Shown: positions 1 through 64,000 of the stretch, in pieces
How positions within the stretch are numbered: position 1 is the stretch's first letter
How the letters are laid out: each line of letters begins with the position of its first letter
NCBI RefSeq assembly: GCF_035975855.1
Contig: NZ_CP109055.1
Coordinates: forward strand, 8,618,001 to 8,682,000
DNA length: 64,000 nt
Direction of reading: 5' to 3'
Source of the DNA: Streptomyces sp. NBC_01304
Lineage (GTDB): Bacteria; Actinomycetota; Actinomycetes; Streptomycetales; Streptomycetaceae
Notes under the pieces: model-generated
The model's database searches: none
Seen by the model: only the letters and a program-made list of their open reading frames with translations
What the model was told of the DNA's origin: nothing
Made by a program: the position numbers and the translations under genes

Positions 1-29
1 CGCGCCTGCTCGCGGAGAAGCGGACCTGA
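1..29 (+). CDS. 3' end of an unidentified gene
   Basis: Reading from base 3 gives RLLAEKRT followed by TGA at 27-29. All eight codons end in G or C, as expected for a real Streptomyces reading frame, so this is probably the C-terminal tip of a forward gene that begins before the window. Too little is present to name it. Confidence 0.4.
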
Positions 30-73
30 GACCGTCGGCCGGGTGGCCTTGAGTGCCTTGGCCGGGGCCGCGC

Positions 74-1141
74 TCACTCGTACTCGGTGCCGCCCTTGCG
101 GGTCAGATAGGCGGCGCTGACCGCCTTCGCGATCGCACGGCCGCCGGTCACCGGGCTGTACCGCTCGGCGGCCGGCCGGATGACGACGCCCTCCCGCAGG
201 TGCAGCGCGCGCCCCGACACGGTCTCGCGCCCCGATGCCAGTTCCAGGACCTGCTCGGCGTCGTACGCGCCCTCGAACAGCCTTGGTACCAGCGGGAGTT
301 CGCCGTCCAGGACGGCGGCCGGGTCCAGCCAGCGGACCTGTCCGTCGATCTCCGCCGACACGTCGAACACGGCATAGCCGAGCGTCTCGCGCCGCCCGTC
401 CGCCCCGTACGTCAGGTCCTGTACGCCGGCGCCGTAGACCTCGCCGAACAGTCCGACCCGGCGTGCCCCGAGCCGCTCGGCGAGCTTGGCCGCGACCGCC
501 GGGGCGTCATGCCCGAGCACGGCGCGCCAGTACAGATTGCGCGGGTCCTCCTGGAGTGCGAGGCCCTTCGCGCCGAAGCCCTTGGACGACACCTGGACCC
601 TGCCGTCCTCGGCGAAGTACGTGAGCAGGCAGGCCGATCCGTGCAGCTTCTCGGTGAGCACGACGGGCTCGCCCGGCCGGAAGATGTCCGGGTAGCGCTG
701 GATGTTCTCGATGTCGACCCAGGGCAACAGGTCGGGCGCCGACTCGACGTCGCCGTTCATGGTGGGCGGGATCGGCGGCACGCACTTGACGATGCCGAGC
801 CGCTCCGCGAAGTCGGTGCCCTCGGCGGCGGCCTCGGCCAGGTCGGTCCCCGCGAGCGCCCCGGGGCGGCAGACGATGCCCTGCGACAGCTCGCCGCGCA
901 GCCGGACGGCCTTGACCCGGTCGGACCTGGAGCCCGCGAGGCGGCCGGTCAGGCCCAGTTCGTCGATGAGCTCCGCGGGGAGCACGGACTGCTCCGGGAT
1001 GTAGAGCGCCGCGTCGCCGGTGCGGTAGGCGCCCTTGGCGACGACGGCGCGGTACAGGCCCACCTGGGCCAGTTCCAGCGCGTCGGCGTTGGGGTGCTCA
1101 TGGATGGTCAGCACTTCGGCGGTGACGCGCAGCGTCGACAT
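74..1141 (-). CDS. ATP-dependent RNA ligase, DRB0094 type
   Basis: A 355-residue protein of the DRB0094/Rnl family, which seals nicked RNA (or 3'-OH/5'-phosphate ends) through a covalent lysyl-AMP. The nucleotidyltransferase motifs are visible: motif I TEKLHG near residue 165 with the AMP-accepting lysine, FGEVYG near 232-237 (motif III), EGVVIRP near 320 (motif IV) and a late KAVSAAYL (motif V). The first about 120 residues form the family's N-terminal OB-like module, which resembles EMAP/tRNA-binding domains. The start is supported by GGGAG seven bases upstream. The gene is monocistronic. Its RNA substrate is not known from the context, since no RtcA/RtcB or toxin gene lies nearby. Confidence 0.85.
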   Translation of the reverse strand: MSTLRVTAEVLTIHEHPNADALELAQVGLYRAVVAKGAYRTGDAALYIPEQSVLPAELIDELGLTGRLAGSRSDRVKAVRLRGELSQGIVCRPGALAGTDLAEAAAEGTDFAERLGIVKCVPPIPPTMNGDVESAPDLLPWVDIENIQRYPDIFRPGEPVVLTEKLHGSACLLTYFAEDGRVQVSSKGFGAKGLALQEDPRNLYWRAVLGHDAPAVAAKLAERLGARRVGLFGEVYGAGVQDLTYGADGRRETLGYAVFDVSAEIDGQVRWLDPAAVLDGELPLVPRLFEGAYDAEQVLELASGRETVSGRALHLREGVVIRPAAERYSPVTGGRAIAKAVSAAYLTRKGGTEYE

Positions 1142-1263
1142 GGCGGGGCTCCCGAAAGCGGATCGGTAATGCGTCAGTTGGGTTTCATCGCCCCCAACTG
1201 TCCAGGCCCGACCGGTTTTCGGCCACCGAATTTCAAGGGCCGGTTCACGATGCCGGGAGCGCG

Positions 1264-1331
1264 GCAGCCACCCTTCGCTCAGGGCCCCGCGAGCGCCGCA
1301 GCCACCCTTCGCTCAGGGTCCCGCAAGCGCC
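1264..1331. repeat. 34-bp tandem duplication over a gene 3' end
   Basis: Two adjacent 34-base units (1264-1297 and 1298-1331) differ at only two positions. The second unit contains the last codons and stop of the BKACE-type gene. The first carries a copy of the same stretch, including a copied stop triplet, just downstream. Confidence 0.85.
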
Positions 1332-2020
1332 GCCGCCACCAACTCCGCGTTGTCCGCCGCCCGTTCCCCGTCCGGCAGCAGCAGCGTGTCCTCGAGCCCG
1401 ATGCGCGTCGCGAGCCCGAGCCGCCCCGCCAGGCGCAGCACCGGCCAGGCCCCGCCCTCCTCGCCGTGCAGCAGTACCGGGCGGCCATGCGCGACCCCGA
1501 GCCGCGCGAGCAGCGCGTGCGCGGCCTCCTCGGCCGCAGCCGGCTCGTGGTCGGTGACTTCGGCGAGGACCCTGAGCACCCTGGGCGCCAGCGGCGAGCG
1601 CAGAAACCGCTCGGCCCCGTCCGTGCCCGACCAGATGCCCGCCTCGATGCCGACGCCCCGCTCGAGCAGCACCGCCGCCAGCTCCTCGGCGCCCGGCTCG
1701 TGCCAGTTCACCGAGGCGTGGTCGGGCAGCACGGTCCAGGACCGGACCCGCTCGATCCGGCTCGCGGGGTCCGGCTCGGCCCAGGCGCCGGTGGTCACCC
1801 CGACCGGAACCGTGACGAGGGAACGTACCGCTTCAAGGGTGGAGGCGACCGCACGCGGGGACAATGTGTCATGTCCACAGGGGGACTTGGGGTGCACATG
1901 GACATCGACGGCACCGGCGGCGACCGCACCCGCCGCGGACTCGGCAAGAGCCCCCGGGGACAGCGGCACCGCGCCGCCGTCGGCCGCGTCGCGGGCGCCG
2001 TTCAGACAGACCTGAAGCAT
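1313..2020 (-). CDS. BKACE / 3-keto-5-aminohexanoate cleavage family protein (DUF849)
   Basis: A 235-residue TIM-barrel protein of the BKACE family, zinc enzymes that exchange the acyl group of a beta-keto acid with acetyl-CoA. The metal-binding HxH is seen in DVHVHPKSPCGHDTL near residue 40. A C-terminal GLEDTL carries the conserved metal or substrate glutamate. It is shorter than the usual 270-310 residues, as in many actinobacterial members. The ATG at 2018-2020 starts MLQVCLNG, with AGGA upstream. An open frame extends further 5' but runs into the divergent gene. Only 24 bases separate the two divergent starts. The substrate cannot be told from the sequence. Confidence 0.75.
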   Translation of the reverse strand: MLQVCLNGARDAADGGAVPLSPGALAESAAGAVAAGAVDVHVHPKSPCGHDTLSPRAVASTLEAVRSLVTVPVGVTTGAWAEPDPASRIERVRSWTVLPDHASVNWHEPGAEELAAVLLERGVGIEAGIWSGTDGAERFLRSPLAPRVLRVLAEVTDHEPAAAEEAAHALLARLGVAHGRPVLLHGEEGGAWPVLRLAGRLGLATRIGLEDTLLLPDGERAADNAELVAAALAGP

Positions 2021-2044
2021 GCACCCGATCCTAGGAGGAGGCCT

Positions 2045-2557
2045 GTGGGACTCGTCATCTGCTCGTTGCTGTGGAACGCCGCGGACGCGGGCCAGCAGAA
2101 GATCAAGTACGACGGCGACGGCTACCACTTGGTGCGCTTTCCGTACGTGGCGGGCCAGGAGTCGTACGACCCGTGGCACATGCACGACCCGGCGCACGGC
2201 GGCGGCACGCCCTCGAAGTTCCCCGACGCGCGCTCGGGGCTCATCTGGCCGAGCCACGACGGCTGGGGCGTGCTCACCGCGCTGGCCTTCTGGGAGCCGC
2301 ACTCCTCGCCGACCGAGTACCGGACGCGGTTCGTGCGTGATCCGCTCGGCGCCGGATACGACTCGACGGCCACCTCGGACTCGGCGCCCACCGGCGGCGG
2401 GCAGTACCGCTCCTACGTCTGGCAGATGTTCGTGCACAAGGGCACCCCGCTCGGCTTCAAGATCTCGGCGCGCGGCCGGGGCGACGCGAAGGTCGCGGCA
2501 CCCCTGGTGCACGCCCAGTTCAAGCTGGCGATCCATACGGATGTGCACACGCCCTGA
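2045..2557 (+). CDS. conserved hypothetical protein, Trp/Tyr/His-rich
   Basis: A 170-residue soluble protein starting at GTG with a very good AGGAGG eight bases before it, which fixes the start although the frame is open for much longer upstream. It is rich in aromatic residues and histidine (for example DPWHMHDPAHGGG and LIWPSHDGW). No signal peptide or membrane segment is seen. I recognise it only as a Streptomyces-type conserved protein of unknown role. The divergent gene begins 24 bases away, so the two probably share a promoter region. Confidence 0.75.
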   Translation: MGLVICSLLWNAADAGQQKIKYDGDGYHLVRFPYVAGQESYDPWHMHDPAHGGGTPSKFPDARSGLIWPSHDGWGVLTALAFWEPHSSPTEYRTRFVRDPLGAGYDSTATSDSAPTGGGQYRSYVWQMFVHKGTPLGFKISARGRGDAKVAAPLVHAQFKLAIHTDVHTP

Positions 2558-2581
2558 GCGGCTTTCGCGGTCGTACGCACA

Positions 2582-2611
2582 CGGGGGTGCGGCACCGTCG
2601 GCGCACCCCCG
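2582..2611. terminator. hairpin between convergent genes
   Basis: Perfect 10-bp stem CGGGGGTGCG / CGCACCCCCG with a 10-base loop, lying between the stops of two convergent genes. Confidence 0.65.
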
Positions 2612-2623
2612 GCCGTCCGGACC

Positions 2624-3232
2624 TCACACCGAAACGAGCGTCCTTGCCCGCTCCCGGTGCGCCTGCGCCAGTGCCGAGGGCGCGAGAACGGGCTGTGGCA
2701 CCACGATTCCGCAGCCCGTGCAGACCGGCCCTGCGGACGGCTCGTGCGCCAGACCCTGCTTCCAGATGATGTCGGTGGACGTGCAGACCGGGCAGGTGCC
2801 CGCGGGTGCCTGCTCAAGTGCCCTGATCAGATTGCGCAGTACGTCGGCCAGTGGCCCGTCGGGGTGGATCCGCGGGTCGTCGCACCAGGCGACGCCGTGC
2901 CCGCCCCAGGTGAGCCGGTGCCAGTCGTCCACGCTGCCGGGCCGGCGCAGCCCGTCGTGCTTCTCCCGCTTGCGCCGCTCGGCGAACTCGGTCTCGTACG
3001 CGAGCCACACCGCTCGCGCCTCTTCCAGCTCCTCCAGCGCGGCCGTCAGGCGCGCCGGGTCGGGGGACCGGTCCTCGGGGCCGAAACCGGCCCGCGTGCA
3101 CAAGTGGTCCCAGGTCGCCCGGTGTCCGTAGGGGGCGAACCGTTCCAGGCACTTACGCAGCGAATACCGCCGCAGCGCCAAGTCGTTGCGGGAATCCCGC
3201 ACCTGTCTCGCGAGGCTTCGAAAACCGGCCAT
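2624..3232 (-). CDS. hypothetical protein with C-terminal zinc ribbon
   Basis: A 202-residue protein. The start at ATG 3232 is preceded by GGAGG. The N-terminal two thirds are charged and helical (RSLARQVRDSRNDLALRRYS, then ELEEARAVWLAYETEFAERRKR). The C-terminal part holds two CxxC pairs, CPVC and CTGC, about 29 residues apart, which form a probable zinc ribbon. The family is not recognised beyond being a Streptomyces-type protein. A zinc ribbon fits nucleic-acid or protein binding, but this is inference. Confidence 0.7.
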   Translation of the reverse strand: MAGFRSLARQVRDSRNDLALRRYSLRKCLERFAPYGHRATWDHLCTRAGFGPEDRSPDPARLTAALEELEEARAVWLAYETEFAERRKREKHDGLRRPGSVDDWHRLTWGGHGVAWCDDPRIHPDGPLADVLRNLIRALEQAPAGTCPVCTSTDIIWKQGLAHEPSAGPVCTGCGIVVPQPVLAPSALAQAHRERARTLVSV

Positions 3233-3486
3233 CGCTTCGCACCTCCGTCGCTCGTGTATCGGCGTCGAGGAACAGACGTCGGCGAATAGACGTATCCCGA
3301 GGCGATCCGGCTCCATCCAATTTCGGCCCGGCCTCGACCGGCGGTCCCCGGGGGGCCAGGTGGCGTACGTGTGGGGCGTGCGTGTGTGGTGATTCGGCGA
3401 AGGTGACGCATGTTCATCTTCAGGCCGTCGTGTACCGCCGGTAACCTCCGGCTCACCGAACTCCGGGAGCTTCACGAGGAGCCCGC

Positions 3487-4226
3487 ATGCGATGGCGCAT
3501 CCCCCGTCCCCCCCACCCGTAGCGGCACAGTCGCCGACGGCGCGCCGCGCGCAGAGGCGCCGGTGTGCTGATCGCGGCGGCGGCCCTCACGGCGGGCCTG
3601 ATCGCCCCCGCGCCCGGGGCCGCCGCGGCCGATCCGGCCCCCGCGACGGACCGCGTGGACCACTGCGGCAACCAGTGCGCCGACATCCTGCCGCCCGGCG
3701 CGAACGGCAGCGCCACCCTGGCGGAGATCCTCGGCCACCGCCTCTTCGGCACCAAACCGGCGCACAGCGACGACCAGTTGGGCCCCTACGACGCCCTGTC
3801 GTCCGGCTACGCCGCGCTCACCGGGCAGCTCCCGACGGACGAGTCACCCTCGGCGGGCCACGGCCCCACCGGTGCCCATGCGGGCTCCGCCTTCCAGTAC
3901 GGCTGGTGGGGCTACGCGGACAAGGACCTGCGGGCCGTGCTCGGCCGGCCCGTGAAGGGCAAGCTGGGCAAGGCGTTCTGCGGCGACGGCAAGCTCGACG
4001 CCTGCCGAGACACCCTCCTGGCCACGCTCGTACAGCCCGCCGCCAAGCCCGCCGCCAAGCCCGCCACCGAGGTCTACCCGGGCGACGGGACCTGCAAGGC
4101 GGGCGACCAGTGGTGCTCGGACACGATCATCCACCGGGCGGTCGGCGGCATCACCCCCCCCAGCCGATCCAGTGGCAGAACCGGCCGACGTACCAGCAGG
4201 TCGTGGAGTTCCCCACGCACAGGTGA
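3487..4226 (+). pseudogene. remnant of a secreted penicillin acylase family gene
   Basis: An ATG at 3487 with GAGGAG upstream opens MRWRIPRP, but the frame stops at 3520. After that, what looks like a signal peptide (LIAAAALTAGLIAPAPGAAAA) appears, joined directly to sequence resembling the C-terminus of Ntn-type penicillin acylases (for example FQYGWWGYADKDLRAVLGR and CKAGDQWCSDTIIHRAVGGI). The catalytic N-terminal-serine beta-chain core, several hundred residues in the family, is missing. A run of eight C near 4155 shifts the frame, so the family's usual end (QWQNRPTYQQVVEFPTHR, stop at 4226) is read in another frame. This indicates a large internal deletion plus two frame lesions. Confidence 0.75.
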
Positions 4227-4259
4227 GCACGGGCGGGGGCGGCGCCGTGCCCCCGCCGA

Positions 4260-5579
4260 TCACTCGATGCGGCCCGCCGAAATCACCAACCGCGCCAGCT
4301 CCTTGTGGCAGATGTCGCTGTGGGCGCCGATCGGCGGGCCGCCCCTGTGCACCACCTCGGCGGCGTCCACGTTCACACAGCCGACCGCGGGAATCGGTCC
4401 GCGCAGCGCCTCCCTCAACGTCAACCTGACGGTGCCGTCCAGGGCCTGGACCCCGTCGAAGCCCATGGCACCCCATCTGCGGTCGAAGCCGAGCAGACTC
4501 GACGAGTCCCTGGCCATCCGCGAGGCCAGCGGATACATGACCTGCAGCGCCAAGTCGTGCTTCGAGAAGCAGCACACCACCGGACCGTCCACCCGCTCCT
4601 GCCAGCCGCGCAGCGCACCGCTCTTGCTCTGCTGATGCGGAAGCCGCGGCGCGAACGCATAGTGCGAGAACGCCCCTTGGAGCAGCGTCACCGACTTCAC
4701 GTTGTGCGCCTTGTCCGGCAGCCCCCGCAACGCATACGACACCAGCCGTCCGCCGAAGCTGTGCCCGATCAGGTGCACCCGTACCTGCGGCGCCCGCTGC
4801 GCGAGCAGCCCGAGCACCGCCCCGAGCCCCAACTGGCCGACCGTGCCCGCCCGTCGCTTCATCACGTAGTACGCGGTCTGCCGCAGCAGCTCCTTGGCGC
4901 CGCTCCAGATCCGCAGCATCCCGAGCGGCCGCACCGACTCCGGCAGCGGCCCGTACGACGCCTCGGCGAAGGCCTCGCAGACGGCCGTGACGTCCTCGGT
5001 CAGCATCGCGGGCCTGTCCCCCTGCGCCCCCTCCTCCGTGTCGGCCTCGAACCCCTCCGGGTGTCCCGTCGTCTGCTCGTCGTACAGCCGCCGTACCAGG
5101 CCGCCGAACTCGCCGAGGGCCTCCTCGGACTCCGGTTGCTCGTCCAGGAGTTGTTGCAGTCGCCCGAGCGTGTCCGTGGAGCCGGGGAACATTTCGGCCG
5201 GCTCCGGCAGCTCCGATTCCGCCTCCGCCTCCGCCTCCGCTTCCGCCTCCGATGCTCCTTCCGCCACTGCGGCCATGGCGCCGAGGACGGCCGGGTCGAA
5301 GTCGGGGATCGGCTCGTCCGAGAACCGCATCGCCGGCCACAGCACCCCCACGTAGCCGAGCTTGACGCCCGGCGCGAGGCCGGGGAAGGGCGCGAAGAAC
5401 CTCCGGTACAGCTCGGTGGCGATCGAGCGGTCGTTGTTCCAGCCGTGCGCGAACACCAGCAGATCCGTCACGCCACGCTCGTGCGCCTGCGCGATCAGCC
5501 TGTCGCGCTGGGCCGGGTTCGGGTCTCCGTCCGCGTCGAAAGTCAGCTCCCAGTACGGCCTGACGCCCACATCCGCCAT
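4260..5579 (-). CDS. putative alpha/beta-hydrolase (serine hydrolase) of unknown substrate
   Basis: A 439-residue cytoplasmic protein. An early LLVFAHGWNND supplies an oxyanion-type HGW turn, and VHLIGHSFGGRLVSYAL near residue 270 is a classical nucleophile elbow (GHSFGG). A long insert between them contains an alternating Glu/Ala tract (near 5216-5255) encoded by a GGC/GGA-type microsatellite. Two ATGs are possible, 5585 and 5579; GAGGGGG sits six bases before the second and abuts the first, so 5579 is chosen. The nearest class is 'serine peptidase / hydrolase' seen in Streptomyces; its substrate and any partner are unknown. Confidence 0.7.
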   Translation of the reverse strand: MADVGVRPYWELTFDADGDPNPAQRDRLIAQAHERGVTDLLVFAHGWNNDRSIATELYRRFFAPFPGLAPGVKLGYVGVLWPAMRFSDEPIPDFDPAVLGAMAAVAEGASEAEAEAEAEAESELPEPAEMFPGSTDTLGRLQQLLDEQPESEEALGEFGGLVRRLYDEQTTGHPEGFEADTEEGAQGDRPAMLTEDVTAVCEAFAEASYGPLPESVRPLGMLRIWSGAKELLRQTAYYVMKRRAGTVGQLGLGAVLGLLAQRAPQVRVHLIGHSFGGRLVSYALRGLPDKAHNVKSVTLLQGAFSHYAFAPRLPHQQSKSGALRGWQERVDGPVVCCFSKHDLALQVMYPLASRMARDSSSLLGFDRRWGAMGFDGVQALDGTVRLTLREALRGPIPAVGCVNVDAAEVVHRGGPPIGAHSDICHKELARLVISAGRIE

Positions 5580-5687
5580 GACCATCCCCCCTCAGGCCGG
5601 TGTCCGATCTGCGGGCATCGTCCTGCGGAGTAGGGGGGTTGGCCAGTGGCGCGGCGCAAGCAGGCTGCGCCCCTTGAGAGCGATGGG

Positions 5688-7082
5688 TCAGAGGCGGTCG
5701 GCTGCCGTGATCCGGTGCAGATGGACCAGGACGTCGTACGAGGTGCCGAGGCGCACCGGCTGCGGCTGGTCCGGCCAGGCGTTGCCTATCGACCACGTCG
5801 GCCGGAAGCCGCTCAGCCAGGTGCGGGCGGCGGGGGACACCCGGCGCAGGTCGAGGTAGTAGTCTCCGCGCCGCACCTGTTCCAGGGTGTGCTCGTTGCT
5901 GCCGGGCGCGGGCGCCCCGACGCTGAACTCACGTATGTGTTCCTCGGGATCGTTCAGATCGAGAGCGTTGAACGAGCCCTGCCCGAAGGTGAATCCGATG
6001 CTGCGGTAGTCGGTGCCGGCCTGCTCCCGCAGGAACTGGCCCTGCAGCTTCGGATACTGCTTGGGGTTGCTGGTCTCGAACCCCACATGGCCGTTGTGGG
6101 CGGACAGCAGCATCCGGTGCCCTGTCTGCCGCTGCCACCACAGGGTGTTGGCGGCCATGGACCGGTCGCGGTGCAGCATGGCCTCGGCCAGCTGCTTCTC
6201 GTCGAAGAAGTCGTAGCCGAACTCCTTGCCGACCTGGGCGATGACCCGCGCGTGCTGCAGCACCCAGGCGTACTGCTCGCGATCGGCGCCGGGGCCCTGT
6301 CGCTCGAGCAGCTCGAAGGCGCGCTGCACATCCGCCGCCATCCGCCGGCGCTCGGGCAGTGGCCGGACCATGTAGGCCTTGATCCAGTCGCGCACCCCGG
6401 TGGTCGGCCGCGAGGCCCGGTACAGGCGCTCGAACTCGGGCTTGAGGCGCGGGTGATGGGCGCCGACGTACTCCAGGACGGAGTCGAAGAGGGCGGGCCC
6501 GGCGTACGCCATGTCGTCGCCCATGAACTGCACCTGATCGGCGGGGTCGGGGTGCTCGATGTTGTACGACCGCATCCAGGTGACGAGGTCGAGGTATTCG
6601 CGGACGTTCCAGATGAGATACGACTCCTGGAACTCCTCCCGCATGATCTGCTTCGGGTTTCCCTTTCCGTGCAGCACATAGTCGTTGAGCCGCAGCCCGG
6701 CGCTCCAGTTCGCCTCCAGGGCGAACATCGTGAAGCCCTTCTCCTCGACGAGGTGCTGGAAGAGCCGGTGCTTCATGCGGAAGAACTCGCGGGAGTTGTG
6801 CGTGGCCTCGCCCACTCCGACGATCTTCGCGGAGCCGATCATCCGGTCCAGGGGGAGCAGATCGCGCGCGGGCGCACCGGGTTCGGTCGAGTCGAGCGGG
6901 CGCGCGGCCCGCGCCAGGGCCTGTATCGCGGGGTCGTCCGTGCCCGTCGACCGCGCCGCGGCCGGGGCCGGCCCCGCCCCCACGAGGGAGGCGAGAGCGG
7001 CCGCGACCAGGGCGAGCGCGAGGAGCAGGGGTAAGCGGTAGTGACGTACGGAAGTGTGCGGAGTTCGGGTGTCCGAGTGCAT
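5688..7082 (-). CDS. secreted erythromycin esterase family protein
   Basis: A 464-residue protein with an N-terminal signal (RLPLLLALALVAAALASLVGAG, cleavage probably after AAA near 40). It is followed by an erythromycin-esterase/succinoglycan-synthesis fold. Family hallmarks are VGVGEATHNSREFF (catalytic histidine region), FALEANW, and SAHNGHVGF, which carries the second conserved histidine. Ere enzymes hydrolyse macrolide lactones in the cytoplasm; this copy appears to be exported, so its natural substrate may differ. It is transcribed alone, with no macrolide cluster around it. No strong ribosome-binding site is seen before ATG 7082, but no better start exists. Confidence 0.8.
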   Translation of the reverse strand: MHSDTRTPHTSVRHYRLPLLLALALVAAALASLVGAGPAPAAARSTGTDDPAIQALARAARPLDSTEPGAPARDLLPLDRMIGSAKIVGVGEATHNSREFFRMKHRLFQHLVEEKGFTMFALEANWSAGLRLNDYVLHGKGNPKQIMREEFQESYLIWNVREYLDLVTWMRSYNIEHPDPADQVQFMGDDMAYAGPALFDSVLEYVGAHHPRLKPEFERLYRASRPTTGVRDWIKAYMVRPLPERRRMAADVQRAFELLERQGPGADREQYAWVLQHARVIAQVGKEFGYDFFDEKQLAEAMLHRDRSMAANTLWWQRQTGHRMLLSAHNGHVGFETSNPKQYPKLQGQFLREQAGTDYRSIGFTFGQGSFNALDLNDPEEHIREFSVGAPAPGSNEHTLEQVRRGDYYLDLRRVSPAARTWLSGFRPTWSIGNAWPDQPQPVRLGTSYDVLVHLHRITAADRL

Positions 7083-7164
7083 GGATCAAGCGTCGCGCCG
7101 TGCGTGTCCGTCCGCGATAGCGCCAACTCCCCTCTGCACAGGGGTGCCTGCACTACTGACAGTC

Positions 7165-7232
7165 CACCGGTACGCCGAGTATTCGCGCCTCACCGGTACG
7201 CCGAGTCCCCGAGCCTCACCGATACGCCAGAT
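7165..7232. repeat. 26-bp-period triplicate over a gene 3' end
   Basis: CACCGGTACGCCGAGT occurs at 7165-7180 and 7191-7206. A diverged copy occurs at 7217-7232, inside the last codons of the NamZ-type gene. The period is 26 bases. The two outer copies lie in the gap downstream of that gene. Confidence 0.8.
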
Positions 7233-8487
7233 ACTTCCGCCGCACACCCCGGAACGCCGCCAGCTCGTCCTGCCACCCGGCGACCACCTCGTCGGCACCC
7301 GCGCCCGCGTCGATCATGGTGCGGACCTGCGTGGACCCGGTGAGCTTGTCGATCCAGTTGTCGGGCCGCCAGGCGAAGCCGCTCCACGCCTTCTTCGCCG
7401 TCACCAGGAGCGCGACACCCGTCCGCACCGGGTCGAACCTCTCCCGGTCGTGCACATGCAGCTGCACCCCGCCGATGGTCTTGCCCTGGAACTTCGAGAA
7501 CGTGGGCGCGAAGTACGCCTCCCGGAAATCCACCCCGGGAAGGTCCAACTCATTGGCCGCGGCGGCCCACTTACGGTCGATGCCCTCCGCGCCGAGCAGC
7601 TCGAACGGCCGCGTCGTGCCCCGCCCCTCCGACAGGTTGGTGCCCTCGAAGAGACATGTCCCCGAGTAGACGAGAGCGGTCTCCGGCGTCGGCATGTTGG
7701 GGCTCGGCGGCACCCAGGGCAGGCCCCACGCATCGTAGAACTCGGACCTGCGCCACCCGGACATCAGCACGGTCTCCAGCTCGACGGGCTGTTCCAGGAA
7801 CTCCTTGTTGAACAGCCGCGCCAGCTCCGCCACGGTCATCCCGTGCGCCTGCGAGATCGGCTCGCGCCCCACGAAGGTCGCGAACTCCTTGTGCAGCACC
7901 GGCCCGTACGCGCCCCGCCCCGTCACCGGATTCGGCCGGTCGAGCACCACGAACCGCTTGCCCGCGAGGCGCGCCGCGACCATGCAGTCGTACAGCGTCC
8001 AGATGTACGTGTAGAAGCGGGCGCCCGCGTCCTGGATGTCGAACACCACCGTGTCGACGCGTGAGGCGGTGAAGATGTCGGCGAGGGCCTGCCCGCTCTT
8101 CAAGTACGTGTCGTAGACGGGAAGTCCGGTGGCCGGGTCGTCGTAGCGCCCCTCGGAGCCGCCCGCCTGGGCCGTGCCGCGGAAGCCGTGCTCGGGTCCG
8201 AAGACGGCGACCAGGTCGACCCGGTCGTCGGCGTGCATGACATCGACGATGTGGCGGACGTCCCTGGTCACCCCGGTCGGGTTGGTGACGATGCCGACCC
8301 GCTGCCCGTCGAGCAGTCCGTACCCGTCCGCGACCAGGCGCTCGAATCCCGTACGCAGCTTGCGCCCGGCCCCCGCTCCGACGGTCGCGCCGCCACCCGC
8401 GTCGGCTGCCGCCGGGGAGGCGGCGGCCGCGGTCGTGGCGAGTGCGCCCGTGGTCGCGGTGAGCAGGATCCGTCTGGACAGATTCAT
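7216..8487 (-). CDS. exo-beta-N-acetylmuramidase NamZ-like (DUF1343, GH171)
   Basis: A 423-residue protein beginning MNLSRRILLTATTGALATTA, a twin-arginine signal, so it is exported. GGAGG precedes the ATG at 8487, which rejects a longer open frame. The mature part shows the DUF1343 signatures: RVGIVTNPTGVT, VFGPEHGFRGTAQAGG, VFDIQDAGARFYTYIWTL and VLDRPNPVTG. Characterised family members release terminal MurNAc from peptidoglycan fragments, so a cell-wall turnover role is likely. It is monocistronic, with no NagZ or MurNAc transport genes nearby. The last codons are part of a tandem repeat. Confidence 0.85.
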   Translation of the reverse strand: MNLSRRILLTATTGALATTAAAASPAAADAGGGATVGAGAGRKLRTGFERLVADGYGLLDGQRVGIVTNPTGVTRDVRHIVDVMHADDRVDLVAVFGPEHGFRGTAQAGGSEGRYDDPATGLPVYDTYLKSGQALADIFTASRVDTVVFDIQDAGARFYTYIWTLYDCMVAARLAGKRFVVLDRPNPVTGRGAYGPVLHKEFATFVGREPISQAHGMTVAELARLFNKEFLEQPVELETVLMSGWRRSEFYDAWGLPWVPPSPNMPTPETALVYSGTCLFEGTNLSEGRGTTRPFELLGAEGIDRKWAAAANELDLPGVDFREAYFAPTFSKFQGKTIGGVQLHVHDRERFDPVRTGVALLVTAKKAWSGFAWRPDNWIDKLTGSTQVRTMIDAGAGADEVVAGWQDELAAFRGVRRKYLAYR

Positions 8488-8603
8488 GCGGTGACCTCCG
8501 TGGTCGGCCGGGGCGGCTGTCATGCCCACGCACGCTAGCGCGCAGTCCGCCGCCGGGGAACGAACCGGACACGAACGGCCCGGTCAACCCCTTCCCCCGC
8601 TCC

Positions 8604-8622
8604 ATACCGACTGGTTAGTCTG
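8604..8622. promoter_or_regulatory. probable TetR operator, site 1
   Basis: ATACCGACTGGTTAGTCTG lies 60 bases before the SDR start. Its left half is identical to the perfect inverted repeat at 15016-15033 in front of the acyl-CoA dehydrogenase operon; the right half is degenerate. Because a TetR gene ends the operon that begins here, self-control plus control of the second operon is the simplest reading. Confidence 0.6.
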
Positions 8623-8681
8623 CGATGGCAGGTCGTAGATCAAGTGGTAGATCACGTCGCAGCTCACGTCGATGGAGACTG

Positions 8682-9461
8682 ATGGTGGACACCGCGCAGG
8701 ACACCGTGCAGGACAAGGCAGTTGTCGTCACCGGAGCGGGCGGCGGCATCGGCGCCGCGCTGGCCCGCCGCTTCGCGGCCGAGGGCGCCCGGGTCGTGGT
8801 CAACGACATCGATCCGGCCAAGGCCAAGTCCGTCGCCGAGGAGTTCGGCGGCATCGCGGTCCCCGGCGACGCCTCCGAAATCGTCGAGCACGCGCGCGAC
8901 GCGCTCGGCGGCACCGTCGACATCTACTGCGCCAACGCCGGCCTCGCCTCGGGCGGCACCGAAGCCGCCGACGAGCAGGTCTGGGCCGCCGCCTGGGACG
9001 TCAATGTGATGGCCCACGTGCGTGCCGCGCACGCGCTGCTGCCCGCCTGGCTTGAGCGCGGCGAGGGCCGCTTCGTCTCCACGGTCTCCGCGGCCGGGCT
9101 GCTCACCATGGTCGGCGCCGCGCCGTACAGCGTCACCAAGCACGGCGCGTACGCCTTCGCCGAGTGGCTCTCGCTCACCTACCGGCACCGCGGCCTCAAG
9201 GTCCACGCGATCTGCCCGCAGGGCGTGCGCACCGACATGCTGACCGCCGCGGGCTCGGCCGGAGACCTGGTGCTCGCGCCGACCGCGATCGAGCCGGAGG
9301 ACGTCGCCGACGCGCTCTTCGCCGGGATCGCGGAGGACCGCTTCCTGATCCTGCCGCACCCCGAGGTGGCCGCGTACTACCAGGCCCGTGCGGCCACCCC
9401 CGACCGCTGGCTGGAGAATATGAACCACATCCAGCAGAAGTGGGAGGGCGCACAGCAGTGA
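8682..9461 (+). CDS. short-chain dehydrogenase/reductase
   Basis: A 259-residue classical SDR: NAD(P)-binding TGAGGGIG near residue 20, NAG near 85, and catalytic Ser with YSVTK near 150. ATG 8682 has GGAG five bases before it. It is the first gene of an operon with an acyl-CoA ligase, overlapping it by four bases (GTGA), and a TetR regulator. Position and operator suggest a step in fatty-acyl, alcohol or steroid-like substrate oxidation; the actual substrate is not visible. The nearby acyl-CoA dehydrogenase operon probably belongs to the same regulon. Confidence 0.85.
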   Translation: MVDTAQDTVQDKAVVVTGAGGGIGAALARRFAAEGARVVVNDIDPAKAKSVAEEFGGIAVPGDASEIVEHARDALGGTVDIYCANAGLASGGTEAADEQVWAAAWDVNVMAHVRAAHALLPAWLERGEGRFVSTVSAAGLLTMVGAAPYSVTKHGAYAFAEWLSLTYRHRGLKVHAICPQGVRTDMLTAAGSAGDLVLAPTAIEPEDVADALFAGIAEDRFLILPHPEVAAYYQARAATPDRWLENMNHIQQKWEGAQQ

Positions 9462-11113
9462 CGACGGGTCTCCGTTACGCCGACAAGCCCTGGCTCGGCC
9501 GCCTGAGCGCAGCCCAGCGCACCAAGGTCACCCCGCCCCCGTCCGTCGTGCACGCCTTCCGCGCGTCCGTCGCCCGGGCCCCCGAGCACACCGCGCTCGC
9601 CTACTTCGACGGCCGCCTCACCTACGCCGAGACCGACGCGCTCTCCGACTCCGTGGCCGGCCACCTCGCCGCCCGCGGCCTCGGCAAGGGCGACCGTGTC
9701 GCGATCATGCTGCAGAACTCCCCGCACTTCGTGCTGGCCCTGCTCGGCGCCTGGAAGGCCGGCGCCACCGTCGTGCCGGTCAACCCCATGTACAAGGCGG
9801 GCGAGGTCCGGCACGTCCTGCACGACGCCGAAGTGACCGCGCTGATCTGCTCCGACCGCGCCTGGGAGAGCCATCTGCGCGAGGCGGCACAGGATTCGCC
9901 GGTACGGATCGTCGTCACGGCCTGCGAACTGGATCTGCAGACCCGCAACGACGCGCGGGTGCTCGGTTTCGAGCGGCTCCCGCAAGCCGACGACGCCGAT
10001 GACCTGCTGACTCTCGCCCACGCGCGCGTGCCCGCCCCCGAGGACCGCGAACTGTCCGCCGAGGACGTCGCGTTGATCAGCTACACCTCGGGCACCAGCG
10101 GGCAGCCCAAGGGCGCCATGAACCTTCAGGGCAACATCACCTACAACGCGGAACGCCAGCGCACCGGCCACCCCCTCGCCGAGGGCGCCACCTACTTCGC
10201 GCTCGCGCCCCTGTTCCACATCACCGGCATGGTCTGCCAGCTCGCCACCTGCCTGGGCAACGCCGGCACCCTCGTCCTCGCCTACCGCTTCGACGCGGGC
10301 GTCGTCCTGGACGCCTTCGCCGAGCACCGGCCCGCCTACACCGTCGGCCCGTCCACCGCCTTCATGGCGCTCGCGGCCCACCCGGCGGTCACCCGCGACC
10401 ACTTCGCGTCGTTCCAGCTCATCTCGTCGGGCGGCGCGCCCCTGCCGCCGGCCCTGGTGGAGAAGTTCCGGGCGGGCTTCGGCCCGTACATCCGCAACGG
10501 CTACGGCCTCACCGAGTGCACCGCGCCCTGCGCCTCCGTGCCCCCGGAGCACGAGGCGCCCGTCGACCCGGTGTCCGGCACCCTCTCGGTCGGCGTGCCC
10601 GGCCCCGAGACGGTCGTCCGGATCATCGACGAGAAGGGCCAGGACGTGCCCTTCGGCGAGCAGGGCGAGATCGCGGTCAGCGGCCCCCAGGTCGTGCCCG
10701 GCTACTGGCGCCGCCCCGAGGCCACCGAAGAGGGCTTTCCCGGCGGTGAACTGCGTACCGGCGACATCGGATTCATGGACAGCGGCGGCTGGCTGTATGT
10801 CGTCGACCGCAAGAAGGACATGATCAACGCGTCCGGGTTCAAGGTCTGGCCGCGCGAGGTCGAGGACGTCCTCTACACCCACCCCGCCGTCCGCGAGGCC
10901 GCCGTCGTGGGCGTGCCCGACACCTATCGGGGCGAGTCCGTGAAGGCCTACGTCAGCCTCCGGCCGGGCACGACCGTGGAGCCGGGCGAGCTCGGCGCGT
11001 ACTGCAAGGAACGCCTTGCCGCGTACAAGTACCCGCGGGAGGTCGAGGTCCTGCCGGAACTGCCGAAGACCACGAGTGGGAAGATCCTCCGGCGGGAACT
11101 GCGTTCCCAGTAA
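9458..11113 (+). CDS. acyl-CoA synthetase (AMP-forming ligase)
   Basis: A 551-residue class I adenylate-forming enzyme that activates a carboxylic acid to acyl-AMP and then acyl-CoA. The P-loop YTSGTSGQPKGA, the AMP-binding YGLTEC, the hinge region GWLYVVDRKKDMI and the C-terminal PKTTSGKILRREL with the catalytic lysine are all intact. The GTG at 9458 overlaps the SDR stop by four bases, so the two are translationally coupled. The family pattern is that of long/medium-chain fatty-acid ligases such as FadD-type enzymes. The chain-length preference cannot be read. Confidence 0.87.
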   Translation: MTTGLRYADKPWLGRLSAAQRTKVTPPPSVVHAFRASVARAPEHTALAYFDGRLTYAETDALSDSVAGHLAARGLGKGDRVAIMLQNSPHFVLALLGAWKAGATVVPVNPMYKAGEVRHVLHDAEVTALICSDRAWESHLREAAQDSPVRIVVTACELDLQTRNDARVLGFERLPQADDADDLLTLAHARVPAPEDRELSAEDVALISYTSGTSGQPKGAMNLQGNITYNAERQRTGHPLAEGATYFALAPLFHITGMVCQLATCLGNAGTLVLAYRFDAGVVLDAFAEHRPAYTVGPSTAFMALAAHPAVTRDHFASFQLISSGGAPLPPALVEKFRAGFGPYIRNGYGLTECTAPCASVPPEHEAPVDPVSGTLSVGVPGPETVVRIIDEKGQDVPFGEQGEIAVSGPQVVPGYWRRPEATEEGFPGGELRTGDIGFMDSGGWLYVVDRKKDMINASGFKVWPREVEDVLYTHPAVREAAVVGVPDTYRGESVKAYVSLRPGTTVEPGELGAYCKERLAAYKYPREVEVLPELPKTTSGKILRRELRSQ

Positions 11114-11151
11114 GCGTTTGTGCGAAGCGGTTGCACGAAGCGTCTGTACGA
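11113..11151. repeat. 13-bp tandem repeat, three copies, at a stop codon
   Basis: AGCGTTTGTGCGA, AGCGGTTGCACGA and AGCGTCTGTACGA follow one another. The first A is the last base of the ligase stop codon, and the array ends 16 bases before the TetR start, so it forms most of the intercistronic spacer. Confidence 0.75.
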
Positions 11152-11167
11152 AAGGAAGGTGGCGGCA

Positions 11168-11776
11168 GTGGCCAGAGCAGCGCAAGCCAAAGCAACGGAG
11201 CCGGACAGCACGCCCGTCCCGCAGCGACTCCTGGCCACCGCCACCCGGCTCTTCGCCGAGCAGGGCTACGACCGCACCTCGGTGCAGGAGATCGTCGAGG
11301 CGGCAGGCGTCACCAAGGGGGCCCTGTACCACTACTTCGGCTCCAAGGAAGACCTGCTGCACGAGGTCTACGCGCGCGTGCTGCGCGTTCAGCAGGAGCG
11401 CCTCGACGCGGTCGCGGGCGGGGACGACCCGGTCGAAAAGCGGCTGCGGGACGCGGCAGCGGACGTCGTGGTCACCACCATCGACCACCTCGACGACGCG
11501 TCGATCTTCTTCCGCTCCATGCACCACCTGAGCCCGGAGAAGAACAAGCAGGTGCGCGCCGAGCGCCGCCGCTATCACGAGCGGTTCCGCGCGCTGATCG
11601 AGGAGGGCCAGAAGACCGGCGTCTTCTCCACCGCGACGCCGGCCGACCTGGTGGTGGACTACCACTTCGGCTCCGTCCACCACCTGTCGACGTGGTACCG
11701 GCCCGACGGGCCGCTCACGCCCGAGGAACTGGCCGACCACCTGGCGGACCTGCTCCTTCGGGCGCTGCGCCCGTAG
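11168..11776 (+). CDS. TetR/AcrR family regulator of an acyl-CoA metabolism regulon
   Basis: A 202-residue repressor. The N-terminal helix-turn-helix is clear: LLATATRLFAEQGYDRTSVQEIVEAAGVTKGALYHYFGSKEDLL, residues about 18-62. The C-terminal helical half is a ligand and dimer domain. GTG 11168 is preferred over in-frame starts further 5' because AAGGAAGG lies about eight bases before it. It is the third gene of the SDR-ligase operon. Two similar palindromes, before this operon and before the acyl-CoA dehydrogenase operon, are its likely targets. An acyl-CoA ligand is an inference from the regulated genes. Confidence 0.82.
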   Translation: MARAAQAKATEPDSTPVPQRLLATATRLFAEQGYDRTSVQEIVEAAGVTKGALYHYFGSKEDLLHEVYARVLRVQQERLDAVAGGDDPVEKRLRDAAADVVVTTIDHLDDASIFFRSMHHLSPEKNKQVRAERRRYHERFRALIEEGQKTGVFSTATPADLVVDYHFGSVHHLSTWYRPDGPLTPEELADHLADLLLRALRP

Positions 11777-11786
11777 ACCCGCGAGA

Positions 11787-11818
11787 AAGGCCCGGACCCC
11801 CCATGGGGTCCGGGCCTT
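11787..11818. terminator. strong bidirectional hairpin
   Basis: Perfect 14-bp stem AAGGCCCGGACCCC / GGGGTCCGGGCCTT with a four-base loop, placed between the convergent TetR and acetate-transporter genes. Confidence 0.85.
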
Positions 11819-11830
11819 CGACGCGAGCGA

Positions 11831-12487
11831 TCAGCCGAGCGGCAGCGCCTTGCGGCCCCAGGTCTCGTTGGTGACGACCGCGAACGAGGTGTACCAGGCG
11901 GCCACCGCACAGATCAGGCCGAGCCAGCCGCCGATGTGGCCGAGCGCGGTGGTCTGCGTCAGGTCGCCAAGCGCGAGGAACAGGAACGTAAGGGTCAGCG
12001 AGACGAAGACGATTCGGTGCGCGAGGTCCAGCTTCATGGCGGCCACGGTCATGTACAGCGTGAAGACGAACCAGGCGATCAGGAAGAGCCCGGTCGCGAG
12101 GTGGGCGTCGGCCGCGGGCAGGCCGGGCACGACGAACTTCACGTAACCCGCGAAGGCCATCCAGAACGCGCCGTACGAGACGAACGCGGTGGTGGCGAAG
12201 GTGTTGCCGCGGCGGAACTCGAAGAGACCGGCGACGAACTGCGCGAGCCCGCCGTAGAACAGGGCGAGCGGCAGCACGACGGCGCTGAGCGCCGCATTCG
12301 AGATCAGCCCCGAGTTGAACATGCTGAGCACGAACGTGGTCGTCGCGAAGGCCGCGAGACCGAGCGGGCCGGGGTTGCCGAGCTTCGGCGCGGGCGCGGC
12401 CACGACGGCCGGAGCGGGAGCCGCGGCGGGCGCTTCGGCGCGGGCCGCAGCGCAGGAAGAGGGTGCTTCAAGCAGGGCGCTGGACAT
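11831..12487 (-). CDS. SatP/YaaH (GPR1/FUN34) family acetate transporter
   Basis: A 218-residue membrane protein with an Ala/Pro-rich N-terminal tail of about 35 residues and then six hydrophobic helices. KLGNPGPLGLAAFATTTFVL matches the family's NPAPLGL signature. FRRGNTFATTAFVSYGAFW is the second conserved block. Members carry acetate or succinate with protons. The ATG at 12487 has no clear Shine-Dalgarno sequence. The gene lies between the two operons of the presumed TetR regulon, but no copy of their operator precedes it, so co-regulation is not supported. Confidence 0.82.
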   Translation of the reverse strand: MSSALLEAPSSCAAARAEAPAAAPAPAVVAAPAPKLGNPGPLGLAAFATTTFVLSMFNSGLISNAALSAVVLPLALFYGGLAQFVAGLFEFRRGNTFATTAFVSYGAFWMAFAGYVKFVVPGLPAADAHLATGLFLIAWFVFTLYMTVAAMKLDLAHRIVFVSLTLTFLFLALGDLTQTTALGHIGGWLGLICAVAAWYTSFAVVTNETWGRKALPLG

Positions 12488-12558
12488 GGCAGAGGGGACA
12501 CTTTCACTCGACGACCTTCCAACGTTACGCAGGCCGCCGGAGCACACCCGCACGGCGA

Positions 12559-12602
12559 AGGGCCCGTCTCCCCGGGCTTGAGTCGCCAGGAAGACGGGCC
12601 CT
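12559..12602. terminator. hairpin downstream of the acyl-CoA dehydrogenase operon
   Basis: Perfect 11-bp stem AGGGCCCGTCT / AGACGGGCCCT with a 22-base loop, between two genes on the reverse strand. Confidence 0.6.
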
Positions 12603-12615
12603 AAGTCCCGAAAGG

Positions 12616-12748
12616 CCGGTCAGAGGTACTGCTGCCGGGCTCAGCGGCGCTGCTCGCCGGGCTCAGCGATGCAGCTCGGCGGGCTCAGCGATGCCGCTGT
12701 ACTGCTCGCCGGGCGAAGCGGTACCGCTCGCCGGTCAGAGGTACTGCT
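12616..12748. repeat. repeat-rich tract duplicating a gene 3' end
   Basis: CCGGTCAGAGGTACTGCT is present exactly at 12616-12633 and 12731-12748. The second copy spans the last codons and stop of the acyl-CoA dehydrogenase gene. The stretch between holds four imperfect copies of a GGGCTCAGCGATGC-like unit. Confidence 0.8.
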
Positions 12749-13949
12749 TGATCTCCCGCCGCGCCAGCGACCGCTGATGCACCTCGTCAGGACCGTCCGC
12801 CAGCTTCAGCGTCCGCGCCCCCGCCCACAGTTCGGCCAGCGGGAAGTCCTGGCTCACCCCACCCGCACCGTGCAGCTGCACCGCACGGTCGATGATGTCG
12901 ACGACCGTACGCGGCGTAGCGATCTTGATGGCCTGGATCTCGGTGTGCGCGCCCCTGTTGCCGACGGTGTCCATCAGCCAGGCGGTCTTCAGGACGAGGA
13001 GCCGCAGCTGCTCCACCGCCACCCGGGCATCCGCGATCCACGTCTGCACGACGCCCTGCTGGGCGAGGGACTTGCCGAAGGCCGTACGCGACACCGCTCG
13101 CCTGCACATCAGCTCGATGGCCCGCTCCGCCATGCCGATCAGCCGCATGCAGTGATGGATCCGGCCCGGACCGAGCCTCGCCTGGGCGATGGCGAAGCCG
13201 CCGCCCTCCTCGCCGATCAGGTTGGTCACCGGCACCCTGACCTGGTCGAAGACGACCTCCGCGTGCCCGCCGTGCCAGTGGTCCTCGTACCCGTACACGG
13301 TCATCGCGCGCTTCACGGTGAGACCCGGGGTGTCCCGAGGCACCAGCACCATCGACTGCTGACGGCGCACATCGGCGCCGTCCGGGTCGGTCTTGCCCAT
13401 CACGATGAAGATCTTGCAGTGCGGGTTCATCGCGCCGGAGATATACCACTTGCGGCCGGTGATGACGTACTCGTCACCTTCGCGCTCGATCCGGGTCTCG
13501 ATGTTCGTCGCGTCCGACGAGGCGACCTCGGGTTCGGTCATGGCGAACGCCGACCGGATCTCGCCCGCGAGCAGCGGCTCCAGCCACTGCTTCTGCTGCT
13601 GCTCGTTGCCGAACTGGGCGAGGACCTCCATGTTCCCGGTGTCCGGCGCCGCACAGTTCAGTGCGGTCGGCGCCAACTGCGGGGCGCGCCCGGTGATTTC
13701 GGCGAGCGGCGCGTACTGCAGGTTCGTCAGCCCCGCGCCGTGCTCGGCATCGGGCAGGAAGAGGTTCCACAGCCCCTGCCGGCGCGCCTCCGCCTTGAGG
13801 TCCTCGACGATCTGCGGGGTGTCCCAGGGCGAGTCGAGGAGGGCGTGCTGCTCGTGCATCACGGCCTGCGCCGGATAGACGTACTCGTCCATGAAGGCCA
13901 GGAGCTTGGTGCGCAGTTCTTCGGTACGTGCGTCGAAAGCGAAGTCCAT
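12735..13949 (-). CDS. acyl-CoA dehydrogenase, ACAD10/11-like
   Basis: A 404-residue FAD enzyme that desaturates acyl-CoA at C2-C3. The conserved blocks are AFAMTEPEVASSDATN, GRKWYISGAMNP, GEEGGGFAIAQARLGPGRIHHC, RTAFGKSLAQQG and a C-terminal QLHGAGGVSQDFPLAELWAGARTL. The catalytic base in this subgroup is expected in that late region, but I cannot assign it with certainty. It follows the APH-fold gene by nine bases, a pairing typical of the ACAD11 type, where both activities act on hydroxyacyl-CoAs. Its final codons are part of a repeat. Confidence 0.87.
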   Translation of the reverse strand: MDFAFDARTEELRTKLLAFMDEYVYPAQAVMHEQHALLDSPWDTPQIVEDLKAEARRQGLWNLFLPDAEHGAGLTNLQYAPLAEITGRAPQLAPTALNCAAPDTGNMEVLAQFGNEQQQKQWLEPLLAGEIRSAFAMTEPEVASSDATNIETRIEREGDEYVITGRKWYISGAMNPHCKIFIVMGKTDPDGADVRRQQSMVLVPRDTPGLTVKRAMTVYGYEDHWHGGHAEVVFDQVRVPVTNLIGEEGGGFAIAQARLGPGRIHHCMRLIGMAERAIELMCRRAVSRTAFGKSLAQQGVVQTWIADARVAVEQLRLLVLKTAWLMDTVGNRGAHTEIQAIKIATPRTVVDIIDRAVQLHGAGGVSQDFPLAELWAGARTLKLADGPDEVHQRSLARREIKQYL

Positions 13950-13958
13950 GAGCGGGGG

Positions 13959-14981
13959 TCAGCCTTCCTGGAGGGTGGTCAGACCGTGGTCGATGAAGAC
14001 GGGGACGAGCTCGCCGATGTGGTCGAAGCCGGGGCCGACCGTCTGGCCGAGCGTGTAGCGGTAGTGGATGCCCTCGAGGATCACGGCGAGCTTGAACCAG
14101 GCGAACGCCGTGTACCAGGAGACGGCCGAGACGTCCCGGCCCGAGCGGGCCGCGTACCGCTCGATCAGCTCCTGAGGTGAGGGGTGGCCGGGGGCCGAAG
14201 CGGTCGTGCTGATAGGCGAGTTCGGGATCTCCAGCTTGGCGCTGTACATCACGATCAGGCCGAGGTCGGTCAGCGGATCGCCGAGCGTCGACATCTCCCA
14301 GTCGAGGACGGCCCGGATGCGGTCGTCGTCGCCGATCAGGACGTTGTCGAGCCGGTAGTCGCCGTGCACGACGGTCGGCGCGGGGGACTGCGGCAGGGAA
14401 CGGCCGAGTGCCGCGTGCAGCTCGTCGATCCCGGCGAGCTCGCGGTTGCGCGAGGCGTCCAACTGCTTGCCCCAGCGCTGAAGTTGCCGGTCCAGGAAGC
14501 CCTCGGGCCGGCCGAAGTCGCCGAGGCCGACCGCCGCCGGGTCGACCGCGTGCAGGTCGACCAGCGTGTCCACGAGGTTGAGGCAGGCGTCACGGGTGCG
14601 CTCGGGGCCGATCGCGTCGAGCTCCTGGGCGGTGCGGTACGGGGTGCCGTCCACGAACTCCATGACGTAGAACGGCGACCCGATCACCGACTCGTCCTCG
14701 CAAAGGAGCACCGTGGTCGGCACCGGCACCGCCGTGTCGCGCAGGGAGCTGATCACGCGGTGCTCGCGCTTCATGTCGTGCGCCGTGGCCAGGACGTGCC
14801 CCAGCGGCGGGCGCCGCACCACCCAGCGGGAGACCCCGTCGGTCACGGCGTACGTCAGGTTCGACCGCCCGCCCTGGATCAGCCGGGCCTCGAGCGGCCC
14901 GCGCACCAGACCGGGCCGCTCGGCGTCGAGATGGCCGCGCAAACGGTCCAGGTCGAGACCCGGGGGCTGCTCTGAGCTCAT
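13959..14981 (-). CDS. APH-fold phosphotransferase (ACAD10/11 kinase-domain type)
   Basis: A 340-residue aminoglycoside-phosphotransferase-like protein with a Brenner motif VVHGDYRLDNVL near residue 205 and the metal-binding VLDWEMSTLGDPLTDLG. GAGGAG precedes ATG 14981. It is the first gene of an operon with the acyl-CoA dehydrogenase. In animal ACAD10/11 the equivalent domain is fused to the dehydrogenase and phosphorylates 4-hydroxyacyl-CoA; that role is a reasonable inference here. No sign links it to drug resistance. Confidence 0.8.
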   Translation of the reverse strand: MSSEQPPGLDLDRLRGHLDAERPGLVRGPLEARLIQGGRSNLTYAVTDGVSRWVVRRPPLGHVLATAHDMKREHRVISSLRDTAVPVPTTVLLCEDESVIGSPFYVMEFVDGTPYRTAQELDAIGPERTRDACLNLVDTLVDLHAVDPAAVGLGDFGRPEGFLDRQLQRWGKQLDASRNRELAGIDELHAALGRSLPQSPAPTVVHGDYRLDNVLIGDDDRIRAVLDWEMSTLGDPLTDLGLIVMYSAKLEIPNSPISTTASAPGHPSPQELIERYAARSGRDVSAVSWYTAFAWFKLAVILEGIHYRYTLGQTVGPGFDHIGELVPVFIDHGLTTLQEG

Positions 14982-15015
14982 ACTTCGCTCCTCGTGTCGG
15001 TCACTGAGAAGTATG

Positions 15016-15033
15016 ATGCCGACCAGTCGGTAT
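15016..15033. promoter_or_regulatory. probable TetR operator, site 2
   Basis: ATGCCGACCAGTCGGTAT is a nearly perfect inverted repeat (core CCGAC-2-GTCGG with flanking AT) 35 bases before the APH-type gene. Site 1 at 8604 shares ATACCGACTGGT with it. Confidence 0.65.
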
Positions 15034-15111
15034 GCCGTCCAGTGCGGGAACGGAAAGTGATCGGATTCTCGCCCCCTCCGCAGGCGGAATCAGCCGGAAT
15101 CGGCGGTCGGG

Positions 15112-15165
15112 CCCTCGAACCCTCGAACCGTCGAGCGGGAGCGGGAGCGGGAGCCGGAGCCGGAG
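15112..15165. repeat. stacked 8-bp and 6-bp tandem repeats beside a stop codon
   Basis: Three 8-base units (CCCTCGAA twice, then CCGTCGAG) are followed without a gap by five 6-base units (CGGGAG three times, CCGGAG twice). The array ends one base before the stop codon of the reverse-strand MBL gene. Confidence 0.8.
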
Positions 15166-15166
15166 G

Positions 15167-16081
15167 TCAGGCGTGGCAGGCCACCATCTCCCCGCCGTTC
15201 ATCACCGCCATGTCCCCGAACGCCTGGGCCGCGTCGAGCCGCACCCCCTCGGGCCGCCCGTCCAGCTCCGCGTACGCCCGATGCAGGTTCGCCACGAACC
15301 GCTCGCTCTCCTGCCACTTGCCGAACTCGCCCAGATCGGTGGCCTGCGCCGCCTCCAGTGGAGTGCGGCCCGCGGCGTGCGCCTCCTGGGCGGTGTCCGC
15401 GACGAAGCGGAGATAGCGCTCCGTGCGGTCGTACGCGGACGGGTCGGTCACCGGGCCGTGGCCGGGCACGACCACGCGGGCGTCCAGCTCGCGCAGCAGG
15501 TCGAGGGCGCGCAGCGAGCCGCTGACCGAGCCCATCAGGAGGAACGGCGTACCGCCCTCGAAGATCAGGTCGCCGGTGAACAGGATGCGCTGCTCGGGCA
15601 GCCACACCACCGAGTCGCCGGTCGTGTGCGCGACGCCGCCGGGGTGGATCACCTGCGTCTCGATGTCGCCGGTGTGCAGGGTGAGGCGGTCGGTGTACGT
15701 GAGGTCGGCGGCCTTGGTGCGGATGTCGCCGAAGTCGGTCTGGGGCCACAGGAGATGGAGCTGGAGGCCGGCGTCGAGCACCTCGCGGCGGCAGCTCTCG
15801 TGCGACACGATCGTCGCTTGCGGCGCGAACACCGCGTTGCCGTAGGTGTGGTCCCCGTGGTGATGCGTGTTCACGACGATGCCGGGCGGCGCGGCGCCCG
15901 TGGCCAGCAACGCCTCGCGCAGTGCGTGGGTGCGGCGCTCGGTGGCGGCGGTGTCGATGAGCAGGGTCTTCGGCCCGTCGCTGACGAAGCCCGCGTTGTT
16001 CAGGCACCAGCCGCCGTCGGGCTGGACGTAGGCGTGCACGCCGGGCGCGAGTTCGGTGGCGTACGGCTCTGCAGCGGACAT
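15167..16081 (-). CDS. MBL-fold metallo-hydrolase
   Basis: A 304-residue cytoplasmic metallo-beta-lactamase-fold protein: THHHGDHTYGN near residue 75 (HxHxDH), HPGGVAHTTGDSVVWLP, FTGDLIFEGGTP and VVPGHGPV supply the remaining metal ligands. GGGGGA precedes the ATG at 16081. No signal peptide is present. The substrate is unknown; the subgroup often resembles alkylsulfatase-like or quinoprotein-relay hydrolases. It lies next to the acyl-CoA dehydrogenase operon on the same strand but beyond a repeat array, so it is probably independent. Confidence 0.82.
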   Translation of the reverse strand: MSAAEPYATELAPGVHAYVQPDGGWCLNNAGFVSDGPKTLLIDTAATERRTHALREALLATGAAPPGIVVNTHHHGDHTYGNAVFAPQATIVSHESCRREVLDAGLQLHLLWPQTDFGDIRTKAADLTYTDRLTLHTGDIETQVIHPGGVAHTTGDSVVWLPEQRILFTGDLIFEGGTPFLLMGSVSGSLRALDLLRELDARVVVPGHGPVTDPSAYDRTERYLRFVADTAQEAHAAGRTPLEAAQATDLGEFGKWQESERFVANLHRAYAELDGRPEGVRLDAAQAFGDMAVMNGGEMVACHA

Positions 16082-16197
16082 GACGTTCCCCCGAAATCCT
16101 TGTCCTGACCTGTGGTTCTGACTTGTGGTCCTGACTACCGCGTCAGATCTTGCCAGTCGGGGTGGATTCGGGGGAAGTCGAGGGTGTGCGGGGCGAG

Positions 16198-16494
16198 TTA
16201 GTGGTCGTCCCAGTGCCCGTCGTGCTCGGCGTGCCGGTGTCCGTCGTGCACGTAGTCGACGTGGTCGCCGTGCGGGACGGCCTCGTGCCCGCAGTCCGCG
16301 CCGTGCTCGTGCGCGTGCCCGTCGTGCGCGACGTGCGCGCTCGGCTCGCACTCGTCCCAGTGCCCGGAGTGCTGCCGGTGCAGATGCCCGTCGTGCGCGT
16401 AGTCCACGTGGTCGCCGTGCGGCACCTCGGGGTGACCGCACGCCGGGCCGTGGGCGTGCTCGTGGGTGGGGTGCTCCTGGTGGAGGGTGGTCAT
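16198..16494 (-). CDS. histidine-rich metal-binding protein with internal duplication
   Basis: A 98-residue protein of which almost a third is histidine. Two homologous halves of about 30 residues each contain CGH, PHGDHVDYxHDGHxH and HDGHWD. The histidines and paired cysteines could bind several zinc, nickel or copper ions. ATG 16494 is chosen over a GTG three codons earlier because AAGGTGA lies eight bases before it. No signal peptide is present, so it is a likely cytoplasmic metal buffer. Such proteins occur widely in Streptomyces; the metal is not known from context. Confidence 0.78.
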   Translation of the reverse strand: MTTLHQEHPTHEHAHGPACGHPEVPHGDHVDYAHDGHLHRQHSGHWDECEPSAHVAHDGHAHEHGADCGHEAVPHGDHVDYVHDGHRHAEHDGHWDDH

Positions 16495-16619
16495 GCTGCT
16501 CACCTTCGGGGGTGCTGGGGACTGACCACCTCAAGCTAGTCCGAAATGCCCATATTTTTGGGGAGTGGCGCTCGAAAATCGTGTGACCAGGAGGTGCTGC
16601 GAGTGCTGGAGTTGCTGTC

Positions 16620-17504
16620 ATGTCTACGTCGCCGACGCCGCCCCAGCCGTACCGGTGGACGCTCTCCTCCTACGGAGGTGGGCGGCCCGACCGGACCGGA
16701 GTACTGCCCGAACCGCCCGCCCGTGCCGACGACGGGACGCCGGGCGAGTGGTACGTCGATGAACTCACCGCCTGCACCGCCAAGGTCCTTGCCCGCGCGG
16801 GCGGCGCCGACCTCTGCTTCCTCGGCCGTTCCCTGGACGGCATGTACGACCTGCTGACCGGCGCCCTCGAATACGCCTCCTGGCCGGGACGGCTGCACCG
16901 GCTGCCCGTGTCGTGCCTCGACGACGAGGCATGGACGCCCGCCGTGCGGCGCCGTTTCCGGGAGCATCTGGCGGCCGTGGGCCTGGAGCCGTCCGCGCTG
17001 GCCCGCCGCAAGCGGCCCATCGCCCTGGTGGACGTGGTCTTCTGGGGCCGCAGCTTCAGCACGCTGCACCGCAATCTCGCCGCCTGGATCGAGGAAAGCC
17101 GCGAGCCCTGGCCGGTGATCCGCCGCAAGCTGCGCTACGTCGGGGTGACCAGTCGCGGCAAACCGAGCCCGAAGCACGAGCGTTGGCAGCAGTCCGAGGC
17201 CTGGGTGCGCAGCCTGCCCGCCGGACACGTCGTCAACGTGTCCATCGATTCCGGGATGTGGGGCGTCATGGCCGACCACGAGCCGAAGCTGACCCGGTCG
17301 TTCCCGCACTGGCTGTGGCATGACATCGAGGCTCCCGTGGTGGAGCGGCACGCGAAGGTGGCGCCTGCCCTCAACCGGGCCAAGGCCCTGGTGGCCGCCG
17401 GCCGCACCCACGAAGTCCGCGACGAGCTCGTGCGCCTGATGGCCCGCGAACCGGGCTTCGCCGACCGCGAGGTGCGCGCCCTCGCCGGGGCGATACGGGG
17501 CTGA
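16620..17504 (+). CDS. conserved hypothetical protein (possible PRTase-like fold)
   Basis: A 294-residue soluble protein. Distinctive stretches are ADLCFLGRSLDGMYDLLTGAL, ALVDVVFWGRSFSTLHRNL and VVNVSIDSGMWGVMADHEPKLTRSFPHWLW. The 'GRSLDG' and late Asp-rich blocks are vaguely reminiscent of phosphoribosyltransferase-like proteins of tellurium-resistance-type operons, but I would not assign that function. It is divergent from the His-rich protein with a 125-base gap and convergent with the DUF202 pair. Confidence 0.65.
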   Translation: MSTSPTPPQPYRWTLSSYGGGRPDRTGVLPEPPARADDGTPGEWYVDELTACTAKVLARAGGADLCFLGRSLDGMYDLLTGALEYASWPGRLHRLPVSCLDDEAWTPAVRRRFREHLAAVGLEPSALARRKRPIALVDVVFWGRSFSTLHRNLAAWIEESREPWPVIRRKLRYVGVTSRGKPSPKHERWQQSEAWVRSLPAGHVVNVSIDSGMWGVMADHEPKLTRSFPHWLWHDIEAPVVERHAKVAPALNRAKALVAAGRTHEVRDELVRLMAREPGFADREVRALAGAIRG

Positions 17505-17590
17505 CCGCCCGCGCGACCGCCGGGCCGACGCCGCCGGCTCAACTGCTGAGCGGGCCCCGCATGCTCAACCGCCGGCCCGGCCCCGCCCGC

Positions 17591-17911
17591 TCACCCCACC
17601 ACCGCCACGGCGAACACCGCGAGCCCGATCGTGCAGCCCACGACGCCCGTGGCCGTCCGCAGCGTCATGGTGCGCGGCCGGGGCACCGAAAGGGCGCTGA
17701 TCCGGTGGTGGGCGAGGAGCAGGAACGCCAGCCAGAGCAGCAACGAGAGCGCCGCACCGAGCAGTCCCAGCGGGCCGGCCCCGTGCCGCAGCGCCTGCTT
17801 GCCCGCGAGTACCGCCGCCACTGTGCACGACAGCGTCGTACGCCGCCAGGCCAGGCGGGTCCGCTCCGGCTGCAGCCCCGGATCCCGCGCGACCACCGGC
17901 TCAGCCGCCAT
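17591..17911 (-). CDS. DUF202 family membrane protein
   Basis: A 106-residue protein: RDPGLQPERTRLAWRRTTLS is the DUF202 entry motif, followed by three membrane helices. It overlaps the preceding YidH-like gene by eleven bases, so the two are one unit and may form a heteromeric membrane complex. The function of the family is not established. Confidence 0.8.
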   Translation of the reverse strand: MAAEPVVARDPGLQPERTRLAWRRTTLSCTVAAVLAGKQALRHGAGPLGLLGAALSLLLWLAFLLLAHHRISALSVPRPRTMTLRTATGVVGCTIGLAVFAVAVVG

Positions 17912-18299
17912 CGGCCCAGCCGAACACCACCACGACCACCATGATCAACGCGACCACGCCCACGGCCAGACTGAGCAGCGCCGGAAAGCGCGACACCGGC
18001 AGGTCCTCGCCCCGCCGCATGGCCAACTCGCAGCGCACCCAGTGGTTCACGGCCCGCAGCGAGCACAGGGCGCCGACCGCGAGCAGCGCGATCGCGAGCC
18101 CCGCCCGCCAGCCCCAGCGCAGATCGGGCAGAAACTGATCCACGGCGAAGCCGCCGCCCACCAGGGCGAGCGCGGTCCGCACCCAGGCGAGGAAGGTGCG
18201 CTCGTTGGCGAGCGAGAACCGATAGTCGGGGGTGTCGCCCTCCTCGCGGATGCGGCGGGGCGCCAACCAGAGGCGCAGCGACTCAAGGAACCCGATCAC
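17901..18299 (-). CDS. YidH family DUF202 membrane protein
   Basis: A 132-residue protein with RFSLANERTFLAWVRTALALVGGGFAV, the YidH/DUF202 signature, and three membrane helices. The GTG at 18299 (reading MIGFLESLRLWL) is preferred over a GTG six codons earlier because GTAGGG is about nine bases from it. The overlap with the second DUF202 gene indicates coupled translation. The role is unknown. Confidence 0.78.
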   Translation of the reverse strand: MIGFLESLRLWLAPRRIREEGDTPDYRFSLANERTFLAWVRTALALVGGGFAVDQFLPDLRWGWRAGLAIALLAVGALCSLRAVNHWVRCELAMRRGEDLPVSRFPALLSLAVGVVALIMVVVVVFGWADGG

Positions 18300-18386
18300 G
18301 GCCCGCACCCTACCCACATCCAGCTCCTGAGGCGTTCGAGGAGCGGGGCCCCGGGGCGGCGCACCGTAGCGATCGGCAGGTCCGGC

Positions 18387-18959
18387 TCAGCCCGCAGGAT
18401 CCTCCCGGAACAGCTTCAGCCGCTCGTACGCCGCCAGCCCGTCCGGCGTCCACTCCCACTCGCCGAGCCGCCGCTCCAGCTCCGCCTCCGTGAGGAACCC
18501 GTGCCAGGCGACCTCCGCCACCTGAGGCTCGACGGGGAGGTCGCAGCGCACCTCGTAGACGTACGACCACCAGCCCTGCCCGTCCGCCTCGTACAGGAAC
18601 TTGAACAGGGGCGTGGGCTGCGGGAGTCCGCTCACCCCCAGCTCCTCCTCGGCCTCGCGCAGCGCCGCCGTGTCGTAGCTCTCGCCGGTCCCCACCACGC
18701 CGCCCACGAACATGTCGTACAGCGACGGGAAGACCAGCTTGTGGGCCGTCCTGCGGTGCACGAATATCCGGCCCTCGCCGTCCCGGGCGAGGATGAAGGC
18801 GCACCGGTGGCGCAGCCCCAGGCGGTAGGCCTCACCGCGGGGCGACTGGCCGATGACGCGGTCCTGCTCGTCGACGATGTCCAGGATTTCGTCGGCGTTC
18901 AGCCCCTCGCCCGGCCCCTCAGGGGCGTGGGCGTCGTTCGTCGAGTCCGGTGTGCTCAT
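18387..18959 (-). CDS. Nudix hydrolase (YfcD-like)
   Basis: A 190-residue protein. The Nudix box is complete: GVVGTGESYDTAALREAEEELGV, residues about 85-107, with the metal-binding REAEEE. The N-terminal LDIVDEQDRVIGQSPRGEAYRLGLRHRC is typical of the YfcD/IPP-isomerase-like subgroup. The start is taken at 18959; another ATG three codons upstream is possible. The gene begins inside the 3' end of the DMT transporter gene (41-base overlap), so it is probably co-transcribed and translationally coupled. The substrate is unknown. Confidence 0.82.
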   Translation of the reverse strand: MSTPDSTNDAHAPEGPGEGLNADEILDIVDEQDRVIGQSPRGEAYRLGLRHRCAFILARDGEGRIFVHRRTAHKLVFPSLYDMFVGGVVGTGESYDTAALREAEEELGVSGLPQPTPLFKFLYEADGQGWWSYVYEVRCDLPVEPQVAEVAWHGFLTEAELERRLGEWEWTPDGLAAYERLKLFREDPAG

Positions 18960-19863
18960 GCGCCTCATCCAACCAGGCACCACTGACAACGACCCGCTCG
19001 CGCGGACCGCACCCGGTGGGCATCGCCGGATGCCGGCCGAGCAGCACGATGCCGGCCACGATCGCCGCAAGGCCCGCCGCCTCCCAGGTCAGGGCCACCG
19101 TGTCGGTGCGCAGCCGGTCGCCCAGGAAGCCGACCCCGCAGACGATCCCGGCCAGCGGCTGCGCGGCGGTCAGGGCGGGCAGGGAGCTGCGCAGCGGGGC
19201 CATCTCGAAGGCGCTCTGCACGAGCACAAGGCCGGTGACGCCGAGCGCGAGCACCGCGTACGGCTGCCACGACGACACCAGCGCGAACCAGCCGTCCGCC
19301 GTCAGCCGCTGCCCGGTGATCCGCGTGAACGCGTCCTGCAACCCGTAGAGCAGCCCGGCAGCGAGCCCGAGCAGCGTGGGCCCCGCACTCAGCCGCAACC
19401 GTCTCGCCACCACCGTGAGCAGCAGCGCCGCACCCACCACCACGCCCACGATCAGCCAGTGCCGCAACGGATGTGCCCCGCTGCGTCCGCCGTGCGGTTC
19501 ACCGGCCACGATGAAGGCCGTGACACCGCCCGCGAGCAGCAGCAGCCCGCCCCAGCCCTGCCGTCCGAGCGCCTGTCGGGTCAGCCTGCGCGACAGCGCC
19601 ATGGCGAACAGCAGGTTCGTCGCGAGCAGCGGCTCGACCAGGGACACCTCGCCCCGGCCGAGCGCCAGCGCGCCGAGCGCCATCCCGCAGGCGCCGAGTC
19701 CGATGCCCGCGAGCCAGCGCGGCACCCGGACCAGGTCCAGGAGCAGCCGGGGGGAGAGGAAGTCGTCCAGAGGCGCGTGCCGGGCGGCGCTCTGCTGGAG
19801 GACGAAGCCGAGGCCGAGGCAGCAGGCCGCGCCCACGGCGAGGACGAAGACGAGCACGGTCAC
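18919..19863 (-). CDS. DMT family (EamA-like) permease
   Basis: A 314-residue membrane protein with about ten hydrophobic helices in two repeats, for example VLVFVLAVGAACCLGLGFVL at the start and PLAGIVCGVGFLGDRL near the end, the second EamA copy. The GTG at 19863 has TGAGGT nine bases before it. The C-terminal 30 residues are hydrophilic, and their codons overlap the Nudix gene. The transported metabolite is unknown. Confidence 0.8.
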   Translation of the reverse strand: MTVLVFVLAVGAACCLGLGFVLQQSAARHAPLDDFLSPRLLLDLVRVPRWLAGIGLGACGMALGALALGRGEVSLVEPLLATNLLFAMALSRRLTRQALGRQGWGGLLLLAGGVTAFIVAGEPHGGRSGAHPLRHWLIVGVVVGAALLLTVVARRLRLSAGPTLLGLAAGLLYGLQDAFTRITGQRLTADGWFALVSSWQPYAVLALGVTGLVLVQSAFEMAPLRSSLPALTAAQPLAGIVCGVGFLGDRLRTDTVALTWEAAGLAAIVAGIVLLGRHPAMPTGCGPRERVVVSGAWLDEAHEHTGLDERRPRP

Positions 19864-20237
19864 GTGGCAGACCTCAAGACCGGTCGGGCGAAGGGGACTT
19901 GACCGACCATAGCGAGCCGCCTTCTTGATCGCCTCTTGGCGGCCGCCGTACGGGCCGACCGCCCGGCGGGGCGCGAGGCTGGCCGCGCGTGGGCGTGCAG
20001 GTCGGCGAGCGGGGCCCGGCTGCCCGGAGGCGGACGGTCCCTGGCGCGCGTGGCCGAACTCACGCCAGGCGCCCGGGCGCACGCCCCCTGAACCCGATCT
20101 TCACTGCGCCCGCCCCACCGGAAGGTTGACGCACCGCCGCCGGGTCCCGAAGATGCAGACTCACCAGTAGCTTCGGCAGCAGCCCCCGGGCCTGGGGCGC
20201 TTCCGAAGCGCCTCGGGCCCCGACAGGACGGATGACC
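19864..20237. other. divergent intergenic region, 374 bases
   Basis: No gene is supported here. The reverse strand has a TATGGT near 19906-19911 that could be a -10 box for the transporter gene. A small CGCTTCCGAAGCG palindrome (about 20199-20211) lies 26 bases before the flavoprotein gene. Nothing else stands out. Confidence 0.4.
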
Positions 20238-21893
20238 ATGGCGTACGACGCTGATGTGATCGTGATCGGGGCCGGCCTCGCCGGACTGGTGGCCACCGCG
20301 GAACTCGTGGACGCGGGCCGCAAGGTGATCCTGCTCGACCAGGAACCCGAGCAGTCGATCGGCGGCCAGGCGCACTGGTCCTTCGGCGGCCTCTTCTTCG
20401 TCGACTCGCCCGAACAGCGCCGGCTGCGGATTAAGGACACCAAGGAGCTCGCCCTCCAGGACTGGATGGGCACGGCCGCCTTCGACCGCGAGGAGGACCA
20501 CTGGCCGCGCAAGTGGGCCGAGGCGTACGTCGACTTCGCGGCCGGTGAGAAGCGGTCCTGGCTGTACGGCCAGGGAGTCAGGTTCTTCCCGGTCGTCGGC
20601 TGGGCCGAGCGCGGCGGATACGACGCCACCGGGCACGGCAACTCGGTGCCGCGCTTCCACATCACCTGGGGAACCGGGCCCGGCCTGGTCGCCCCCTTCG
20701 AGCGCCGGGTCCGCGAGGGCGTCGCGCGCGGCCTGGTCCAGCTGAAGTTCCGGCACCGCGTCACCGGCCTCACCCGCACCGACGGGACCCTCGACACCGT
20801 CACCGGCGAAATCCTCGAACCGTCCTCGATCGAGCGCGGCCAGGGCAGCTCCCGCGCCGTCACCGGCGCCTTCGAGCTCAAGGCCCAGGCGGTGATCGTC
20901 ACTTCGGGCGGCATCGGCGGCAACCACGATCTCGTACGCGCCAACTGGCCCGAGCGACTGGGCACTCCGCCGGAGAAGATGCTCTCCGGCGTCCCCGCAC
21001 ACGTCGACGGCCTGATGCTCGGCATCGCGGGGGAGGCGGGCGGCCGCCTCATCAACGGCGACCGGATGTGGCACTACACCGAGGGCATCGAGAACTGGAA
21101 CCCCATCTGGAACAAGCACGGCATCCGCATCCTGCCCGGCCCGTCCTCCCTCTGGCTGGACGCCCGCGGCAAGCGCCTGCCGGTCCCGCTGTTCCCCGGC
21201 TTCGACACGCTCGGCACACTCGACCACATCATGCACTCCGGGCACGACTACACCTGGTTCGTGCTCAACCAGCGCATCATCGGCAAGGAGTTCACGCTCT
21301 CCGGCTCCGAGCAGAACCCCGACCTGACCGGCAAGTCCGTACGCGGCGTCATCGACCGCGCGCGAGCCGATGTCCCCGGCCCGGTCAAGGCGTTCATGGA
21401 CAACGGCAACGACTTCATCGTCGAGAACGACCTCACCTCCCTGGTCCGCCGCATGAACGCGCTCACCAAGGAGCCCCTCATCGACGAGGCCGAGCTGCGC
21501 CGCGAGATCACCGCGCGCGACCGGGAGATCGCCAACCCCTTCACCAAGGACCTGCAGATCACCGCGATGCGCGGCTCCCGCAAGTTCCTCGGCGACAAGC
21601 TCATCCGCACGGCCGCCCCGCACCGCATCCTCGACCCGAAGGCGGGCCCGCTGATCGCGGTCCGGCTCAACATCCTCACCCGCAAGAGCCTCGGCGGCCT
21701 GGAGACGGACCTGACCTCGCGAGTCCTCGCCGACGGCGGCGAGCCGCTTCCCGGCATGTACGCGGCCGGGGAGGCGGCGGGCTTCGGCGGCGGCGGTGTG
21801 CACGGCTACCGCTCGCTGGAGGGCACCTTCCTCGGCGGCTGCATCTTCTCGGGGCGCGCGGCGGGCCGGGCGGCGGCGAAGGCGGTCGGCTGA
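20238..21893 (+). CDS. FAD-binding dehydrogenase, KstD/fumarate-reductase-like
   Basis: A 551-residue flavoprotein. The N-terminal dinucleotide-binding motif is VIVIGAGLAGLVATAEL, with EQSIGGQAHWSFGGLFF directly after the first unit. The C-terminal PGMYAAGEAAGFGGGGVHG and SLEGTFLGGCIFSGRAAGR close the FAD site. This layout is that of 3-ketosteroid-1-dehydrogenase-like or fumarate-reductase-like proteins of actinobacteria, usually annotated only as FAD-binding dehydrogenase. ATG 20238 is preferred to the ATG two codons earlier from the position of AGGA. It stands alone, so the substrate is open. Confidence 0.83.
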   Translation: MAYDADVIVIGAGLAGLVATAELVDAGRKVILLDQEPEQSIGGQAHWSFGGLFFVDSPEQRRLRIKDTKELALQDWMGTAAFDREEDHWPRKWAEAYVDFAAGEKRSWLYGQGVRFFPVVGWAERGGYDATGHGNSVPRFHITWGTGPGLVAPFERRVREGVARGLVQLKFRHRVTGLTRTDGTLDTVTGEILEPSSIERGQGSSRAVTGAFELKAQAVIVTSGGIGGNHDLVRANWPERLGTPPEKMLSGVPAHVDGLMLGIAGEAGGRLINGDRMWHYTEGIENWNPIWNKHGIRILPGPSSLWLDARGKRLPVPLFPGFDTLGTLDHIMHSGHDYTWFVLNQRIIGKEFTLSGSEQNPDLTGKSVRGVIDRARADVPGPVKAFMDNGNDFIVENDLTSLVRRMNALTKEPLIDEAELRREITARDREIANPFTKDLQITAMRGSRKFLGDKLIRTAAPHRILDPKAGPLIAVRLNILTRKSLGGLETDLTSRVLADGGEPLPGMYAAGEAAGFGGGGVHGYRSLEGTFLGGCIFSGRAAGRAAAKAVG

Positions 21894-21913
21894 CCCTCCG
21901 GGCTCATCCGGGC

Positions 21914-22339
21914 TCAGGCAAGGCGTTCGGTGACGCGGAAGCGTTCGGCGACGACCGGGGTGTCGTCGCCGACCGTGAACGCCGGATCGCCGAGGACCTC
22001 CCGCAACTCCGCCCCGTGCCAGAACTCCTCGTGCACCGCGCGCCATTGGGCCACAGTCGTATGACCTTCGCCCTCGTCCACGGCGTGCCGCAGGCCGACC
22101 TCGGCGAGGGGCAGCACCCGCACCTCGGTCGTCTCGACGACCGCGACCGGACGGCCGGCGGAGTCGATGAGCGCGAATCGCTCACCCGCGCGGGGCAGCG
22201 GTTCCTTCTCCGCCTCGTACGCGGCGAGCAGTCCGGTGGTCGAGGTCTTCGCGCCGGAGAGCACCGCGGCCACCAGACGGTCGCGCAGCGGCCCGGGGAA
22301 GGCGAGCTCGAAGGGCGGCAGGTCGGACGGGAGAGTCAT
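21914..22339 (-). CDS. ASCH domain protein
   Basis: A 141-residue protein with the ASCH layout: FELAFPGPLRDRLVAAVLSGAKTSTTGLL, then RAGERFALIDSAGRPVAVVETTEV and an end VVAERFRV. Related ASCH proteins bind RNA, and some hydrolyse N4-acetylcytidine; either would be speculation here. It is divergent from the molybdoenzyme gene across a 162-base gap that holds a 32-base tandem repeat. Confidence 0.78.
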   Translation of the reverse strand: MTLPSDLPPFELAFPGPLRDRLVAAVLSGAKTSTTGLLAAYEAEKEPLPRAGERFALIDSAGRPVAVVETTEVRVLPLAEVGLRHAVDEGEGHTTVAQWRAVHEEFWHGAELREVLGDPAFTVGDDTPVVAERFRVTERLA

Positions 22340-22360
22340 GCGGCAGAGCGTAGTTCGGAA

Positions 22361-22434
22361 CCCGCGCGGGTCCCACGTGGTGAAAACCGTGACCCGCGCG
22401 GGTCCCACGAGACGAAAACCGTGACCCGCGCGGG
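22361..22434. repeat. 32-bp tandem repeat with palindromic CCCGCGCGGG cores
   Basis: CCCGCGCGGG begins at 22361, 22393 and 22425, exactly 32 bases apart. The bases between the cores are also conserved (TCCCACG, then GAAAACCGTGA). The array fills the divergent promoter region between the ASCH gene and the molybdoenzyme gene. The 32-base spacing is close to three helical turns, which would put the palindromes on one face. Confidence 0.85.
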
Positions 22435-22501
22435 ATGACGAAAGTCTGACGTCCCCTCGCGGCCCCTGGCCGAGTCAGGCCCCAAGTGCTCGAATCGGAA
22501 C

Positions 22502-23257
22502 GTGACCTCACCACCGCCCGACCCCGCACCACCCGAAGACGCTTCCGAAGGTGCTTCCGAAGACACCCGGGGCACCCCTGTCGGCCGCCGCCTGATCCTC
22601 GGCATGCTCGGCCTCGGAGCCGCGGGAGTGGCCGCGGCCCCGATCCTCCAGCGAGGCGTCGAGGCCGTGGCCAAGAAGGACCCCACGGGCCTCACCGACG
22701 TCCTCCCCGCGGGCGGCGGCTTCCGGTACTACTCGGTCGCGGCATCCGTCCCGCGCAAGAACGCGGACACCTATCGCCTCACCGTCGACGGCCTGGTCGA
22801 CCGCCCCGGCGCCTACACCCTGGCCGACCTGCGGGCGCTGCCCCAGACCCGGATCGTCCGCGACGTCCAGTGCGTCACCGGCTGGCGGGTCCCGGACACG
22901 CCTTTCGAGGGCGTACGCCTGTCCGCACTCCTGGACGCCGCCGGTGTGCGTTCCACTGCCCGAGCGGTCCGCTTCACCTGCTTCGACGGTACGTACAGCG
23001 AAAGCCTCACCCTCCAACAAGCGCGCCGCAAGGACGTGTTGGTGGCCCTGCGCATGCAGGACAAGCCGCTCGGCCACGACCACGGCGGCCCCGCGCGCCT
23101 CTATGTCGCGCCCATGTACTTCTACAAGTCGGCGAAGTGGCTCTCCGGGATCACCCTCACCTCCGAGGTGCGGCCCGGCTACTGGGAGGAGCGAGGCTAT
23201 GACGTCGATGCCTGGGTCGGCCGGTCCAACGGCCGCGACGACAACCCCACCGTCTGA
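22502..23257 (+). CDS. Tat-exported molybdopterin oxidoreductase (sulfite oxidase/MsrP-like)
   Basis: A 251-residue protein. The N-terminus has a twin-arginine signal (VGRRLILGMLGLGAAGVAAAP). The Mo-ligand cysteine is in VRDVQCVTGWRVP near residue 122, and DGTYSESLTL and PARLYVAPMYFYKSAKWL are further blocks of the sulfite-oxidase fold. Its gene is followed after one base by a cytochrome b gene, a layout equivalent to MsrP-MsrQ, in which a membrane cytochrome feeds electrons to the exported enzyme. The substrate may be a protein methionine sulfoxide or another S/N-oxide; this is inferred. The GTG start has only a weak Shine-Dalgarno sequence. Confidence 0.82.
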   Translation: MTSPPPDPAPPEDASEGASEDTRGTPVGRRLILGMLGLGAAGVAAAPILQRGVEAVAKKDPTGLTDVLPAGGGFRYYSVAASVPRKNADTYRLTVDGLVDRPGAYTLADLRALPQTRIVRDVQCVTGWRVPDTPFEGVRLSALLDAAGVRSTARAVRFTCFDGTYSESLTLQQARRKDVLVALRMQDKPLGHDHGGPARLYVAPMYFYKSAKWLSGITLTSEVRPGYWEERGYDVDAWVGRSNGRDDNPTV

Positions 23258-23258
23258 A

Positions 23259-23849
23259 GTGCGGCCGCGCGTGCGGAGGTTCAGCCGTGCGGAACGCTGG
23301 GTGCACCGCACGACGGCAGCCCTGATGCTGACCTGCCTGTTCTCGGCCGCCTGCCTGTACGTCCCGCAACTCGCCCAACTGGTGGGCCGCCGCTACTTCG
23401 TGGTCACGGTCCACGAGTGGTCGGGCCTGCTCCTGCCCGCACCCTTCCTCCTCGGCCTCGCCTCCCGCGCCTTCCGCGCCGACCTCCGCCGCCTCAACCG
23501 CTTCGGCCCGCACGACCGCGTGTGGCTCCGCTCGGCCCTGCGCCGCGACCAAGGGCCGCGTCCCGCGGGGAAGTTCAACGCAGGACAGAAGTCGTACGCG
23601 TCCTGGCTGGCCGGCGCGACCCTGGTGATGCTGGCCACGGGTCTGCTCATGTGGTTCACCCACGTCGCCCCCTTGTCCTGGCGCACGGGCTCGACCTTCG
23701 TCCACGACTGGCTGGCGCTGGCGATCGCGGTGGTCCTGGCGGGCCACATCGGCATGGCGCTGGGGTCGCCGGAGGCGCGGCGCGGCATGCGAACGGGGCA
23801 GGTGGACCGTTCCTGGGCAGACCGGGAACACCCGCTGTGGCGGCCCTGA
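23259..23849 (+). CDS. membrane cytochrome b partner of the molybdoenzyme
   Basis: A 196-residue protein with four membrane helices. Histidines lie at haem-ligand positions: RWVHRTTA, TVHEWSGL, FVHDWLAL and LAGHIGMAL, one in each helix region. This is the pattern of di-haem cytochrome b561/formate-dehydrogenase gamma-type subunits. The start GTG 23259 lies one base after the molybdoenzyme stop, so the two genes are translated together. It probably passes quinol electrons to the exported enzyme. Confidence 0.8.
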   Translation: MRPRVRRFSRAERWVHRTTAALMLTCLFSAACLYVPQLAQLVGRRYFVVTVHEWSGLLLPAPFLLGLASRAFRADLRRLNRFGPHDRVWLRSALRRDQGPRPAGKFNAGQKSYASWLAGATLVMLATGLLMWFTHVAPLSWRTGSTFVHDWLALAIAVVLAGHIGMALGSPEARRGMRTGQVDRSWADREHPLWRP

Positions 23850-23856
23850 ACCAACC

Positions 23857-23960
23857 AGCCCGTCCGGCGTTTGAGGACAGAGGCCGAAGGCCGATCCGGG
23901 GGTCTAGGGGCGGAGCCCCAGGCTGTCCGCAGGACTTTCGGGAAGGGGCGGGGAGGGGAA
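23857..23960. repeat. dispersed Streptomyces-type intergenic repeat, copy A
   Basis: The gap between the convergent cytochrome and gluconokinase genes begins AGCCCGTCCGGCGTTTGAGG and ends with TTTCGGGAAGGGGCGGGGAG. Both ends recur at 45165-45320, one in inverted orientation. Similar sequence is common between Streptomyces genes, from memory, and may act in termination. Confidence 0.7.
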
Positions 23961-23962
23961 AA

Positions 23963-24472
23963 TCAAACGTCCCGCAGAGCGCCGACCACTACGGCCACAA
24001 TCTCCTCCGGCGCCGGCGCGACATCCACCACAACCCCCACCTCATCCGAACCCAACGGCTCCAGCGTCGCAAACTGCGAATCCACCAGCGAGCCGGGCAT
24101 GAAGTGCCCGACCCGAGCCTCCTGCCGAGCCCCGATCAACTCCCGCGACCCGGCCAGATGCACAAACACAAGCCCCGGCGCAGCCGAGCGCAACCGATCC
24201 CGATACACCCGCTTCAGAGCAGAGCAACTGATCACCCCGCCCACCCCCTCCCGTGAAGCGGCCGCACACCATTCCCCGACCCGATCAAGCCAAGGCCACC
24301 GATCCTCATCGGTAAGCGGAGTCCCGGACGCCATCTTCGCCACGTTCTGCGGGGAGTGGAGGGAATCCCCCTCCGCATACGCCACACCCAGCCGGGAAGC
24401 GATGAGCCGCCCCACCGTGGACTTCCCCGTCCCGGTCACGCCCATGACCACCAAGACCCGGCCGTCAGCCAC
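23963..24472 (-). CDS. gntK: gluconokinase
   Basis: A 169-residue P-loop kinase that phosphorylates gluconate to 6-phosphogluconate. VVMGVTGTGKSTVG is Walker A. YAEGDSLHSPQNVAKMASGTPLTDEDRWPWL is the gluconokinase substrate block, followed by SCSALKRVYRDRLR and the lid HFMPGSLVDSQFATLE. The GTG at 24472 is the most plausible start; a TTG eight codons earlier is also in frame. No gluconate transporter or GntR gene is adjacent. Confidence 0.87.
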   Translation of the reverse strand: MADGRVLVVMGVTGTGKSTVGRLIASRLGVAYAEGDSLHSPQNVAKMASGTPLTDEDRWPWLDRVGEWCAAASREGVGGVISCSALKRVYRDRLRSAAPGLVFVHLAGSRELIGARQEARVGHFMPGSLVDSQFATLEPLGSDEVGVVVDVAPAPEEIVAVVVGALRDV

Positions 24473-24642
24473 CGCTCCACACCCTCTTCCTCGCAAAACC
24501 GCACGTCACGCCCATGATGCCGGATCAGGTCAGGGTGGCCGGGAAGGCCCTTGGGCCCGCACAAGCACATGACACAGGCTCGGGACGCGGCGCAGGGGGC
24601 GCCGCCCCGCACGGCGGGGACAGCACCAGAAAGGCCTGACTC

Positions 24643-25692
24643 GTGAAGTTCAGCTATGTCATGCTGCCCGACTACCCGCTCACCGAGTCCCTCGCCTCGA
24701 TCAGGCTCGCCGACGAGCTCGGCTTCCACGCCTGCTACGCCGCCGACGAGACCTGGCACAAGGACATGTGGCTGCTCTTCGCCGCGGCGGCCCGCGAGAC
24801 CCACAACATCCGCTTCGGCCCCAGCCTCTCCTCGGTGGTCCTGCGTGAGCCGACGCTGATAGCCCAGGCCCTCGCCACCCTCGACGAGCTCTCCGACGGC
24901 CGCGCCGAAGGCGTCCTGTCCAGCGGCAACTTCGGCCTCCTCGCCCAGTACGGCATGGACTGGACCCGCCAGAAGCCGCTGTCCCGCACCAAGGAGGCCC
25001 TGCACGTGGTCCGCACCCTCCTGGACGACGGCGCGATCACATACGACGGTGAATTCTTCACGTACGACGGCCTGTTCACCTTCGCCCGCCCCGTCCAGGA
25101 CCACCTGCCGCTCAAGCTGGGTGCGATGCGCGGCCCCAAGTCCTTCGAGGCGGCCGGGGAGTTGTCGGACGGCTGCCACCACGCGCTGAGCTACACGAAG
25201 GAGGCGTACGACTACGCGGTCGAGCACATCCGCATCGGCGCCGAGCGGGCCGGCAAGAACTACCGGGACCTCGACATCGGCGCCTGGGTCGTCTTCGCCA
25301 CCGGCCCCGACTCCGCGAAGGCCAAAGAGGCCGCCCGCTCCATGGTCGGCATCTACGCCTCGTCGATGCCCGAGGAGCAGCTGCGCCGCAACGGCGTCGA
25401 CCCCGCCGAACTCAAGCCCGTGATCGACGCGATCGGCGCCGGCGATCTGGCCCGCGGCATCGAGCTCACCTCGCCGGAGGTCGCCGAGAAGCTCTCCGTC
25501 TCCGGCACCCCCGAGGAGTGCCTGGAGAAGATCCGCCGCGACATCGAGCCCAGCGGCGTCAACCACATGATCTGCGCGATCACCGACCGCAGCCTCGTGC
25601 ACGCCTTCACCGGTCGCGACCTCGAAGGGGTCGCCGATGTGGACACCCAGCTCCGCCTGATCCACGACAAGATCATGCCGAGCTGGGCCTGA
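24643..25692 (+). CDS. LLM class F420/flavin-dependent oxidoreductase
   Basis: A 349-residue luciferase-like TIM-barrel enzyme: MKFSYVMLPDYPLTESLASIRLADELGFHACYAADE at the start, TLDELSDGRAEGVLSSGNFG and LPLKLGAMRGPKSFEAAGELSDG in the middle. Of the four LLM enzymes or relatives in this window it looks most like the methylene-H4MPT-reductase-like branch that uses F420, but cofactor choice is not certain. GTG 24643 has AAAGG nine bases before it. It is monocistronic. Confidence 0.8.
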   Translation: MKFSYVMLPDYPLTESLASIRLADELGFHACYAADETWHKDMWLLFAAAARETHNIRFGPSLSSVVLREPTLIAQALATLDELSDGRAEGVLSSGNFGLLAQYGMDWTRQKPLSRTKEALHVVRTLLDDGAITYDGEFFTYDGLFTFARPVQDHLPLKLGAMRGPKSFEAAGELSDGCHHALSYTKEAYDYAVEHIRIGAERAGKNYRDLDIGAWVVFATGPDSAKAKEAARSMVGIYASSMPEEQLRRNGVDPAELKPVIDAIGAGDLARGIELTSPEVAEKLSVSGTPEECLEKIRRDIEPSGVNHMICAITDRSLVHAFTGRDLEGVADVDTQLRLIHDKIMPSWA

Positions 25693-25999
25693 AGGGTCTC
25701 AGCGGCTGAGTGGCTCACGTAGCCCCTGACCTGCGATGTGAGCCAGGTCACCGATGGGCGTACGGCGGAATTCGAGCCTCCGACGTATGGCGCTTACATG
25801 CATCTTCGCGGACGTACGCCTATCGGTGACATAAGCGCCGCGCACTACACCAGACGCAGTACGTCGGTCCAGTCACTGGGCAGGATCAGATCGCGGCTGT
25901 GCGCCTGGAACATGGAAGGGCACTCCCCGGCTATCCCCTGGATCCAACTCCTGCCGGGGCTTCGTCCTGCCTATTTCTCCTATGGAAGCTTGGTTCCAG
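25693..25999. other. 307-base leader with interleaved inverted repeats
   Basis: No gene is supported. Complementary pairs are: TGGCTCAC 25711-25718 with 25738-25745; TGACCT 25727-25732 with 25745-25750; an 18-base arm 25747-25764 with 25813-25830 (one mismatch); GGCGCTTA 25789-25796 with 25832-25839; CCGACGTA 25780-25787 with 25860-25867. The long pair crosses the last two, so they could form a pseudoknot or mutually exclusive hairpins in an RNA leader of the MMPL gene. Confidence 0.55.
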
Positions 26000-28234
26000 G
26001 TGGCTACATTCCTTTACCGGCTCGGCCGAGGCGCGTTCCGGCGCCGCGGCCTGGTCGCCCTGCTCTGGGTGGCCATAATCGTGGGCATCGGCGGCGCCGC
26101 ATCTGTCGCGCCCGCCGCGCCCGAAGACTCCTTCTCCATGCCCGGCACCGAGTCGCAGAAGGCCTTCGACCTGCTGGCCGAGCGCTTCCCGGGCCAGGCC
26201 TCCGACGGTGCCACGGCCCGTGTGGTGATCAAGGCCCCCGAGGGCGAGAAGCTCACCGACGCCGCCGGCAAGGCGCACGTCAAGGATCTGCTCGCCGACC
26301 TCGGCGACAACCCGCAGGTCAAGGAGGTCGCCAACCCCTTCGAGGCCAATGCCGTCAGCAAGGACGGCTCGACCGCGTACGCCTCCGTGTCGTACAAGGT
26401 CAACGCCCAGGAGCTGACCGACAAGGCCCGTGACGCGCTCACCAAGGCCACCGACGACGCCCGCAGCGACGGCTACACCATCGAGACCGGCGGCGACGCC
26501 CTCATGGCGGAGCCCGAGATGGGCGGCACCGCCGAGATGATCGGCATGGGCGTCGCGCTCGTCGTCCTGGTCCTCACCTTCGGCTCGCTGATCGCGGCCG
26601 GCATGCCGCTGATCTCCGCGATCATCGGTGTCGGTATCGGCACCTCAGCCATCGCGGCACTCGGCTCCGCCCTCGGCCTGTCCGCCACCACGGGCACGCT
26701 CGCCTCGATGATCGGCCTCGCGGTCGCCATCGACTACGCGCTGTTCATCATCGCCCGCTTCCGGGCCGAGATCGCCGAGGGCCGTGCACCCGACGAGGCC
26801 GCGGGCCGTGCTGTCGGAACCGCCGGTTCCGCCGTGGTGTTCGCCGGTCTGACCGTGATCGTCGCCCTCGCTGGCCTCTCGGTCGTCAACATCCCGATCC
26901 TCACGAAGATGGGCCTGGCCGCCGCGGCCACCGTCGCTGTCGCCGTGATGATCGCGCTGACCCTCACCCCGGCGCTGCTCGGCATCATCGGCAGGTTCGC
27001 GCTGAGCCGCAAGGACCGCAAGGCCCGCAAGAACGGCACCGCGCCGAAGAACGCCGGCAAGCCCAAGCTCGGCACCCGCTGGGCCCAGTTCGTGCTGCGC
27101 CGCCCGGTGGCCGTGCTGATCACCGCGGTGCTCGGCCTCGGCATCATCGCCGTGCCGGTCTCCAGCCTCGAGCTCGGTCTGCCCGACGAGGGCAGCTCCG
27201 CGCCCGACTCCACGCAGCGCAAGGCCTACGACATCCTGTCGGACTCCTTCGGTGCCGGTTTCAACGGTCCGCTGAACGTCGTCGTCGACGCCAAGGGCAC
27301 GGACGATCCGAAGGCCGCCGCCGAGGCGGTCGGCAAGAAGATCGACGACCAGAGCGAGGTCGCTGCCGTCAGCCCGGCCGTGTTCAACAAGGCCGGCGAC
27401 ACCGCCACCATCACCGTGATGCCGAAGACGGCGCCCGCCGACCCGGCCACCGAGACCCTGGTCCACGACCTGCGGGACCTGTCCGGTGACATCAAGGCCG
27501 AGACCGGCGCCGCCATGCTGGTCACCGGCACCACCGCCCTGAACATCGACTTCTCGCAGACGCTCAACGACGCCCTGCTGCCGTATCTCGCCCTGATCGT
27601 CGGTCTGGCGTTCATCCTGCTGATGCTGGTGTTCCGCTCGGTCCTGGTCCCGCTGAAGGCCGCCCTCGGCTTCCTTCTCTCGGTCCTCGCCGCGCTCGGC
27701 GCAGTCGTCGCGGTCTTCCAGTGGGGCTGGCTCGCCGACATCTTCGGCGTCGAGCAGCCGGGACCGATCATGTCGATGATGCCGATCTTCATGATCGGTG
27801 TGGTCTTCGGTCTGGCCATGGACTACGAGGTGTTCCTGGTGACGCGGATGCGCGAGGCCTATGTGCAGGGCGCCTCGCCCGCCGAGGCCATCACCACGGG
27901 CTTCACCCTCGGCGGCCGGGTCGTCGCGGCAGCGGCGATCATCATGATCAGCGTGTTCTCCGGCTTCATCCTGGAGACGAACGACATGGTCAAGATGATG
28001 GGCTTCGGCCTCGCGATCGCGGTCCTCTTCGACGCCTTCGTGGTCCGCATGGCCGTCGTGCCCGCGGTCCTCGCCCTGCTCGGCAACAAGGCCTGGTGGC
28101 TGCCGAAGTGGCTCGATCGCGTCCTTCCCAACGTGGACGTCGAGGGCGAGAAGCTGCACAAGCAGCTCGACGGGGACGACGACGGCCAAGCCCCTGCCCC
28201 GCAGGAGCGCGAGCCGGCCCCGGCCGGGGTCTGA
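26000..28234 (+). CDS. MMPL/RND family transporter
   Basis: A 744-residue membrane protein with twelve helices: one N-terminal helix, an external domain (about residues 40-160), five helices, a second pair of helix plus external domain, and five more. GLAVAIDYALFIIARFRAEI and GVVFGLAMDYEVFLVTRMREAY carry the conserved proton-relay Asp-Tyr pairs of MMPL proteins. The GTG at 26000 gives the family's usual start MATFLYRLGR. An ATG six codons earlier is also open. MMPL proteins export lipids or drugs. No regulator or lipid gene is adjacent, so the cargo is unknown. Confidence 0.87.
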   Translation: MATFLYRLGRGAFRRRGLVALLWVAIIVGIGGAASVAPAAPEDSFSMPGTESQKAFDLLAERFPGQASDGATARVVIKAPEGEKLTDAAGKAHVKDLLADLGDNPQVKEVANPFEANAVSKDGSTAYASVSYKVNAQELTDKARDALTKATDDARSDGYTIETGGDALMAEPEMGGTAEMIGMGVALVVLVLTFGSLIAAGMPLISAIIGVGIGTSAIAALGSALGLSATTGTLASMIGLAVAIDYALFIIARFRAEIAEGRAPDEAAGRAVGTAGSAVVFAGLTVIVALAGLSVVNIPILTKMGLAAAATVAVAVMIALTLTPALLGIIGRFALSRKDRKARKNGTAPKNAGKPKLGTRWAQFVLRRPVAVLITAVLGLGIIAVPVSSLELGLPDEGSSAPDSTQRKAYDILSDSFGAGFNGPLNVVVDAKGTDDPKAAAEAVGKKIDDQSEVAAVSPAVFNKAGDTATITVMPKTAPADPATETLVHDLRDLSGDIKAETGAAMLVTGTTALNIDFSQTLNDALLPYLALIVGLAFILLMLVFRSVLVPLKAALGFLLSVLAALGAVVAVFQWGWLADIFGVEQPGPIMSMMPIFMIGVVFGLAMDYEVFLVTRMREAYVQGASPAEAITTGFTLGGRVVAAAAIIMISVFSGFILETNDMVKMMGFGLAIAVLFDAFVVRMAVVPAVLALLGNKAWWLPKWLDRVLPNVDVEGEKLHKQLDGDDDGQAPAPQEREPAPAGV

Positions 28235-28268
28235 CCGGCCGGCACCACGTAACACCACCTGGCACCAC

Positions 28269-28317
28269 CGCGCGGCCCCGGCGAACCGATCAGCTATCGG
28301 TTCGCCGGGGCCGCGCG
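28269..28317. terminator. very strong bidirectional hairpin
   Basis: A perfect 22-bp stem (28269-28290 with 28296-28317) and a five-base loop lie between the MMPL gene and a convergent gene, whose stop codon is inside the structure. Confidence 0.88.
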
Positions 28318-28809
28318 CCGCAGTGCGCCCAGAACTTCCTCGAGCCGTCCCACCGGCACGTCCGGCAGCAGCATCCCGAGGGCGAGCGTGAGCTTGCCGA
28401 GCAGGAACGTCGTGTCGGGCGTCGTACGCACCAACTCCCGCACCACCTCGACATCCCCGGCCGCCACCGCCTCCAGGAACTGCGCGGCATCGGGCCCGGC
28501 ACCCTCCTCGGTGAGCACATCGCGCTCCCCGTACGGCGTGCGGCGCGCGAAGTGCCGCAGCACCTGGTCGCCCGCCTCGGGCAGATAGGCCTTGCGTACG
28601 CCCTCGTTGGCGATCCAGCACAGCGCCGAGACAAGATCCGAGACGGCGTCCGCGTCCCCGTCCCGCGCGCCCTCGACCGCGGCGATCTCCGCGTCGTACG
28701 CCAGCTGATTGCCGTGCCGGAACGCCAGCAGCAGCCGCGCCGCCCGCGCCTTCGCCTCGGCCACCTGACTCGGGTCGCTATCGCCCGACTTGGGTATGGA
28801 ACCACTCAT
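28294..28809 (-). CDS. conserved hypothetical helical protein
   Basis: A 171-residue, mostly helical, acidic soluble protein with no signal peptide: SQVAEAKARAARLLLAFRHGNQLAYDAEIAAVEGARDGDADAVSDLV at the start and GKLTLALGMLLPDVPVGRLEEVLGALRR at the end. The family is not recognised. Its last codons and stop lie in the terminator stem, so the hairpin terminates both directions. The ATG has no ribosome-binding site but a TAGGCT eight bases upstream, which suggests a leaderless transcript. Confidence 0.7.
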   Translation of the reverse strand: MSGSIPKSGDSDPSQVAEAKARAARLLLAFRHGNQLAYDAEIAAVEGARDGDADAVSDLVSALCWIANEGVRKAYLPEAGDQVLRHFARRTPYGERDVLTEEGAGPDAAQFLEAVAAGDVEVVRELVRTTPDTTFLLGKLTLALGMLLPDVPVGRLEEVLGALRRAAPANR

Positions 28810-28817
28810 ATGGCCCG

Positions 28818-28823
28818 AGCCTA
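28818..28823 (-). promoter_or_regulatory. -10 box of a probable leaderless promoter
   Basis: TAGGCT on the reverse strand lies eight bases before the ATG of the preceding gene. With no Shine-Dalgarno sequence present, transcription probably begins at or next to the start codon. Confidence 0.4.
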
Positions 28824-28883
28824 CCGAGTCACGCGACCTGGCCCCTCAGGGGGATGTCCTGGTCGCTTACGCGGAAATCGCCG

Positions 28884-29288
28884 CTACTCCCCGATGTCCC
28901 CGTCGACGTACACCCACGCCCCGTCCACCCGCTCGAACCGGCTGTGCTCGTGCAGCGACCCCGGCCGCCCGCCCTCGGTGTAGCGCGCCCGGAACGTCAC
29001 CGTGCCCGTGCGGTGAAAGGCGCTTCCCTCACCGGTGCCGAGAATCTCCAGGCCGGTCCAGCGCATCCCGCCGTCGAAGCCGATCCCCGGCGGCCGCGTC
29101 CGCGGATGCCAGGTGCGCAGCAGATACGCCTCGTCCTCGACGGCGAACGCGGCATAGCGCGACCGCATCAGCCCTTCGGGCGTCGCGGCGGCGGCCTGCC
29201 CGGAGTGCAGCCTTCCGCAGCACTGCGCATAGGTGGCGGGCAGCCCGCACGGGCAGGGCGAGGTCGGTTCGGTCGTACGACGAGACAT
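28884..29288 (-). CDS. YchJ family protein (SEC-C plus NTF2-like)
   Basis: A 134-residue protein. The N-terminal SPCPCGLPATYAQCCGRLH is a zinc-binding SEC-C-type motif (CxC, then CC). The rest, PEGLMRSRYAAFAVEDEAYLLRTWHP through ERVDGAWVYVDGDIGE, is the YchJ NTF2-like domain. The function is not established; such small SEC-C proteins are thought to bind partners or metal. The ATG at 29288 begins MSRRTTEPTS. Confidence 0.85.
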   Translation of the reverse strand: MSRRTTEPTSPCPCGLPATYAQCCGRLHSGQAAAATPEGLMRSRYAAFAVEDEAYLLRTWHPRTRPPGIGFDGGMRWTGLEILGTGEGSAFHRTGTVTFRARYTEGGRPGSLHEHSRFERVDGAWVYVDGDIGE

Positions 29289-29411
29289 ACGGCCATTGTG
29301 CAGGCCGGGGGCGGTGCCCCCGGCGGCGCGTGCGTTGTCAGTGGGTGTCCGTACGATCATTCGTAGGCCTGGTTCCCCACGCTGTCCCGCACCCCTGGAG
29401 GCCGAACACCC

Positions 29412-30212
29412 ATGTCCGATCAGCGAGTTGTCCTCGTCACCGGTGGCGGCACGGGCATCGGCGCGGCCACCGCGCGACTGCTCCGCAAGGAGGGCCACCA
29501 GGTCGTGATCTCCGGCCGCCGCCCCGAACCGCTGCGCCGCGTCGCGGAGGAGACCGGAGCCCTGGCCCACCCCTCGGACACCACCGACCCCGACGACGTA
29601 CGCGCTCTCATCGAGGCGACCGTCGCCGCGTACGGACGCCTCGACGGGCTCGTCCTCAACGCAGGGGTGGGGCGCGGCGGGGGAGTCGGCGAGATATCCC
29701 TCGACGACTGGGAGTTGGTCCTGCGCACCAACCTGACCGGCCCGTTCCTGCTGCTGCGCGCCGCCCTGCCGCACCTGCTGGCGGCCCGCGGCTCGGTCGT
29801 GGCGGTCGCCTCGGCGTCCGCCCTGGTCTCCGGACCGGGGAGCGCGGCCTACGCCACCTCCAAGGCGGCGCTCCTGCAGCTGTGCCGCTCCCTCACCGTG
29901 GACTACGGCCCCCAGGGTCTGCGCGCCAACACCGTGTGCCCCAGCTGGATCCGCACCGAGATGGCCGACCGCCGCATGACCCGCTTCGCCGAACAGTCCC
30001 AACTGCCCGACAAGGAGGCCGCGTACGAGGAAGCCACCCGCCTCAACCCCACCCGCCGCCCCGGCGACCCGCAGGAGGTGGCGGAGGCCATCACCTGGCT
30101 CCTCTCGCCCGCCGCGTCCTTCGTGAACGGCGCGACCCTGACCGTCGACGGCGGTGCCACCACCCTCGACCCGGGCACGGCGGCCTTCGACTTCCGCATC
30201 GAGCCGCGCTGA
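29412..30212 (+). CDS. short-chain dehydrogenase/reductase
   Basis: A 266-residue classical SDR with TGGGTGIG near residue 11, NAGVGRGGG near 84, and a catalytic Ser followed by YATSK near 155. CPSWIRTEM and the terminal FVNGATLTVDGG follow. TGGAGG precedes the ATG, somewhat far at eleven bases. It is monocistronic and convergent with the GlxA-type regulator. The substrate is unknown. Confidence 0.84.
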   Translation: MSDQRVVLVTGGGTGIGAATARLLRKEGHQVVISGRRPEPLRRVAEETGALAHPSDTTDPDDVRALIEATVAAYGRLDGLVLNAGVGRGGGVGEISLDDWELVLRTNLTGPFLLLRAALPHLLAARGSVVAVASASALVSGPGSAAYATSKAALLQLCRSLTVDYGPQGLRANTVCPSWIRTEMADRRMTRFAEQSQLPDKEAAYEEATRLNPTRRPGDPQEVAEAITWLLSPAASFVNGATLTVDGGATTLDPGTAAFDFRIEPR

Positions 30213-30233
30213 TCCAGGGCGCCGGTTCAGGGT

Positions 30234-31199
30234 TCAGGCGGTGGCGCGGAAGGTGCGCCGGTACGCCGCGGGGGAGACGCCGATCGCGGCCTGCAGATGC
30301 TGGCGCAGCGAGGTGCCGGTGCCGAAGCCCGCGCGGTGCGCGACGAGGTCGACGGGCCAGTCCGTGGTCTCCAGGAGGTGCCGGGCCCGCTCCACCCGCT
30401 GCTGCACCAGCCACACCCCGGGGCTGGTGCCGACCTCGTCCCGGAACCGCCGGGTGAAGGTCCGCAGGCTGACCTGGGCGTGTGCGGCCATGTCGGCGAG
30501 CGTGACGGGTTCGGCGAGGCGCTCCAGAATCCAGGCGCGGGTGGGCGAGGTGCCGCCGGCCGACGGCGGGGGTACGGGACGCCGGATGTACTGGGCCTGC
30601 CCGCCGTCGCGCCACGGCGGCACGATGCAGGACCGGCCCACCTCGTTGGCGACGTCGCTGCCATGGTCGCGACGTACGAGATGCAGACACAGATCGACCC
30701 CGGCTGCCACACCGGCCGAAGTCAGCACGTCACCGTCATCGACGAACAACACATCGGGATCGACCCGCACCTTGCCGAACAGCCGTTGCAGCGCCTCGGT
30801 TTCACGCCAGTGCGTGGTCGCCCGCCGATGGTCGAGCAGTCCGGCCGCGGCCAGCACGTAGGAGCCCGTACAGATCGCCACCATGCGGGTCCCGGGCCGT
30901 ACACCTGCCAACGCGTCCCGCACCGCCTCGGGCAGCCGGCCCTCCTCGCGAATGGCGATGCCCACGCGATGCGAGGGCGGGACGACCACGGTGTCCACGC
31001 GCGCGAGCAGTGACGCGTCATGGCCGACCACCAGGTCGTAGTCGGCCTCGGCCCGCACCGGCCCACCGTCCAGGCTGCACGTCGCCACGGAGTAGAGCGG
31101 ATCCCCGTCCGCGTCGCGCGCGGCACCGAAGATCCGGGCCGGAATGCCCAACTCAAAGGGCACGACGCCGTCCAGGGCCAGAACTCCCACCGAGTGCAT
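30234..31199 (-). CDS. GlxA-type transcriptional regulator (DJ-1/PfpI plus AraC)
   Basis: A 321-residue protein. Residues 1-165 form a DJ-1/PfpI-like domain with an intact-looking nucleophile elbow MVAICTGSYVLAAAGLL. Residues 215-320 hold the two AraC helix-turn-helix motifs (VTLADMAAHAQVSLRTFTRRFRDEVG and PVDLVAHRAGFGTGTSLRQHLQAAIGVSPAAYR). GlxA-type proteins respond to small metabolites, including ADP-ribosyl or cyclic-nucleotide signals in some Streptomyces. It is divergent from the oxidoreductase gene 134 bases away, a usual arrangement for regulator and target. Confidence 0.87.
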   Translation of the reverse strand: MHSVGVLALDGVVPFELGIPARIFGAARDADGDPLYSVATCSLDGGPVRAEADYDLVVGHDASLLARVDTVVVPPSHRVGIAIREEGRLPEAVRDALAGVRPGTRMVAICTGSYVLAAAGLLDHRRATTHWRETEALQRLFGKVRVDPDVLFVDDGDVLTSAGVAAGVDLCLHLVRRDHGSDVANEVGRSCIVPPWRDGGQAQYIRRPVPPPSAGGTSPTRAWILERLAEPVTLADMAAHAQVSLRTFTRRFRDEVGTSPGVWLVQQRVERARHLLETTDWPVDLVAHRAGFGTGTSLRQHLQAAIGVSPAAYRRTFRATA

Positions 31200-31333
31200 G
31201 GCCCGATCCTTTCAGACCTTGACCATCAGGCCACTACCAGGGCTTCCGGGCGCCGGACAGAGTGGGCCGTGCCCGAGAAGCGGTCCGTTGACCAGCACAA
31301 ACAACCCTCATCGCCGCAAGGAAGTGCCCCACC

Positions 31334-32326
31334 ATGCCCGACGCCGCCCTCACTCTTCCCCCGCTCCCTCCCCTCCCCGCGACCATGCGGGCCATCACCC
31401 AGGTCCGCCCGGGCGGACCCGAAGTCCTCGAACTCGTCGAGACCGAGCGCCCGGTCCCGGGCCGGACCGAGATCCTGGTCCGTGTGCACGCGGCAGGCGT
31501 CAACCCGTCCGACTGGAAGACCCGCGCCAGAGGCGTCTTCGCCGACGGCGCGCAGCCCCCGTTCACCCTGGGCTTCGACGTCTGTGGAGTGGTCGCTGCC
31601 GTCGGCCAGGGCGTCACCGTCTTCAAGCCGGGCGACGAGGTGTTCGGCATGCCCCGCTTCCCGCACCCCGCGGGCGCCTACGCCGAGTACGTCACCGCCC
31701 CGGCCCGACACTTCGCGCACCGCCCGGCCGCCCTCGACCACGTCCACGCGGCGGCGCTCCCGCTCGCTGCCCTGACCGCCTGGCAGGCCCTGGTCGACAC
31801 GGCCGACGTCCGACCGGGACAGCGCGTGCTGATCCACGCCGCCGCGGGAGGCGTCGGCCACCTGGCCGTGCAGATCGCCAAGTCCCGTGGCGCGTACGTC
31901 ATCGGCACCGCCCGCGAGGCCAAGCACGCCTTCCTGCGCGGCCTGGGCGCCGACGAACTCATCGACTACACCCGGCAGGACTTCGCACACCAACTGAAGG
32001 ACATCGACGTCGCCCTCGACACCGTCGGCGGCACCTACGGACCACGCTCCCTGCGTACCCTGCGCCCGGGCGGCACCTTGATCACCCTCTCCTCGCCGGA
32101 CGACGCCGTCCCCGCCGAAGAGGCGCACGCCGCGGACGCACACGCCGTGTTCATGCTCGTCGAACCCGACCAGGAGGGACTGCGACAGATCGCGTCCCTG
32201 GTCGACAGCGGCCAACTGCGGGTCGAGATCGAGGAGGTCGTCCCGCTGGCGGAGGCGGCCAGGGCACATGAACTCGGCGAGACGGGCCGCACCACCGGCA
32301 AGCTGGTCCTGTCCGTGACGCCCTGA
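31334..32326 (+). CDS. NADP-dependent quinone-oxidoreductase-like MDR enzyme
   Basis: A 330-residue zinc-free medium-chain dehydrogenase/reductase. VHAAGVNPSDWKTRARG and GVVAAVGQGVTVFKPGDEVFG come from the N-terminal GroES-like domain; VLIHAAAGGVGHLAVQIAKSRGA is the NADP-binding Rossmann motif. No zinc-ligand cysteines are seen. AAGGAAG precedes the ATG. The divergent GlxA-type regulator probably controls it. Reduction of a quinone, enone or toxic aldehyde is likely, but the substrate is unknown. Confidence 0.85.
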   Translation: MPDAALTLPPLPPLPATMRAITQVRPGGPEVLELVETERPVPGRTEILVRVHAAGVNPSDWKTRARGVFADGAQPPFTLGFDVCGVVAAVGQGVTVFKPGDEVFGMPRFPHPAGAYAEYVTAPARHFAHRPAALDHVHAAALPLAALTAWQALVDTADVRPGQRVLIHAAAGGVGHLAVQIAKSRGAYVIGTAREAKHAFLRGLGADELIDYTRQDFAHQLKDIDVALDTVGGTYGPRSLRTLRPGGTLITLSSPDDAVPAEEAHAADAHAVFMLVEPDQEGLRQIASLVDSGQLRVEIEEVVPLAEAARAHELGETGRTTGKLVLSVTP

Positions 32327-32376
32327 CGCGACGGGCCCGCACACGATGAGCCGCGACGGGCCCCGCACACGACAAA

Positions 32377-32415
32377 CACAGAGGGTGTCGGCCGATTCGG
32401 CCGACACCCTCTGTG
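32377..32415. terminator. hairpin between oxidoreductase gene and tRNA
   Basis: Perfect 17-bp stem CACAGAGGGTGTCGGCC / GGCCGACACCCTCTGTG with a five-base loop, serving the forward oxidoreductase and the reverse tRNA. Confidence 0.85.
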
Positions 32416-32426
32416 TCTACTGCTTG

Positions 32427-32511
32427 TGTCCGAGGGGGGACTTGAACCCCCACGCCCGATAAAGGGCACTAGCACCTCAAGCTAGCGCGTCTGCCATTCC
32501 GCCACCCGGAC
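32427..32511 (-). tRNA. tRNA-Leu (anticodon GAG)
   Basis: The reverse strand folds as a class II tRNA: acceptor GTCCGGG pairs with CTCGGAC, the anticodon arm CTAGC-TTGAGGT-GCTAG shows GAG, there is a long variable arm, and GGTTCAAGTCC forms the T loop. The 3' CCA is not encoded. It reads CUC/CUU leucine codons. Confidence 0.93.
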
Positions 32512-32689
32512 CGGTGACCCGCGGATTCCCGCGGCGACGTGGAAAACCATAGCAAACAATCGGACCTCCCTGATCACACCCCCTCACCTGTGTGAACGCC
32601 GCATGACGGCGCGGACCTGCCTTGGGCGCGGAGGGGATGGCGCGGGAGGATGAGAGGGACCACCAGGAGCGACAGCGGGAGGAATCAGC

Positions 32690-34021
32690 GTGAGCGGGCC
32701 GAGCACCACCAAGGCAGTCTCTGGCGAGGACGAGGTCGTCGACCTCTGTCGCGAACTGATCCGGATCGACACCAGCAACTACGGCGACCACTCGGGTCCG
32801 GGCGAGCGCAAGGCCGCGGAGTACGTCGCGGAGAAGCTCGCGGAGGTCGGCCTCGAGCCGCAGATCATCGAGTCCCACCAGGGGCGGGCCTCGACCGTGG
32901 CGCGGATCGAGGGCGAGGACCCGAGCAGGCCGGCGCTGCTCATCCACGGCCACACCGACGTGGTGCCGGCCAACGCGCAGGACTGGACGCACCACCCGTT
33001 CTCGGGCGAGATCGCGGACGGCTGTGTCTGGGGCCGTGGCGCGGTCGACATGAAGGACATGGACGCGATGACCCTCGCGGTCGTGCGGGACCGGATGCGC
33101 AGCGGCCGCAAGCCCCCGCGCGACATCGTGCTGGCCTTCCTCGCGGATGAGGAGGCCGGGGGGACGTACGGCGCCCGGCATCTCGTCGACAAGCATCCCG
33201 GTCTCTTCGAGGGCGTGACCGAGGCGATCGGTGAGGTCGGCGGGTTCTCGTTCACCGTGAACGAGAACCTGCGGCTGTATCTCGTGGAGACCGCCCAGAA
33301 GGGCATGCACTGGATGCGGGTCACGGTCGAGGGCACGGCCGGGCACGGGTCCATGACCAACAAGGACAACGCGATCACCGAGCTGTGCGAGGCGGTCGGG
33401 CGGCTCGGGCGGCACGAGTGGCCGGTGCGGGTGACGAAGACCGTACGTTCCTTCCTCGACGAGCTCTCCGACGCCCTCGGCACCGAGCTCGACCCGGAGA
33501 ACATGGACGAGACGCTGGCCAAGCTCGGCGGCATCGCCAAGATGATCGGCGCCACGCTCAAGAACTCGGCGGCGCCGACGATGCTCGACGCGGGCTACAA
33601 GGTGAACGTCATCCCCGGCCAGGCCAGCGCCCGCATCGACGGCCGGTTCCTGCCCGGGCACGAGGAGGAGTTCCACGCCGACCTGGCCCGTGTGCTCGGG
33701 CCCCGGGTGAAGATCGACGAGGCCGGCTCGCACCTGGACAAGGCGCTCGAGACGGACTTCGACGGCAAGCTCGTGGACGCGATGCAGACCGCGCTCAGGG
33801 CGGAGGACCCGATCGCCCGCGCCATCCCGTACATGCTCTCCGGCGGCACCGACGCCAAGCACTTCGACGACCTGGGCATCCGCTGCTTCGGCTTCGCGCC
33901 GCTCCAGCTGCCGCCCGAGCTCGACTTCGCCGGGATGTTCCACGGCGTGGACGAGCGAGTGCCGGTGGACGGTCTGAAGTTCGGTGTCCGTGTGCTCGAC
34001 CGGTTCATCGACGCCTCCTGA
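32690..34021 (+). CDS. M20 family metallopeptidase (dipeptidase/deacylase type)
   Basis: A 443-residue di-zinc hydrolase. LIHGHTDVVPAN (first histidine and catalytic Asp), GRGAVDMKDMDA (bridging Asp), FLADEEAGGTYGARHL (catalytic Glu pair) and a late GGTDAKHFDDLGIRCFGF (final histidine) supply the metal site. A dimerisation domain lies between residues about 200 and 310. The start GTG has GGGAGGAA before it. It has no signal peptide. The natural peptide or N-acyl amino acid is unknown. Confidence 0.87.
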   Translation: MSGPSTTKAVSGEDEVVDLCRELIRIDTSNYGDHSGPGERKAAEYVAEKLAEVGLEPQIIESHQGRASTVARIEGEDPSRPALLIHGHTDVVPANAQDWTHHPFSGEIADGCVWGRGAVDMKDMDAMTLAVVRDRMRSGRKPPRDIVLAFLADEEAGGTYGARHLVDKHPGLFEGVTEAIGEVGGFSFTVNENLRLYLVETAQKGMHWMRVTVEGTAGHGSMTNKDNAITELCEAVGRLGRHEWPVRVTKTVRSFLDELSDALGTELDPENMDETLAKLGGIAKMIGATLKNSAAPTMLDAGYKVNVIPGQASARIDGRFLPGHEEEFHADLARVLGPRVKIDEAGSHLDKALETDFDGKLVDAMQTALRAEDPIARAIPYMLSGGTDAKHFDDLGIRCFGFAPLQLPPELDFAGMFHGVDERVPVDGLKFGVRVLDRFIDAS

Positions 34022-34203
34022 CCAGCGGGAACGCCGGGTTCGTACCCGCATGACCTGCTGAAACGAAACTCCAATAATCGGCAGCGCGTGCGTACTTGAC
34101 TGAAAAGAGTGAAAGGAACCATAGGCTCGTAGCCCGATTACTCCCTCCTCGTTACAGGTGGTGCAGTCCGCGGCTGGGACTGCATTGCCAACAAGGAGGA
34201 ATA

Positions 34204-34437
34204 ATGATCAAGAAGGTCGTCGCTGCTGCGGCTGCCACTGGTGGTCTCGTGCTCGCGGGTGCGGGTATCGCTGCTGCCGACGCCGGTGCCCAGGGTGCCG
34301 CCGTGAAGTCTCCCGGCGTGCTCTCGGGCAACGTTGTTCAGGCGCCCATCCACATCCCGGTGAACGCGTGTGGAAACACGGTCACCGTGATCGGGCTGCT
34401 GAACCCCACCTTCGGCAACACCTGCACCAACGCGTGA
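34204..34437 (+). CDS. chpH: short chaplin (ChpH-like)
   Basis: A 77-residue secreted protein: a signal peptide (MIKKVVAAAAATGGLVLAGAGIAAADA) and one chaplin domain, SPGVLSGNVVQAPIHIPVNACGNTVTVIGLLNP with the two domain cysteines. Chaplins assemble into amyloid fibres that coat aerial hyphae and lower surface tension. AAGGAGGAA precedes the ATG. The position next to a long sortase-anchored chaplin matches the S. coelicolor chpH-chpC pair. A 182-base upstream gap probably holds the developmental promoter. Confidence 0.93.
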   Translation: MIKKVVAAAAATGGLVLAGAGIAAADAGAQGAAVKSPGVLSGNVVQAPIHIPVNACGNTVTVIGLLNPTFGNTCTNA

Positions 34438-34472
34438 CGTTGTGCCTCACCCCATGAGGGTCTGAGTCCGTC

Positions 34473-34505
34473 GGCCCCGGAGTGCGAGCCATGCACTCCG
34501 GGGCC
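34473..34505 (+). terminator. hairpin after chpH
   Basis: Perfect 13-bp stem GGCCCCGGAGTGC / GCACTCCGGGGCC with a seven-base loop, between the two chaplin genes, so they can be transcribed separately. Confidence 0.8.
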
Positions 34506-34573
34506 GCTGGGCATTCGGCGCACGCGTCAGGAGGCTCGTGCGCACTCCGGAAGGTCAAAGGCAGGGAACAACC

Positions 34574-35320
34574 ATGCGACAGGTCACGCGTAAAGGCCTG
34601 ATCACGGTGGCGGCCGCCAGCGGCGTGCTCGCCGTCACCGGTGGCTACGCACACGCCGACTCGGGCGCCAACGGCAAGACGTCGGACTCACCCGGCGTCG
34701 CCTCGGGCAACACGATCCAGCTCCCGGTCGACGTGCCGATCAACCTCTGCGGCAACACCGTGAACGTGATCGGACTGCTCAACCCCGCGGCCGGCAACAG
34801 CTGCGCCAACGACTCCGACAACGGCACGGGCGGCAAGCACAAGCCGTCCGGCGGCGGAGCCACGGCCGAGGGCAGCGCCAAGGACTCACCCGGCGTCGCG
34901 TCCGGCAACCATGTGCAGCTGCCGGTCGACGTCCCCGTGAACGCCTGCGGGAACAGCGTCAGCATCGTCGGCCTCGGCAACGCCACCTCGGGCAACGCCT
35001 GCAGCAACGAATCGGGCCCGGTCAAGCCTCCCGGCAACGACCACCCCGGCGAGCCGCAGGAACCGCAGGAGCCGGACGAGCCGAACGAGCCGAACGAGCC
35101 CGGGAATCCGAACAACCCGGATACTCCGGACAACCCGTCCAGCCCGGACGAGCCGACGAATCCCAATGAGCCGGGGACGCAGATCGTCACCCCGCCCAAG
35201 GGCTCCGAGCAGCTCGCCCACACGGGCAGCGACTTGCCGATCGGCATCGCCGTTCCGGCGAGCGCCGGTCTGCTGCTCGCGGGTGCGGTGCTCTACCGCA
35301 GGTCGCGTCAGGCCGCGTAA
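34574..35320 (+). CDS. chpC: long, cell-wall-anchored chaplin (ChpC-like)
   Basis: A 248-residue protein: signal peptide to about residue 28, two chaplin domains (SPGVASGNTIQLPVDVPINLCGN and SPGVASGNHVQLPVDVPVNACGN, each with two cysteines), then a Pro/Glu/Asn-rich wall-spanning spacer with PEDEPNEPNEP-type repeats. It ends with a sorting signal LAHTG, a hydrophobic helix and RRSRQAA. LAXTG is the signal cleaved by Streptomyces class E sortases. ATG 34574 is preferred over a start 36 bases upstream. The protein anchors the chaplin layer to the wall. Confidence 0.92.
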   Translation: MRQVTRKGLITVAAASGVLAVTGGYAHADSGANGKTSDSPGVASGNTIQLPVDVPINLCGNTVNVIGLLNPAAGNSCANDSDNGTGGKHKPSGGGATAEGSAKDSPGVASGNHVQLPVDVPVNACGNSVSIVGLGNATSGNACSNESGPVKPPGNDHPGEPQEPQEPDEPNEPNEPGNPNNPDTPDNPSSPDEPTNPNEPGTQIVTPPKGSEQLAHTGSDLPIGIAVPASAGLLLAGAVLYRRSRQAA

Positions 35321-35330
35321 GGCATGACAA

Positions 35331-35364
35331 CGGAGTGGGCCCCGCTTTCGCGGGGCCCACTCCG
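35331..35364. terminator. hairpin after chpC
   Basis: Perfect 15-bp stem CGGAGTGGGCCCCGC / GCGGGGCCCACTCCG with a four-base loop, followed by TATTTG; it also faces the convergent small gene. Confidence 0.88.
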
Positions 35365-35399
35365 TATTTGTGCGCACTGCGCAAGGCGTGCGACGCCTG

Positions 35400-35588
35400 T
35401 CACCATGTGGCGCGCACCTGGCGAATGATCCGGCGGCGCAGCCGCACCCTGCGGCTGCCGTCCCGGCGCAGGCTCAGTCGGTCCAACTCCCAGTGTCCGT
35501 ACTCTGCATGGTCCGTGAGGAGACGAGTCGCTTCCTTGCGGGAGACCCCGCGCGGTACGTACACGTCGACAAATTCGTATTCCGGCAT
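35400..35588 (-). CDS. DUF5703 family small basic protein
   Basis: A 62-residue protein, MPEYEFVDVYVPRGVSRKEA onward, with a strongly basic C-terminal half (LRRDGSRRVRLRRRIIRQVRA). It is a small conserved Streptomyces protein that from memory sits beside the chaplin genes in S. coelicolor too. The charge suggests nucleic-acid binding, but the function is unknown. It is divergent from the next gene by 47 bases. Confidence 0.8.
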   Translation of the reverse strand: MPEYEFVDVYVPRGVSRKEATRLLTDHAEYGHWELDRLSLRRDGSRRVRLRRRIIRQVRATW

Positions 35589-35622
35589 CGCATCTATTGT
35601 GCGGGCAACGCCCAGGTACGGA

Positions 35623-35628
35623 TAGCGT
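35623..35628 (+). promoter_or_regulatory. -10 box of a probable leaderless promoter
   Basis: TAGCGT lies seven bases before ATG 35636, and no Shine-Dalgarno sequence is present between them, so the transcript probably starts at the A of the start codon. Confidence 0.4.
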
Positions 35629-35635
35629 CTGCACT

Positions 35636-36316
35636 ATGTCTGATGCTGCGCAGCCCACCGCTGCCGAGGTACGCGCCGCCGCCGAGGCGGTCAAGGCCGC
35701 TCTCGACGCCCACCTTGCGGCCGTCGAGGGACGGTCGGGCGAGGACGACCCGGACGTCTACGAAGCGTTCAACGAGCTCGCCGCGGCCGCCGAGGCGTAC
35801 GACGAACTGCTCTACGACGCCTACGACGAGGTCACGCCCTTCGAGATCCCCGGCGCCGAGGACACGCTGCCGCCCTACAGCGGGCCGGACGAGCCGAACG
35901 CGCTGAGCGTGCTGATCCGCCGGGACTACTCGGTGGTGGAGCCACAGCGGCTGCTCGCCCAGTCGCAGCGGGTCGCCGACCTGGACGCCGACACGGAGGC
36001 GGGCGAGGCGTCGGCCGCGGGTGTGGTGGGCAGCAGCGTGCATGCCGCGCTGGGAGTGCTCTTCGGGGAGTTCGAGCCCGATGAAATCGCCTCGCGGCAC
36101 AAGGAGTTCGGCCTGGAGGAGGGCGACTCGACGCTCTGGGTCACGGCGATCGACGAGCCGGCCGACCCCGGGGAGTGGCTGGACTCGCCCTTCGAGCAGG
36201 CCGATCCGCAGCGGATCGTCTGCCGGTTCGATGTGAGCGCGGTCTTCGACGAGGAGCCGGACGACGAGCTCGATGACGAGGCGGACGACGACGAGCTGGT
36301 CGACGTCGAGCACTGA
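35636..36316 (+). CDS. conserved acidic hypothetical protein
   Basis: A 226-residue protein with a very acidic C-terminal tail (EEPDDELDDEADDDELVDVEH). The N-terminal half is helical (TAAEVRAAAEAVKAALDAHLAAVEGRSG), and the middle carries PNALSVLIRRDYSVVEPQRLL. No known domain is recognised; it is a conserved gene at this position in Streptomyces. No membrane segment or signal is present. The start ATG is likely leaderless. Confidence 0.75.
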   Translation: MSDAAQPTAAEVRAAAEAVKAALDAHLAAVEGRSGEDDPDVYEAFNELAAAAEAYDELLYDAYDEVTPFEIPGAEDTLPPYSGPDEPNALSVLIRRDYSVVEPQRLLAQSQRVADLDADTEAGEASAAGVVGSSVHAALGVLFGEFEPDEIASRHKEFGLEEGDSTLWVTAIDEPADPGEWLDSPFEQADPQRIVCRFDVSAVFDEEPDDELDDEADDDELVDVEH

Positions 36317-36334
36317 TCGTGGGACCGGTCCCCG

Positions 36335-36370
36335 AACAAGGCCAGACCTCGGTCGAGGTCTGGCCTTGTT
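36335..36370. terminator. hairpin between convergent genes
   Basis: Perfect 16-bp stem AACAAGGCCAGACCTC / GAGGTCTGGCCTTGTT with a four-base loop; seven bases before the stop of the convergent RecD-like gene. Confidence 0.85.
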
Positions 36371-36376
36371 CCGTAC

Positions 36377-38647
36377 TCAGACTGTCGCCGAGGGCACCTG
36401 GGCCTGCAGCAGGGTCTGCAGGCGTGTGGTGCGGGGCTTCGCGGGGGTCTCGGTGACCGCGCGAGCCAGTGCGCCCTCCACGCCGTGGACCACGGAGAGG
36501 TGGCGCTCGCCGCGGCTGAACGCCGTGTAGATCCAGGGGCGGTTGAGGGCGCCCGCCGCATCACCCGGCAGGACCACGACCGCCGCGGGCCAGCGCCGGC
36601 CTGCGGCCTGGTGCGCGGTGAGCGCCCAGCCGTGCCGGACCGTCTGCTCGACGCGCTCCTTCGGTACGACCACGGGTGTGCCCTCGCAGTCGAGGCGCAG
36701 GCCCTCGGCGTCCGCGCCGACCACTCGGCCCGGCTGGGCGCGGCCCGGTGTGGGGGAGTAGGCCACGCGGTCGTCGGGGTCGAAGCCGCCGAAGCGGCCG
36801 GGGCCCGGGTTGAGGCGTTCCTTCAGGGCCGCGTTGAGCGCGCGGGTGCCCGCGGCGCCGCCATGGCCCGGCGCGATCACCTGCGTCTGGTGGGCCGGTA
36901 CGTCGATCGCGCGCGGGATCGAGTCCGCGACCAGCTGAACCGTGCGGTGCACGGCCTCGCCCGCGTCCCGTACCGGGACGATGACGATCTCCTTGCCGGG
37001 CGCGTCCACCTGGTTCAGCTCGCCGATGCCGATGCCGGAGACCAGCTCGCCCAGCGGGCCCGGGTCCGGGGTGCGCGAGACGATGTGCGGGCAGGCACGG
37101 GCGGCGAGCAGGTCGGCGAAGACGCGACCGGGGCCCGCCGACCACAGCACGCCCGGGTCGCCGCTGAGCACCAGGCGGGCGCCGTCGGGGAGCGATTCGA
37201 CGAGCATCGCCGCGGTTTCCACGTCCAGTTGGGGCGCGTCGAGCACCACGAGGAGGTCGAGGGCAAGCGCGCCTTCGGCGTCCCGCCCCGGTCCCTCGGC
37301 CCCGGCCAGGAGGCCGGCCACGGTGGTCGCGGCGGAGCCCAACTGCTCCGTGAGGGCGCTCCGGGAGTGTGCGGTGTGGGTGGCGACGCAGACGCGCAGG
37401 CCGAGCTCCGTGGCCGCGGTGGCGAGGGCGACGGGTTCGGCCCTGGCTGCCTCACCGCCGGTGTGCAGCACGAGGCCGTGGGCCGCGACCGCGCCGATCA
37501 GCTCCGCGGTCGAGCCCTTCGCGCCGGACGCGGCGGACTCCCAGTCGGCGGGGCCTGAACTCTCCTCCTTCGCCAGGGAGTTGACGACCCGGGCCAGCCC
37601 GTCGGCCAGGCTCTCCTCGGCGAGGGCGTAACGCTCCAGGCCGACCAGAATGCGCACCGGCTGCTCGGTCTCCGCTTCCTCGTCGCCGGAGTCGCCGGAG
37701 TCGCCGGAGGCGTCGGATGGCGTGGCGGCCGGGGCAGGGACCGGGGCGGGGCCGTCCAGGGCGTCCTGGAAGATCAGCACGTCCCCCTCGGCGATCGCGC
37801 TCTGCACCGCCGCTTCCGGGTCCGGTACGGAGCGCTGCCCGAGCGCGGACTTCAGGACGTCCGAGTCGAGTGCCGTGTGCCCGGCGAGTGCGGCCTGCTC
37901 GAGCAGCCACACGGTGAGCGCGCAGCCCCGTCGCTCGTCATCGGGACGGCAGTCGTCGCCCAGCAGGGCGCGGGCGAATCCGTCGGCCTGCTCGGGGCGT
38001 ACGCCGGGCAGCCTGAGCAACTGCCACGGGTCGTCCCGCAGTTGAGTGTCCGCCGCCTCGCCGAGCGCCGACGCGGCCGGCCCGGCCAGCGTCGCGGGGG
38101 CGCCGCCCTCGGCCAGCACGGTGCGTACTGCCTCGACGACCTCCGTGGCGGGCGGCAGGGGCCCACCCGCCGGCGTGGCCTGCTGGAGCGCGGGCGCGGG
38201 GCGCGGCGCGGGAGCGGCCCGGCGCGGCTCGGGCACGGGATCGCTGAACACACGGGTGGTGGGCTTCTCGCCGCTCTCCACGGCGCGGACCGCCGCGAGC
38301 AGATCGGCCGCGGTGCCGCTCAGCTTGCCGCCGGCCGCGATCGGCCCGTCCTTCTCGGCCTTGCGCTGCTCGATGCGCTCCCGGAGCTCGCGCTGCGCGG
38401 CCAGTTCGGCCTCGGACTCGCTGAGCTGTGCGGCGGCTTCCGCGGTGGCCTCGGTGCCGGTCTCGTCGGCCTCGGCTTCATCGCCGGTCGTGGTTTCGCC
38501 GTCGGCCGTGGCGTCACCCTCGGTCGGGTCCTCGCCGGTGTCGGTCAGGTCTTCCGCGCCCTGATCGGTGTCCCCGGACGCATCGGCAGCCTCGGGGAGG
38601 GCAGGGGGCGCCTCGGTCTCCTCCGCGGCGGCGGGCTCCGTACTCAC
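36377..38647 (-). CDS. RecD2-like helix-hairpin-helix protein with a lost Walker A site
   Basis: A 756-residue protein. Residues 1-90 are acidic and low complexity. Helix-hairpin-helix-like stretches follow (LLRLPGVRPEQADGFARALLG near 210). From about residue 385 it aligns with superfamily 1 RecD2 helicases, but the Walker A position reads LHTGGEAARAEP instead of GGPGTGKT. The Walker B region is LLVVLDAPQLD instead of DEASM. The C-terminal UvrD_C_2-like part remains (ALTAHQAAGRRWPAAVVVLPG, then AFSRGERHLSVV). It is therefore probably an ATP-independent DNA-binding relative. The ATG overlaps the aldo/keto reductase stop by four bases. Confidence 0.72.
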   Translation of the reverse strand: MSTEPAAAEETEAPPALPEAADASGDTDQGAEDLTDTGEDPTEGDATADGETTTGDEAEADETGTEATAEAAAQLSESEAELAAQRELRERIEQRKAEKDGPIAAGGKLSGTAADLLAAVRAVESGEKPTTRVFSDPVPEPRRAAPAPRPAPALQQATPAGGPLPPATEVVEAVRTVLAEGGAPATLAGPAASALGEAADTQLRDDPWQLLRLPGVRPEQADGFARALLGDDCRPDDERRGCALTVWLLEQAALAGHTALDSDVLKSALGQRSVPDPEAAVQSAIAEGDVLIFQDALDGPAPVPAPAATPSDASGDSGDSGDEEAETEQPVRILVGLERYALAEESLADGLARVVNSLAKEESSGPADWESAASGAKGSTAELIGAVAAHGLVLHTGGEAARAEPVALATAATELGLRVCVATHTAHSRSALTEQLGSAATTVAGLLAGAEGPGRDAEGALALDLLVVLDAPQLDVETAAMLVESLPDGARLVLSGDPGVLWSAGPGRVFADLLAARACPHIVSRTPDPGPLGELVSGIGIGELNQVDAPGKEIVIVPVRDAGEAVHRTVQLVADSIPRAIDVPAHQTQVIAPGHGGAAGTRALNAALKERLNPGPGRFGGFDPDDRVAYSPTPGRAQPGRVVGADAEGLRLDCEGTPVVVPKERVEQTVRHGWALTAHQAAGRRWPAAVVVLPGDAAGALNRPWIYTAFSRGERHLSVVHGVEGALARAVTETPAKPRTTRLQTLLQAQVPSATV

Positions 38648-39627
38648 AGGGTGCTCCAGTCCTGATCGGGATAGCGGTGCACGGGCGCCGACACATCGTC
38701 GAGCGCACGGCAGATCTCGTCAGGAAGACTAAGGGCCTCCACTGACAATGCCGCCGTGAGCTGCTGCGCGTTGCGCGCGCCGACGATCGGGGCGGCCACT
38801 CCGGGTCTGTCCCGCACCCAGGCGAGGGCCACCTGGAGCGGCGTCGCCGCGAGCCCGTCCGCGGCCGTGGCGACGGCGTCCACGATCCGGCTCGCCGCCT
38901 CGTCGAGGTAGGGCGCGACGAAGGGCGCCATGTGGTCGGAGGCTCCGCGCGAGCCGGCCGGCGTGGAGTGCCGGTACTTGCCGGTCAGCACCCCGCGGCC
39001 GAGCGGCGACGACGGCAGCAGGCCCACGCCCAGGTCGAGGGCGGCGGGCAGCACCTCGCGCTCGATGCCGCGCTGGAGCAGCGAGTACTCCATCTGCGTA
39101 CTGGCCAGACGGGTGCGTACCCCGGGCGCGGCCAGCTGCCAGGTCGCCGCCTTCGCCAGCTGCCAGCCGCAGAAGTTGGACACCCCCGCATAGCGGGCCC
39201 GGCCGCTGCTGACCGCGAGATCGAGGGCCTGGAGGGTCTCCTCGATGGGTGTGGCGGCGTCGTACGCGTGCACCTGCCAGAGGTCGACGTAGTCCGTGCC
39301 GAGCCGCTGCAGTGAGGCGTCGAGCGCGCTGAGCAGATGGCCGCGCGAGCCGTCGAAGCGCCGGTCCGGGTCGGGCACGCTGCCCGCCTTGGTCGCGATG
39401 ACCAGATCGCGGCGCGGGACGAGGCCCTCGATGAGCTGGCCGAGAACGTACTCGGCATCCCCGCCGCCGTACACGTCCGCCGTGTCGACGAGGGTGCCGC
39501 CGGCCTCCCAGAAGACCTTCAACTGGTCGGCGGCGTCGTGCTCGTCGGTGTCGCGCCCCCAGGTGAGGGTGCCGAGTCCGATCCGGGACACACGCAGGCC
39601 GGTACGGCCGAGATGCCTCTGCTCCAT
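38644..39627 (-). CDS. aldo/keto reductase
   Basis: A 327-residue NADPH-dependent TIM-barrel reductase: GLRVSRIGLGTLTWG, LVDTADVYGGGDAEYVLG with the catalytic Asp-Tyr, VIATKAGS with the lysine, and DLWQVHAYD with the histidine. All four catalytic residues are therefore present. The C-terminal VALAWVRDRPGVAAPIVGARNAQQL binds NADPH. It is translationally coupled to the RecD-like gene, which it precedes. The natural carbonyl substrate is unknown. Confidence 0.87.
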   Translation of the reverse strand: MEQRHLGRTGLRVSRIGLGTLTWGRDTDEHDAADQLKVFWEAGGTLVDTADVYGGGDAEYVLGQLIEGLVPRRDLVIATKAGSVPDPDRRFDGSRGHLLSALDASLQRLGTDYVDLWQVHAYDAATPIEETLQALDLAVSSGRARYAGVSNFCGWQLAKAATWQLAAPGVRTRLASTQMEYSLLQRGIEREVLPAALDLGVGLLPSSPLGRGVLTGKYRHSTPAGSRGASDHMAPFVAPYLDEAASRIVDAVATAADGLAATPLQVALAWVRDRPGVAAPIVGARNAQQLTAALSVEALSLPDEICRALDDVSAPVHRYPDQDWSTL

Positions 39628-39730
39628 GGGCGCTGAGATTACTGGTCACACAACGAACCCGTGCCGCCCTGTGGACAACCTCCCCTGACATCTCGCACAC
39701 CTGCGCGCTAGAGTCCGGGCAACAAGGACG

Positions 39731-39744
39731 TTACTGCTCAGTAA
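39731..39744. promoter_or_regulatory. inverted repeat overlapping the translation start region
   Basis: TTACTG-CT-CAGTAA is a perfect 6-bp inverted repeat ending 12 bases before the LLM gene; AAGGGG directly follows it. The form is typical of a TetR-family operator, but no TetR gene is adjacent. Confidence 0.45.
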
Positions 39745-39756
39745 GGGGATCGGCGG

Positions 39757-40812
39757 ATGCGACTCGGGATCAACCTCGGCTACTGGGGCGCCGGGATGGA
39801 CGCGGACAATCTCGCCGTCGCCAAGGAGGCCGACAAGCTCGGCTACTCGGTCTGCTGGGCCGCGGAGGCGTACGGCTCGGACGCCGCCACCGTGCTCGCC
39901 TGGGTCGCTTCGCAGACCGAGCGCATCGACATCGGCTCGGCGATCTTCCAGATCCCGGCTCGGCAGCCCGCGATGACCGCCATGACCGCGGCGACCCTCG
40001 ACTCGCTGTCCGGCGGCCGCTTCCGCCTCGGCCTCGGCGTCTCGGGGCCGCAGGTCTCCGAGGGCTGGTACGGCGTGAAGTTCGACAAGCCGCTGTCGCG
40101 CACGCGGGAGTACGTCGAGATCGTGCGCCGGGCGATGAGCCGTGAGCGACTCTCGTACGAGGGTGAGCACTGGACCCTGCCGCTGCCGGGCGGCCCGGGC
40201 AAGCCGATCAAGCTGACCGTGCACCCCGCGCGGGAGCACATTCCCGTCTACATCGCCGCGATCGGCCCGAAGAACCTCGAGCAGACCGGTGAGATCGCCG
40301 AGGGCGCGCTGCTGATCTTCCCGGCGGCCGAGCACCTGGAGGAGACCGCGATCAAGCCGCTGCGGGCGGGCCGGGAGAAGGCCGGCCTGACCATGGACGG
40401 CTTCGACGTGTGTCCGACGGTGCCGCTCGCACTGGGCGCTGACAAGGACGTCAGCGCATTGGCCGACATGTTCCGGCCGTACACCGCGCTGTACGTGGGT
40501 GGCATGGGCAGCCGCAAGCAGAACTTCTACAACCAGCTTGCCGGGCGCATGGGTTACGAGAAGGAGGCCGCCGAGATCCAGGACAAGTACCTGGCCGGCG
40601 ACAAGGAGGGCGCCGCCGCGGCCGTGCCGCAGCAGCTCATCGACTCGACGACGCTGCTCGGCTCCGTGGACCGCATCGCCGACCGGATGCAGGCCTACGC
40701 GGCGGCCGGCGTCACCACGCTCACCCTGGCCCCGGCGGGCTTCACCCTCGACGAGCGCCTGGCCTCGCTGCGCGCGGGCACGGAGGCCTTGGAGCGCGCC
40801 GGACTGGCGTAA
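39757..40812 (+). CDS. LLM class F420-dependent oxidoreductase
   Basis: A 351-residue luciferase-like enzyme. MRLGINLGYWGAGMDADNL and VCWAAEAYGSDAATVLAWVA at the N-terminus and TLDSLSGGRFRLGLGVSGPQVSEGW match the actinobacterial F420-dependent subfamily also found in mycobacteria. The reaction is unknown; redox of an unsaturated substrate with F420H2 is typical. AAGGGG precedes the ATG. A terminator follows at 40833. Confidence 0.83.
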   Translation: MRLGINLGYWGAGMDADNLAVAKEADKLGYSVCWAAEAYGSDAATVLAWVASQTERIDIGSAIFQIPARQPAMTAMTAATLDSLSGGRFRLGLGVSGPQVSEGWYGVKFDKPLSRTREYVEIVRRAMSRERLSYEGEHWTLPLPGGPGKPIKLTVHPAREHIPVYIAAIGPKNLEQTGEIAEGALLIFPAAEHLEETAIKPLRAGREKAGLTMDGFDVCPTVPLALGADKDVSALADMFRPYTALYVGGMGSRKQNFYNQLAGRMGYEKEAAEIQDKYLAGDKEGAAAAVPQQLIDSTTLLGSVDRIADRMQAYAAAGVTTLTLAPAGFTLDERLASLRAGTEALERAGLA

Positions 40813-40832
40813 CGAGCGGTGATTGGTTTCTG

Positions 40833-40874
40833 CGGCCGTGGTGGGGGCTCGGGGGGTCTTCCCCGCCACGGCCG
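40833..40874 (+). terminator. hairpin after the LLM gene
   Basis: A 14-bp stem CGGCCGTGGTGGGG / CCCCGCCACGGCCG (one G-T pair) with a 14-base loop. Confidence 0.7.
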
Positions 40875-41074
40875 TCACCCGTAACAACGCTTCACGCACC
40901 GGTCGGTTACGCGGCCGTCGCCCTCATCTCCGCGCGGCCGCCGGGCGCCCGCCGTACGTCTTTCGGCCGAGTTGTCCGACGCATCTGTTGCCTCGCACCT
41001 CGCGCCGCATTTGACTCTTTCTTTGCAGAGCCCCGTCGATCGGATCTGTGGACCCCTGCATGGAGGTGGCAGTG

Positions 41075-41863
41075 ATGCTTTCGGCCAAGAGTCTTTTCGA
41101 GGAGATCCTCGACAACGACGAGTCCTTCCGGCTCTTCTGCTCCATCGCGGCGAGCGGCGAGACGCAGGGCGGCTGGGAGAACGGCCGGATCGCGGCCCTC
41201 GTCCCCGAGAGCCAGCGGGCGCTCGCGCCCAAGATCGCCCGGCACGGCGCGGACGAGGACAAGCACGGGCGGATCTTCAACGCCCTCCTGAAGAAGCGCG
41301 GCCTCACGCCGTGCGAGGTCCCGCACGAGACCGACTACACCATGCTCCTGGAGAAGCACGGCATCGGCCTCGCCCATGAGCAGCTCACGAGCGAACAGCC
41401 GCTCGGCGAGCAGGACATCATCACCTACCTCGCGCACAGCAGGGTCACCGAACAGCGCGCCTCCGAGCAGATGGACCTCCTGCGCAAGCACTTCGCCGAC
41501 CACCCGGACCTCGGCCGCGCGGTCAAGATGATCTCCAACGACGAGGACAACCACCTCGCGTACTGCCACGAAGAGCTCCTGCGGTTCGCGCGCGCCGGGC
41601 ACGGCCGTGACATCCAGCGCATCCTGCGCGAGTGCGCGATGGCCGAGATCCGCATCTACCGCGACGTCAGCCTCGCCGTGATGGACCACATGGGGCGCAT
41701 CCTGGGCTGGCCCAAGGCGAAGGCGCGGGTCCTCGCCGCGGGGATCCACGGGGTGTACGCGTACGAAAGAGCCGGCGGCTGGCGGCGGATGGTGTCCCTG
41801 GAGATGCCACAGCGCCGCGATGCGCTGGGCGGGCCCGCGACGTCGGCGGCCGAATTCGCCTGA
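41075..41863 (+). CDS. ferritin-like four-helix protein
   Basis: A 262-residue, highly helical protein with ferritin-type di-metal motifs: ARHGADEDKHGRIFNALL (ExxH-like) and ISNDEDNHLAYCHEELLRF. HSRVTEQRASEQMDLL carries a further Glu. The start ATG 41075 is chosen because GGAGG lies eight bases before it; ATG and GTG codons further upstream overlap that site. A non-haem iron oxygenase or iron-binding role is possible, but nothing in the neighbourhood points to a substrate. Confidence 0.78.
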   Translation: MLSAKSLFEEILDNDESFRLFCSIAASGETQGGWENGRIAALVPESQRALAPKIARHGADEDKHGRIFNALLKKRGLTPCEVPHETDYTMLLEKHGIGLAHEQLTSEQPLGEQDIITYLAHSRVTEQRASEQMDLLRKHFADHPDLGRAVKMISNDEDNHLAYCHEELLRFARAGHGRDIQRILRECAMAEIRIYRDVSLAVMDHMGRILGWPKAKARVLAAGIHGVYAYERAGGWRRMVSLEMPQRRDALGGPATSAAEFA

Positions 41864-41882
41864 GGCGGCGGGCAGTTCGGCG

Positions 41883-42875
41883 TCAGAGCCAGCCGCGGCG
41901 CTTGAACAGGCGGTACAGGCCGACGACGGCCAGGACCATCAGGATCACCGCCGAGGGATAGCCCCAGACGTGGTGCAGCTCGGGCATGAAGTCGAAGTTC
42001 ATGCCGTACACACCGGCGATCATCGTGGGCACGGCCGCCATGGCCGCCCACGCGGAGATCTTCCGCATGTCGTCGTTCTGCCGCACGCCCGTCTGTGCCA
42101 GATGGGCCGCCAGGATGTCCGAGCACAGCCGGTCCAGGCCCTCCACGCCCTCGTTGGCGCGGGTGAGGTGGTCGTTGACGTCACGGAAGAAGAGCTGGGA
42201 GTGCTCGTGCACGAAGGGCACCCCGGCGCCTGCCAGACGGGACATGGGCAGGGCCAACGGCACGGTGGCACGGCGGAATTCGAGGATCTGGCGCTTGAAG
42301 TTGTAGATGCGGGCCGCGAGCGTCTTGGTGTCCGTGCCGGCCGGGTCGAAGACCTCCTCCTCCAGTGCCTCCAAGTCCAGATGGAGCTCGCCGGCCACCT
42401 CCGTGTAGTGGTCGACGACGGCGTCGCACACCGCGTACAGGACCGCCGTCGGGCCGTGCTTGAGCACGTCCGGCTGGTCCTCGAGCCGCTTGCGCACCGC
42501 CGCCAGCGGCGCTCCCTCGCCGTGGCGCACGCTCACCACGAAGGAGTCCCCGACGAAGAGCATCAACTCCCCGGACGTGATGAGGTCCTGCGCGTCGTCG
42601 TACACGATCGGCTTGAGGACCATGAACAGGGAGTCGTCGTACACCTCGAGCTTCGGCCGTTGGTGTGCCTTCAGGGCGTCCTCGACAGCCAGTGGATGGA
42701 GCCCGAACTCCTCGCTGACGAGCGCGAACTCCGCTTCCCCCGGCTCGTGCAGCCCCAGCCACAAGAAGGCGTCACCGGTGGCCCGCGCCTCATCCAGCGC
42801 GTCGGAGAAGTCGTCCGGGCCCTTTGTGCGGCGCCCGTCCCGGTAGATGGCACAGTCGACGATCACGGCGCGCAT
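41883..42875 (-). CDS. CorA family magnesium transporter
   Basis: A 330-residue protein. A long N-terminal cytoplasmic funnel domain is followed by two C-terminal helices with the selectivity motif YGMNF near residue 283 and a basic tail FKRRGWL. The stretch WAAMAAVPTMIAGVYGMNFDFMPELHHVWGYP is typical of the CorA pore. It carries Mg2+ or Co2+. ATG 42875 is chosen over a GTG nine codons upstream. Divergent promoters are shared with the phosphatase gene 60 bases away. Confidence 0.9.
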   Translation of the reverse strand: MRAVIVDCAIYRDGRRTKGPDDFSDALDEARATGDAFLWLGLHEPGEAEFALVSEEFGLHPLAVEDALKAHQRPKLEVYDDSLFMVLKPIVYDDAQDLITSGELMLFVGDSFVVSVRHGEGAPLAAVRKRLEDQPDVLKHGPTAVLYAVCDAVVDHYTEVAGELHLDLEALEEEVFDPAGTDTKTLAARIYNFKRQILEFRRATVPLALPMSRLAGAGVPFVHEHSQLFFRDVNDHLTRANEGVEGLDRLCSDILAAHLAQTGVRQNDDMRKISAWAAMAAVPTMIAGVYGMNFDFMPELHHVWGYPSAVILMVLAVVGLYRLFKRRGWL

Positions 42876-42921
42876 TCTTCCGTGATCCGGGGCCGGGCGC
42901 ACCCCGGGCGGCGAGGCCGCC

Positions 42922-42927
42922 TAGGCT
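42922..42927 (+). promoter_or_regulatory. -10 box of a probable leaderless promoter
   Basis: TAGGCT ends seven bases before ATG 42935 with no Shine-Dalgarno between, which fits a leaderless transcript. Confidence 0.45.
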
Positions 42928-42934
42928 GGCGGTC

Positions 42935-43630
42935 ATGCCCACGCTGATCCTTGTCCGGCACGGACGGTCGACCGCCAACACCGCGGGCGTGCTCGCCGGC
43001 TGGACTCCCTCAGTGGCCCTGGACGAGCGCGGCAGCGCCCAGGCCGCCGCCCTGCCGCAGCGCCTCGCCGCGCTGCCGCTCGCCACCGTCGTCAGCAGCC
43101 CGCTGCAGCGCTGCCGGGAGACCCTCGCGCCGCTGCTCGCCGCCCGCCCCGGCCTCGAGCTGCACACCGACGAACGGATCGGCGAGTGCCACTACGGCGA
43201 CTGGTCCGGCCGCAAGCTCGCCGAGCTCGCGGACGACCCGCTGATGGAGGTCGTACAGCAGCACCCGTCGGCTGCCGCCTTCCCGGGCGGTGAGTCCATG
43301 CGGGCCATGCAGGCCCGCGCGGCCGAGGCGGTGCGTGAGTGGAACGCGCGCGTGGAGCGCGATTTCGGCTCCGACGCCGTCTACGCGATGTGTTCGCACG
43401 GCGACATCATCAAGTCCCTTGTCGCAGACGCCCTGGGGCTCCATCTGGACCTGTTCCAGCGCATCTCCGTGGAGCCCTGCTCGGTCACCGCGATCCGCTA
43501 CACCCGACTGCGTCCCTTCCTCGTACGCCTCGGCGACACCGGCGACTTCGGGTCCCTCGCCCCGCGCGACAACGGCACCGCGGAGCAGTCGGGCGACGCC
43601 ACCGTGGGCGGTGCCGCGGGGGCGCCGTGA
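42935..43630 (+). CDS. histidine phosphatase (MSMEG_4193-type, phosphoglycerate-mutase-like)
   Basis: A 231-residue histidine phosphatase. LILVRHGRSTAN carries the phospho-accepting histidine (RHG), VSSPLQRCRETL an arginine, ECHYGDWSGRKLAEL the acid, and MCSHGDIIKSLVADALGL the second histidine. It begins the block phosphatase-DUF3090-SCO1664-MshC conserved across actinobacteria. The substrate is unknown. Its promoter looks leaderless. Confidence 0.85.
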   Translation: MPTLILVRHGRSTANTAGVLAGWTPSVALDERGSAQAAALPQRLAALPLATVVSSPLQRCRETLAPLLAARPGLELHTDERIGECHYGDWSGRKLAELADDPLMEVVQQHPSAAAFPGGESMRAMQARAAEAVREWNARVERDFGSDAVYAMCSHGDIIKSLVADALGLHLDLFQRISVEPCSVTAIRYTRLRPFLVRLGDTGDFGSLAPRDNGTAEQSGDATVGGAAGAP

Positions 43631-43690
43631 TCGTCGGCCGCAGTAGGGTGAGCCCACGTTGACGACCGCAGCGGTCACCTGATGCAGACG

Positions 43691-43730
43691 GCTGTAGTCG
43701 CAGCTGTAGTTACAGCGCCGAAGTTACAGC
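43691..43730. promoter_or_regulatory. symmetric cluster of four half-sites
   Basis: GCTGTA occurs at 43691 and 43703; its complement TACAGC occurs at 43711 and 43725. The central pair forms the palindrome GCTGTA-GT-TACAGC. The cluster ends 42 bases before the DUF3090 gene and looks like two overlapping operators. Confidence 0.5.
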
Positions 43731-43771
43731 GCTGATTACGCAGTACCCGATACCGAGGGAGAGGCAAGGAC

Positions 43772-44362
43772 GTGTCCCGCCAGGTGTTCCTCTATGACCC
43801 GCCGGAGCGCTTCGTGGCCGGCACGGTCGGGCTTCCCGGACGCCGTACGTTCTTCCTGCAGGCCTCGGCCGCGGGCCGTGTCACCAGCGTGGCCCTGGAG
43901 AAGACCCAGGTGGCCGCGCTCGCCGAGCGGATGGACGAGCTCCTCGACGAGGTCGTTCGCCGCAGCGGAGGCAACGCGCCGGTGCCCGCCGTCGCACCCA
44001 CCGAGATCTCCGACAGCGCCCCGCTCGACGCCCCCGTCGAGGAGGAGTTCCGCGTCGGGACCATGGCGCTGGCCTGGGACGGCGACGAGCAGCGCATGAT
44101 CGTCGAGGCGCAGGCCCTGGTGGAGCTGGACGCGGAGGACGAGGACGACCTCGCCGAGGCCGAGGAGCGGCTGCTCCAGGACGACGAGAACGGCCCTCCG
44201 ATGCTCCGCGTACGCCTGTCCGGAGCACAGGCCAGGGCCTTCGCCAAGCGCGCCCTGGACGTGGTGAACGCCGGACGCCCGCCGTGCCCCCTGTGCAGCC
44301 TGCCGCTCGACCCGGAAGGACACGTATGCCCGCGCCAGAACGGATACCGCCGCGGGGCGTGA
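43772..44362 (+). CDS. DUF3090 family protein
   Basis: A 196-residue protein. The start MSRQVFLYDPPERFVAGTVG is the family signature. A central acidic region holds EEEFRVGTMALAWDGDEQRMIVEAQ, and the C-terminus has CPLCSLPLDPEGHVCPR, a CxxC plus Cys zinc-ribbon-like end. It is found beside the histidine phosphatase and SCO1664-type genes in mycobacteria as well. No function is established. It overlaps the next gene by 37 bases. Confidence 0.87.
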   Translation: MSRQVFLYDPPERFVAGTVGLPGRRTFFLQASAAGRVTSVALEKTQVAALAERMDELLDEVVRRSGGNAPVPAVAPTEISDSAPLDAPVEEEFRVGTMALAWDGDEQRMIVEAQALVELDAEDEDDLAEAEERLLQDDENGPPMLRVRLSGAQARAFAKRALDVVNAGRPPCPLCSLPLDPEGHVCPRQNGYRRGA

Positions 44363-45159
44363 GCGCCGGCGCCGTCGAGCTGCTCACCCACGGTGAGCTC
44401 ACCGTGCGCGGCCAGATCCGCGAGGCGTCCAACGCGGTCCTGCTGTGCACCGTCGCGTACGAGGGCGAGCAGGCCGACTGCGTCTACAAGCCGGTCGCCG
44501 GCGAGCGGCCCCTGTGGGACTTCCCCGACGGTACCCTCGCGCAGCGCGAGGTGGCCGCGTACGAGGTCTCCGAGGCGACCGGGTGGGGTCTGGTGCCGCC
44601 GACCGTGCTGCGGGACGGGCCCTACGGCGAGGGCATGTGCCAACTGTGGATCGAGGGGGACGCCGATGCGGCGGAGCCCGAGCTGCTTGCCCTCGTGGAC
44701 GGAGAGACGCCCGAGGACGGGTGGAAGGCGATCGGGTTCGCCGAGGTCGGAGAGGGGCGCACAGCCCTGCTCGTGCATGCCGATGATGCGCGGCTGCGGC
44801 GGCTGGCCGTGCTCGATGCGGTGATCAACAACGCGGATCGCAAGGGCGGGCATCTACTGACGGGCCCTGGCGGGCGGCTGTACGCGATCGATCACGGGGT
44901 GACTTTCAACGTCGAGGACAAGCTGCGGACGCTCTTGTGGGGGTGGGCGGGGGAGCCCTTGCCGGGCGAGGCGGTGGCTGTTCTTTCGCGGCTTGACGAA
45001 GGTCTGGGCGAGGGCTGCGCCCTTGCTGAGCAGCTGGGCTCGCTGATCACCTCTGCCGAGGTGGAGGCCCTGCGGGAGCGGGTGGCGGGGCTGCTGGCGT
45101 CCGGAGTGCATCCGAAGCCGTCGGGGGAGTGGCCGGCCATTCCGTGGCCGCCGGTCTAG
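44326..45159 (+). CDS. SCO1664 family protein with PI3/4-kinase-like fold
   Basis: A 277-residue protein. CVYKPVAGERPLWDF carries the ATP-binding lysine, AVLDAVINNADRKGGHLL the catalytic-loop Asp-Arg-Lys, and RLYAIDHGVTFN the metal-binding Asp-His. These are the marks of the phosphatidylinositol 3/4-kinase-like superfamily, in which bacterial members may phosphorylate proteins or small molecules. ATG 44326 has GGAAGGA five bases before it and lies within the DUF3090 gene, indicating coupling. The substrate is unknown; the block also holds a phosphatase and MshC. Confidence 0.85.
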   Translation: MPAPERIPPRGVSAGAVELLTHGELTVRGQIREASNAVLLCTVAYEGEQADCVYKPVAGERPLWDFPDGTLAQREVAAYEVSEATGWGLVPPTVLRDGPYGEGMCQLWIEGDADAAEPELLALVDGETPEDGWKAIGFAEVGEGRTALLVHADDARLRRLAVLDAVINNADRKGGHLLTGPGGRLYAIDHGVTFNVEDKLRTLLWGWAGEPLPGEAVAVLSRLDEGLGEGCALAEQLGSLITSAEVEALRERVAGLLASGVHPKPSGEWPAIPWPPV

Positions 45160-45164
45160 AGGGT

Positions 45165-45320
45165 TTCTCCCCTCCCCGCCCCTTCCCGAAAGACTGCGTC
45201 GCCTGGGTGGGTGGGGGTGCTGTTACTGATGTCCTCAAGCGCCGGACGGGCTGATGAATCAGCCCGTCCGGCGCTTCAGGACGAGGCCGCAGGCCGACAG
45301 GAGGGCTGGGGCGGAGCCCT
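45165..45320. repeat. dispersed intergenic repeat, copy B, with giant hairpin
   Basis: CCCCTCCCCGCCCCTTCCCG near 45170 is the inverted form of the right end of copy A (23857-23960), and AGCCCGTCCGGCGCTTCAGG near 45261 repeats its left end. Between them, 45231-45255 pairs with 45258-45282 in 24 of 25 positions with a two-base loop. It probably terminates the SCO1664 operon. Confidence 0.72.
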
Positions 45321-45423
45321 CAGGGTCGGGCCCGACCCGGTACGCATGCGGGCGGCGAGCGCGCAAGACGGCCGATTCGGCCAAGAGATCCGGCCCGGAT
45401 CGTGTACGGAACATCCGTCCGGT

Positions 45424-45429
45424 TACGCT
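45424..45429 (+). promoter_or_regulatory. -10 box of a probable leaderless promoter
   Basis: TACGCT lies six bases before the mshC ATG with no Shine-Dalgarno between. Confidence 0.35.
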
Positions 45430-45435
45430 CAAGAC

Positions 45436-46665
45436 ATGCATGCCTGGCCCGCTTCCGAGGTCCCCGCCCTGCCTGGCAAGGGCCGCGACCTCACGATCCA
45501 CGACTCCGCGACCGGTGGGCTCATCGCCCTTGACCCCGGTCCCGTCGCCCGAATCTATGTCTGCGGCATCACGCCGTACGACGCGACCCACATGGGTCAC
45601 GCGGCGACCTACAACGCGTTCGACCTCGTGCAGCGCGTGTGGCTCGACACCAAGCGGCAGATCCACTACGTGCAGAACGTGACCGACGTGGACGACCCGC
45701 TCCTGGAGCGCGCCCTCCGCGACGGCCTCGACTGGACCGGGCTCGCCGAGCGCGAGACCGCACTCTTCCGCGAGGACATGACAGCCCTGCGGATGCTGCC
45801 CCCCAAGCACTACATCGGCGCCGTCGAGGCGATACCCGGGATCATCCCGCTGGTGGAACGGCTGCGGGACATGGGGGCCGCGTACGAGCTCGAAGGTGAC
45901 ATCTACTTCTCCGTCGAGTCCGATGCCCACTTCGGTGAGGTCTCCGGGCTCGATGCCGCCGCCATGAAGGTCCTGTCGGCCGAGCGCGGGGGTGACCCGG
46001 AGCGTCCGGGCAAGAAGAACCCGCTCGACCCGATGCTCTGGATGGCCGCCCGCGAGGGCGAGCCGAGCTGGGACGGCGCGAGCCTGGGCCGCGGCCGGCC
46101 CGGCTGGCACATCGAGTGCGTCGCGATCGCGCTCGAGCACCTCGGGATGGGCTTCGACATCCAGGGCGGCGGATCCGACCTGGCGTTCCCGCACCACGAG
46201 ATGGGCGCCTCGCACGCCCAGGTCATGACCGGGGAGCACCCCTTCGCGCAGGCCTACGTCCACGCGGGCATGGTCGCCCTGGACGGCGCGAAGATGTCGA
46301 AGTCCAAGGGCAACCTGGTCTTCGTCTCGAAACTGCGGCACGACGGCGTCGACCCGGCCGCGATCCGGCTCGCGCTGCTCGCGCACCACTACCGGTCCGA
46401 CTGGGAGTGGACCGACCAGGTCCTCGAGGACGCCCTCGAGCGGCTCGGACGCTGGCGGGCCGCGGTCTCCCGGCCCGACGGACCCTCCGCCGACGCCCTC
46501 GTCGAGGAGATCCGCGAGGCCCTGGCGAACGACCTGGACGCGCCGGCCGCGCTCGCGGCCGTCGACCGGTGGGCCGCGCTGCAGGAGTCGGACGGCGGTA
46601 CGCAGGAAGGGGCGCCCGGCGTGGTGTCGCGTGCTGTCGACGCACTGCTCGGTGTTGCCCTGTAG
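45436..46665 (+). CDS. mshC: L-cysteine:1D-myo-inosityl glucosaminide ligase (mycothiol synthesis)
   Basis: A 409-residue cysteinyl-tRNA-synthetase-like enzyme that joins Cys to GlcN-Ins with ATP, the third main step of mycothiol synthesis. [19 protein letters not shown] holds the HIGH-like motif and the zinc cysteine; [13 protein letters not shown] and [11 protein letters not shown] supply further zinc and substrate ligands; [13 protein letters not shown] is the KMSKS loop. The length of about 410 residues, with no tRNA-binding extension, separates MshC from Cys[15 protein letters not shown] is the usual MshC start. A repeat element with a hairpin separates it from SCO1664. Confidence 0.93.
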
Positions 46666-46677
46666 GAGCACACGCGT

Positions 46678-46712
46678 AAGGCGCCGGACGAGACCAGCTC
46701 GTCCGGCGCCTT
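46678..46712 (+). terminator. intrinsic terminator after mshC
   Basis: Perfect 15-bp stem AAGGCGCCGGACGAG / CTCGTCCGGCGCCTT with a five-base loop and a TTTT run. Confidence 0.9.
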
Positions 46713-46725
46713 TTGTGCGTGAGCC

Positions 46726-47355
46726 CTACTTGTTGACCACGATCGCCTGGATCTCGTTGGGCGTCGCGCTGTCGAAGAACACGATCACCTGGTGGCCGGC
46801 GATGAACGCACGCTGGACCACGTCCTGCACGACCTGGCTCGGGTTGTGCAGCTCACGCCAGATGCTGTCGGCAAGCAGGAACAGAATCGGCGGCTGGCCG
46901 GGCAGGGCGTCGACGACGTCCCAGTAGCGCGTGGCGACACCGCTCTGGATGGCCTCCGCGCCGGCGCCGCCCATCTGCTGCAGCAGCTGCTGGATGGGCT
47001 GCTGCTGGCCGAGCTGCTGGAGCTGCTGCTGGAGCTGCGGCGGCAACTGCTGCTGGCCGTACTGCTGTTGGCCGGGCTGCTGCGACTGGCCGTACAGCTG
47101 CTGACCGTACATGGGCTGGCCGAACTGCTGCTGCGGCTGCCCGAACTGTTGCTGCTGGCCGAGCTGCTGCTGAGGCTGGCCGAACTGCGGTTGCCCGAAC
47201 TGCTGCCGGCCGAAGCCCTGCTGCTGCGGCGGGGCGGTGCTCGGGCCCTGCTGGCCCTGCTGGCCCATGCCGAACTGGCCCTGGCCGTACTGCTGCTGGC
47301 CCTGCTGCTGGGGGATCTGCTGGCTCTGCTGGCTCATCTGCGGGGTGGTGCTCAT
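46726..47355 (-). CDS. glutamine-rich prion-like protein with C-terminal shared domain
   Basis: A 209-residue protein. Residues 1-127 are almost only Gln with Gly, Phe, Tyr and Pro, in repeats such as QQFGQPQ and QQYGQQQ. From about 140 to the end it has a folded domain: TRYWDVVDALPGQPPILFL, WRELHNPSQVVQDVVQRAF, then VIVFF and EIQAIVV. The same domain ends the subtilisin gene 66 bases upstream, so they are one operon. A poly-Gln/aromatic disordered region is typical of prion-like or phase-separating proteins and is rare in bacteria. ATG 47355 is taken as start; a GTG eleven codons upstream is possible. The function is unknown. Confidence 0.8.
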   Translation of the reverse strand: MSTTPQMSQQSQQIPQQQGQQQYGQGQFGMGQQGQQGPSTAPPQQQGFGRQQFGQPQFGQPQQQLGQQQQFGQPQQQFGQPMYGQQLYGQSQQPGQQQYGQQQLPPQLQQQLQQLGQQQPIQQLLQQMGGAGAEAIQSGVATRYWDVVDALPGQPPILFLLADSIWRELHNPSQVVQDVVQRAFIAGHQVIVFFDSATPNEIQAIVVNK

Positions 47356-47421
47356 GCGGGTGCCACCTTCCCTCACTGATTGATTCACTGCGATCCTTAC
47401 GAAGGTGCCGGTTCAGCCGGT

Positions 47422-49164
47422 TCAGCCGGTGACGACCAGGCCCACGACCTCGTCGTCGGAGAACCAGACACGTACGTCCGGCCGGCCCCCGGCGAATGCG
47501 GAATGCACCGCCTGACGGATCTCGGGGGACGGGTCGTTCAGGTTCCGCCACGCGCCGGCCACGAACAGGCGCAGGCGCGGCGGGAGTTCACGGGGATAGG
47601 GGACCAGTTCGTCCCAGTAGCGCTCGGCCTGCCCCTGGCCCACCGCGGACGGCACCAGACGGGTGACCGCGGCCCTGATGTCGGGGCGGTTGCCGATGCG
47701 CTGCGATGCGGGCCGGCCCGGCGCGTGCTGCTGCTCGGAGCCCGTGGTCCGCAGGACCTCGCGAGCGCGCTCCGGCGTCATCGGCTGAGTGCCCGCCGCC
47801 TTCAGCATGCCCTGCAGACAGGCCAGGGCGCCGACCACCACCGGCGAGGCCGACGAGGTGCCCGAGAAGGTGTCGGTGTACCAGGCGATCTCCTCGGCGC
47901 CGCCCTGCAGATCGCCGGGCTGGTTCCAGGAGCCGCCGGTCGTGGTGGTCTCGCGGCCCCAGCCCTGGGCGTCCAGGCGGGCCCCGTAGTTGGAGAACGC
48001 GAGCCGCGAGCGGTCCGGGCCGTGGTCGCGGCCGTGGGTGCCGGGCGGCGGTGCGCCCGCGCCCACCAGGATCGCGCCGGACGGCTGGTTCGACGGGTTG
48101 AAGGGGTTGCGCCACCACTCGGGGAACTCGGCGGGGCGGCGCTCGTACACCGCGTCGTCCAGGGACTGGGCGCCATTGCCCGCGGCCTCGACGACCAGGA
48201 CGCCCTTGGCCGTGGCGAAGCGGATCGCGGCATAGTCGTCCGGCCACCACTCCAGGGCTATGTAGCCCTTCTGGTCGTCCCGCGCCTCGAAGTCGAACTT
48301 CGGCCCCGGCCGGTGCAGTTCGATCAGCACGATGTCACCGGGCGAAAGGCGGTCCGCCGCGGCGTGGATCGCCGCCGCCGAGCCGATGCCCTGGAACGAC
48401 GCCGCGGCGGTGACCGCCTCGGGGGCGATGCCGGTGATGCCCTTCTCATTGCGGTCGCCACCGATCACGCCGAGCACGGCGGTGCCGTGGTTGCGCCACG
48501 CCAGGTCCTGCAGCGGCGTCCCGATCACCACGCCGGCGAGCTTCGCCGCGAGGTCCTCGTGGCGCAACTGCCAGGCGCCCTCGACGTCGATCACGGTCAC
48601 GCCCTCGCCGGAGCCGCCGGCCCGCTGCCAGGCCCAGTGCGCGTCCACGCCCTCGGGCGCCGGACGCAAGTAGCCCTGCCGGCCGGTGAAGTCGGGCGTC
48701 GCGCCCTCCTTCTGGCGCTGGCTGTCGTCGGCGGCGCTCTGCCCGGCCGAGCCGAACGACGCGGGCACGGCACCCGGCTTCACGTACGCCGTCTCGATCT
48801 CCGGCAGCGCGGCCATGCGGGAGCGCAGCTCCTGGGCGCGGCTCTCGCCGCCGCGTACCCGGTAGAACAGTGCGAGGTCGGGCCCCTGTTCGCGCATCTG
48901 CGACGTGGGCACCGCCGACTGCAGCCGCTCCTCATTGCCGAACAAGGGCTCCAGGCCGAGCTGTTCGTCGGTCAGGAACATGTTCAGGGCGGAGACGTCC
49001 GCCCCGGCGGCCGAGCGTACGCCCCTGGCCTCGGCGCGCAGCCGGGCCTCGGGCCGTGCGACGACGATGAGTTCCTGCTCGGCGCCTCGGTAGGTGAATC
49101 CCGCTCCGTCAGGTCCTGGTCCGGCGGCTCCCGGGCCCTGGGCCGGTTCTACCTGGTCGGTCAT
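47422..49164 (-). CDS. intracellular subtilisin-family (S8) protease with C-terminal shared domain
   Basis: A 580-residue protein. Residues 22-135 are an unusual N-terminal domain (GFTYRGAEQELIVVARPEARL through ELRSRMAALPEIETAYVKP). The S8 domain spans about 170-500, with Asp193 in VTVIDVEGAW, His226 in RNHGTAVLG, Asn330 in EAAGN and Ser437 in FSGTSSASP, so the triad is complete. Residues 512-580 (AERYWDELV, LRLFVAGAWRNLNDPS, GLVVTG) match the C-terminus of the Gln-rich protein. No signal peptide is present, so it acts in the cytoplasm. GGGGAG precedes the ATG. It is the first gene of the pair. Confidence 0.85.
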   Translation of the reverse strand: MTDQVEPAQGPGAAGPGPDGAGFTYRGAEQELIVVARPEARLRAEARGVRSAAGADVSALNMFLTDEQLGLEPLFGNEERLQSAVPTSQMREQGPDLALFYRVRGGESRAQELRSRMAALPEIETAYVKPGAVPASFGSAGQSAADDSQRQKEGATPDFTGRQGYLRPAPEGVDAHWAWQRAGGSGEGVTVIDVEGAWQLRHEDLAAKLAGVVIGTPLQDLAWRNHGTAVLGVIGGDRNEKGITGIAPEAVTAAASFQGIGSAAAIHAAADRLSPGDIVLIELHRPGPKFDFEARDDQKGYIALEWWPDDYAAIRFATAKGVLVVEAAGNGAQSLDDAVYERRPAEFPEWWRNPFNPSNQPSGAILVGAGAPPPGTHGRDHGPDRSRLAFSNYGARLDAQGWGRETTTTGGSWNQPGDLQGGAEEIAWYTDTFSGTSSASPVVVGALACLQGMLKAAGTQPMTPERAREVLRTTGSEQQHAPGRPASQRIGNRPDIRAAVTRLVPSAVGQGQAERYWDELVPYPRELPPRLRLFVAGAWRNLNDPSPEIRQAVHSAFAGGRPDVRVWFSDDEVVGLVVTG

Positions 49165-49455
49165 CGGTTCGCGCTCCCCTCGGATGTGTCCTGCTGGATT
49201 TCCTCGGCTTGCCCGTGCTCCGCATCGGCCGTGCTCCGCGCCTTCGGGGCACACCCTGCTACCGCTCGGGCATCTCGTCCACCCCCCGTCCGGCCAACAG
49301 GGTTTGAAAGGAAGTTGAATGGGGAACCCAGGGCAACCTCGTGCAATCCGGCCGAAAACCGATGTCGCGATGTCTGTCGGCCAAGTGCTGCGCGGACGCA
49401 GGTCATGTGGTGGGGTGTGAGCGACTGTTGACCCGTATTGGCGGAAGGACGCGAC

Positions 49456-50454
49456 ATGGGTTCCGAGGATCGTGCGTTTGGGCGTCGAAGGCTGTTAGGC
49501 GCGGGTGCCGCACTCGGTGGCGCGGCCCTGTGGGGCCAACTCGGTTCCACCGCACAGGCCTCGGAGGCGGCAGGCGCCGCCGGGGCGGGCGGCAAGGGCG
49601 GACGCTGGCCTGCCGGGTTCCCGTTGCCGAACGGCTTCCAGCCCGAAGGCATCACCATCGGGTCGAGGCCGGTTGCCTACTTCGGCTCGATAGCGAACGG
49701 CGACATCTACGGGGCGAGCCTGGCCACGGGCGAGGGCCGGGTCGTCGTCAAGGGGCTCGGCCCCGAGCATCCGGTGATCGGCTTGAAGCTGCACTCCAGC
49801 GGCCGGCTCTTCCTGTGCGGCGGGCCCAGCCGCGAGCTGCGGATCGCCGACCCGCGCAGCGGCGCGCTGCGCACGCTGGCCACGGTCGGCTCGGAGGGCA
49901 CCTTCGTCAACGACGTGATCTTCGCGCACGGCGCCGCGTGGTTCACCGACTCCTTCAAGCCCCAGATGTACCGCCTCGCCCTCGACGAGCGGGGCAGGCC
50001 CGGCGACGTACGTACGGTGCCCCTGACCGGCGACTGGGCGCAGGGCCCCGACTTCACGTCGAACGGCATCGAGCGGACCCCGGACGGCAGGGCGCTGCTC
50101 CTGGTCAACGCCTTCGCGGACGGCGGCTCGCTGATGCGGGTCGACCCGCGCACCGGTGCGGCCCGCAAGGTCGACCTCGGCGGCGCCAAGCTGCCCAACG
50201 GCGACGGGATGCTGCTGCTCGGGCGCACGCTGTACGTCGTCCAGCAGCAGCAGAACGCCATCGACGTGTTCGCCCTGGACCGGGCGGGCACGCGGGGCCG
50301 GGCGATCACCCGGATCACCGACCCCGAGCGCTTCCGGATCCCCACCACGGCCGCCGCGTGGGGCGACCGGATCTATCTGCCCAACGCACGCTTCGACGTG
50401 TCGGAGCCGGGGCCGACGACCACGTACGAGGCGGTGGCGGTGCGGCAGGTGTGA
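49456..50454 (+). CDS. Tat-exported beta-propeller (SMP-30/lactonase-like) protein
   Basis: A 332-residue protein. FGRRRLLGAGAALGGAALWG is a twin-arginine signal, with mature protein from about residue 40. The rest reads as six-bladed propeller repeats: PNGFQPEGITIGSRPVAYFGS, NDVIFAHGAAWFTDSF, SNGIERTPDGRALLLVN and NGDGMLLLGRTLYVV. Conserved Asn/Asp at blade ends match the SMP-30 metal site. Streptomyces homologues are sometimes labelled superoxide dismutase, for which I see no basis. GGAAGGA precedes ATG 49456. It is divergent from the subtilisin operon by 291 bases that show no clear feature. Confidence 0.78.
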   Translation: MGSEDRAFGRRRLLGAGAALGGAALWGQLGSTAQASEAAGAAGAGGKGGRWPAGFPLPNGFQPEGITIGSRPVAYFGSIANGDIYGASLATGEGRVVVKGLGPEHPVIGLKLHSSGRLFLCGGPSRELRIADPRSGALRTLATVGSEGTFVNDVIFAHGAAWFTDSFKPQMYRLALDERGRPGDVRTVPLTGDWAQGPDFTSNGIERTPDGRALLLVNAFADGGSLMRVDPRTGAARKVDLGGAKLPNGDGMLLLGRTLYVVQQQQNAIDVFALDRAGTRGRAITRITDPERFRIPTTAAAWGDRIYLPNARFDVSEPGPTTTYEAVAVRQV

Positions 50455-50543
50455 GGCATCAGGTGGGTGCGTCACGGCATCGGGTGTGCGTGCCTCAGCG
50501 CTGCGTGTGTACGTCGGGTGGGACGCACCCGGTGTGAACGCAA

Positions 50544-50574
50544 AGGTCGGGCCCCGCTGAGCGGGGCCCGACCT
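50544..50574. terminator. hairpin between convergent genes
   Basis: Perfect 14-bp stem AGGTCGGGCCCCGC / GCGGGGCCCGACCT with a three-base loop. Confidence 0.88.
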
Positions 50575-50598
50575 GTCTTGCGGTGCTGCCTACTCCGA

Positions 50599-51759
50599 CT
50601 ACTCCGACGGCGTGGGGCCGTCGCCTTCGGGCTCGACGTCGACGTCGCCTGTAGGCGGCTTGGCCTTGCTGTCCCCGCCGTCCTGAGGCGCGTCGTCGCC
50701 CGCCCCGCCGGTCGGCGGCTTGGCCGCGCTCTCCGCCTCGGCCGGCTCCGGCCCCGCCCCCGTCGAAGGCCCGTCCGCGGCGTCCGGCGCATCCGCCTCC
50801 GGCAGCTGCGGCTTCAGCGGCCGTGGGCGGTCGCCCGTGCTGTCGCGCAGATACGACGCGTCGCTGCCGTCTGTCGCGTGCCCGGGCCCGGAACCCGGCC
50901 CCTGGCCCGGCCCCGGACCGCCGTCGCGGCGCCGCAGGTACCGCTCGAATTCGCGGGCGATCGCCTCGCCGGACGCCTCGGGCAGCTCGGCGGTGTCCCG
51001 GGCCTCCTCCAGCGTCTGTACGTACTCCGCGACCTCGCTGTCCTCGGCGGCCAGCTGATCCACGCCCAGCTGCCAGGCCCGCGCGTCCTCGGGCAGCTCG
51101 CCCAGCGGGATGCGCAGGTCGATCAGGTCCTCGAGGCGGTTGATCAGGGCCAGCGTCGCCTTCGGGTTCGGCGGCTGCGACACGTAGTGCGGCACCGCCG
51201 CCCACAGCGACACCGCCGGTACGCCGGCGTGGGTGCAGGCCTCCTGGAGCACGCCGACGATGCCCGTGGGCCCCTCGTACCGCGTCTCCTCCAGGTTCAT
51301 CGTGCGGGCCAGATCCGGGTCCGAGGTGACGCCGCTGACCGGCACCGGCCGGGTGTGCGGGGTGTCGCCGAGCAGCGCGCCCAGGACCACGACCAGCTCG
51401 ACGCCCAGCTCATGGGCGAAGCCGAGCAGCTCGTTGCAGAACGAGCGCCAGCGCATGGACGGCTCGATGCCGCGCACAAGGACCAGGTCGCGCGGCTTGT
51501 CACCGCCGACCCTGACCACGGAGAGCCTCGTCGTCGGCCAGGTGATCTTGCGCACCCCGCCGTCCAGCCACACCGTGGGACGGTTGACCTGGAAGTCGTA
51601 GTAGTCCTCGGCGTCCAGCGCCGCGAACACCTCGCCCTTCCACTCCTTGTCCAGGTGCGCGACCGCGGTGGAGGCGGCGTCGCCGGCGTCGTTCCAGCCC
51701 TCGAACGCGGCCACCATGACCGGGTCGACCAGCTCGGGAACACCCTCGAGCTCGATCAC
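50599..51759 (-). CDS. parJ: PAC2 family protein, probable ParJ
   Basis: A 386-residue protein. The PAC2 domain spans residues 1-285: MIELEGVPELVDPVMVAAFEGWNDAGDAAS at the start and VLGALLGDTPHTRPVPVSG in the middle. It resembles the proteasome-assembly chaperone fold. The last 100 residues are Pro/Gly/Asp-rich and disordered. In S. coelicolor the gene between the mycothiol ligase and the gyl operon is ParJ, which controls ParA polymerisation during sporulation; the equivalent position supports that name, though three extra genes intervene here. GTG 51759 has AAGGAGG six bases before it. Confidence 0.8.
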   Translation of the reverse strand: MIELEGVPELVDPVMVAAFEGWNDAGDAASTAVAHLDKEWKGEVFAALDAEDYYDFQVNRPTVWLDGGVRKITWPTTRLSVVRVGGDKPRDLVLVRGIEPSMRWRSFCNELLGFAHELGVELVVVLGALLGDTPHTRPVPVSGVTSDPDLARTMNLEETRYEGPTGIVGVLQEACTHAGVPAVSLWAAVPHYVSQPPNPKATLALINRLEDLIDLRIPLGELPEDARAWQLGVDQLAAEDSEVAEYVQTLEEARDTAELPEASGEAIAREFERYLRRRDGGPGPGQGPGSGPGHATDGSDASYLRDSTGDRPRPLKPQLPEADAPDAADGPSTGAGPEPAEAESAAKPPTGGAGDDAPQDGGDSKAKPPTGDVDVEPEGDGPTPSE

Positions 51760-52065
51760 CCACGCCTCCTTCCGACGTGCTCTCGCGTACGCCCCAACCT
51801 TACGGCGTCCGCGGGGCCCCTCCGCAGCCCCTGTGCACGCCCCTTGCCCCAGGGGGTGAATACGCGCCGTCGTCACGGGAGCCGACGGTCAGGTCCGGAC
51901 TTGCGCCTGCATTCATCCGAGCTGTGCCCCTTCAACTTCCGTGACAGCTCTGGACGTTGACCGTGTCCGGCGCTATACATCGGACGACCGGGAAAGGTCC
52001 GATGTCACCGCCGCCCCGCCACAGGCAGTCAGGCGCGGCCGTGAGGACAGTCAACGGGGGCGCCC
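51760..52065. other. divergent intergenic region, 306 bases, with a long inverted repeat
   Basis: No gene is supported. At 51977-51985 and 51997-52005, ACATCGGAC and GTCCGATGT form a perfect 9-bp inverted repeat with an 11-base spacer. A TATACA (51974-51979) that could be the -10 box overlaps the left arm. The site is a probable operator for the fuconate dehydratase operon, with the GntR gene at the operon's far end the first candidate to bind it. Confidence 0.55.
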
Positions 52066-53379
52066 ATGAGCGAGACCGTCAGCGGCTTCGAGGTCCACGA
52101 CATCCGTTTCCCCACCTCCGAGCAGCTCGACGGCTCCGACGCCATGAATCCCGACCCCGACTATTCGGCCGCGTACGTGGTGCTGCGCACGGACACCGGC
52201 GCCGAGGGCCACGGCTTCTGCTTCACCATCGGCCGCGGCAACGAGGTCGTCGCCGCCGCGATCCAGGCGCTCTCGCCGTACGTCACCGGGCGCGCGGCCC
52301 CCCGCACCGCCGAGGACCTGGCGAGCCTGCACCACGACCTCACCCACGACTCCCAGCTGCGCTGGCTCGGCCCCGAGAAGGGGGTCATGCACATGGCGGC
52401 CGGGGCGGTGGTGAACGCCGCCTGGGACCTGGCCGCCAAGCGGGCCGGCCGGCCCGTGTGGGAGTTCCTGTCGGCGATGAGCCCCGAGGAGCTCGTCTCG
52501 CTGGTCGACTTCCGCTATCTGTCCGACGCGCTCACGCCGGACGAGGCCCTGGCCATCCTGTACGCCGCCGAGCCGGGCCGCGCCGAGCGGGCGGCCCTGC
52601 TGCGCGCCGAGGGCTACCCCGCGTACCACACCTCGGCAGGCTGGCTGGGCTACGACGACGCCAAGCTGGTCCGGCTCGCCAAGCAGGCGGTGTCCGACGG
52701 CTTCACCCAGATCAAGCTGAAGGTGGGCGTCGACCTCGGCGACGACGTACGGCGCCTCGGGCTGGCCCGCGCCGCCGTGGGCCCCGCCGTGCGCATCGCG
52801 GTGGACGCCAACCAGCGCTGGGACGTGGCCGAGGCGGTCCGCTGGATGGCGGCCCTCGCGCCGTTCGAGCCCTACTGGATCGAGGAGCCGACCAGCCCCG
52901 ACGACGTACTCGGCCATGCCGCCGTACGCGCCGGGCAGCCGGTCAAGGTCGCCACCGGCGAGCACGTCGCCAACCGCGTCGTCTTCAAGCAGCTGCTTCA
53001 GGCGGGCGCCGTCGACTTCGTCCAGATCGACGCGGCCCGGGTCGCGGGCGTCAACGAGAACATCGCGATCCTGCTGCTCGCCGCCAAGTACGGCGTCCCG
53101 GTCTGCCCGCACGCGGGCGGCGTCGGCCTGTGCGAACTCGTCCAGCACCTCGCCATGTTCGACTTCGTGGCGGTCTCGGGCAGCAGGGACGGCCGGGTCA
53201 TCGAGTACGTCGACCATCTGCATGAGCACTTCACCGATCCCGCGGTCGTCGAGTCGGGGCGCTACCGGGCGCCGGGCGCGCCGGGCTTCTCGGCCCGGAT
53301 GCGGCCCGAGTCGATCGCCGCTCACCGCTATCCGGACGGGCCCGTGTGGCGGGCCAGGGCCAACGGGAGGGCCTCATGA
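52066..53379 (+). CDS. L-fuconate dehydratase (enolase superfamily)
   Basis: A 437-residue enzyme that removes water from L-fuconate to give 2-keto-3-deoxy-L-fuconate. FTQIKLKVG has the catalytic lysine pair, AVDANQRWD the first metal Asp, [10 protein letters not shown] the Glu, TGEHVANRV the third ligand, and [17 protein letters not shown] the catalytic histidine. [18 protein letters not shown] and the 430-residue length match the fuconate dehydratase/ENOSF1 subgroup rather than other mandelate-racemase members. It overlaps the transporter's solute-binding gene by four bases. Fucose dehydrogenase, lactonase and aldolase genes are not in the window. Confidence 0.87.
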
Positions 53380-54449
53380 GACTGCGTACGACGACGCGCC
53401 TGACAGCACGTACGAGGATGCGTACGACCTCGACGGTGGCCTGCGCCGTACTCCTTGCGGCGACCGCGCTCGCCGGCTGCAACCGGGAGAGCGATCCCGG
53501 CTCGGGCGGCGGCAAGGTCGGCATCGACATGCCGCGCAACGACAGCGACTTCTGGAACTCCTACCAGGACTATGTGAAGAAGGGCGTCAAGGACGGCGAC
53601 CTCGACTCCCTGCCGCTCACCAACTCCCTCAACGACATCGGCAAGCTCGCCGCCAACGTACAGACCTTCACCGACCAGGGCGCCAAGGCCGTCATCATGG
53701 CCCCGCAGGACACCGGCGCCGTCAAGGAAACGCTCAACCTCCTTGAGGAGAAGGACATTCCGGCCGTCAGCGTCGACACCCGGCCCGACGCCGGCAAGGT
53801 CTACATGGTGGTACGCGCCGACAACCGCGCGTACGGCGAAAAGGCCTGCAAGTTCCTCGGCGAGCAGCTCAAGGGCAAGGGCAAGGGCAAGGTCGCCGAG
53901 TTCCAGGGCGATCTGTCGTCCATCAACGGCCGGGACCGCTCCGAGGCGTTCAAGCAGTGCATGACCGAGAACTACCCGGGCATCAAGGTCTTCGAGCTGG
54001 CCACCGACTGGAAGGGCGAGGTCGCCTCCGCCAAGCTGCAGTCCACCCTGGCCGCGCACCCCGACCTGAACGGCATCTACATGCAGGCGGGCGGCGTCTT
54101 CCTGGAGCCGACCCTCGCCCTCCTGGAGCGCAAGAAGCTGCTCAAGCCGCCGGGCACCAAGGGGCACATCTCGATCATCTCCAACGACGGCATCCCCCAG
54201 GAGCTCGACGCCATCCGCGCCGGGAAGATCGACGCCACGGTCTCGCAGCCGGCCGACCTGTACGCCAAGTACGCGCTGTACTGGGCGAAGAAGGCCATGG
54301 CGGGCGAGAAGGTCAAGGCCGGGCCGACGGACCACGACTCGACGATCATCAAGATCCCGAATGGGTACGAGGACCAGCTGCCCGCGCCCCTCGTCACCAA
54401 GGACAACGTGGACGACCCGAAGCTGTGGGCCAACCAGCTGGAGAAGTAG
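53376..54449 (+). CDS. sugar ABC transporter solute-binding lipoprotein
   Basis: A 357-residue periplasmic-binding-protein-like lipoprotein with a lipobox LAGC ending a basic leader of about 33 residues. The mature part is the Rbs/Xyl-type fold ([50 protein letters not shown]-like and GIYMQAGG stretches). It overlaps the dehydratase stop (ATGA) and lies two bases before the ATPase gene. The operon context makes a deoxysugar such as L-fucose or L-rhamnose, or a related acid, the probable cargo. Confidence 0.87.
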
Positions 54450-54451
54450 TC

Positions 54452-56017
54452 ATGCAGGGCACTGCTGCCGACCGGCCCCCGGCCGTGCGCGCAGAGGGCG
54501 TCGTCAAGCGCTTCGGGCCGACCCTGGCGCTCGACGACGCCCGTCTGACGGTCGCCGCGGGGGAGTCGCACGCGCTCGTCGGACGCAACGGCGCGGGCAA
54601 GTCGACGCTCGTGCACGTCCTGACCGGCCTGCACCCGCCGGACGCGGGCACGGTGCTCTTCGACGGCGAACCGGCACCGCCCTTCGGAGAGACGGCCGCC
54701 TGGCAGTCCAAGGTGGCCTGCGTGTACCAGAAATCGATGGTCGTGCCCGAACTGACCGTCGCCGAGAACCTCTTCCTCAACCGCTTCGAGCCCGGCGAAA
54801 AGCGCATCCATTGGTCGCGATTGCGGGCACGCGCGCGTGCCCTGCTCGCCGCCTACGGAGTCGACGTCGACCCCGGCGCCCGGGCCAAGGACCTCGCCGT
54901 GGAACAGCGGCAGTTCGTGGAGATCGCCCGCGCCCTGTCCTTCGGCGCCCGGCTGATCATCCTGGACGAGCCGACCGCCCAGCTGGACGCCCGCGGCATC
55001 CAGCGCCTCTTCGCCCGCCTGCGCGAACTGCAGGCGCAGGGCGTCGCGTTCCTGTACATCTCGCACCACCTGCAGGAGGTGTACGAGCTGTGCACGACGG
55101 TCACCGTCTACCGCGACGCCCGCCCGGTCCTCACCGCGCCGGTCGCCGGACTGCCCAAGGCGGAGCTTGTGGCGGCCATGACGGGCGACGAGCACGCGAC
55201 CGGCGCTTCCTCGGCGGCGTTGCCGGTACGCGGCCACGGCGGCGCCCAGGTCCAGGACGTCCCCCTGCTGCGTACCGAAGGCCTCACTCTGGCAGGCGAG
55301 TTCGAGCCGCTCACCCTCGCCGTACGCCCCGGTGAGGTGCTCGGCCTCGCCGGCGCCGCGGCCAGCGGCAACATCGCGCTCGGCGAGGTCCTGGCCGGCA
55401 TGCGCGCGCCCACGGCGGGGCGCGTCGTCGTACGGGGCAAGGCGGTCCGCCCCGGGAGCGTGCCGCACGCCCTCGACGCGGGGATCGGCTACATCCCGGA
55501 GGACCGGCACCGCCAGGGCCTCGTCCTCGCCCGCTCCGTCGCCGAGAACGCCACGCTCACCGTGGCGGACCAGCTGGGCCCCTGGGGCGCCGTCCTGCCC
55601 TCGCGTACGCGGCAGTTCGCCGCCGCGATGATCGCCTCGCTCGACATCAAGACCCGGGGCCCGGAGCAGCCCGTCTCCGGGCTCTCCGGCGGCAACCAGC
55701 AAAAGGTGGTCGTGGCCCGCGCGCTGGCCCGCCACCCGGCCGTCCTGGTGGCCCTGCGGCCCACCGCCGGGGTCGACGTGCGGTCCAAGGACGCCCTGCT
55801 CGGGGTGGTGCGCTCGGTCGCGGACTCGGGCAGCGCCGCGGTGATCGTCTCCGACGAGCTGGACGACCTGCGGGTGTGCGACCGGGTGCTCGCGCTCTTC
55901 CACGGGCGGGTGGTCGCGCGCTACGACTCCCGGTGGACGGACCGGGAGCTGGTGGCCGCCATGGAGGGCGTCACGGAGGCAGGCACGGAAGACGTCACGG
56001 AGGGGAGTCCGCAGTGA
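54452..56017 (+). CDS. sugar ABC transporter, duplicated ATPase
   Basis: A 521-residue RbsA-like protein with two nucleotide-binding halves. The first is complete: GRNGAGKST, the signature-like LAVEQRQFVEIARALS, and LIILDEPTAQLD. The second, from residue about 270, is degenerate: the Walker A position reads LAGAAASGNIALG with no lysine, and the Walker B position reads VLVALRPTAGVD with the acidic pair replaced, although LSGGNQQKVVVARAL is kept. Only the first site is likely to hydrolyse ATP. It overlaps the permease gene by four bases (GTGA). Confidence 0.87.
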   Translation: MQGTAADRPPAVRAEGVVKRFGPTLALDDARLTVAAGESHALVGRNGAGKSTLVHVLTGLHPPDAGTVLFDGEPAPPFGETAAWQSKVACVYQKSMVVPELTVAENLFLNRFEPGEKRIHWSRLRARARALLAAYGVDVDPGARAKDLAVEQRQFVEIARALSFGARLIILDEPTAQLDARGIQRLFARLRELQAQGVAFLYISHHLQEVYELCTTVTVYRDARPVLTAPVAGLPKAELVAAMTGDEHATGASSAALPVRGHGGAQVQDVPLLRTEGLTLAGEFEPLTLAVRPGEVLGLAGAAASGNIALGEVLAGMRAPTAGRVVVRGKAVRPGSVPHALDAGIGYIPEDRHRQGLVLARSVAENATLTVADQLGPWGAVLPSRTRQFAAAMIASLDIKTRGPEQPVSGLSGGNQQKVVVARALARHPAVLVALRPTAGVDVRSKDALLGVVRSVADSGSAAVIVSDELDDLRVCDRVLALFHGRVVARYDSRWTDRELVAAMEGVTEAGTEDVTEGSPQ

Positions 56018-57051
56018 CCGGGACGATGCGCACCACTGCCGTCGGCGAAGTGAAATCGCGCACCCGCGCGGGTCTGCGACAGCGCCTGGAGCACGTCCGG
56101 TGGAGCGACTTCTCCCTGGTCCCCGTGATCCTCGTCCTCCTGGTGATCGGCTACATCGTCTCGCCGGTCTTCCTGACCTCCACCAACCTCATCAACGTGG
56201 TGCAGCAGTCCAGCGAGCTCAGCCTCCTCGTGCTAGGCCAGGCCCTGATCCTCATCTGCGGCCGCATGGACCTCTCCCTGGAGTCGACCATCGGGGTCGC
56301 GCCCGTGCTCGCCATGTGGCTGGTCCTGCCGGTCGAGGGCGGCCGCTTCGCGGGGCTCGGCTGGCTGCCTGTGTGGACGGCGATTCCGGTCTGCCTGCTG
56401 GCCGGAGCGCTTATCGGCACCGCCAACGGCTTCCTGATGCTGAGGCTCCGCGTCAACGGGTTCATCGCCACCCTCGGCACGCTCACCATGCTGCGCGGCC
56501 TGCACATCGGCATCACCGAAGGGAAGTCCCTCACCGATGTCCCGGAATCCTTCCGGTACTTGGGCAAGGCCGACTGGTTCGGCGTCCCCGCATCGGTGTG
56601 GATCTGCCTGGCCCTGTTCGCCGCCGGCGGCGCGGCGCTCGCCTGGCTGCGGCACGGCCGCGCCCTGTACGCGATCGGCGGCAACCCGGAGGCGGCGCGC
56701 GCCGCGGGCATCCGGGTCGACCGGATCACCTGGACCGTCCTCGCCACCGGCGGCCTCCTCGCCGCCCTCGCCGGGATCCTCTACACCGGGCACTACGGCT
56801 CGGTGGCCGCGTCCCAGGGCAACGGCTGGATCTTCCAGGTGTTCGCGGCCGCGGTCATCGGCGGCATCAGCCTGAAGGGCGGCCGGGGGACACTGTTCGG
56901 CGCGCTCACCGGTGTCCTGACGCTGCAGCTCGTGGTGAACGTGATGACGCTCGGCGGGGTGCCCGCGCTGTGGAACCAGTTCCTCAACGGGGCGATCATC
57001 ATCGTCGCGCTGGTCATCTCGCGGTTCGCGAGCGGCGAGAAGCAGGACTGA
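56014..57051 (+). CDS. sugar ABC transporter permease
   Basis: A 345-residue RbsC-like permease with eight to ten membrane helices: LVPVILVLLVIGYIVSPVFL first, then LLVLGQALILICGRMDLSLES, the family's GxxDLS motif. LRHGRALYAIGGNPEAARAAGI is the conserved cytoplasmic EAA-like loop, and GGISLKGGRGTLFGALTG closes the fold. It pairs with the duplicated ATPase as a homodimer. The end of its coding sequence with the stop is repeated in the next 21 bases. Confidence 0.88.
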   Translation: MTGTMRTTAVGEVKSRTRAGLRQRLEHVRWSDFSLVPVILVLLVIGYIVSPVFLTSTNLINVVQQSSELSLLVLGQALILICGRMDLSLESTIGVAPVLAMWLVLPVEGGRFAGLGWLPVWTAIPVCLLAGALIGTANGFLMLRLRVNGFIATLGTLTMLRGLHIGITEGKSLTDVPESFRYLGKADWFGVPASVWICLALFAAGGAALAWLRHGRALYAIGGNPEAARAAGIRVDRITWTVLATGGLLAALAGILYTGHYGSVAASQGNGWIFQVFAAAVIGGISLKGGRGTLFGALTGVLTLQLVVNVMTLGGVPALWNQFLNGAIIIVALVISRFASGEKQD

Positions 57052-57078
57052 ACGAGGTCCTGGCAGGACTGAACGAGG
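57042..57078. repeat. 21-bp-period duplication over a gene 3' end
   Basis: GCAGGACTGAACGAGG occurs at 57042-57057, where it contains the permease stop codon, and again at 57063-57078, with a second TGA in the same frame. Confidence 0.85.
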
Positions 57079-57080
57079 CC

Positions 57081-57752
57081 CTAGAGGCTCGCCCGCAGCC
57101 ACTGCTCCACGCTCGCGATGTGCACCGTCGCCCACGACCGCGCCGCCTCCGCGTCCCGGTCCCGCAGCGCCCCGAGGATCATCCGGTGCTCGTGCAGCGT
57201 CCGGCTGACCGCGTCCTCCTGGGTGAGCCCGCGCCAGATCCGGGCCCGCGTGGTCGGCCCGGAGAGGCCGTCGAGCAGGGAGCAGAGCACGGAGTTCCCG
57301 GAGGCCTGCACGATGCCGCGGTGAAACTCCAGGTCGCAGGCAACCAGCTCCTCCACCGAGGGAGCGGGGCCGAGGGCGTCCAACTGCTCGCTGAGCGCGT
57401 CCAGTTCGGCCGTGCCGATCTGGGCGCTGGCGATCGCCGTGGCGGCGGGCTCGAGGATGCGGCGTACCGCCAGGAACTCCAGGACCGTGTCGTCGCGGTG
57501 GAAGTCGACGACGAAGCTGAGCGCTTCGAGGAGGAGTTGGGGGTCCAGGCTCGTGACGTACGTGCCGTCGCCCTGGCGCACATCGAGAATGCGGATCAGC
57601 GACAGGGCACGCACCGCCTCGCGCAGCGAGTTGCGGGACAGCCCCAGTTCGGCGGCGAGTTCGCTCTCCTTGGGCAGCCGGTCACCCGGCCGCAGCGCGC
57701 CGGAGACGATCATTCCCTTGATCTTCTCGATCGCCTCGTCGGTGACAGCCAT
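57081..57752 (-). CDS. GntR family (FadR/FCD) regulator
   Basis: A 223-residue regulator. The N-terminal winged helix spans about 1-70: AVTDEAIEKIKGMIVSGALRPGDRLPKESELAAELGLSRNSLREAVRAL. The C-terminal FCD domain has the metal-binding D and H positions (LEFHRGIV and HEHRMILGALRDRDAE). ATG 57752 with GAGG five bases before it is preferred over an ATG 17 codons upstream. It is convergent with the sugar operon and likely controls it, with a sugar acid as probable ligand. It follows the LLM gene by 89 bases. Confidence 0.85.
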   Translation of the reverse strand: MAVTDEAIEKIKGMIVSGALRPGDRLPKESELAAELGLSRNSLREAVRALSLIRILDVRQGDGTYVTSLDPQLLLEALSFVVDFHRDDTVLEFLAVRRILEPAATAIASAQIGTAELDALSEQLDALGPAPSVEELVACDLEFHRGIVQASGNSVLCSLLDGLSGPTTRARIWRGLTQEDAVSRTLHEHRMILGALRDRDAEAARSWATVHIASVEQWLRASL

Positions 57753-57841
57753 GGTGACCTCGCTGACTTCGCCCAGGACGCAGTCCTCGCCCCGAGCAGA
57801 CATCCGATGAATCGCTGATGATGCAGTGTACGCGGTGGGCC

Positions 57842-58900
57842 TCACTCCCACAGCGTGGTCGGCGCCTCCCGTCGTACCACCGGAGCGATCTCCTCGGCGA
57901 ACCGCTGCAGCAGCTCCACCTGTTCGCCCGCCGGCAGCCCGAAACCGTCGACACTCACCGACTGCAGATCATGCCGGTACACCTCGTGATAGCCGAGGAT
58001 CTTGTCGATGATCTGCTGCGCGCTGCCGATCAGTTGGGGACCGTCCGCGATGGCGTCCTCGATGGTGCGGAAGGGCGTGTTGTAGCCCGCCTTGCCCGCG
58101 AGGTGCGGCTTGAAGCTCTGGCGTACGCGGGCCTCGTACAGGTCCTTGTAGCGGGTGACGGCCTGCTCCGCCGTGCCGGCGATCAGCAACCCGCCCGAAC
58201 CGGCCGCCACATGGGCCCGCGCCGGATCATGGCCGTACGCCTCGAACCGCTCGCGATAGTGGTCGATCAGCTTGGCGTAGGCCGCGCGCGGCTGAATGGC
58301 ATTGGCGGTGAACAGGGGATCGCCGTGCTTGGCCGCCAGCTCGGGCGAGTTGAGGGAGGTCGCCGAGCCGTGCCACACGCGGGGGAGACCTGCGTACGGC
58401 CGCGGCACCGTCGTCACGTCCTTCAGCGGTGCCCGGAACTCGCCCTCCCAGTCGACGTTCTCCTCGCTCCACAGCCTGCGCAGGAGCTCGTACTTCTCCC
58501 TCTGCAGATCCCACTGCCGCTCCTCGTCGAGGCCGAAGAGGTCGAAGTGGCCGGCCTCCGCGCCCTTGCCGATGACGAGCTCGATCCGGCCGCGGGAGAT
58601 CTGGTCGAGCGTCGCGTAGTCCTCGGCGACCCGCACCGGGTCCAGGATCGCGACGACGGTGACGCCGGTGAGCAGCTTGATCCGCCGGGTGCGGGCCGCC
58701 AGAGCGCCCAGAATCACGGTCGGGCTGGAGGACAGGAAGGCGCCGGCGTGCCGCTCGCCGATCGCGTAGGCGTCGAAGCCGAGCCGTTCCGCCGCGACCC
58801 CGACCTCGATCACCTCCGCCAAACGGTCGGCAGCGGTGGGCAGTTCGCCGGTCAGGGGATGCGGGGCATGGCCGATGATCGAGAGCACTTGAAACTTCAT
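57842..58900 (-). CDS. LLM class flavin-dependent oxidoreductase
   Basis: A 352-residue luciferase-like protein of the alkanal-monooxygenase-like branch: VGVAAERLGFDAYAIGERHAGAF, DYATLDQISRGRIELVIGKGAEAGHFDLFG and PRVWHGSATSLNSPELAAKHGDPLFTAN. The length and 'AGHFDLFG' block resemble the FMN-using group more than the F420 group. It may be co-transcribed with the GntR gene downstream. Its link with sugar metabolism is only positional. Confidence 0.8.
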   Translation of the reverse strand: MKFQVLSIIGHAPHPLTGELPTAADRLAEVIEVGVAAERLGFDAYAIGERHAGAFLSSSPTVILGALAARTRRIKLLTGVTVVAILDPVRVAEDYATLDQISRGRIELVIGKGAEAGHFDLFGLDEERQWDLQREKYELLRRLWSEENVDWEGEFRAPLKDVTTVPRPYAGLPRVWHGSATSLNSPELAAKHGDPLFTANAIQPRAAYAKLIDHYRERFEAYGHDPARAHVAAGSGGLLIAGTAEQAVTRYKDLYEARVRQSFKPHLAGKAGYNTPFRTIEDAIADGPQLIGSAQQIIDKILGYHEVYRHDLQSVSVDGFGLPAGEQVELLQRFAEEIAPVVRREAPTTLWE

Positions 58901-59001
58901 GGCTCAACTGTCCCCGCGGCGTATTGCACCCGTATGTACGCGGTGTGGCACGCGCCCCGGCGGCGTACAAGAGGACGTGCGAGGCGGCGTACAGGAGATG
59001 C

Positions 59002-59035
59002 GTAAGGGGCGCCCGCAATGGCGGACGCCCCTTAC
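59002..59035 (-). terminator. hairpin at the end of the glycerol operon
   Basis: GTAAGGGGCG pairs with CGCCCCTTAC, extended inward by CCGC/GCGG after a one-base mismatch. It lies 21 bases beyond the glpD stop. Confidence 0.8.
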
Positions 59036-59055
59036 AACTCCCCCGTGATCAGTGA

Positions 59056-60669
59056 CTACTTGTCGTCAAGCAGCCCCTGAACCTTCTTGGTCACCTCGTC
59101 CGTGGCCAGACCGCGGATCGTCAGCGTCGTGCGCCGGCGCAGCACGTCGTCCGCCGTCTCGGCCCACTCGTGGTCGCGCGCGTACACGACCTGCGCCCAG
59201 ATCTCCGGGGCGTCCGGGTGGACGCGCTCGGCGAGCTCCGGGTTCTCGTTCGCCAGGCGGGCGATGTCGAAGGACAGCGAACCGTAGTGCGTGGCCAGGT
59301 GCTTGGCCGTGTCGGCGGCCATCCGCGGGCCGGGCGCCGGACCGTCGATGAGCAGCCGGTGCGCGACCGCCTGCGGGTTGGCGATACCCGGCAGCGGCAG
59401 CTTCTTGGGCAGCGCCGAGATCGGCTGCATGTCCTCGCCGAGCGGGTGCCCGGGCAGCTCCGCGAGCTTGTTCATGACCGTACGGCCGATGTGGCGGAAG
59501 GTCGTCCACTTGCCGCCCGCGACCGACAGCATGCCGCCACGGCCCTCGGTGACGACCGTCTCGCGCTTGGCCTTCGCGGTGCCGCCCGGACCGCCGGGCA
59601 GGACGCGCAGACCCGCGAAGGAGTACGTGATCAGATCGCGGGACAGCTGCTGGTCGCGGATCGAGAACGCGGCCTCGTCCAGGATCTGCGCCGTGTCCGC
59701 CTCCGTGACGCGCACGTCTGCCGGGTCGCCCTCGTACTCCTCGTCGGTCGTGCCGAGAAGCAGCATGTCCTCCCAGGGGAGGGCGAAGGTGATGCGGTAC
59801 TTGTCGATCGGCGTGGCCAGCGCGGCCTTCCACGGCGAGGTCCGCTTGAGCACCAGGTGCGCGCCCTTGGAGAGGCGGATGGAGGGCGCCGAGTTCGGGT
59901 CCTCCAGCTTGCGCAGGTGGTCCACCCACGGGCCGGTGGCGTTGAGCACCAGACGGGCCGACACGCCGAACTCCGTGCCGTCCGTACGGTCCTTGAGGTC
60001 CGCGCCCGTGACCCGGCCCTGGGTGAAGCGCAGCCCGGTGACCTCGGCGTGGTTGAGCACGACCGCGCCTGCCTCGACGGCCGCGCGGACCGTCATCAGG
60101 GCCATGCGGGAGTCGTTCATCTGGTCGTCGCCGTACACCGCAACGGCCTTCAGATTGTCCGTACGCAGTTCCGGTACGTCCGCCGCGGCCTTGGCGGGGG
60201 AGAGCAGGTGACCGACGCCGTCGCCGAAGGCGGACAGGGCCGAGTAGGCGAAGACGCCGGCACCCAGCTTCGCGGCGCCGTGCGGGCCGCCCTTGTACAC
60301 GGGGAGGTAGAACGTGAGCGGGTTGGCGAGGTGCGGTGCCACCTGACGTGACACCGCACGCCGCTCGAAGTGGTTCTCCGCGACCAGCTTCACCGCGCCG
60401 GTCTGCAGATAGCGCAGACCGCCGTGGAGGAGCTTGGAGGAGGCGGAGGAGGTGGCGCCGGCGAAGTCACCGGCGTCCACCAGGGCCACCCGCAGCCCGG
60501 ACTGTGCGGCATGCCAGGCAGTGGAGATGCCCAGGATGCCGCCACCGATCACCAGGAGGTCGTACGTAGCCTTGTTCAGCTGCTCCCGGGTCTCGGCGCG
60601 GCTCGGGTTGGAGCCGCCTGCCGGATGCATTCCGAGGGCGGGAATGCTCTGCAGGGTGGTGGTGCTCAT
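59056..60669 (-). CDS. glpD: aerobic glycerol-3-phosphate dehydrogenase
   Basis: A 537-residue FAD enzyme that oxidises glycerol 3-phosphate to dihydroxyacetone phosphate and passes electrons to quinones. YDLLVIGGGILGISTAWHAAQSGLRVALVD is the FAD-binding motif; SSASSKLLHGGLRYL is the GlpD-specific active-site block, and GGKWTTFRHIGRTVMNKL comes from the C-terminal part. GAGGAG precedes the ATG. It is the last gene of the gyl operon, 44 bases after glpK, and is membrane-associated. Confidence 0.93.
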   Translation of the reverse strand: MSTTTLQSIPALGMHPAGGSNPSRAETREQLNKATYDLLVIGGGILGISTAWHAAQSGLRVALVDAGDFAGATSSASSKLLHGGLRYLQTGAVKLVAENHFERRAVSRQVAPHLANPLTFYLPVYKGGPHGAAKLGAGVFAYSALSAFGDGVGHLLSPAKAAADVPELRTDNLKAVAVYGDDQMNDSRMALMTVRAAVEAGAVVLNHAEVTGLRFTQGRVTGADLKDRTDGTEFGVSARLVLNATGPWVDHLRKLEDPNSAPSIRLSKGAHLVLKRTSPWKAALATPIDKYRITFALPWEDMLLLGTTDEEYEGDPADVRVTEADTAQILDEAAFSIRDQQLSRDLITYSFAGLRVLPGGPGGTAKAKRETVVTEGRGGMLSVAGGKWTTFRHIGRTVMNKLAELPGHPLGEDMQPISALPKKLPLPGIANPQAVAHRLLIDGPAPGPRMAADTAKHLATHYGSLSFDIARLANENPELAERVHPDAPEIWAQVVYARDHEWAETADDVLRRRTTLTIRGLATDEVTKKVQGLLDDK

Positions 60670-60713
60670 GGCGATTGCTCCTCGACAGTTCTCGACCGAT
60701 GCGACCGGAGTCG

Positions 60714-62243
60714 TCAGGCCTCGTCGTCCTCGATCCAGCCCATGGTCCGCTCGACGGCCTTGAGCCAGCTCTTGTACTCACGGTCGCGGGTGTCCGCGTC
60801 CATGCGGGGGGTCCACTCCGCGGCCCGGCGCCAATTGGCGCGCAGGTCATCGGTGTTGGTCCAGAAGCCGACGGCGAGACCGGCGGCGTAGGCGGCGCCG
60901 AGGCAGGTGGTCTCGGCGACCATCGGGCGCACCACAGGGGCGTCCAGGAAGTCCGAGAGGGTCTGCATCAGCAGGTTGTTGGAGGTCATGCCGCCGTCGA
61001 CCTTGAGGGCCGTGAGCTCGACGCCGGAGTCCTTCGTCATGGCGTCGGTGATCTCACGGGTCTGCCAGGCCGTGGCCTCCAGGACGGCGCGCGCGATGTG
61101 CGCCTTGGTGACGTACCGGGTGAGACCGGCGATCACACCGCGGGCGTCGGAGCGCCAGTACGGGGCGAACAGACCGGAGAAGGCCGGCACGAAGTACGCG
61201 CCGCCGTTGTCCTCGACCGAGGACGCGAGGGTCTCGATCTCGGCGGCGTGCTTGATGAGGCCCATCTGGTCGCGCATCCACTGCACCAGCGAACCGGTGA
61301 CGGCGATGGAACCCTCGAGGGCGTAGACCGGCTTCTGGTCACCGATCTGGTAACCGACCGTCGTGAGCAGGCCGTTGTACGAGTTGACGGGCTTGTCACC
61401 GGTGTTCATCAGCATGAACGTGCCGGTGCCGTACGTCGACTTGGCCTCGCCCTCGGCGAAACAGGTCTGGCCGAACAGCGCGGCCTGCTGGTCACCGAGC
61501 GCCGAGGCGACCGGGACGCCGGCGAGGATGCCGCTCTTGGCGGCGCCGTACACCTCGGCGGAGGAGCGGATCTCGGGCAGCACGGCCGCCGGGATGTCCA
61601 TCGACTGGACGATGCGCTCGTCCCAGGCCATGTCGTGCAGGTTCATCAGCATGGTGCGCGAGGCGTTGGTGACGTCCGTGACGTGCACACCGCCGTCCAC
61701 GCCACCGGTGAGGTTCCAGATGACCCAGGAGTCCATGGTGCCGAAGAGGATGTCGCCGGCCTCGGCGCGCTCGCGCAGGCCCTCGACGTTGTCGAGCAGC
61801 CAGCGGACCTTCGGGCCCGAGAAGTACGAGGCCAGCGGCAGGCCGGTCTCGCGGCGGAAGCGGTCCTGGCCGACGTTGCGGCCGAGCTCCTTGCAGAGCG
61901 CGTCGGTGCGGGTGTCCTGCCAGACGATGGCGTTGTGGACCGGCTCGCCCGTGTTCTTGTCCCACATCAGCGTGGTCTCACGCTGGTTGGTGATGCCGAT
62001 CGCCTTGACGTCGGCGGAGGTGATCCCGGCCTTGGAGACGGCGCCGGCGACGACGCTCTCGACGTTGGCCCAGATCTCCTTGGCGTCGTGCTCGACCCAG
62101 CCCGGCTTGGGGAAGATCTGCTCGTGCTCGCGCTGGTCGACGGCGACGATGCGACCGTCACGGTCGAAGACGATGCAGCGGGACGAGGTGGTGCCCTGGT
62201 CGATCGCGGCGATGAAGGGTCCGGCGGTGTGTGCGTCGGTCAC
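60714..62243 (-). CDS. glpK: glycerol kinase
   Basis: A 509-residue FGGY kinase that makes glycerol 3-phosphate. [21 protein letters not shown] is the phosphate-1 motif; [29 protein letters not shown] and the adenosine-site [21 protein letters not shown] complete the fold. The GTG at 62243 is chosen because GGAG lies six bases before it, inside the first codons of an alternative ATG at 62255. It is the second gene of the operon. Confidence 0.93.
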
Positions 62244-62342
62244 TGTGTGCTCCATGAAGTCTCTGTGCGGCGATGCTTCGGTGCGTCTGCTGCTGTGATC
62301 GGCAAGTGATCAGCGGATCATCAGGGTCGGCAGGCGATCGGC

Positions 62343-63140
62343 TCAGGCGAAGGCGATGTTGTAGATACCGCCCGCGATGGCGCCGCCGATGAGCGGGCCG
62401 ACGACCGGGATCCAGGAGTAGGACCAGTCGGAGCCGCCCTTGTTGGGCAGCGGAAGCAGCGCGTGCACGATGCGCGGGCCGAGGTCACGGACCGGGTTGA
62501 TCGCGTACCCGGTCGGGCCGCCGAGCGAGAGGCCGATGCCGACGACGACCAGCGCGGTGACCAGGGCGCCGAGGACGCCGATGCCGTTGCCCTCGTTGTT
62601 CAGGCCCTGGGTGAGGATCGCCAGGACGAGCACGACCGTGGCGATGATCTCGGTGGCGAGGTTCTGTGCGACGTTCCGGATCTCCGGGGCGGTCGAGAAG
62701 ATGCCGAGCACGGGGCCGGGCTCATCCGTCTTGACGGCCTTGATCGTGTCCTGCGCGCCGGGGCCGCCCACTATCTCGCGGTCCGTGAGGTGCGCGTGGA
62801 ACTGGCCGTAGTACGTGATCCAGACCAGTACGGCACCGATCATCGCGCCGAGCAGCTGCGAGACCAGGTAGAGCGGTACGTCGCTCCACTGGGTGCCGCC
62901 TTCGCCACCCTTGATCGCGAGGCCGATGGTGACCGCCGGGTTCAGGTGAGCGCCGGAGACGCCGCCCGCCAGGTAGGCGCCGGTCAGCACGGCGAAGCCC
63001 CACCCGAAGGTGATCGCGAGCCAGCCGGCGTTGCGCGCCTTGGAGCTCTTGAGCGTGACGGCGGCGCACACGCCACCGCCGAGCAGGATGAGCACGGCGG
63101 TACCGATGGTCTCGCCGATGAAGATGTCGGAGCTGGACAC
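62343..63140 (-). CDS. glpF: glycerol facilitator (MIP family)
   Basis: A 265-residue channel with six membrane helices and two half-helices. The NPA boxes are [13 protein letters not shown] and, in a slightly altered form, [12 protein letters not shown]; the Asp after the second box is typical of glycerol channels rather than aquaporins. The GTG start has AAAGGAG eight bases before it. It is the first gene of the gyl operon and lets glycerol diffuse in for GlpK to trap. Confidence 0.92.
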
Positions 63141-63444
63141 CCGCGACTCCTTTGTCCTTCGTCCAGGGGATGGCGAACCAACTCAAGCCGGTGGTCCGCG
63201 CCCTCGTGGGAGGGCCGTTTGCTCGATCCGCGCTTGCCACACCTTACCCCGTATTGCCGGTAGGTGTTCGACAATGCCGACCGCTGAACGGCAGTTTTGC
63301 TTCCGGGTTAACTCGACGTCAAGACTTGTGTGACGGGTATCGCGATCGTTACCCGAACCTCGTGACGGGTCCCGCACGCGGCACGTACGCGCAGTGATGA
63401 AATGCAGCCGCTCCCGGGCCGGCAGGGCCTCGGGGGAGAGGGGC
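63141..63444. promoter_or_regulatory. gylR-glpF control region, 304 bases
   Basis: No gene is supported. The stretch holds the glpF promoter and ribosome-binding site. TGTTCGACA (63265-63273), an imperfect palindrome of the form TGT-CGA-ACA, and nearby CCGGTAGGTG are possible IclR-family (GylR) contacts. In S. coelicolor GylR represses the operon and glycerol 3-phosphate relieves it. The exact operators cannot be placed by eye. Confidence 0.5.
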
Positions 63445-64000
63445 TCAGAAGCGCCCGGCGCCCAGATCCCGGGAGACCGCACGGGCGCAGTCGCGCACCG
63501 CGGCGACCAGGTCGGAGCGGAGCTCCCCGTCCTTGCAGACGCGCTCCACCGCCCCCGTGATGCCGACGGCCCCGACCGGCATCCGCCGCCGGTCGTGGAT
63601 GGGCGCGGCAACCGAGGCCACGCCGTCCCAGGTCTCCTCGACGTCCGAGCCCCAGCCGCGGGCACGCGTCAGATCGAGTACGTCCTCGAAGTCGCCCAGC
63701 GCCGTGACGGTGCGGGGCGTGAAGTCCTTGCGCTCGGTGTCCATGCCCTCGCTGTGGGCCACCGGGTCGAACGCCGAGATCACCTTGCCGAGCGCCGTCG
63801 AGTGCAGCGGGTGCATCGCGCCGACCTCGAGGACCTGCCGGCTGTCGTCGGGCCGGAAGACGTGGTGCACGATCAGGACGCCCTGCTGGTGCAGGACGCC
63901 GAGATAGACGCTCTCCCCGCTGGAGCGCGCCAGGTCGTCCGTCCAGACCAGGGCGCGGGCGCGCAGCTCGTGCACGTCCAGATAGCTGTTGCCGAGCCGC
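63445..64000 (-). CDS. gylR: IclR family regulator GylR (C-terminal part)
   Basis: The last 185 residues of an IclR regulator; the N-terminal winged helix lies beyond the window edge. The effector domain is present: ALVWTDDLARSSGESVYLGVL, AMHPLHSTALGKVISAF, SDVEETWDGVASVAAPIHD and PVGAVGITGAVERV. Its position directly upstream of glpF, in the same direction, is that of gylR, the glycerol-inducible repressor and activator of the operon. Confidence 0.9.
   Translation of the reverse strand, partial: RLGNSYLDVHELRARALVWTDDLARSSGESVYLGVLHQQGVLIVHHVFRPDDSRQVLEVGAMHPLHSTALGKVISAFDPVAHSEGMDTERKDFTPRTVTALGDFEDVLDLTRARGWGSDVEETWDGVASVAAPIHDRRRMPVGAVGITGAVERVCKDGELRSDLVAAVRDCARAVSRDLGAGRF

Follow-up and report, generated by a model that had tools for sequence, protein, structure and literature searches.

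The window, by which we mean the whole stretch of 64,000 nucleotides of Streptomyces DNA analysed here, carries on its minus strand a gene for an S8 (subtilisin-family) protease and, after a gap of 66 bp, a gene for a Gln-rich partner protein (Table 1), which bears out the two adjoining genes on one strand of the original prediction. An alignment of 24 upstream regions brought out a conserved non-coding stretch ahead of the protease gene with consensus arms CAACT...AGTTG; the window has TGTTG, and the stretch is a possible control site.

Table 1. Features of the protease gene, its upstream region and its partner gene in the window
Feature	Position	Strand	Size or basis
S8 (subtilisin-family) protease	47422..49164	-	580 aa; no visible signal peptide
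Subtilisin pro-domain, protease residues 31-129	48778..49074	-	Predicted structure, alignment, profile
Subtilisin catalytic domain, residues about 160-505, D193/H226/N330/S437	47650..48687	-	PF00082, alignments
Protease C-terminal tail domain (class C), residues 513-580	47425..47628	-	BLASTP, profiles, genome search
Partner gene: Gln-rich arm and free-standing tail-domain copy	46726..47355	-	209 aa
Gln-rich low-complexity arm, partner residues 1-140	46936..47355	-	Composition
Partner tail domain, residues 141-209	46729..46935	-	OB-fold model
Conserved non-coding stretch (candidate control site), about 130-155 bp upstream of protease start	49295..49319	-	Alignment of 24 upstream regions

The protease belongs to the S8 (subtilase) family, with a match to PF00082 above the cut-off (E 5.2e-14), the Asp/His/Ser triad with its oxyanion Asn, and an N-terminal pro-domain. 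The full catalytic triad that had been claimed, Ser437 included, was confirmed by alignment (D193, H226 and S437, plus N330), and these residues are identical in all 81 aligned sequences (80 surveyed loci and the window protease). Outside those 81 sequences, one Streptomyces homologue (G312) has its catalytic Asp replaced by Ala. The N-terminal domain had been called unfamiliar but turned out to be a subtilisin pro-domain. Its alignment with pro-subtilisin E and pro-Tk-subtilisin starts at model residue 30-31, and the prediction for residues 31-129 has pLDDT values between 60 and 92 for each ten residues, most of them over 80. Inspection by eye showed no N-terminal hydrophobic stretch in the protease, in agreement with the claimed lack of a signal peptide, and no secretion signal was visible in either window protein; judging from its sequence the protease is probably cytosolic. 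A type VII secretion (T7SS) mycosin was considered and rejected at 36.8 bits against a curated NCBIfam cut-off of 278.75 bits.

Sequence comparison shows that the protease and the Gln-rich protein end in the same domain, which takes up the final 68-69 residues of each. BLASTP aligned protease residues 513-580 with residues 141-209 of the partner at 36% identity over 70 columns (E 9e-11), and family profiles of the two C-termini matched with an hhalign probability of 97.7 (E 1.7e-12). The shared C-terminal domain originally noticed by eye thus withstood the profile comparison that had been set as a test of it, and it remains suggestive of a direct interaction between protease and partner, as had been proposed. 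When the whole genome was searched in translation, the protease tail matched itself and, at E 3.7e-5, the Gln-rich gene, with nothing further before E 1.57; in this genome the tail domain is found only on these two genes. A phylum-wide search, in which 15 of the first-look candidates were scored, gave two matches in another genus (E 0.008-0.009, about 30 residues each) that we treated as chance. A structure model predicts an OB-fold for the domain; it was obtained from the partner tail, the protease's own tail being of low confidence in the full-length model, and a sequence search of solved structures for relatives of the tails gave nothing below E 0.37.

Ahead of its tail domain the partner consists of a Q/N-rich, uncharged low-complexity stretch of the kind regarded as prion-like, with 44% Q, 16% G, 0% N, no K, no D and a recurrent Leu/Gln stretch, LQQQLQQLGQQQP.QQLLQQ. 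The Gln-rich protein is conserved in Streptomyces and annotated as hypothetical in sources.

Searches with the protease family and with the Gln-rich family matched the same 28 of 199 Streptomyces genomes, a lower bound on presence because part of the first-look candidates was scored (6 in the protease search, up to 30 in the other), and the two genes lie side by side in 24 of them. Proteases of S. avermitilis are among the matches to the window protease. Separate occurrence of the genes had been named as evidence that would speak against the pair, and this common set of genomes does not show it. The partner was not found in four of the 28 (again with part of the candidates scored). In two Streptomyces genomes, G306 and G396, the protease and its tail are retained while the Gln-rich gene has been lost. 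Of 13 regions inspected, 10 have the pair between mshC and parJ. That it was inserted there, as originally proposed, is confirmed by 30 genomes chosen from the 171 without the pair: matches to the flanking genes were 93-651 bp apart in 24, a propeller gene stood alone between them in two, and parJ lay beyond the 1.5 kb examined in four. The propeller gene that had been grouped with the pair was seen in five of the 13 regions (L077, L081, L083, L084 and L085) and was discarded as a fixed third component. An insertion specific to the window was likewise discarded, given the 28 genomes and the recurrent site. On an mshC tree of 42 rows the pair is patchy, with 9 changes against 10.6 in shuffles.

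Relatives of the protease core at 50-65% identity (about 55%) are found in halophilic and methanogenic archaea, cyanobacteria, proteobacteria, planctomycetes and Streptomyces. Our survey took the best 80 of at least 440 relatives as matched to a class A query; it is not a random sample, and its fractions are therefore not population estimates. Within these best 80, the protease's own tail was found again in the next gene in 43 of the 51 loci with tails of class A, B or C, on the same strand (class A 27/34, class B 5/6, class C 11/11), whereas controls gave no such copy for 255 shuffled tails or for 51 tails of another class. Examples of a tail with its partner are locus L148 of Haloferax mediterranei (class A; 7438-7689 and 7755-8006) and locus L191 of Blastococcus. 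In whole genomes at E <= 0.001 the class A tail occurred exactly twice in 27 of 34 and once in seven, with no match away from the protease locus, and the class B tail twice in five of six and once in the other; in all 40 genomes the tail is found at the protease locus and nowhere else. A class A tail lacking a second copy was also seen in G386 (26 of the first-look candidates scored). The partner is absent from eight of the 51 loci, some of them drafts or metagenome bins, and was not found in the four Streptomyces genomes mentioned above, so it would seem to be dispensable at least sometimes.

The three tail classes have no detectable similarity to one another (profiles E 0.09-0.26), and none of the class A, B and C tails scanned scored above a curated Pfam cut-off. 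A common fold of class B and C tails, whose strand order looks alike by eye, was rejected at profile E values of 0.19 and 0.26. As classes B and C each form one clade on the protease-core tree and resemble neither each other nor class A, it is likely that the pairing was re-established when the tail changed. In class A, tail and copy distances stay correlated once the core is taken into account (27 pairs, partial Mantel r 0.46, p 0.0005), although much of this correlation would reflect common history since the tail also tracks the core (r 0.83); in Streptomyces little correlation is left after the same correction (11 pairs, r 0.25, p 0.07).

The other end of the enzyme is duplicated as well. 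A free-standing pro-domain gene lies upstream of the protease in 49 of the 80 loci (the best 80 of at least 440 relatives); profiles of these free copies and of the S8 pro-domains, that of the window (A9) included, match at E 6.1e-16, and the free copy keeps the C-terminal Y.KP motif. No such gene was found in any of the 11 class C loci surveyed, and in the window's genome, with 150 of 281 candidates scored, the profile matched nothing but the pro-domain of the protease itself. Class A tails with an adjacent copy were also found on an astacin protease and on two propeller proteins (15 of the first-look candidates scored for the latter). At the 12 loci with 'other' tails, which include Tachylectin (E 1.2e-42), FG-GAP, DUF5648 and BTRD1, no trans copy was found, and a window count showed the tail module tandemly repeated in cis at seven; the same count also flags one KE-rich tail (L218, 17 of 30). 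Among the 14 largest neighbour clusters listed there was no third recurrent gene. Three of these were checked member by member (upstream pro-domain, tail copies and the ATP-grasp gene of the KE-rich class), the others being judged on one example each as shared Streptomyces flanks, reading-frame shadows or a generic ABC-transporter ATPase. One of the searches covered proteins of limited length sharing short words with the query (44 of 79 candidates). A viral origin was tried and dropped, as 39 pattern matches in viral contigs included no relative. Four phage records hold S8 proteins 27-32% identical over 66-71% of the query.

Considered together, these results leave us highly confident that the window holds the Streptomyces form of a protease cassette with a wide distribution. 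In the enzyme a pro-domain, a subtilisin catalytic domain and a tail domain follow one another; the next gene on the same strand encodes a second tail domain and, in many relatives, the preceding gene encodes a second pro-domain. We picture the enzyme as made in the cytosol as an auto-inhibited zymogen, for which the free pro-domain, where present, would be a trans-acting lock. The free tail would join the tail on the protease in a mixed, multivalent complex, a step suggested by the shared domain that we hold to be roughly a coin-toss, and this complex would position or activate the enzyme. In Streptomyces, where no free pro-domain gene was found, the Gln-rich arm on the tail subunit may cluster the complex. 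That the protease is auto-inhibited and probably cytosolic, and that its tail assembles with a tail subunit made from a gene of its own, has in our judgement an even chance of being the right description. As to the family's job, a conditionally released or triggered protease that binds its target through a multivalent, in some members lectin-like, tail is a guess on which we place little weight.

No description of the protease/tail pair was found, and to that extent the system is undescribed, as had been suggested. Nothing was found that joins subtilisin-like proteases with anti-phage conflict systems or Streptomyces subtilases with a Gln-rich protein, and no work on prion-like or Gln-rich proteins in Streptomyces concerned the window's protein, judged by title. 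We are led to propose, tentatively and with more doubt than conviction, that the principle of the gene pair is new: a small tail ends an effector (subtilisin, astacin or beta-propeller), the gene that follows encodes nothing but that tail, and the two tails can be swapped together for another pair unrelated to them. With the free pro-domain gene this would amount to a two- or three-gene self-locking protease device, common to Archaea and Bacteria and probably used against or on other cells, to whose free tail Streptomyces fused a FUS-like low-complexity arm. The protease core is shared by archaea and bacteria with no function described in the literature searched (mostly titles and abstracts). 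Its duplicated ends give testable hypotheses, a trans inhibitor in front and a trans tail subunit behind, the tail swap is a natural experiment on pairing specificity, and for Streptomyces the cassette offers an explanation for a conserved protein called hypothetical.

The free tail could instead be a regulator or decoy that competes for the ligand or docking site of the protease tail and so restrains or times the enzyme. Two gene copies binding one ligand need not bind each other, and a second restraining copy would fit the logic of a cassette whose upstream pro-domain already resembles a trans inhibitor; yet the tails repeated in cis at seven of the 12 'other' loci suggest that more copies are used, not fewer, and the catalytic residues are intact at the eight loci where the partner is missing, which makes this reading rather unlikely in our view. 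That the tail is simply easily duplicated, its copy hitch-hiking as a functionless by-product, is very improbable: the copies are short, adjacent and missing from those same eight loci, but class A protease tails and their copies fall into two ancient groups of paralogues (4 label changes against 20.8 in shuffles), which archaea and several bacterial phyla have maintained next to each other, and the same layout turns up with three types of tail and with three kinds of head protein.

The original prediction offered as a guess the regulated proteolysis of a condensate or amyloid-like scaffold, with the Gln-rich protein cleaved by the protease in stress or development. Over 121 homologues the arm is 39% Gln and nearly chargeless, with F/Y residues among G/Q, and the genes adjoin in 24 of the 28 Streptomyces genomes with the protease. 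The aromatic residues, however, are spaced no more evenly than in shuffled arms (116 arms, mean z -0.13), the protease persists in G306 and G396 although the Gln-rich gene is missing, and among archaeal and bacterial relatives outside Streptomyces the partner consists of the tail domain alone (27 of 32 class A/B copies measured have 73-88 aa, the other five being longer by a rough start-codon rule). The arm is, as these sequences indicate, a local Streptomyces addition, the condensate idea is for that reason not the core of the system, and we think it improbable. More improbable still is an anti-phage or programmed-cell-death module of the effector-associated-domain (EAD) type, to which the patchy distribution across domains of life and the adjacent-gene copy of an effector's small domain, an EAD hallmark in passages of PMC7159879, would point. 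Six proteins gave no PADLOC match at E <= 0.01; in addition, P0001 gave a weak generic subtilase match at E 0.014 and P0002 none at E <= 1, absence from the library being no proof. The 14 largest neighbour clusters listed showed no dedicated NTPase or sensor partner, the ABC-transporter ATPases clustered over eight loci being taken as background; no relative was found in viral contigs; and tail copies number at most two in the genomes searched against many in some EAD genomes, according to parts of the same source (PMC7159879).

The co-assembling protease cassette that we favour can nevertheless be compared with EADs, in which, in the relevant passages of Kaur et al. 2020 (PMC7159879), an effector's small domain is copied in an adjacent gene, homotypic coupling is proposed, and some genomes hold many copies of one domain. 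The likeness lies in a small non-enzymatic domain on effector and adjacent gene, as at 43 of the 51 class A-C loci (best 80 of at least 440 relatives), and in types that change while the principle stays (parts of PMC7159879). Fusion of the copy to a core component (VMAP, iSTAND, Ubl or GAP1), as set out in those passages (PMC7159879), was not found here. The second copy is bare or has a Gln-rich arm and is not fused to an NTPase or core component, copies number at most two per genome (40 class A and B genomes), the tails are beta-rich, and there is a second duplication, of the pro-domain. Free-standing propeptide-like subtilisin inhibitors form family I9, and the upstream gene is like them in being homologous to the enzyme's pro-domain, with its C-terminal Y.KP motif; it differs in being encoded directly upstream of a protease that carries its own pro-domain, and in belonging to probably cytosolic enzymes of archaea and bacteria. 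PopC of Myxococcus xanthus is a subtilisin without signal peptide that is kept in the cytoplasm by its co-transcribed inhibitor PopD and released on starvation. By description, PopC/PopD would be a good functional precedent for the window protease; PopC is entered as S08.143 in part of PMC9549277. Fungal cytoplasmic chimerolectins join glycan-binding modules to another functional domain, PSL1a combining lectin and proteolytic activity, and passages of PMC13324453 and PMC5256987 describe such proteins as anti-predator defence. Their likeness to a protease with a lectin-like tail is one of description, glycan binding by class A, B and C tails being hypothetical. The OB-fold B subunits of bacterial AB5 toxins, known from solved structures, would also count among the closest known systems.

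The S8 protease keeps its catalytic residues intact and shares one C-terminal domain with the Gln-rich protein encoded next to it. Protease residues 513-580 and Gln-rich protein residues 141-209 align with 36% identity (BLASTP E 9e-11), and profile-profile comparison of the two tails gave a probability of 97.7 and an E value of 1.7e-12. A translated search of its own genome with the protease tail returned, besides the tail itself, the Gln-rich gene at E 3.7e-5; the following match was at E 1.57. On these figures the likeness of the two tails, which the original prediction had drawn by eye, is real and far above chance. The arm of the Streptomyces partner contains 39% Gln across 121 homologues and is almost uncharged. 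A non-coding stretch upstream of the protease, with consensus arms CAACT...AGTTG, is strongly conserved in 24 aligned Streptomyces regions.

Coordinates of the features in the window and in fetched loci (L-numbers, each with its own coordinates)
Feature	Record	Position	Strand	Remark
S8 protease, 580 aa	window	47422-49164	minus	
Gln-rich protein, 209 aa	window	46726-47355	minus	66 bp downstream of S8 protease
Conserved non-coding stretch	window	49295-49319		
Divergent protease (genome G312)	L078	8845-10632		
105-codon frame (genome G455)	L080	7281-7598		between parJ and mshC
Homologue on Paenibacillus plasmid pART37	L151	5585-7083		two overlapping frames
Free pro-domain, Chloroflexota	L169	401-769		
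Free pro-domain, Chloroflexota	L171	4607-4975		
ATP-grasp-like gene	L179	9350-10351		
ATP-grasp-like gene	L209	7682-8623		
Protein ending in class A tail (genome G386)	L277	916-1740		

The protease is present in 28 of 199 Streptomyces genomes and the Gln-rich tail profile matches the identical 28, although these searches scored part of the candidates and may have missed some genomes. The two genes lie side by side in 24 of the 28, and this tail type (class C) never gave more than two matches per genome. Two genomes (G306 and G396) keep the protease with its tail; there the mshC match and the protease match are 76 and 164 bp apart, too close for a Gln-rich gene to fit in. A divergent protease (65% identical) at another locus of G312 has its catalytic Asp replaced by Ala (VVAVEGAW), and no partner was found there with the Gln-rich tail profile. 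The 105-codon frame of G455 is a natural tail-only remnant: it lacks the protease body, contains the protease's first residues (MTDQV) and reaches the tail domain a dozen residues on. The same genome has a cut-off protease on another contig, in an assembly showing 6% contamination. Searches for the class C tail beyond the genus found none: the 6 matching genomes among 296 of the class belong to a single genus out of 114, and the phylum gave 3 of 396 plus two partial matches at chance level. More distant relatives (33-36% identity) from genus g37 in the class search (L093-L103) have a different C-terminal region and, in those printed, an N-terminal signal-like stretch; they look like ordinary secreted subtilases.

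In 10 of 13 fetched regions, which were chosen and not random, mshC and parJ flank a full protease, and these two genes adjoin in 24 of 30 chosen Streptomyces genomes without the pair. The insertion of the pair at this site, as first proposed, is thus borne out. The scatter of the pair over the mshC tree points to repeated gains or losses at a single site.

A plasmid search revealed protease cores with 56% identity in Nostoc and in an archaeon, Haloferax mediterranei. The Haloferax tail has no detectable similarity to that of Streptomyces; the gene that follows encodes 84 aa and duplicates the Haloferax protease's own tail (75 residues compared, 77% identity, E 3e-43). For the best 80 of 440 relatives of the Haloferax enzyme, one genome per species, we then compared each enzyme's tail with all remaining open frames at its locus. 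Within this set a copy was found in the next gene on the same strand in 27/34 loci of class A, 5/6 of class B and 11/11 of class C, three classes without significant similarity to one another. At E < 1e-4 neither shuffled tails (0/255) nor tails of a different class (0/51) gave a match. At one KE-rich locus (L179) the end of the protease tail is also present in the next gene; in the remaining KE-rich, 145-residue, "other" and tail-less loci this comparison found no convincing copy. In whole genomes, several of them drafts or metagenome bins, the class A profile gave two matches in 27 and one in 7, and the class B profile two in 5 and one in 1. At E <= 0.001 the 34 class A genomes contained no tail match beyond the protease locus, and paired matches adjoin.

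Tail types and free pro-domain genes (upstream, same strand, profile search at E <= 1e-3) among the best 80 of 440 relatives
Tail type	Loci	With free pro-domain
Class A	34	27
Class B	6	4
Class C (Streptomyces)	11	0
KE-rich	9	7
145-residue class	6	6
Other	12	5
No tail	2	0

The other end of the enzyme is duplicated as well. An unsupervised comparison of neighbouring genes brought out a small one immediately upstream of the protease, typically ending in VEAAYxKPxDExP, whose profile matches the S8 pro-domain (E 6.1e-16). It is present in 49 of these 80 loci, so that the fullest form consists of three genes: free pro-domain, protease and free tail. Three further loci (L177, L203 and L218) have the gene nearby but not upstream on the same strand, and in the window's genome the profile matches the protease's own pro-domain only. 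In the two Chloroflexota the free pro-domain starts, by eye, with a lipoprotein-like signal (LALMLIAC and LASMLVAC), as though only the inhibitor, and not the protease, were exported. The homologue on pART37, a close one, has its pro-domain and catalytic domain annotated as two genes.

Tail and copy appear to have a long common history. On a tree of class A domains, which are short and leave many forks unresolved, the tails of the proteases fall into one group and the free copies into another (4 label changes, compared with 20.8 in shuffles), which makes the duplication an old one. With the protease core removed, tail and copy distances remain correlated in class A (partial Mantel r 0.46, p 0.0005, 27 pairs); the Streptomyces values are r 0.25 and p 0.07 for 11 pairs. 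A tree of 86 protease cores (short search, midpoint root) places classes B, C and the 145-residue class in one clade each and spreads class A (7 changes). Where the tail changed, the adjoining copy would thus seem to have changed too.

The class A tail is not confined to this protease. It occurs in 2 of 199 Streptomyces genomes, G296 and G386. An astacin metalloprotease of G296 (PF01400, E 7.6e-49) terminates in this tail, and a bare copy follows 320 bp downstream; the astacin's tail region is common to 44 protein clusters, all 44 with PF01400. In G386 the class A tail ends a protein containing ELDLYLMG and without Pfam match, and no second copy was found in the genome. Of 335 genomes of the class, two have a class A tail; in both, a Sortilin/BNR-type propeller protein bears it and a free copy adjoins. 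A protease of class A, B or C has a single tail in cis and mostly one gene in trans. Among the 12 "other" tails of the best 80 relatives, 7 are tandem repeats within the protease (period 47-56 residues) and none has a free copy; the tail module is therefore present several times in cis there. Their families include Tachylectin (E 1.2e-42), FG-GAP, DUF5648 and BTRD1, the first making at least one tail type a lectin family. An ATP-grasp-like gene lies nearby downstream in 7 of 9 KE-rich loci (L179 and L209, with relatives in L215, L216, L218, L220 and L226), and the two scanned are RimK-like (PF08443, E 3.4e-10 and 1.5e-13). These loci resemble graspetide (RiPP) loci and the KE-rich tail could be modified.

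The domain make-up, the intact catalytic residues, the duplicated ends and the exclusivity of the tail pair within the genomes searched are established by the above data, and a mechanism can be proposed. The pro-domain of subtilisins folds and inhibits its enzyme until cut. The enzyme would wait as a locked zymogen, a free pro-domain where present acting as an extra lock in trans, and the free tail would assemble with that of the protease into a mixed complex. We speculate that the tail, once assembled, recognises either a cellular structure or a target on other cells, and that the enzyme is released or triggered only under certain conditions. The Gln-rich arm of the Streptomyces partner may cluster the assembly. 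Of the earlier interpretation, the tail domain common to two neighbouring genes holds (E 1.7e-12), but the mechanism probably does not centre on the arm, because partners elsewhere are without it.

Taken together, what began as a Streptomyces curiosity becomes a candidate protease system in archaea and several bacterial phyla, with a putative function and putative complex formation. By function, the nearest precedent is probably PopC/PopD of Myxococcus, in which a cytosolic subtilisin is co-transcribed with its inhibitor. The nearest published principle is that of effector-associated domains, where an effector's small domain is repeated in an adjacent gene (PMC7159879). The protease cassette likewise has its small domain again in the adjoining gene; it differs in that the second copy is bare, no NTPase core is seen and a genome has no more than two copies.
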